Below, one piece after another: positions 1-20,309 of a stretch of DNA of 20,309 nt. Source of the stretch: a virus; IMG/VR virus record IMGVR_UViG_3300042691_046704, positions 1 to 20,309 of that record. One strand, 5' to 3'. The notes beneath the pieces are model-generated. The model made no database searches and was not told where the DNA came from. It was given only the letters and a program-made list of their open reading frames with translations. Within the stretch, counting starts at the first letter, position 1; the number at the start of each line of letters is the position of its first letter. The position numbers were made by a program, and so were the translations under genes.

Positions 1-2
1 AT

Positions 3-227
3 GTTTATTATTCGAACAGCTTCAACTCCCTCGCTCGGTGGCAGTCCGAGGGAAGGACGTGGCGCGATGGCACGACAGGCTCGGTGGTTTATATTGACCT
101 TGTGGCGAAAGGCTCTCCGGACTCGAGGATTTTGCAGAACCTGAAAGACAAAAAGTCAATTTCCGACCTTGCGTTGGATGAATACCGCAAGCTGATCGCG
201 ATGGAGGACAACGATGAAATTTTCTAA
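3..227 (+). CDS. C-terminal fragment of an unknown phage protein
   Basis: An open frame enters from the left edge and ends with TAA at 225-227, giving 74 residues of a C-terminus. The visible protein is polar, with a beta-type stretch (GSVVYIDLVAKGSPDS) followed by a probable helix (SISDLALDEYRKLIAMEDNDEIF) and an acidic end. I do not recognise a family. The next gene starts at 214, inside the last codons of this one (14-base overlap), so the two are probably co-transcribed and translationally coupled. Because the start lies outside the window, the real length and domain content cannot be judged. The tight overlap and the continuous frame are the only support for coding. Confidence 0.7.
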   Translation, partial: VYYSNSFNSLARWQSEGRTWRDGTTGSVVYIDLVAKGSPDSRILQNLKDKKSISDLALDEYRKLIAMEDNDEIF

Positions 228-483
228 AAGAGAAAAAATTATGCTAGATTTTATGATGGCGCAACCTATGAGAGAATTCACGCTCGATGACCTGACAGAA
301 TATGTCACCAAACGAATGAACAAAGAACCAAAGAATTTTCGACAATCTTTGCTTGTTTCAATTCACAAACTGAAAAGCAAACTGTCGGTTTACGGAATCG
401 ATCTGGTGAATGTTTCACCACTCGGTCGTGGGAACAGAGCGACTTATGAAATAAGTGCTCGAATTGCCACGTTGGTATATTAA
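214..483 (+). CDS. Small winged-helix-like protein, putative phage regulator
   Basis: The product has 89 residues. The start is supported by GGAGG at 203-207, six bases upstream. The N-terminal half reads as two or three short helices. The centre (SLLVSIHKLKSKL, about 45-57) looks like a recognition helix, and it is followed by a likely beta-hairpin wing (GIDLVNVSPLGRGNRATYEI, about 61-80). That layout resembles a winged-helix DNA-binding fold, but the call is pattern-based and no specific family is recognised. The gene overlaps the preceding frame by 14 bases and is followed 22 bases later by another rightward gene. The set may belong to an early or regulatory operon facing the late virion genes. 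It could equally be a small protein-protein interaction module. Confidence 0.65.
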   Translation: MKFSKREKIMLDFMMAQPMREFTLDDLTEYVTKRMNKEPKNFRQSLLVSIHKLKSKLSVYGIDLVNVSPLGRGNRATYEISARIATLVY

Positions 484-493
484 CTCAAAAAAC

Positions 494-499
494 AGAGGA
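494..499 (+). promoter_or_regulatory. Shine-Dalgarno site deciding the start of the 215-residue gene
   Basis: AGAGGA lies six bases before the ATG at 506. An in-frame upstream ATG at 455 sits inside the preceding gene and has no such site, so 506 is preferred as the start. Confidence 0.65.
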
Positions 500-505
500 A
501 CTAAA

Positions 506-1153
506 ATGGAAAATTTATCAACACTTGCGAAAACGAAACAATGGGTAAACTCACTTCCGATCGGCTCGAGCATGAACCTTCATACTCTCATCGCTCAATT
601 CCCCAATGATTCGGAGGGGAATCTTTCCGCCGCTCTTTCACATTTGAAAACGGAGGGCTGTTTACTTTTGAACCCAGTCAAAATTTTGTCGTCAAAATTT
701 CCGAACGCCTCGCAAAGCTGGGTTCATAACTACACCCTGATCTCTTTTCCGGATCAAATCAACGTCCGGAAAAAGCCAGCCGTCAAGTCGGAGCCAGAGC
801 CTGTGAAATCTCAAAAACAGTTCCGGAAAGCATACGCTTGCAACCCGAGCGACAGGTTCGATCTCCCGAAACTGCATTCCCTTGCGGATGACACAGTTTA
901 CCTCTGCGATGCACCTGTCAGGGATTGGATGAGCGTTGAAGAGCGCAAAATTCGTTATGAGTGGCAGATGGTGAAAAGGCTGAAAGATTTTGATCCAGAA
1001 ACAGACATCATTGTTGTTTTTGGGGATACGATCGTTTTCGGGATGACGCTTTTCTACCTCGGGGAATTTTACGAAAAAATCAACGTCGCTCGTTGGTCAA
1101 GCAAGGCAAATGATTATATCATTCACGCGCTCGACCAATCGTTTTTTGAATAA
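506..1153 (+). CDS. Unknown 215-residue phage protein
   Basis: The start is ATG 506 (ribosome site at 494-499), giving 215 residues. Residues 1-60 look helical and end in SAALSHLKTEGCLLL followed by a hairpin, which suggests a small winged-helix-like N-terminus. Residues about 85-120 form a polar, Lys/Pro-rich linker. The C-terminal part contains DTVYLCDAPVRDWMSVEERK, then DPETDIIVVFGDTIVFGMTL (hydrophobic, apparently a buried strand and helix) and INVARWSSKANDYIIHALDQ. I do not recognise a family or catalytic motif. It is the last gene of the rightward set, 22 bases after the 89-residue gene, and ends just before the convergent terminator. Two consecutive small genes with DNA-binding-like N-termini suggest a regulatory or host-takeover role, but this is inference. 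Confidence 0.75.
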   Translation: MENLSTLAKTKQWVNSLPIGSSMNLHTLIAQFPNDSEGNLSAALSHLKTEGCLLLNPVKILSSKFPNASQSWVHNYTLISFPDQINVRKKPAVKSEPEPVKSQKQFRKAYACNPSDRFDLPKLHSLADDTVYLCDAPVRDWMSVEERKIRYEWQMVKRLKDFDPETDIIVVFGDTIVFGMTLFYLGEFYEKINVARWSSKANDYIIHALDQSFFE

Positions 1154-1155
1154 AT

Positions 1156-1191
1156 AAAAAAGGGCCGGAGAACTTGCGCTCGATCCGGCCC
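1156..1191 (-). terminator. Rho-independent terminator of the leftward late operon
   Basis: An 8-bp perfect stem, GGGCCGGA (1162-1169) paired with TCCGGCCC (1184-1191), has a 14-base loop. On the minus strand it is followed by six T residues (complement of 1156-1161). There is no T run on the plus-strand side. It therefore fits as a one-directional terminator for transcription from the right, placed directly after the stop codon of the last leftward gene and two bases past the stop of the convergent rightward gene. Confidence 0.85.
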
Positions 1192-1196
1192 AGTTA

Positions 1197-1388
1197 TCAG
1201 GCTTCCGTGGGAGGTTCGGGAGCCTGATTTTCCTGTTTCAATGCAGCTTTTTCGACTTGAGGTGTTGCCTGTTTCCGAATTTCTGTCACCAAATCAGCAA
1301 CGTCTGCATAAGCTCCCCTTGCGAGGTGCGCAAGAACGTTGTTCACTTGCCCAACGGTCAATTTCAAATCAATCTCAACTTTATCCAT
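1197..1388 (-). CDS. Small conserved-looking phage protein (63 residues), function unknown
   Basis: The ATG at 1388 is preceded by GAGGGG, seven bases before it, and the gene ends eight bases before the terminator hairpin. The first 45 residues read as a compact helical unit: LTVGQVNNVLAHLARGAYADVADLVTEIRKQA. The tail is polar and Pro/Glu-rich (NQAPEPPTEA). Small proteins of the type 'LTV-Q-NxVLxxLxxxPYxxVxxLVxxIxxQ' are familiar to me as hypothetical proteins of phages, with no assigned function. There is no signal peptide or membrane segment. It is the promoter-distal gene of the late block, nine bases after the 822-residue virion-protein gene, so a virion-associated or assembly role is possible but unproven. 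Confidence 0.8.
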   Translation of the reverse strand: MDKVEIDLKLTVGQVNNVLAHLARGAYADVADLVTEIRKQATPQVEKAALKQENQAPEPPTEA

Positions 1389-1397
1389 GATATCCCC

Positions 1398-3866
1398 TCA
1401 GATATGTTTATTGGCGACAGCCAATGCTTTTGCCACAGTCGCATCGTCAAGGTTCAACAATGACGATGTGTCCTGACTTTGCTCGTTTTTTATTTTGTTG
1501 GCAAGGGCAATCAACGAAGCCGCATTTTTCATTGGGTCTTTCGCTGTGCGTCCGCCAGTCGCGCGATTAATCCGACCGCCTGAAGCCTGTCCTTCTTCTG
1601 GTGCGCCTTCGTTTACCTGACGAATGATCGGTTGCATTTTGAACATTGCACTCATGAGCGCAGCAAACGTTGGATCTTTGTCGACGAGCTGAGAAACTCG
1701 CTTGGCATTGTTTGGATCGAGCAACAATGGCGCAATTTCAGTCGCAATCCGGCGAGCTTGGGTTGCATCCAAAGCACCTTTTATTGCACCAAGCCCTGCT
1801 CCTGTTGCGAGCGTGCCGCCATAGTTTTGCAGCGAAGAGACAAACTGAGATGACATAAGTGCGCTTGTTATCGCATCATAAGCTGGAGCCAGCACGGAAA
1901 GCGCAGCTCCAAATCCTGCCCCTTGTCCCATCCTTGCGCCCATTCCAGTCGGAGGAACTCTTGGAATAGGAGGAGCCAACGCTCGGAAATTTTCCGAAAG
2001 AATTTTCCCACGGAAATCGTCAAACGCATCTTTGCCCAAAATTTGCCGAGCGGTTTGGGTAAAATTTGTTTCGCCGATAAAATTTGTTGCAATTTTTTTC
2101 AGCCCACTAGGTTGGCCGAGCTGTTCGATGATCCCGCCCATGTAGGAATGTCTCAAAAGAGACTTTTGTTCATCCGAAGCATTTGCAAAACTTCTGATCA
2201 AATCCGCATCGGTGTCTTTCGGCATATTTCCTGCGCGACGACCCAAATCGTATCCGGCATCGTGAGCAGTTTGATAGCCTAAATTTTCAGCGAATGTGTT
2301 TTTGGCAAGTTTATATTCAGGAACCGAATTTTCAAGGTGCGCCGTCAAATCTTTACGCGCAAAATCAATCGACTGTCCTGCGCCATAATCCGTCTTGTAT
2401 GCGTCCCGACCCATTTCATACATGCGTTTTTTAACAAGGTCATAAAAAGCAAGGTTACCGTTGGTCAAAGGAACGCCGCTCGACCCTGTCCCAGCAACCA
2501 ATCGCTGTTCCCCAGTGAAAGGGTCCTTAACGATTGTCGGTGGGACCGGAGACATTTCTGCGCTTGGAGGAATTACATCTTTGTCTTTGTAACCGAAACG
2601 ATTTTTTGTATCTTCAAGATTTTTCGCAACATCGTCGACTGCGTTTTGAAAAACTTTGCTTTCGGCAAGCTGAGGCGGAATAACAATTGCATTCGCATTT
2701 GGGTTCGTCATTGCCGCTCCGTAAAGCTCGTCGGCCTGAGCTTTCCATGCGGCAGCGTTCGAGGCTGCCAAATCCGAAACAGACTCTTTCCGACCGCTCA
2801 AACGTTGCGCTGTTTCAATCGCTCGTTTTCTGGCAGGACCAGCATATGAAGGAGTCGCTGCTTCATAAACATCAACAGCCTCTCTTGCAGAGGGGCTTGC
2901 TCCTGCTGCCTCCCCAAGCAAACGACGAGTCGAAACTCCTCCGATATCAACTCCAGCGATTGGTGTCCCCAACCGCATTGCTTCTTCAACTTCTTCAGAA
3001 GTCATCGCCGTTTTTGCATCGGCGCGATTTGCGGCAGCTTCTGGATCAGCCTCTCGCCTTGCACGATCTTTTGCGACGGCGGAAGCAACTTCTTCTTCTG
3101 CTTTCATTCCTGGAGCAAGAATATTCCCAACTTTTGGTCCGGCATACATTCCGCCAATTTCAAATGCTGGTTGAATATAATCTTTGTATTGACCAAGCAT
3201 CGAATCTGGTTCGACATTTTCTGCTATTTCTTGACCAAGGAAGCTCGATCCGCCAACTCCGATCGCTCTGCCAATATTTTTCAACACCCCTCCGCCGCCA
3301 ATTAAACTTGCCCCGACTTCCGCAGGGCGATTAACTTTTTGACCCAACTCAGTTTGCGGTTTATATTCAGTGAATGGAGCAATTTTCCCCAGATAACCTT
3401 TCAATGTTTCGGAAGTCGGAAACATAGAACTGATCCCGTAAGAAGGAGGCAATTTTTCTTTCGCAGAAGCCAGACGTTCATCCGCTTCTTGACCCATTCT
3501 CGCACGACCAATGTCAACTTCCCTGCCATCAGTTTGGCCCGTCGAGCCGTATTGATTTTGTTTCATTTTATCGATCATCATTTTATTATATTGGTCTTTC
3601 ATTAAACCAATATCTCCTGCCAGTCCAGGAGTCGATGTCAATGCGCCTTGAGCCCCACGAGCCGCGATTGTTTTCCCAACATCTTTCATTATGTCTTCGG
3701 TCGAAGGCTCGGCCATGGGTGGGCCTTGAAATTCTTTCCCTGTGTTGTAGGTTTCTCCGTACGGAATTGTAAAACCTTTTGTTTTATCCAAAAGCTCGCT
3801 TGCATTTGCTGCAGTCGCAAGACCTTTTGGCTCAACAGGCTTTGGAAGAAAAAATTCACCAGCCAT
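1398..3866 (-). CDS. Putative internal virion / ejection protein (822 residues)
   Basis: The chosen start is ATG 3866, seven bases after GAGGAG. An in-frame ATG at 3881 lies within the end of the upstream gene and lacks a ribosome site. The protein is rich in Ala, Gly and charged residues, and is mostly helical. Gly/Ala-rich, mildly hydrophobic stretches lie near 178-205 (GASLIGGGGVLKNIGRAIGV) and 640-700 (GAGFGAALSVLAPAYDAI and following), a pattern compatible with membrane interaction. Two GGR motifs at about 763-773 precede a C-terminal helix pair ending LLNLDDATVAKALAVANKHI. I recall that ending from large virion or transglycosylase-like proteins of phages of Alphaproteobacteria. By size, composition and position after the transglycosylase gene it resembles the podoviral ejection proteins (the T7 gp15/gp16 class) functionally. 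No enzymatic motif was found. Confidence 0.75.
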   Translation of the reverse strand: MAGEFFLPKPVEPKGLATAANASELLDKTKGFTIPYGETYNTGKEFQGPPMAEPSTEDIMKDVGKTIAARGAQGALTSTPGLAGDIGLMKDQYNKMMIDKMKQNQYGSTGQTDGREVDIGRARMGQEADERLASAKEKLPPSYGISSMFPTSETLKGYLGKIAPFTEYKPQTELGQKVNRPAEVGASLIGGGGVLKNIGRAIGVGGSSFLGQEIAENVEPDSMLGQYKDYIQPAFEIGGMYAGPKVGNILAPGMKAEEEVASAVAKDRARREADPEAAANRADAKTAMTSEEVEEAMRLGTPIAGVDIGGVSTRRLLGEAAGASPSAREAVDVYEAATPSYAGPARKRAIETAQRLSGRKESVSDLAASNAAAWKAQADELYGAAMTNPNANAIVIPPQLAESKVFQNAVDDVAKNLEDTKNRFGYKDKDVIPPSAEMSPVPPTIVKDPFTGEQRLVAGTGSSGVPLTNGNLAFYDLVKKRMYEMGRDAYKTDYGAGQSIDFARKDLTAHLENSVPEYKLAKNTFAENLGYQTAHDAGYDLGRRAGNMPKDTDADLIRSFANASDEQKSLLRHSYMGGIIEQLGQPSGLKKIATNFIGETNFTQTARQILGKDAFDDFRGKILSENFRALAPPIPRVPPTGMGARMGQGAGFGAALSVLAPAYDAITSALMSSQFVSSLQNYGGTLATGAGLGAIKGALDATQARRIATEIAPLLLDPNNAKRVSQLVDKDPTFAALMSAMFKMQPIIRQVNEGAPEEGQASGGRINRATGGRTAKDPMKNAASLIALANKIKNEQSQDTSSLLNLDDATVAKALAVANKHI

Positions 3867-3873
3867 AATTCCG

Positions 3874-3879
3874 CTCCTC
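3874..3879 (-). promoter_or_regulatory. Shine-Dalgarno site fixing the start of the 822-residue gene
   Basis: GAGGAG on the minus strand overlaps the TGA stop (3880-3878) of the upstream 1235-residue gene and lies seven bases before ATG 3866. It excludes the earlier in-frame ATG at 3881 as the likely start. Stop codon inside the ribosome site implies coupled translation. Confidence 0.7.
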
Positions 3880-6800
3880 AATATTGTTCAAGCATCGGGA
3901 AATAACGGACAACATTTTTCCCAAATGCGCCTGCGAGTTGATCTCTGAATTTAATTCGAGATTCAGGAGTCGGGAAAAATTTTGGATCGTTTCCGTGTTT
4001 ATATATGAACCGCATCCAAGTCATTGGCTGTCCTGTTTCATCCAACATCTGTGTGCCATTGTCATGCGAAGGCTGTGCCATAAACAGTTTTTTCAACGCT
4101 TGTTGGTCCTGAGCATAAATGCCGCCGTATTTTCCATTGAACCATTTTTTAAAATCTTTCCCTGAATAGGCTTCAAGATTTTGCGCAGCAAAATTTGGGG
4201 CAATTCTAGCGACTTCTTTTTGCCATTCCGAGGCAGCATCTCGCATATCCCTATTCATCATCATATTGGTGAGAACTTTGGAAATGTTTGTCCCTGCGCC
4301 ATCTCTTGTGGTGTTTTCATTCGGGAACATTCCTTCGAATTGTTGGAGTGCGCCAAGAGCCGTTTGGTTGTTAGTTTTTGTAGCTTCTGCGACCAACATT
4401 CCAAACGCTTTTTTGATTGCTTCTTCATTCCCAAGAACTGCTGGATCAAATGGAGTTTTCAAACCAACTCGGCCAGCGATGTCTTGAATTGCGCTGGCGG
4501 CGGCTTTAAACCCAGGAGCAAGAGATCCTGGAGCATACAAACCTTTTTCCGGACGGACGGAAAGTTCTCCAGCAAAATCGAGGATGCTTGGAATAGAAGT
4601 TGCAGCAGCTGCTCCGGATGCGTTCACGTCATCGAACATCTGTTTCGAAACGATTTCATTCGCCTCTTTTATGTTTAATGCGCCGCCACTGAGGTCACGC
4701 CTTGCGGCCTGTTCGATCAATTTTTTATCATTGTCATCGAGCGCAATTGTTGGACTTTCGGAAGGTGCGACTGTTGGAGTTTCTGTCGGAGGTTCTGCCC
4801 CCGCCACACCTGCTTTTTTCGAAACCTCCTCCGTCGGAGCACCTTCCGTTGAAGCACCATCCGTCGGAGTTTCTGCTCCGCCCAAACCTGTTGTTCCTAA
4901 ACTCGGGCCTCCAAGTCCATCGCCTCTTCCTGGACCAACGACACCTTCTGGTTTGTCGGTCGGCAATTGAACTGTAGAAGTTGCTCTTCCGCGAGCGTCG
5001 ACTTTTAATGTTCCGTTATTGATAGCTTCACGAGCTTTTCCTTCTGGCAAGTATCCATAAGTTCCATCAGGATTAATCGCAATAATAAACGTTTCCCTGT
5101 TCGCTGTGACCACCATCGCATTTCTAACGATGTTTTGATATTGCGCTTCGGTGGAGGCTTCTTGTCCTTCGTTCAGGGCTTTTTGGCCTTCAGTCTCTGC
5201 GAGCTTGCCTGCAATCTCAGGCTGCTGTTGGTTCAGCTGAGTGTAAGCCGCTGTTCCGCCAACCAATCCTTCGCCGAGGGCTGGCAAGAAAAATGGGCTT
5301 CTCGAAGACAACATTGAACCAAGTCCAGCCAAAGCCGGAACCCAAAGGTTTTCGGACGTTGGGAAATCGTCTCCAAGTAATCCTTTTGCTGCTTTTCCAA
5401 TCGGTCCGACCATCTGCGACTCATCGGTGTAGGCTCCCGATTTTGTCGTGTAATCATGGGGACGCTTCAACACACCTTGTGGCTGCCCGAGGCCTTTTTC
5501 TTGTTCCTTCCCAGGATAAGTGAATGCAGCATCCGTTGATTTTTCAGCAGGAAGATTTTCTTCGCCCATAAGTTTCCGAGCAACTGTCCAAGGTTTCCAG
5601 CCATTTTTAGCAGCGTAATCGTTCGACCAATCAATCGAAGCGCGAACAACGTCTGGGTTTTTTCGAACTTCTGGGTCTCTCAAATCAAAACCTGTTTGCT
5701 TGGTAAACTCATCTCCAAGCCCAGGATTTGAAAATTGTTTAGATGTATCTCCGTAATGCAATTGCGCAATACCAAAAGAAGATTTGTCATCGCCTTCCGC
5801 CAACGGATTAAAACCACTTTCGCCCTGATAAACTTTTGCCGCAAATTGTGGGTCTTTGTGACCTGCGCGTTTGGCAGACTCGATCGCGTAGTTTTTCCAA
5901 TATTCAGGACTCGATTCATCAACCGCGCCATCTGTCGCATAACCCGCACGACCGCCGTTCTTCATGAACCCAGAAGCGAGCTTCGCCATATCCATGATGG
6001 CTTTCATTGTCGGGTCTTGCATTGCTCCAGGAAGATGCTTTTGCTCAGGCATTTTGAATTTGGACGATTCATCCGGAATGTCGAGCTTTTTCGGATCCTC
6101 ATCCATGTCGTAAGGCATCCCTCCCGAAGCATACCCAACGAGTCCGCCACGAGCATTTGGCCGCGAAGCGCCATCCGTGGATTCGGTGTCTGGATCTTTC
6201 ATTTTCTCCGAAATAAAATCGAGCATTTTTCTGCCGAGGCCGCTCTCGCCAGTTTTCTCGTTTGTCGAGAACATTTTCGCAATGGTTTCGCCAGTGTTCG
6301 CCGCATTCATCGCTTGCGACATTCCGCTTTCCAATGGCGCAGGAGGAGGGGAGGAGACCATGAGCCTTCCGACAGGCAGGTTTGCTTCCGGAACACGACC
6401 GTGCTTCCCCATGCCTCCGGAAAGCCCTCTGGCAGTCGGAACATGGCTGCGTTCTCCGCCGTCGAAGAACCCTTGCTGACGAGCGATGATGTTTTGAATG
6501 GAGTATGGGTCGTAAGGATCGTAAGCTCCGCCACCTGCGGCGAACCCTTCGCCCATGCTCTGCAGCCCGACCGCTCCGCCCTCGGAAGCCATGCCGCCAT
6601 CCTCGAAGTGCCCACGCTTGGCAGCGTGTTTTGTTGCGGCATCGTAGTCAACAGTTTTGTATCCGCCCGACAAACCGACAGCTTCGGGGTGATGCTTCTC
6701 GACGTTCTGAGCCGAGAGGCCGATTTGCTTCGGGCCGTCCTCGCCTTTGTAACGGAACTTGATGATGTCCTGACCGTCGAACGTTTTGCCGATCTTTTCA

Positions 6801-7585
6801 ATGTCATCCTTGAGCCGCTCATCCGAGAAAAACGGCATTGGCTGAGTCGTGGTTGTGCTCGAGCCGGACAACGCGCCTGTGCCCATTGCGATGTTCGCAA
6901 GGAACTGAGCGACTTGATATGGGTATGCCTGTTCCTGCAGGAACTGGTTGTATAGAGCGGTCTTTCCAGCCTGTTCAGTTTGCTGGCCGAGAGTTCCTGC
7001 GCCGATCTGCGCCTGAGCTCCCTGCAGCCCCGCCTGTTGGGCAGCGAGGGCCGTCTGGCCACGTTGGCCGAGGCCTGTCATATAATTCTGCGCAGCGTTC
7101 TGGAACCCTTGCGATTGCATGCCGCCGATCGTCTGACCGAGAGCAAGGTTCTGTTGGTTCATGAGGTTGCCCAAACCAATGTTCGCTCGGTCGCCACCGA
7201 ACGCACCTTGGCCAATGGCCGAACCCTTCATTTGCGCTTGCTGTTGACCAGCAACATTTTGCATTTGAGCAGTGGTCGCGCCAACAGCACTTTGAAGGTA
7301 GGGATTCATGTAGCCCTGAACGCCCTGAGAAAAGCCCTCGGGAGTGTAGCCTTGCTGAACTTGGTTCAAGATAGGTTGCGCCGCATTGGCGTACTGGTTC
7401 ATCCCAGCCTGACCTGCCTTTTGCTGTTCATTCAACTGCGCAACAAAAGCATCCGGCGTTGTGCCGTATTGCTGAAAAGGTTTCGCGGCAACTTCTTCCG
7501 CACGAGTGTTCACGGCATTGTAACGCGCCATGACCTCGGGAGGGATCTTGGTCGTTGAACTCGTGGTTCCGGTTTTCCCGCCCAT
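3878..7585 (-). CDS. Large internal virion protein with S74 chaperone-like and lytic transglycosylase (SLT) domains
   Basis: The start is ATG 7585, one base after the upstream stop, with GGAG seven bases ahead; the product has 1235 residues. Residues about 30-250 are rich in Gln, Ala and Gly. Residues 254-320 match the S74 intramolecular-chaperone signature: SDERLKDDIEKIG, then KFRYKGEDG, then QIGLSAQNVEKHHPEAVGL. A Gly-rich disordered stretch follows (about 327-560) with GGM/GGL/GGR motifs. Residues about 560-680 form an SLT-type muramidase fold: the putative catalytic Glu is 589 in GESGFNP, followed by SSFGIAQLHYG. A Thr/Pro/Glu-rich linker spans about 875-949, then a helical C-terminal domain. 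The probable role is local peptidoglycan opening during DNA entry. Having S74 internally rather than at the C-terminus is unusual. Base composition rises sharply toward the N-terminal third of the gene. Confidence 0.85.
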   Translation of the reverse strand: MGGKTGTTSSTTKIPPEVMARYNAVNTRAEEVAAKPFQQYGTTPDAFVAQLNEQQKAGQAGMNQYANAAQPILNQVQQGYTPEGFSQGVQGYMNPYLQSAVGATTAQMQNVAGQQQAQMKGSAIGQGAFGGDRANIGLGNLMNQQNLALGQTIGGMQSQGFQNAAQNYMTGLGQRGQTALAAQQAGLQGAQAQIGAGTLGQQTEQAGKTALYNQFLQEQAYPYQVAQFLANIAMGTGALSGSSTTTTQPMPFFSDERLKDDIEKIGKTFDGQDIIKFRYKGEDGPKQIGLSAQNVEKHHPEAVGLSGGYKTVDYDAATKHAAKRGHFEDGGMASEGGAVGLQSMGEGFAAGGGAYDPYDPYSIQNIIARQQGFFDGGERSHVPTARGLSGGMGKHGRVPEANLPVGRLMVSSPPPAPLESGMSQAMNAANTGETIAKMFSTNEKTGESGLGRKMLDFISEKMKDPDTESTDGASRPNARGGLVGYASGGMPYDMDEDPKKLDIPDESSKFKMPEQKHLPGAMQDPTMKAIMDMAKLASGFMKNGGRAGYATDGAVDESSPEYWKNYAIESAKRAGHKDPQFAAKVYQGESGFNPLAEGDDKSSFGIAQLHYGDTSKQFSNPGLGDEFTKQTGFDLRDPEVRKNPDVVRASIDWSNDYAAKNGWKPWTVARKLMGEENLPAEKSTDAAFTYPGKEQEKGLGQPQGVLKRPHDYTTKSGAYTDESQMVGPIGKAAKGLLGDDFPTSENLWVPALAGLGSMLSSRSPFFLPALGEGLVGGTAAYTQLNQQQPEIAGKLAETEGQKALNEGQEASTEAQYQNIVRNAMVVTANRETFIIAINPDGTYGYLPEGKAREAINNGTLKVDARGRATSTVQLPTDKPEGVVGPGRGDGLGGPSLGTTGLGGAETPTDGASTEGAPTEEVSKKAGVAGAEPPTETPTVAPSESPTIALDDNDKKLIEQAARRDLSGGALNIKEANEIVSKQMFDDVNASGAAAATSIPSILDFAGELSVRPEKGLYAPGSLAPGFKAAASAIQDIAGRVGLKTPFDPAVLGNEEAIKKAFGMLVAEATKTNNQTALGALQQFEGMFPNENTTRDGAGTNISKVLTNMMMNRDMRDAASEWQKEVARIAPNFAAQNLEAYSGKDFKKWFNGKYGGIYAQDQQALKKLFMAQPSHDNGTQMLDETGQPMTWMRFIYKHGNDPKFFPTPESRIKFRDQLAGAFGKNVVRYFPMLEQY

Positions 7586-7586
7586 G

Positions 7587-8099
7587 TCAGTGCTCCGTCG
7601 CGTTTTCAGGTTGAGCGTCTGTTGCCCAATCGCCTGTCTTCTTGCCATAAATCCAATAAGCACCCGACTGTGGGCCGAATTGACGTTCGTAAAGTCTCAC
7701 TTTTCCTTCAACTCTCTGCGAACTGAGAATTCCGATAACCAATGGAAGCTGCAAAACTTCCGCCGTTTGTTTCGCGAACTCGCAAAGTTTCCTTGCGCGA
7801 CCGCCTTTCGCACTCCGGTAATCAGGATGAACGAAAATCGCACGTTCGACAATCGTTAAATCATCTGAATACCACAAAGATTCCGTCCGCAGCAAAATTG
7901 CCGCCTCGAATTGCTCTCCGGCTTTTCCGATGATCCCGACGATGCCATGCTCTCTCGTCAACCCAGCCCAAAGCTCTCCCAGCAATTTCATTGGGTTCGG
8001 GTTCGTCAAACCATTTTCCTCGCACGCTGCCAAAGCGAGCTGCATCATCCCATCAATATCTTCGGGAGTCCCAACTCTCACATTCAACTCTTTTTCCAT
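7587..8099 (-). CDS. GNAT-family N-acetyltransferase-like protein
   Basis: The product has 170 residues from ATG 8099. AGAGGG lies eight bases upstream, and the preceding gene ends two bases before the start. The core GNAT pattern is visible: the beta-strand/turn TIVERAIFVHPDYRSAKGGR (about 82-101) carries a cofactor-loop-like R-S-A-K-G-G-R-A segment, followed by the helix ARKLCEFAKQTAEVLQL. It then continues to the strand LVIGI and a late RLYERQFGP segment typical of the GNAT C-terminus. GNAT enzymes transfer an acetyl group from acetyl-CoA to an amine; the substrate here is unknown. The Q/R-x-x-G-x-G/A loop is non-canonical (R-S-A-K-G-G). Its position between two virion-type genes, with tight spacing on both sides, suggests it acts late, either on a virion protein or on a host target. 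Confidence 0.75.
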   Translation of the reverse strand: MEKELNVRVGTPEDIDGMMQLALAACEENGLTNPNPMKLLGELWAGLTREHGIVGIIGKAGEQFEAAILLRTESLWYSDDLTIVERAIFVHPDYRSAKGGRARKLCEFAKQTAEVLQLPLVIGILSSQRVEGKVRLYERQFGPQSGAYWIYGKKTGDWATDAQPENATEH

Positions 8100-8101
8100 A
8101 A

Positions 8102-8896
8102 TCAATCCCTCTTTGGTCCTGGAAGTTTTTTCAAAGTATCAATGGTTTTCTTGCGGTAATGTTTTACGAATTCGTCCAATGTTTCATGCCCATGGTCCAA
8201 ATCACCCTTCCCGATATGCAACACATCTCTCGGAGAAATGACATACTCTCCCCCTGCTGCCACAATCTCAACAGGCGCAGCACCACCCGCCGCCCTCGCA
8301 CCATAAGGCTTGCCCTCGGCGTAGGGTTGTTCGGCGGAGTCGTAGGGCTGCTTTTCATTTACCATGTAGGGCTGAGAGGCAAACATTTTTCTGGCAATTT
8401 TGAACCCAGCCATCGTGTTGCCTTCGCCCATGGCCGAAATGATGTCGGCGGGAATGACATAAGAACCCGACTCAACATTCATCGGCAGGTGGTCCGTCCG
8501 TCCGGCGACCGGAGAATGGATTGGGCCTTCATGCACTTTATTCATCATAAACTTCGGATCGGCTTTTGTGTATGACATGTCGCCTTTGTCGTAGGACATG
8601 TCGGCAAATGGTCCACCCTCCGCTTTCGCTGGACGAGCTGTTTTTGCGGCGGCTTTGAACGCGCCAGCGGTCGGTGCACCTTTCGCGTTCGGCTTCCGCA
8701 TGCGCTCTTTTGACCCACGAGCGATGCGCTCGCGCTTGGCGTGAATGTTGGCATACAACCCACCGCCATTCGCCTTTGTGTTCCGAGCAGTGTTCAACGC
8801 CGCCGCAATGGCTTGGTCCTGCGAACGGCCAGAATGCATCATCTCCGAAATATTGGAGCTGATTGTTTTTTGGGACGAACCTTTTTTCAGCGGCAT
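8102..8896 (-). CDS. Basic phage protein of unknown function with an internal duplication (264 residues)
   Basis: The start is ATG 8896, preceded by GTGAGGT; the TGA in that site is the stop of the upstream gene. Longer in-frame starts would run into that gene. The N-terminus MPLKKGSSQKTISSNI plus a short helical unit with SQDQAIAAALNTARNT resembles small basic phage proteins I have seen before, with no known function. Residues 40-95 are very basic and Gly/Ala-rich (ANGGGLYANIHAKRERIARG). Two related blocks follow: ESGSYVIPADIISAMGEGN at about 132-150 and AAGGEYVISPRDVLHIGKGD at about 213-232. The C-terminus KHYRKKTIDTLKKLPGPKRD is Lys-rich. The charge and the neighbours (gp10-like, 1235-residue entry protein) suggest a nucleic-acid- or virion-associated role, but no specific function can be assigned. 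Confidence 0.8.
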   Translation of the reverse strand: MPLKKGSSQKTISSNISEMMHSGRSQDQAIAAALNTARNTKANGGGLYANIHAKRERIARGSKERMRKPNAKGAPTAGAFKAAAKTARPAKAEGGPFADMSYDKGDMSYTKADPKFMMNKVHEGPIHSPVAGRTDHLPMNVESGSYVIPADIISAMGEGNTMAGFKIARKMFASQPYMVNEKQPYDSAEQPYAEGKPYGARAAGGAAPVEIVAAGGEYVISPRDVLHIGKGDLDHGHETLDEFVKHYRKKTIDTLKKLPGPKRD

Positions 8897-8903
8897 AATA
8901 ACC

Positions 8904-9254
8904 TCACGTATAAGTGACAGAAACGATCTGCCCTGCTCCGGTGGTGATGACAAGGCCGTCTGCAAACGGGACTTGAACTTGAAACACGCCAACTGTGTTG
9001 GGGACGATGTAAATCCGCAAGCCTGTCAGCGAGTTGGTGTTGGAGGAATCGTAGACGGTTCCGGTTGTTGTTCCTGCTACAATAACAGAAACGTTGGCAA
9101 ACCAACCGCTACCAACTTTTATTTGTTGGGTCGTTGCTGCCGCAATCTCTTTTGTGTTGTTTGTTCCCGCGAACTTGGCCAGTGCGCTTGGGTACTCGCC
9201 AATTGCAATGACGCCGTTTTTCTGGGTGGTGAGGATATCGTCAAGGCTTGCCAT
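8904..9254 (-). CDS. Small beta-rich phage protein (116 residues), possibly virion-associated
   Basis: The start codon overlaps the stop of the gp10-like gene by one base (TGATG), and the gene ends inside the ribosome site of the next. The protein opens MASLDDILTTQKNGVIAIGE and continues as short Val/Thr/Gly-rich strands (SGWFANVSVIVAGTTTGTVY, LVITTGAGQIVSVTYT), suggesting a compact beta-sandwich. I recall similar 'MASL-DILTTQKNGV' small proteins in phage genomes, annotated as hypothetical. There is no signal peptide, membrane helix or catalytic motif. Its place directly after the tail protein, with coupled translation, fits a structural or decoration-type protein needed in stoichiometric amounts. 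This is inference. Confidence 0.8.
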   Translation of the reverse strand: MASLDDILTTQKNGVIAIGEYPSALAKFAGTNNTKEIAAATTQQIKVGSGWFANVSVIVAGTTTGTVYDSSNTNSLTGLRIYIVPNTVGVFQVQVPFADGLVITTGAGQIVSVTYT

Positions 9255-11866
9255 CAGAATTTCCCATCAAGTTGAGCACGGTAGCGCAGTGCGCCGATCC
9301 GGAAAAATGTATTGTTTAGAGCAACACCATTTGCGTTCGCTGTGGAGCATGAAATGCGCAACAAACGATTTCGAATTCTGACGCTCAAATACTGCGTGGT
9401 TGAATTCATTTCATATGGGCCATATTGAACAGGAGTATCTCCTGGATAATCCGCTCCATAAAAAGTCAGATACATGGTCGCAGAAGTCGCGGAACCAGTC
9501 GATTGTTGCTCGGTCGTTTGCCATTTGAAATCAGGCCAAATTTGATCAATGAAGATCAAGTTGTCCGCATCATTCAACTGCATGTAACCCGTTTCGAACG
9601 ACGAAACCATTGGCGAATTGCCAGCGTTGTAACCAATTTCATGCTGCCAGATGTAGCCATCGCTGTCCGCGCCAAGCGGTGGCCCGAGGACAGATTGATC
9701 GCACCACGCAACACGATCCAATGTGCCGTAATCCCATGCTTGGGTGAGGGTGTTATATTTAACGTATGAGTCGTTATACGTTGAATTCGTTGATGGGTAG
9801 AACCACATCACTTCGTCAAAAATAGAGTTTGTGCCACACTGGATCAAATTGCTATAAGGGTCGCCATTTGGATCCAAGCTAGTGTTCAAATTTTGAAACA
9901 CTTGATCCCAAACAGGACAAGCCATGTCTTGGGGGCCACCTTCTGCCAAAACGTTGAACCCTCCAGGAGACATCCAATATGTTGCTCTCCCAAGAATGCC
10001 AACTGCCTTTTGCGCAATCAACCCAACCCCGTCTGCGAGCTTGTTGAACCCGAACACATTTGGATAGCCAATGTATTGCATCGCCCAAAGAGCAAGATCC
10101 GTCCAAATCAAAGCCTGTTGGGAAGCCTGAATTCCGCCAACGATTGCGCTTCCTTCCGCAAGGCGGAAAGAGCCAGCTTGGTTATTCGCCGAAGCTTGCC
10201 AAACGGTTGCGTCCCCTGCGTCCGACCACCGGATCAGCAACGGATCCTGAATGCCTGTCACTGTTGAGCCGTAAGCCACGACTTGCCTCGAAGGCATCGC
10301 GATGAAATGCCCTGTGTTCGCGGTCGGGGCGGTCTCCAACAAAAACATCGTTGTTGTGTTGGAAGTTGGCGACCAATAATAAATCTCACCGTTTTGAACA
10401 TTTGCAGTGAGAATTTCGCCAAAGTTGTTAATCGTCCAATTGGTTGTCGTGATCGTTGGAGCAGAAGGATAACTAATTTTAATTCCCGCCCCATATCCTC
10501 CTTCGCCATAACCGCCAGAGCCATAACCCAAAGCGGCAAATGATGATGGAATGTTGTAATAATAATCAAATTGCGCACTGCCCAAATTCATAAAAAATGC
10601 AGTGCTGCTCGTCGCAGCAGACGAGGCGGTTATTTGATATTGGGTTGAACTGATATATGTCGTAAAATAATTGCCATAAATCGTTACACCCGCAGACGTC
10701 GTTGACGTGAGAAACGTCGCCGTGAAACCATCTTGATATGGATGATTGGCTTGAGTTACGACAATTGTTGAAAACCCTGAATCGGGGTCGAATTCCGGAA
10801 GCGTTGAAATGCTTGTTGTCGAAGTCGCGGCAATCCCGACATCAATCGTATAAACATTAAAATACAAACTTGCAGTATAAGTTTGAATTGAATAAATTCC
10901 GCTCACGATCAAATTTGAAATGCTGATTGGCGTTTTTATCCAAGAAGAAAACCCGTCTCTTAATTGGTTTGGGGTGTAAACCGTACCTGTCCCTGTCGAT
11001 GTCGTGTTGACAAGGGTGAGGGTACCGCTCGCAGAAGTCGTTGTCGAAATATTGAACGTTGTGGCAGTCAAAGGTTGAGCGTAATAAGTCGTTCCTTGCG
11101 TGACTCCTGTTGGGAGCGACGTGCCATAAAACACCACGCCTGTGTCGAGGGTTGGCGCAACAGCGGTTGTGACCACCGTTGGCACTGTTGTTACAGTAGA
11201 ACTGGTGAATGAAACAGACTGAACGCCCAACCCCGTGTCGTAAATGGTGACGATGGATGACCCGCTTGTGGTCGAGGCAAGCGGAACGGTTACCGTATGG
11301 ACGCCGCTTCCGGCTGTGGTTGTTGCGATGCCAGTTCCGCCAACCGTAGCTGACACGCCAAAAGTGTCCGCTGTTGGCGTTGGAGAGGTTGACGCAACAT
11401 AATAAACTGTATTTACAGCAAGCGGAGAAGGCAAAGTGCCTGTCGTGGAAAATACGATCGGAGTGCCTGGAGGGTAGGAGCTTCCTGTCGCGGTCACGAC
11501 TGCAGGAGTCGCGTTTGTTATTGTTACGGTGTATGTGCTTTTCGGAGAATTAGAAGTTGTTTTCTGAGGAGTGAGAACGTTTTCGTTTCTGCTCACTTCA
11601 TCAATAACAGTAATACTTTCCTCCGCCCCAACAGCAAGAGCCGCATCCCCGACCAAATTTTGCCAAGGGTGAATGTCCATAATAGTGCTTGAAACCGGAC
11701 CCTGAGTCGCCCAATCAACCCAACCGCCCATTTTCTGAACAAGGCCCATGCCTGATCTGTCGGGCACAAAACGAATAAGCTGAGACTCTGAAAACGCCGC
11801 CTCGTTCAAGGCAGGTGTCTTGTAGGTATCAATACCAGGGATCAGCTTCATCGTTGCGTGAGGCAT
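9254..11866 (-). CDS. P22 gp10-like packaged-DNA stabilisation / tail protein with a large insertion (870 residues)
   Basis: The start is ATG 11866, with GAGG nine bases upstream overlapping the TAA stop of the adaptor gene. The N-terminus MKLIPGIDTYKTPALNEAAF and RFVPDRSGM, then GGWVDWAT, and the second half with RWSDAGDATVWQ, NNQAGSFRLAEGSAIVGGIQ, ALIWTDLALWAMQYIG, GLIAQKAVGILGRATYWMSP and GGFNVLAEGG, match the phage stabilisation protein type. This is a beta-propeller-like tail component attached below the adaptor that keeps packaged DNA in the head. Members I remember are around 500 residues. This one carries roughly 330 extra residues (about 100-430) made of Thr/Ser-rich beta modules. 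The immediately upstream adaptor gene supports the assignment. A less specific reading is simply a short-tail nozzle protein. Confidence 0.8.
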   Translation of the reverse strand: MPHATMKLIPGIDTYKTPALNEAAFSESQLIRFVPDRSGMGLVQKMGGWVDWATQGPVSSTIMDIHPWQNLVGDAALAVGAEESITVIDEVSRNENVLTPQKTTSNSPKSTYTVTITNATPAVVTATGSSYPPGTPIVFSTTGTLPSPLAVNTVYYVASTSPTPTADTFGVSATVGGTGIATTTAGSGVHTVTVPLASTTSGSSIVTIYDTGLGVQSVSFTSSTVTTVPTVVTTAVAPTLDTGVVFYGTSLPTGVTQGTTYYAQPLTATTFNISTTTSASGTLTLVNTTSTGTGTVYTPNQLRDGFSSWIKTPISISNLIVSGIYSIQTYTASLYFNVYTIDVGIAATSTTSISTLPEFDPDSGFSTIVVTQANHPYQDGFTATFLTSTTSAGVTIYGNYFTTYISSTQYQITASSAATSSTAFFMNLGSAQFDYYYNIPSSFAALGYGSGGYGEGGYGAGIKISYPSAPTITTTNWTINNFGEILTANVQNGEIYYWSPTSNTTTMFLLETAPTANTGHFIAMPSRQVVAYGSTVTGIQDPLLIRWSDAGDATVWQASANNQAGSFRLAEGSAIVGGIQASQQALIWTDLALWAMQYIGYPNVFGFNKLADGVGLIAQKAVGILGRATYWMSPGGFNVLAEGGPQDMACPVWDQVFQNLNTSLDPNGDPYSNLIQCGTNSIFDEVMWFYPSTNSTYNDSYVKYNTLTQAWDYGTLDRVAWCDQSVLGPPLGADSDGYIWQHEIGYNAGNSPMVSSFETGYMQLNDADNLIFIDQIWPDFKWQTTEQQSTGSATSATMYLTFYGADYPGDTPVQYGPYEMNSTTQYLSVRIRNRLLRISCSTANANGVALNNTFFRIGALRYRAQLDGKF
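10577..11536 (-). repeat. Three divergent beta-module repeats inserted in the gp10-like protein
   Basis: The modules are residues about 111-195, 226-297 and 366-430 of the 870-residue protein. The first two share the path 'G-T/V-x-V-F, T/G-S/T-LP, V/T-x-YY, TTF-x-S/I'. Examples are GTPIVFSTTGTLPSP then VYYVAS then TFGVSATVGGTGI, and GVVFYGTSLPTGVTQGTTYY then TATTFNIST. The third is more divergent (HPYQDGFTATFLTSTTSAG, GNYFTTYISSTQYQITASS). A clearly related copy lies in the fibre-like protein at 16054-16296. Confidence 0.6.
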
Positions 11867-11872
11867 GGGAGG

Positions 11873-12589
11873 TTACCTCGTTGGTGAAGCGACAGGGGAT
11901 GGTGAGTAGGCTGTCCAAGCCGCCGCCTCAAACTTCTTGCGGTTTTCTTCAACCAACGCGCTTGCTTTGAGAGCTTGGTATTGGCTTTCGTAACTCTGAG
12001 CCATCTGAGGGTCATCGGATTGTCGGCCAAAGTTGCGCTGATAAGCAGAGATGTAAATCATTGACGCCATGATGAACAAGTCCGGCAGATAAACGCTGAT
12101 GAACGTTGTCGGGTTTGCGGCAGATAAAGGCGTCGATCGAACTGTTCCAGTCAACCGCACTGAATATGTCGAGTCAGAAGTTGGCCCAACAAGAATATGT
12201 TGCGAAGTCAAACCAGTCGTTGCGATGTCCCCACCATAAACTGCAAAGTATTTTGGCAAACCTGTCGTCGAGCCGCCGCCATAAACGTTTTGAATATATT
12301 CTTTCCCGATCGCCAAAAGCGGAGTTGAGTTTCCTGTTCCGTCAATAACCTCAAACGTCTGCAAAGAAACAAACGACGATGTTGGGATCGTCAATGTGTT
12401 GTCGCCCGTTGAAAGCGAATAAGACGAATTGCTGATCTGCGTCGAAAGAAAATCCAAATCGCGTTGCATTCTCAATTCAGCATAATCAATCATTGATGGG
12501 ACAATGGTGAGGTAATTTACGTCGGTCGATTGCACGACCGCCATCGTAGCGATTTGTTCAACGTAGGTTGAGTATGTTAATCCGACCAT
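11873..12589 (-). CDS. Head-tail adaptor-like protein (238 residues)
   Basis: ATG 12589 follows the endolysin stop by one base, and the gene stops inside the ribosome site of the gp10-like gene. The sequence shows an N-terminal helix, then TIVPSMIDYAELRMQRDLDF (about 29-48), a central beta region with SLQTFEVIDGTG and an HILVGPTSDSTYSVRLTGTV block, and a late YLPDLFIMASMIYISAYQRN helix. It ends in a charged helix with EENRKKFEAAAW. This arrangement (helix bundle, beta domain, then 'Y-P/L-D-L-x-x-x-A' helix) is typical of short-tailed-phage adaptor proteins of the SU10 / P22 gp4 / T7 gp11 functional class, which join the portal to the tail. Direct adjacency to the gp10-like gene strengthens the call. 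The assignment rests on pattern and context, not on a search. Confidence 0.75.
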   Translation of the reverse strand: MVGLTYSTYVEQIATMAVVQSTDVNYLTIVPSMIDYAELRMQRDLDFLSTQISNSSYSLSTGDNTLTIPTSSFVSLQTFEVIDGTGNSTPLLAIGKEYIQNVYGGGSTTGLPKYFAVYGGDIATTGLTSQHILVGPTSDSTYSVRLTGTVRSTPLSAANPTTFISVYLPDLFIMASMIYISAYQRNFGRQSDDPQMAQSYESQYQALKASALVEENRKKFEAAAWTAYSPSPVASPTR

Positions 12590-12590
12590 G

Positions 12591-13103
12591 TCACCCTACC
12601 ATTGAAGTCGATGCCGATTTAACTTCTGCAACTCTCCGGCCCCACCCCTTGCCGAACGTTTCCCAAGTCGGAAGACTCTGCAAAAACTGCAATCTATTAT
12701 CGTTGATTTTTTGCAATAAGGAAAGGGGATCTTGTGAATTAACTAAAGAGAGGGTCGCAGGTCCGATAACCCCGTCAGCATTAGCACCACAAGCTGTCTG
12801 AAGATACTTGCTGGCACGAGCAGGACCACTATTAATAGCAAGATCAAAAACAGAAAAATCCACCCCAAACGGGAGGTCGTCGCAGCGGCATTTGTCCCAG
12901 TACCGCGCTTTGTAGAGGGGAGCGACGTCTGCGATTTTGAGGGCTTTGATATCATCTTTGGTTACCTCATGGCCGACCCATTCTTCCCAAACCTTTTTCG
13001 TGCAGCCAAGGTTCGTCGCTCCACCAGGATCTTTCGGATGATCAACGTACCCGCCTTCATGTTTCAAAACGAGAGCTAAACAATGTTCAAAATTGCCCTT
13101 CAT
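12591..13103 (-). CDS. GH108-type endolysin (N-acetylmuramidase)
   Basis: The product has 170 residues. AAGGAG lies six bases before ATG 13103. The N-terminal domain (about 5-95) has the GH108 hallmark HEGGYVDHPKDPGGATNLG, with the presumed catalytic Glu at 16, followed by YWDKCRCDDLPFGVDFSVFD and AINSGPARA. The C-terminal part (about 98-165) fits the PG_binding_3 module that usually accompanies GH108, with YLQTACGANADGVIGPATLS and a late WETFGKGWGRRV. GH108 enzymes hydrolyse the N-acetylmuramic acid linkage of peptidoglycan. The length is typical of the family. There is no signal peptide, so release to the periplasm should depend on the holin encoded just upstream (three bases away). Confidence 0.93.
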   Translation of the reverse strand: MKGNFEHCLALVLKHEGGYVDHPKDPGGATNLGCTKKVWEEWVGHEVTKDDIKALKIADVAPLYKARYWDKCRCDDLPFGVDFSVFDLAINSGPARASKYLQTACGANADGVIGPATLSLVNSQDPLSLLQKINDNRLQFLQSLPTWETFGKGWGRRVAEVKSASTSMVG

Positions 13104-13106
13104 AGC

Positions 13107-13634
13107 TCACTCCTTTGGGGTTGAATTGTAGATCATCTGGTCTTTTTTCTGCGAACCAGACGACGATCCGAAATAGAAAGCAATGATGCCGCCCCATGCC
13201 GTTTGCAATGCGCCAAGAAGCAGAAGCAATGCCTCGTTGCCGGAAGTTGGCAACCCATAAACAAGCATATAAATCAGGATGGCAAAAAACCCAAATGTTA
13301 CGCTTATCGCAAGGGCGCGAGGAATCCAGTCTTTGACTTCTTTTTGCATCTCACGGGCAGACTTACGGTCGTCCACCGCAAGTGCCTCCAGATCAATGTC
13401 AAGTTTCTTCATTTGAACTTTGAAATCAGCATCAATTCTCTTGACCGTTGCAAGCTGTTCAGGAGACGCAGTGCGGAGGGCTGCTTGCAAATCATCCTCG
13501 GAGCCTTCCTCGTTGCCGAGCAATGCCAGAGACAATGCCTTTGTCGCCATCCCAGCCAATGGGCCACCCAAGGCTGTTGCGATGCTTGGAGCGACCGACC
13601 CAAGCAATGGGCCAAAAGTTTTAAGCAGATCCAT
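13107..13634 (-). CDS. Holin of the GTA_holin_3TM type
   Basis: The product has 175 residues. A strong AGGAGG (13643-13648) precedes ATG 13634. Residues 5-40 are hydrophobic and Gly/Ala-rich (GPLLGSVAPSIATALGGPLA), suggesting the first membrane segment. A charged helix follows with SPEQLATVKRIDADF and KKLDIDLEALAVDDRKSARE. The helix pair at about 104-126 (WIPRALAISVTFGFFAILIY) and 134-156 (EALLLLLGALQTAWGGIIAF) ends in YFGSSSGSQKKDQ. This order matches the three-segment holin family also found in gene transfer agents and phages of Alphaproteobacteria. The protein would permeabilise the inner membrane to release the muramidase. The gene overlaps the preceding small membrane-protein gene by 14 bases. 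Confidence 0.88.
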   Translation of the reverse strand: MDLLKTFGPLLGSVAPSIATALGGPLAGMATKALSLALLGNEEGSEDDLQAALRTASPEQLATVKRIDADFKVQMKKLDIDLEALAVDDRKSAREMQKEVKDWIPRALAISVTFGFFAILIYMLVYGLPTSGNEALLLLLGALQTAWGGIIAFYFGSSSGSQKKDQMIYNSTPKE

Positions 13635-13878
13635 CGTCCTTACCTCCTGTAGATTTAGAACCCAACATGATACCCGACAGCGTACCTGTCAGAAACGTTG
13701 CAATCGGTGCAATCAACTTGAAAAACTCTTGGTCGTTTGGTGCTTGCCCGTCAATGGGTTGCACGACGAATATCAGGCTGTACAGCACCGCAAAGACCGT
13801 CCCCATCAACGTCATGCATAGGCTGATGCCAATGATGAATTGCAAGAGGGCGTGGAGTTCGTCTTCCTTTATCCTCAT
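13621..13878 (-). CDS. Small two-helix membrane protein of the lysis cassette
   Basis: The chosen start is ATG 13878 (85 residues), which overlaps the lipoprotein stop as ATGA and has GGAG ten bases upstream. Longer in-frame starts would overlap the lipoprotein gene extensively. The N-terminus MRIKEDELHALLQF is charged. Two hydrophobic segments follow: about 11-38 (FIIGISLCMTLMGTVFAVLY) and 54-73 (KLIAPIATFLTGTLSGIMLG), joined by a polar loop PIDGQAPNDQEF; the tail is GSKSTGGKDDGSA. I recall similar 'KEDELHAVLQFVIG' proteins near phage lysis genes without proven function. Possible roles are a second holin, an antiholin or a pinholin-like partner. The holin ribosome site lies within its last codons. 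Confidence 0.82.
   Translation of the reverse strand: MRIKEDELHALLQFIIGISLCMTLMGTVFAVLYSLIFVVQPIDGQAPNDQEFFKLIAPIATFLTGTLSGIMLGSKSTGGKDDGSA
13643..13648 (-). promoter_or_regulatory. Strong Shine-Dalgarno sequence of the holin gene, inside the upstream gene
   Basis: AGGAGG on the minus strand lies eight bases before the holin ATG (13634) and within the last codons of the 85-residue membrane-protein gene. It is the most consensus-like ribosome site I saw in the leftward block, which suggests high, independently set holin translation. Confidence 0.7.
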
Positions 13879-14057
13879 CGCGCAACTGCTCCGCATGGAT
13901 TTCTTTTTAGGGTGTCTGCGGAACAGGTTCCAGAGGCTGTGCAAATAGGAGGATTACATTCAGGTGAGTCCCAATTAGCAGGGTCTTGGCACGGGTAACG
14001 ATAGCGATCTTCGCACCCCGACAAAACCAAAAATGCAACCGCCAAAATGTACTTCAT
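13875..14057 (-). CDS. Small cysteine-rich lipoprotein of the lysis cassette
   Basis: The product has 60 residues from ATG 14057, which overlaps the upstream stop as ATGA; it ends as ATGA with the next gene. The N-terminus MKYILAVAFLVLSGC is a signal peptide with a clear lipobox (L-S-G-C), so Cys15 is the predicted lipidated residue. Mature residues EDRYRYPCQDPANWDSPEC carry five further Cys in total (23, 34, 39, 45, 55) with Pro/Asp, suggesting disulfides in the periplasm. I recall small phage lipoproteins with 'DRYRYPCQDP' in lysis regions, of unproven function. Position and topology fit an o-spanin-like role. The usual Rz partner with an N-terminal membrane anchor is not obvious, so the role is tentative. 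Confidence 0.85.
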   Translation of the reverse strand: MKYILAVAFLVLSGCEDRYRYPCQDPANWDSPECNPPICTASGTCSADTLKRNPCGAVAR

Positions 14058-14521
14058 TTGTGCGCCGTGAGATAAACAAAGAGTGCAAGACCGAGAGCCA
14101 TGACAATGACGCCCAAGAACATCCACGCACCCAAAATAAGTTCAGCGCGGCGTTCCTCGGCTTCCTTCTGCGCAATAGCGGCCTGACGCACGGCCTCTTT
14201 ACGCATTTCCGTCACTTCCTTCTGAATTGCAATCCACGCCTGTTGACCGTAAGCCCCTACAAACAGGTTCTTGGTGTCTAGCTGCAACTGTTGGGCTTTT
14301 GCTTTCAAAGCGTACAGCTTGATTGCTTCAGCCTCGTATTCCGCTTGGCTTTGGAAAAACTTCTTTTTTTGCCCAGAGGTCAGTTGCGTTATTTGCGCTA
14401 TTCTCGCAAACAGACTCCCCACGCGCTCCACCACGTCGATGGCTTCATGTCCAGCGTCGGTCGCGCTTTTTATTCCATTATAGAGGGCCGTTGCGCCAGC
14501 GAGGAGCGTAAAAGGATCCAT
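14054..14521 (-). CDS. C-terminally anchored coiled-coil protein (155 residues)
   Basis: The chosen start is ATG 14521, sharing one base with the upstream stop (TAATG) after GGGGAT; a 48-base longer start would lie within the glycine-rich gene. Residues 1-35 are Ala-rich and helical (MDPFTLLAGATALYNGIKSA). Residues about 45-125 form a long charged helix, probably a coiled coil (KEVTEMRKEAVRQAAIAQKE, EAEERRAE). A single membrane helix lies at about 128-151 (LILGAWMFLGVIVMALGLAL), followed by TAHK. The topology is reversed relative to a normal i-spanin, which has its anchor at the N-terminus. The gene couples by ATGA to the lipoprotein gene. Possible roles include a lysis accessory protein or a membrane-linked assembly factor. 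No family is recognised. Confidence 0.82.
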   Translation of the reverse strand: MDPFTLLAGATALYNGIKSATDAGHEAIDVVERVGSLFARIAQITQLTSGQKKKFFQSQAEYEAEAIKLYALKAKAQQLQLDTKNLFVGAYGQQAWIAIQKEVTEMRKEAVRQAAIAQKEAEERRAELILGAWMFLGVIVMALGLALFVYLTAHK

Positions 14522-15402
14522 TAAATATCCCCAGTATTTGTAGAAGGAAAAGCGCGATCTGGGCCCCAAATAATACGAACAGCACCTCCCCCGCCAGGAC
14601 CCCCATTACCTCCGCCGCCGTTACCACCACCACCACCGCCGCCGTATAATCCACCAACACCAGCATTTGCAGTAGTTCCTGTCCCGCCAGTTGCCCCACC
14701 CGAACCACCAACTCCTCCAAGTCGAACTGATGAAGCAGAAGCCCCACTAGCACCTTCGCCTAATATACCAACACCACCGCCGCCCCCGCCGCCACCAACG
14801 TTATTTTGCGTACTACCTGAGCCGCCATAACCGCCGCCACCGCCGCCACCAGCACCGCTTGTTTTTCCTGCTCCGGTGTAGTTGCCGCCGCCGCCACCGT
14901 TGCCAGAATAACCAGCAGCCCCGCCGCCGCCCCCGCCGCCTCTTGCACCGTCATTGGCCCATCCGCCGCCGCCGCCTCGTCCGCCGCCGTCGCCAGTATA
15001 TGTTCCCCCAGAATTTGCACGAGTGTTTGTTGGAGAACTACCATTTCCCGCACCACCCAGAACACCGTTTTGACCGCTTACCGTAGCTAGAGATATAAAA
15101 TAACTATCTCCACCATTGCCTTCTATTGCGCCACCTGCGCCGACAACAACGGTGTATGAAGTCCCTGGAACAGTAGGAATGTTATTTTTCCAACCTAACC
15201 CTCCGCCGGACCCGCCGTTTCCACCAGAAGCAGCGGTCCCGCCGCCTCCTCCCCCACCGACGCAAACAACGGAAACGAAATATACACCCGAAGGTGCAAC
15301 CCACGAAAAAGTTCCAGGAGTTGTGAAAGCAATCTGTCCTACGGCGTTACCAGTACCAAAACCCCTCGCAGAAGCCGCAGCAAATGTTGCAATGACTGGC
15401 AT
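14521..15402 (-). CDS. Glycine-rich adhesin / tail-tip protein (293 residues)
   Basis: ATG 15402 follows GGGGATATTT. Residues 25-48 (IAFTTPGTFSWVAPSGVYFV) form the usual entry strand of glycine-rich phage tip domains. About 49-273 is a chain of Gly runs with small polar spacers (SGGNGGSGGGLGW, GDGGGRGGGGGWAND, GGGYGGSGSTQNN). The C-terminus GGGAVRIIWGPDRAFPSTNT is an ending I have often seen in phage glycine-rich proteins. Such regions can fold as polyglycine-II sandwiches with variable loops that contact receptors, as in the gp38-type adhesins of S16-like phages. The probable role is host recognition at the fibre tip. It follows a fibre-like gene by nine bases and shares its logic with the C-terminal domain of the 802-residue fibre. 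Confidence 0.82.
   Translation of the reverse strand: MPVIATFAAASARGFGTGNAVGQIAFTTPGTFSWVAPSGVYFVSVVCVGGGGGGGTAASGGNGGSGGGLGWKNNIPTVPGTSYTVVVGAGGAIEGNGGDSYFISLATVSGQNGVLGGAGNGSSPTNTRANSGGTYTGDGGGRGGGGGWANDGARGGGGGGGAAGYSGNGGGGGNYTGAGKTSGAGGGGGGGYGGSGSTQNNVGGGGGGGGVGILGEGASGASASSVRLGGVGGSGGATGGTGTTANAGVGGLYGGGGGGGNGGGGNGGPGGGGAVRIIWGPDRAFPSTNTGDI
14584..15258 (-). repeat. Low-complexity GGN-codon tract encoding the polyglycine region
   Basis: On the plus strand this stretch is dominated by CCG/CCA/CCC triplets, many in short perfect runs (for example around 14780-14860 and 14880-14945). The degenerate repetition comes from Gly codons of the 293-residue protein. It is not a CRISPR or transposon repeat. 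Such tracts are prone to slippage in whole-codon steps and to assembly errors. Confidence 0.75.
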
Positions 15403-15411
15403 AAATATCCC

Positions 15412-16653
15412 CTATGTATCAAATGCTACAAGGCTTGCAAAAATTTGGTACGTGGGAGTTGCTGATACTTTCATAACGGTGAACGTATAAACATTTCGAG
15501 CACTCGCAACTCCCGCAGTTGGCGGTGCTCCACCTTGCCAAAAAGTAGTCACGCCAGTTGTTGTGCCGTCGATTTGCACCTCGGTGCAATAATGTGCCGT
15601 ACTTGAACAAATAATAATATAAACGCAAGTTATCGTGTCTCCAATGTCTTTAAGAATTTGGGACAACGGAAGAGTCGTACCTCTTCCGCGAATGCTGACA
15701 TAAAAAGTACTTGTCGATGAAGCACTATTATACAAAATAGTTTGGTCTACAACGTCATAACCAACAGAACTATCCCATCCTGTAGTTAAATAATTGCCCT
15801 TTTCAACAATGCTCCCAAGGGTCAAATCAGGGAATACATCTGCGTCGATTGTCAGACCACCATTGTCCCCAATTGCAACCGGACCATAAAGCGTCGTCGG
15901 GCCAGTGACGGTGAACGGGCCGTCGATCGTATCGAGTTGAGTCAATACGGCTGTATCCGCGTATTCTACTTTTGTGCCATCGTAATAAATAACACCTTGA
16001 GTTGCGTTTTTTATCACGGCTCCTGTCCCTGCTGCTCCGGATGCAGGGCGAATGGTCAAAGCATAATAATAAGTTGCCGTGTTGGTTGAAGAAGTTGTCG
16101 ATGTTTCGGTCGAAGTTATTGCTGTTCCGCCGTAAGTCGCAGAAAGCTGAAACGTTGTTGCTGTCCGGTTCACAGCATAATATTCAACGTTTTCATAAAA
16201 CCCGCCAGGAAGTCTTCCTGACGTTGTGAGGATAACAATTGTGCCGTTCACTGGGGCAGTGGCGACTGTGAATGTTGCACTGCCAGATGCCGGAAGCGAC
16301 GTTATTACGTTTGCGGTTTTTGCATCAACTGCGGAAATATTATTGATGACAATCCACGAACCTCCCATCGTGCCCGTGCCAGTTATGTTCGCAGGAAGGG
16401 TGATCACTGGGCTTGAGGTCAACGTTCCTGTCGAGGTGACCACAAGCTGTTGCGCGGAGTACCAATAAACGCTTGAAACTGCGGCAGTCGAACTTGTCAA
16501 AGCAACCGTCGAGCCAACGCCAATGGAAATCGGGAAAGAGGATCCCGCAAGTTGGTCCAATTCATTCCAGTTCGCATTGAGCGGAACGTTCCAGTTCAGG
16601 TCGTTCAGAGCCGGAACCTGAATGTTTTTGTTTGCGGTGTATGAAATGGCCAT
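15412..16653 (-). CDS. Tail fibre-like protein (413 residues)
   Basis: ATG 16653 is preceded by GGTGGATAAATAATC. The N-terminus MAISYTANKNIQVPALNDLN and WNVPLNANWNELDQLAG resembles the attachment segment that opens many phage fibre proteins. Residues about 85-110 (LPANITGTGTMGGSWIVINN) fit a repeated beta unit. Residues 120-200 carry a module close to those inserted in the gp10-like protein (GTIVILTTSGRLPGG, EYYAVNRTATTFQLSATYGG). The C-terminal part (about 260-413) is Ser/Thr-rich beta structure ending in NVYTFTVMKVSATPTYQIFA, a jelly-roll-like pattern. No enzyme motif is visible. Between the long-fibre region and the glycine-rich adhesin gene, it is probably a second fibre or an adaptor that carries the adhesin. 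Confidence 0.75.
   Translation of the reverse strand: MAISYTANKNIQVPALNDLNWNVPLNANWNELDQLAGSSFPISIGVGSTVALTSSTAAVSSVYWYSAQQLVVTSTGTLTSSPVITLPANITGTGTMGGSWIVINNISAVDAKTANVITSLPASGSATFTVATAPVNGTIVILTTSGRLPGGFYENVEYYAVNRTATTFQLSATYGGTAITSTETSTTSSTNTATYYYALTIRPASGAAGTGAVIKNATQGVIYYDGTKVEYADTAVLTQLDTIDGPFTVTGPTTLYGPVAIGDNGGLTIDADVFPDLTLGSIVEKGNYLTTGWDSSVGYDVVDQTILYNSASSTSTFYVSIRGRGTTLPLSQILKDIGDTITCVYIIICSSTAHYCTEVQIDGTTTGVTTFWQGGAPPTAGVASARNVYTFTVMKVSATPTYQIFASLVAFDT
16054..16296 (-). repeat. Beta-module copy related to the insertions in the gp10-like protein
   Basis: Residues 120-200 of the 413-residue fibre-like protein repeat the pattern seen at 11282-11536. GTIVILTTSGRLPGG parallels GTPIVFSTTGTLPSP, EYYAV parallels VYYVA, and TTFQLSATYGGTAI parallels DTFGVSATVGGTGI. 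The similarity is at protein level; the DNA is divergent. Confidence 0.6.
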
Positions 16654-16655
16654 GA

Positions 16656-16895
16656 TTATTTATCCACCTTGTTGTCGAGCTTGTCGAAGATCTTATCAAG
16701 CATGTTTTCAATTCGGATCATGTGCTTCGAAAGCTCATCCTTCCGAACGTAGTTTGTCGGCATGTCAACTTTCATCTCATTGATCGTTGACGAGAGCTTT
16801 TGGATATCATTCACCAACTGACGGTAAAAATACCCGATCACGCCGAACACAACAATCGCGGCAAGGTTTGCGATGAATTGAAGATCAATGGTCAT
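16656..16895 (-). CDS. Small membrane-anchored coiled-coil protein (79 residues)
   Basis: ATG 16895 overlaps the upstream stop as ATGA, and the gene ends two bases before the fibre-like gene start. The N-terminal segment, residues about 5-24 (LQFIANLAAIVVFGVIGYFY), is a membrane helix. It is followed by a coiled coil: LVNDIQKLSSTINEMKVDMP, YVRKDELSKHMIRIENMLDK and IFDKLDNKVDK. The N-in anchor with a coiled-coil tail is the topology expected for an i-spanin, but the gene lies about 2.6 kb upstream of the lipoprotein gene, among fibre genes. Alternatives are a holin-associated or fibre-assembly protein. No family is recognised. Confidence 0.85.
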   Translation of the reverse strand: MTIDLQFIANLAAIVVFGVIGYFYRQLVNDIQKLSSTINEMKVDMPTNYVRKDELSKHMIRIENMLDKIFDKLDNKVDK

Positions 16896-17263
16896 TCAAC
16901 GACCTCCTCCGGCGCAACAACTGCCTCCTCCGGCGCAACAACGCTCCAAGGATTTGGCAGAGTGACGGGGTGATAAAACCGATAGGCCAACGTCTGCTCG
17001 GCGGCGTTCTGGCGTTCCTGAACACCCTCTGGCCCAAGGACGCCCTTCACCCAACCCACGACCTGATCCTCAGTGAGGTCAGCGTAGGGGGTGTATGGAG
17101 CTTCTGGGTCGAGCTTCAGGTTGGTCATTCCCGCAACCGCCGCCGAGTATGTCCCGTCGGTCGCCGCGCATGAATAATTGACCTTCACGACAACGTCCGT
17201 CTGGCCCTCGGCTTGAGGGTAGGATTCCATTGAGTTGATCGTCCAGATGTATGAGATTGTCAT
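16892..17263 (-). CDS. Small fibre-associated phage protein, DUF7936-like (123 residues)
   Basis: The start is ATG 17263, two bases after the fibre stop; the longer open frame upstream lies within the glycine-rich tip of the fibre gene and is rejected. The protein opens MTISYIWTINSMESYPQAEG, then TDVVVKVNYSCAATDGTYSA, then EAPYTPYADLTEDQVVGWVK with a LGPEGVQERQNAAEQ helix. This pattern (Ile-Ser-Tyr-x-Trp start, 'YPQ', 'FTPY-LTE-QV-GWV') recalls a small conserved family next to tail-fibre genes in many phages, which I remember as DUF7936, with no known function. The Pro/Glu/Val tail contains a perfect heptad repeat (VVAPEEA/VVAPEEV) encoded by a tandem DNA repeat. It may be a fibre chaperone or a minor virion protein. 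Confidence 0.8.
   Translation of the reverse strand: MTISYIWTINSMESYPQAEGQTDVVVKVNYSCAATDGTYSAAVAGMTNLKLDPEAPYTPYADLTEDQVVGWVKGVLGPEGVQERQNAAEQTLAYRFYHPVTLPNPWSVVAPEEAVVAPEEVVE
16903..16942 (-). repeat. Perfect 19-base tandem repeat (period 21) in the 123-residue gene
   Basis: CCTCCTCCGGCGCAACAAC occurs at 16903-16921 and again at 16924-16942 with identical sequence. The 21-base period equals seven codons, so the copies encode VVAPEEA and VVAPEEV near the C-terminus. Copy-number change would keep the frame. Confidence 0.9.
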
Positions 17264-17265
17264 GA

Positions 17266-19674
17266 TTAATACTCTACGATTATGGCACCAGCGGTACCGT
17301 TTCCACCCGCACGGGCCGTCGCCGTTGAACCAGCTGTGGAGCCAGAACCGCCGCCGCCGTATCCTGTTCCTACTGTTCCCCCGATACCTGCCGCTCCAGC
17401 AAATGGCATTCTTCCGCCGTTGCCCCAACCTAAACCTACTCCCCCGCCAGAATTGTCAATGTAAGTCACACCAGCAACCGCAGTTGTTGTTCCGGCGTTT
17501 CCTCCATTTTGGCCTGAGAGAGCAAAAGTTTCGGTTCCAGTTCCGGTTGTTCCTGTTCCTCCCGCACCGCCAGCCGCCGTCGCTCCAATCGCTCCGCCGC
17601 TTCCGCCTGTTCCAATATATGTCAGTGAGTTATAAGTCGCAGTTGTTGCACCACCCGCCGTGCCTGCAGTGTTTGATGCTCCGGCCCCTGCGGCACCAAA
17701 TGACGTCGTAACAGAATTTTGGCCCGAAACGTAAGTCAAATAAGCAACGCAAAGTCCGCCGCCACCACCTCCCGCACCTGAAGTTGCGGCAGTCGCCGCA
17801 TTGCCGCCGCCTCCGCCTCCGCCCCCAATAACAGTAATTTTAAATTTTGCGCCCGTGACCTGAAGTGCCGCAGGTAATGACCAAGAGGCTCCAGATGTCA
17901 AAACTTCCAGATTTTGGAACCCAGCACCCGCAGTCGCTGTAAGGGTTGTCGCGCTCAATGACGTCGCAGTGGCAACACCAAGTGACGGAGTAACAAGCGT
18001 AGGGCTTGTGGCAAGAACAACTGAACCCGTTCCTGTCGCAGTTGAGAAGTCCGTTAGACCAGCTTCCCAATCAGCGGCAGTTGTTAATGTTGTTCCAATG
18101 CAAGTAACCATCGCAGTCACACCTGGAACAACTGGTATAACAAGGTTCCCGCCAGATGAATTGACCGTCAAATTGCCAGTGCTGTTGTTGACGATGTGAA
18201 ACGTCCAACCAGTTGCCAAAGTGCTTGTAACAGGCAACGTGATCGTCTGCGTGAGCGTTCCCGTGAAATACTGGAAGTATGTGCTTGTGTTCGTGAGGAC
18301 GGTTGTGCCAGCCGCAGTCGCGGTGCTTGTGAACGTCGTCAGGTTCGTCAAGGCGGCGTTGGCGGTTGTTGCGCCTGTGCCGCCATTTGCGACCGGAAGA
18401 GTGCCAGAAATAGTAGTTGTAAGATCAATTTTGCCCCAAGTTGGAGCAGTGCTTACGCCACCGGATATGAGCGCATTGCCAGTTGCAACGTCTGCAAGTT
18501 TAGCAAGAGAAGTCGTTGTATCGGCATAAAGCAAATCACCAACCGCATAAGATGTTTGTCCCGTGCCACCGTTAACCGCAACTAATGTTCCATCAACCGT
18601 CACAGCACCAGTTGTTGTCGTGTTCGGTGTAAGACCTGTTGTGCCAAATGTAATAGAAGTTACAGCGGCAGTAGAAGGAATAGCACCCCACGACGGTGCG
18701 CCACTTGTTGTTGCTATAAGAACTTGGCCCGTTGTACCAGCAGCAGTTACGCCCAATGCGCTTGTTGTATTGCCATAAATAATGCCGTTGGCTGTAAATG
18801 TTGCCGCACCCGTCCCACCAGAACCAACAGCAAGTGCTGTATTAAGAGATACAGCACCCGCAGATGAGATCGTCATCGCTGTGGTCGCACCGTTGCTCCC
18901 GACCTTGAACAGGATGCTGTCAGTCGTGCCTACACCGCTTGTCGATTGGAGCGTGAGGGATGAAGACGCAGTTGTCCCACCAATAAGAAGCGGCGTTGTC
19001 AGCGAGGTCGTCAGCGTTGGCGAAGCCGAATAAGAAGGCGCAACACCAACACCGCCAGAGATCAAAACGGATCCCGTTGCAACATCGGCAAGTTTTGCCA
19101 AAGTTGTTGTGGTGTCCGAATAAAGCAAATCGCCAACGGCAAAACTCGATTGTCCTGTGCCTCCAGAAATTGCAGGCAACGTTCCGGTTGTTAAAGCAGA
19201 AGTCGATGTCGCGTAAACCGCACCATTTGCGGTGAACGATGTTAAATTTGTCCCACCATTTGCGGTCGCAAGAGTTCCCGCAACCGTTACGACGCCTTCC
19301 GTCGCTGTGTTTGGCGTCAGGCCAGTTGAACCAAAACTGATGCTATTCACACCAGCCGTGACGGGAATGTTCTCTTGCCATGCCGGAACTGTTCCAGGGC
19401 TTGCAACAAGGATATAATCCGCACCCGCCGGAGGGGCAATCGACTCAACAGGGTTCGTGCCGTCGCCATACAAAACGCCGTAGGTATCAAACGTGGTGTT
19501 GCCCGTGCCACCTACTGAAACAGCCAATGGAGTTGAACCGCCGCCGCCAACAACAAGGCTAACGATCTGACCAGTCGTGATTGCTTTTGAGGTGCCAGAC
19601 TGAACCCCGAGAAGCTGTTCCGTACCGTCGAGCGAGGTCGCTTGCGGGAGATTTGGGATGGTAATATTGGCCAT
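17266..19674 (-). CDS. Long tail fibre with repeated shaft and glycine-rich receptor-binding tip (802 residues)
   Basis: ATG 19674 follows GGGGATTTAATC. The N-terminus MANITIPNLPQATSLDGTEQ and LLGVQSGTSKAITTGQIVSL resembles virion-attachment segments of phage fibres. The shaft (about 45-450) is built from 'NGGTGxTSY-VGDLLYADTTT' type units, including two long near-copies (170-213 and 368-411). Residues 455-540 contain TQTITLPVTSTLATGWTFHI, VNNSTGNLTVNSSGGNLVIP, a beta unit often found in fibres. Then a short shaft leads to the tip at about 587-802, opening LEVLTSGASWSLPAALQVTG and continuing with Gly runs and loops to AGAIIVEY. The tip is the likely receptor-binding part. It follows the partial gene by two bases. 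No S74 domain is seen at its C-terminus. Confidence 0.88.
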   Translation of the reverse strand: MANITIPNLPQATSLDGTEQLLGVQSGTSKAITTGQIVSLVVGGGGSTPLAVSVGGTGNTTFDTYGVLYGDGTNPVESIAPPAGADYILVASPGTVPAWQENIPVTAGVNSISFGSTGLTPNTATEGVVTVAGTLATANGGTNLTSFTANGAVYATSTSALTTGTLPAISGGTGQSSFAVGDLLYSDTTTTLAKLADVATGSVLISGGVGVAPSYSASPTLTTSLTTPLLIGGTTASSSLTLQSTSGVGTTDSILFKVGSNGATTAMTISSAGAVSLNTALAVGSGGTGAATFTANGIIYGNTTSALGVTAAGTTGQVLIATTSGAPSWGAIPSTAAVTSITFGTTGLTPNTTTTGAVTVDGTLVAVNGGTGQTSYAVGDLLYADTTTSLAKLADVATGNALISGGVSTAPTWGKIDLTTTISGTLPVANGGTGATTANAALTNLTTFTSTATAAGTTVLTNTSTYFQYFTGTLTQTITLPVTSTLATGWTFHIVNNSTGNLTVNSSGGNLVIPVVPGVTAMVTCIGTTLTTAADWEAGLTDFSTATGTGSVVLATSPTLVTPSLGVATATSLSATTLTATAGAGFQNLEVLTSGASWSLPAALQVTGAKFKITVIGGGGGGGGNAATAATSGAGGGGGGLCVAYLTYVSGQNSVTTSFGAAGAGASNTAGTAGGATTATYNSLTYIGTGGSGGAIGATAAGGAGGTGTTGTGTETFALSGQNGGNAGTTTAVAGVTYIDNSGGGVGLGWGNGGRMPFAGAAGIGGTVGTGYGGGGSGSTAGSTATARAGGNGTAGAIIVEY
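18442..19350 (-). repeat. Duplicated shaft segment of the long tail fibre
   Basis: Copy 1 has two parts: residues 109-142 (19249-19350), beginning VNSISFGSTGLTPNT, and 170-213 (19036-19167), containing AVGDLLYSDTTTTLAKLADV. Copy 2 has the same two parts back to back: 338-371 (18562-18663) and 368-411 (18442-18573). The second part also keeps strong DNA similarity. Confidence 0.8.
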
Positions 19675-19676
19675 GA

Positions 19677-20309
19677 TTAAATCCCCGTCTGAGGTATTTG
19701 AGCGTAGTTGTATGGGAGGCCAACGAGCGCAGTTTTCACGAGCGTTGTTGACTGAAGCAAGCTGTCTGCCGGAATGTCAACGTTCGCCTGATAGGAGAAC
19801 TGCGTGGCTGAACCAACCGTGACGCTGTAAAAACCATCCGCATTGTTGTTGGACAACCCATTGACAGCGACTTGATTGTTGGTAATCAAACCGTGAGCTG
19901 AAGAAAATGTCATGGTCACGGTGCGCGTCCCTGTCGATATAACGGACAACGGAGACAAAATCACTCCGTACTCAACGGTTCCATTTAACGGCATAATTGC
20001 GTTTTGATCAAGCCCTATTGGTGGACCGAGCACTTGAGTATTTGGAAAAGTGCCATCCTCGTTGATGATTTTCGTTGTCGTTGGGATCGGAATGCCCGTG
20101 AACGGATCGTAAACCGTTGTTTCCGAGATCGTGATGAAGTCGGTTTCCGCCGTAGCGTAATCCTGCGTACGAGGGTTCTGGATTGGAACCGGATCTGCAG
20201 GAACAATGATCGCACGAAGTTGGTTCTGCGGAGTGTCATTGCAAGGGTTGCAAACGAGGATCCGCTTGTTGATCAGGCTCGCGCCAGCAAAGTCGAACTG
20301 CCATTGAAG
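19677..20309 (-). CDS. C-terminal 210 residues of an unknown, probably structural phage protein
   Basis: The frame is open from the right edge down to TAA at 19679-19677. An internal GTG at 20033 could be read as a start, but the frame continues without a stop to 20309 with convincing protein sequence, so this is a 5'-truncated gene. Near the edge it reads INKRILVCNPCNDTPQNQLR, then AIIVPADPVPIQNPRTQDYA, then ETDFITISETTVYDPFTGIP. After that comes a beta module with TVTMTFSSAHGLITNNQVAV, NGLSNNNADGFYSVTVGSAT and TQFSYQANVDIPA, resembling the 'AHGL--G--V-V-G' modules of phage virion proteins. It lies two bases before the long fibre and is therefore likely a virion component. The family is uncertain. 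Confidence 0.75.
   Translation of the reverse strand, partial: LQWQFDFAGASLINKRILVCNPCNDTPQNQLRAIIVPADPVPIQNPRTQDYATAETDFITISETTVYDPFTGIPIPTTTKIINEDGTFPNTQVLGPPIGLDQNAIMPLNGTVEYGVILSPLSVISTGTRTVTMTFSSAHGLITNNQVAVNGLSNNNADGFYSVTVGSATQFSYQANVDIPADSLLQSTTLVKTALVGLPYNYAQIPQTGI

Follow-up and report, generated by a model that had tools for sequence, protein, structure and literature searches.

The window analysed here is a 20,309-nucleotide stretch of viral DNA (IMG/VR record IMGVR_UViG_3300042691_046704, positions 1 to 20,309), in which a gene on the minus strand encodes P0001, a predicted 1235-residue virion protein carrying a Peptidase_S74 domain, also called ICA, in the middle of its chain. 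The features of this protein and its neighbours, given in window coordinates, were as follows.

3881-7585, minus strand: P0001, predicted ejection-type virion protein of 1235 residues, very likely a fusion, consisting of a gp7-like N-terminal part, S74 domain, linker, SLT domain and C-terminal part
6827-7585, minus strand: residues 1-253, forming a helical N-terminal part rich in Gln and Ala, with matches to PHROG 6121 and PHROG 4287
6620-6826, minus strand: residues 254-322, the core of Peptidase_S74/ICA lacking the long helix that would follow at its C-terminal end, from Pfam, profile and model
6824-6826, minus strand: Ser254, predicted nucleophile, invariant in 202/202 domains; the cut is expected just N-terminal to it (Phe253/Ser254), by homology (PMC8326128, PMC3828593)
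6809-6811, minus strand: Lys259, predicted general base of a Ser-Lys dyad, invariant in 202/202 domains
5921-6619, minus strand: Gly-rich linker (residues 323-555), towards the end of which some 18 relatives carry another S74 domain
5564-5911, minus strand: SLT lytic transglycosylase domain (about residues 559-674), with Glu589 (codon 5819-5821) as likely catalytic residue
7587-8105, minus strand: GNAT acetyltransferase gene, just upstream of the P0001 gene and in the equivalent place in phiGT1, pCB2047-C and RHph_N2
1398-3866, minus strand: next gene downstream, encoding about 822 residues, at the place of a P22 gp16-like ejection protein in phiGT1 (by position only)

With regards to protein family, P0001 was matched by PHROG 6121 (virion structural protein, E 8.5e-22) and PHROG 4287 (DNA ejection protein, E 3.5e-4), with both matches covering the N-terminal part plus the S74 domain and stopping at the end of the latter. 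The gene order of the window (tail hub, acetyltransferase, P0001, gp16-like position) was that of phiGT1, pCB2047-C and RHph_N2, and P0001 is probably a podophage ejection-type protein that would enter the host together with the viral DNA. The full P0001 sequence gave no match in the PDB, and family profile searches found no family match for the approximately 822-residue product of the downstream gene, the C-terminus of which (LLxLxDxxxAxALxVANxxI) resembled the last part of the gene that comes next at locus L054. It was also seen that the linker of P0001 contains repeated aromatic-x-x-Gly-Gly boxes (HFEDGG, FAAGGG, FFDGG, YASGG, FMKNGG), similar ones being found in the corresponding region of many fused relatives.

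A first-pass annotation of the sequence had placed an S74 domain at 6620-6826, which indeed corresponds to residues 322-254 of P0001, and the analyses confirmed a genuine mid-chain domain of this kind, with Ser254 and Lys259 intact, in an ejection-type protein that also bears SLT. Pfam PF13884 matched residues 254-303 with 31.2 bits (E 2.7e-7), the curated cut-off being 22 bits, and the same family searched against the DNA gave 36.9 bits as the sole S74 match within the window. A profile of 21 relatives furthermore found the solved ICA domains 6f45, 7dc3 (MyRF) and 3gud (GA-1 neck appendage); with the Pfam cut-off passed and these structures retrieved, a chance match was ruled out. ThreeFoil, appearing in the top row of that profile search, was spurious, since its score was the sum of three weak repeats. 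In an AlphaFold model of residues 1-341 (mean pLDDT 53) the upstream region was helical and poorly predicted, and residues 251-320 were confidently modelled (pLDDT about 80-85) with the strand and helix order of an ICA core. VIA-align placed residues 249-326 on the MyRF ICA (7dc3) over 61 residues at 2.2 Å with a modest Z of 4.5, no other ICA structure being present among the VIA matches listed. Searched as a whole in Foldseek, the 341-residue model yielded only meaningless matches, none of them significant; as this search on its own was null, it is chiefly the sequence profiles that support the ICA fold.

The S74 domain is followed by 913 residues in P0001 and hence does not lie at the C-terminus of the chain. 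A domain-consensus search of annotated phages returned 26 records, and a search of genome contigs three relatives only. In ten of the annotated phage genomes (Bradyrhizobium ppBeUSDA76-2, EBPR podovirus 2, Sulfitobacter pCB2047-C and phiGT1, Sinorhizobium phiM5, Rhizobium RHph_N2, Pseudomonas PAE2, Ochrobactrum OH, Roseobacter CRP-3 and Microcystis Mwe-JY13) the arrangement was split, with S74 forming the last 65-80 residues, approximately, of a protein of 303-619 residues. These unfused proteins strongly matched PHROG 6121, 4287 or 598 ('DNA ejection') in addition to S74; for the Pseudomonas PAE2 protein it was the N-terminal part that matched PHROG 598, a family that we take to be linked to P22 gp7-type DNA ejection proteins. 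The next gene started within a few bases, often with an overlap of 1-4 bases, and in several phages was annotated as a peptidoglycan hydrolase, endolysin or internal virion protein. Several split genomes also had the acetyltransferase gene upstream, as in the window, and in phiM5 the S74 protein and the products of the following genes are annotated as detected in particles.

Across all fetched loci, S74 was C-terminal in 95 of 184 distinct ORFs, a few of these being ordinary fibres, and the following ORF could start no more than 30 bases past the end of the S74 gene in 65 of 90 cases. One internal S74 domain was found in 58 of the 184 ORFs and two domains with a long tail in 16, the remainder mostly being cut by contig ends. 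The fused arrangement of the window's clade was common to many relatives. When the domain sequences were placed in a tree, internal copies lay almost cleanly apart from C-terminal ones, with three to four changes between the two states; the tree is unrooted and poorly resolved (76 columns), and its weak forks bear out no more than this broad split. It is very likely, judging from these comparisons, that P0001 is a fusion of two adjacent podophage ejection-protein genes, and the mid-protein position of S74 would then follow from the first of these genes having ended in that domain. One old fusion would explain the arrangement in the window, with the split form taken as ancestral because of its wider spread. 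The mid-protein position is therefore read as an outcome of fusion between neighbouring genes and not as reuse of a fibre module: direct insertion is disfavoured by the unfused relatives, in which S74 ends the chain and the hydrolase gene follows at once.

In the enzyme part, the Pfam SLT family matched P0001 below threshold (E 0.0055), with three of seven relatives giving a match (best 1.7e-4), so that the proposed SLT muramidase domain did not pass by HMM. Its fold and catalytic residue nevertheless stood: the region was modelled with a pLDDT that exceeded 90 across much of it, Foldseek with the model ranked MltE and Slt best and lysozyme and MltF after them (the first six matches having probabilities of 0.96-0.98 at E-values of 0.03 to 0.17), and Glu589, the Glu of a GESG motif, was invariant in all seven relatives. 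The confident model, the MltE/Slt fold matches and this invariant Glu together argue that the SLT label is right. An ejection protein bearing an SLT domain is also known in T7 gp16 (PMC8954989). In a close relative (L010), with a nearly identical N-terminal part and protein ends shared with P0001, about residues 575-700 of the ORF held, by eye, a different lysozyme-like sequence replacing the SLT domain of the window (5564-5911). On the aligned sequences this is a swapped hydrolase cassette, and the P0001 protein reads as a chain of exchangeable cassettes.

The second S74 domain of the approximately 18 relatives was placed after the linker; 16 of these proteins had long tails and two were cut. 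The fused proteins with two S74 domains and both SDxxxK motifs intact were as follows.

L024, L027, L046, L050, L019, L022, L023, L100, L107, L112, L122, L123, L125, L127, L132, L213

By alignment, residues 525-545 or so of P0001 seem to correspond to the segment immediately preceding the second copy in these relatives, P0001 having no S74 domain at that place. BLAST of the inter-S74 segments against the N-terminal parts gave no match. Cleavage at both domains, if it occurs, would yield three proteins from such a chain.

We then asked how well the residues needed for autoproteolysis were kept. In MyRF and endoNF the corresponding Ser and Lys form the autoproteolytic dyad, mutation of either blocking cleavage (PMC3742440, PMC3828593, PMC8326128). 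The Ser, Asp and Lys of SDxxxK did not vary among the distinct domains compared (202 of 202), including second copies in one chain, where the locus-fetching DNA patterns with alignments included neither Ser nor Asp, Lys being part of one pattern and Gly+34/Ala+37 of another; the Ser-Asp pair first noticed in the window is thus conserved in the homologues. Gly+34 and Ala+37 were the sole other positions equally invariant. All four TCN codons as well as AGC were used for the Ser, and the free synonymous change among TCN codons at a constant residue implies purifying selection. A permissive search of all ORFs of the fetched loci (E up to 5, no filters) revealed no S74 copy without SDxxxK, with four weak matches falling short of the motif columns. 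The domain was present in 135 of 140 ORFs having the N-terminal domain of the fused clade, and the five ORFs without it comprised three fragments and two clean absences (L053 and L054, apparently one lineage), with the junction reading ...STTTQ directly followed by RELTGSARGGRIGKADGG. In the ORFs compared, S74 is either kept whole or absent; it is dispensable in one fused lineage, as L053 and L054 do without it. The invariant catalytic residues together with this kept-or-absent pattern favour self-cleavage.

The trimerising C-terminal coiled-coil helix, on the other hand, was missing in all ejection-type copies seen. In the P0001 model the helix after the core had about 10 residues (314-323) before the Gly-rich linker began; unfused proteins ended directly past the V-[DN]-Y strand, and fused ones ran into the Gly-rich linker. 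In MyRF, trimerisation is driven mainly by a C-terminal helix of four heptads, and cleavage requires the trimer (PMC8326128), so lack of the helix would mean either another route to oligomerisation, through the helical N-terminal part or the portal, or no cut at all. Contigs L045, L047 and L039 each encoded a helix-less S74 domain in the ejection protein along with a helix-bearing one in a separate fibre-type protein, where the ordinary fibre S74 keeps its helix (e.g. YDRIVAVLVEAVKELTKRVEALEAK); they are a natural internal comparison of the two forms.

Weighing the invariant dyad above the missing helix, we give self-cleavage by the S74 domain of P0001 slightly better than an even chance. The best surviving alternative, unlikely but to be taken seriously, is that the uncleaved domain serves as an oligomerisation or assembly module clustering ejection proteins at the portal, with the full-length fused protein being packaged and ejected. 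The absence of the helix that licenses cleavage in MyRF (PMC8326128) fits such a role, as does an upstream region predicted to be helical instead of a beta-helix in need of a chaperone, and the equal invariance of the non-dyad Gly+34 and Ala+37, together with that of the Asp, means that conservation need not reflect catalysis. A role of this kind gives Ser and Lys no evident structural task, however, and yet they are constant in 202 widely diverged copies, second copies included. It is improbable that the domain is instead a docking or packaging tag for a virion partner (portal, scaffold or gp16-like protein) with Ser-Asp-x-x-x-Lys in the binding face: S74 always adjoins the same ejection genes, occurs like a cassette once or twice per chain and was cleanly lost in one lineage, all of which would suit a tag, but this leaves unexplained why precisely the dyad with which a known autoprotease cuts itself never varies. 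A functionless leftover of gene fusion is hardly credible, as the loss in L053/L054, showing that the domain is not always needed, must be set against a motif fully conserved in all internal copies and encoded at Ser by all TCN codons, i.e. under purifying selection.

If self-cleavage does occur, its expected site differs from that first proposed. The bond Ser254-Asp255 had been named, with fragments of 254 and 981 residues, but published cuts precede the Ser, lying at P586/S587 in MyRF as determined by mass spectrometry (PMC8326128) and on the N-terminal side of S911 in endoNF (PMC3828593). Phe253-Ser254 is accordingly the expected bond, giving 253 and 982 residues.

The proposed course begins with an ancestral first gene that would have encoded a short helical DNA-ejection-type protein ending in a minimal S74 domain, and a second gene whose product included a peptidoglycan hydrolase, the fusion of which left S74 in mid-chain. 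The domain most likely retains its ancestral activity, such that chains would first associate, whereupon Lys259 would activate Ser254 for attack on the Phe253-Ser254 peptide bond. The products would be an N-terminal ejection protein of about 253 residues and an S74-hydrolase part of about 982, both presumably leaving the head as separate proteins in the manner of the unfused relatives. Extended to podophage ejection proteins at large, maturation by autoproteolysis would have a helix-less S74 domain trimming a tail of about 65 residues from unfused proteins, splitting the fused ones, as polyproteins, into ejection protein and hydrolase part and yielding three proteins where the domain is doubled, a wider proposition to which we assign somewhat less than an even chance. 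Cleavage, if true, would constitute a built-in maturation step for ejection proteins, of which a review of these proteins makes no mention, S74 itself likewise going unmentioned there (PMC8954989). It would also mean that an ICA works without the coiled coil proposed to license it, and thereby provide a direct test of the mechanism put forward for MyRF; if there is no cleavage, one would have to explain why a silent Ser-Lys dyad is invariant.

Compared with known systems, the S74/ICA (CIMCD) domains of endosialidase NF, the GA-1 neck appendage and the T5 L-shaped fibre have the core sequence and SDxxxK in common with P0001. They are located on fibres, however, with a long C-terminal helix and a beta-helical upstream part, whereas the P0001 domain lacks that helix, follows a helical part and sits on an ejection-type protein, internally in this clade. 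The position in mid-protein is not unprecedented, since MyRF/MrfA likewise carry an ICA inside the chain, which it divides in two (PMC3742440, PMC3828593). As in MyRF/MrfA, the domain of P0001 is expected to part two functional regions, and 7dc3 was its closest structural match among those listed, although MyRF possesses a beta-helical stalk as well as the trimerising helix of four heptads (PMC8326128), and P0001 lacks both. The proteins most alike in S74 domain, motif, protein type and gene position were those of phiGT1 (gp17), pCB2047-C, EBPR podovirus 2 (gp27), phiM5 (gp27) and RHph_N2, which differ in having S74 at the C-terminus and the following protein separately encoded.

Neither S74 domains nor their self-cleavage are new, a mid-protein ICA is on record in MyRF, and annotations (phiGT1, RHph phages, NYA-2014a) already mention S74 on structural proteins of podophages. 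Within a partial coverage of the literature, no paper was found that deals with S74 as a feature of ejection proteins, with the lack of the helix, with fusion of the two genes or with doubled domains. On the sequences collected here, helix-less S74 domains are probably widespread in podophage ejection-type proteins; many of these carry the labels 'tail fibre' or 'tailspike', which seem to stem from this domain alone and are probably wrong. The S74 genes of phiM5 (gp27; L136 4834-6240), OP596614 and MT028492, labelled 'tailspike' or 'tail fiber domain-containing', are likely misannotated.
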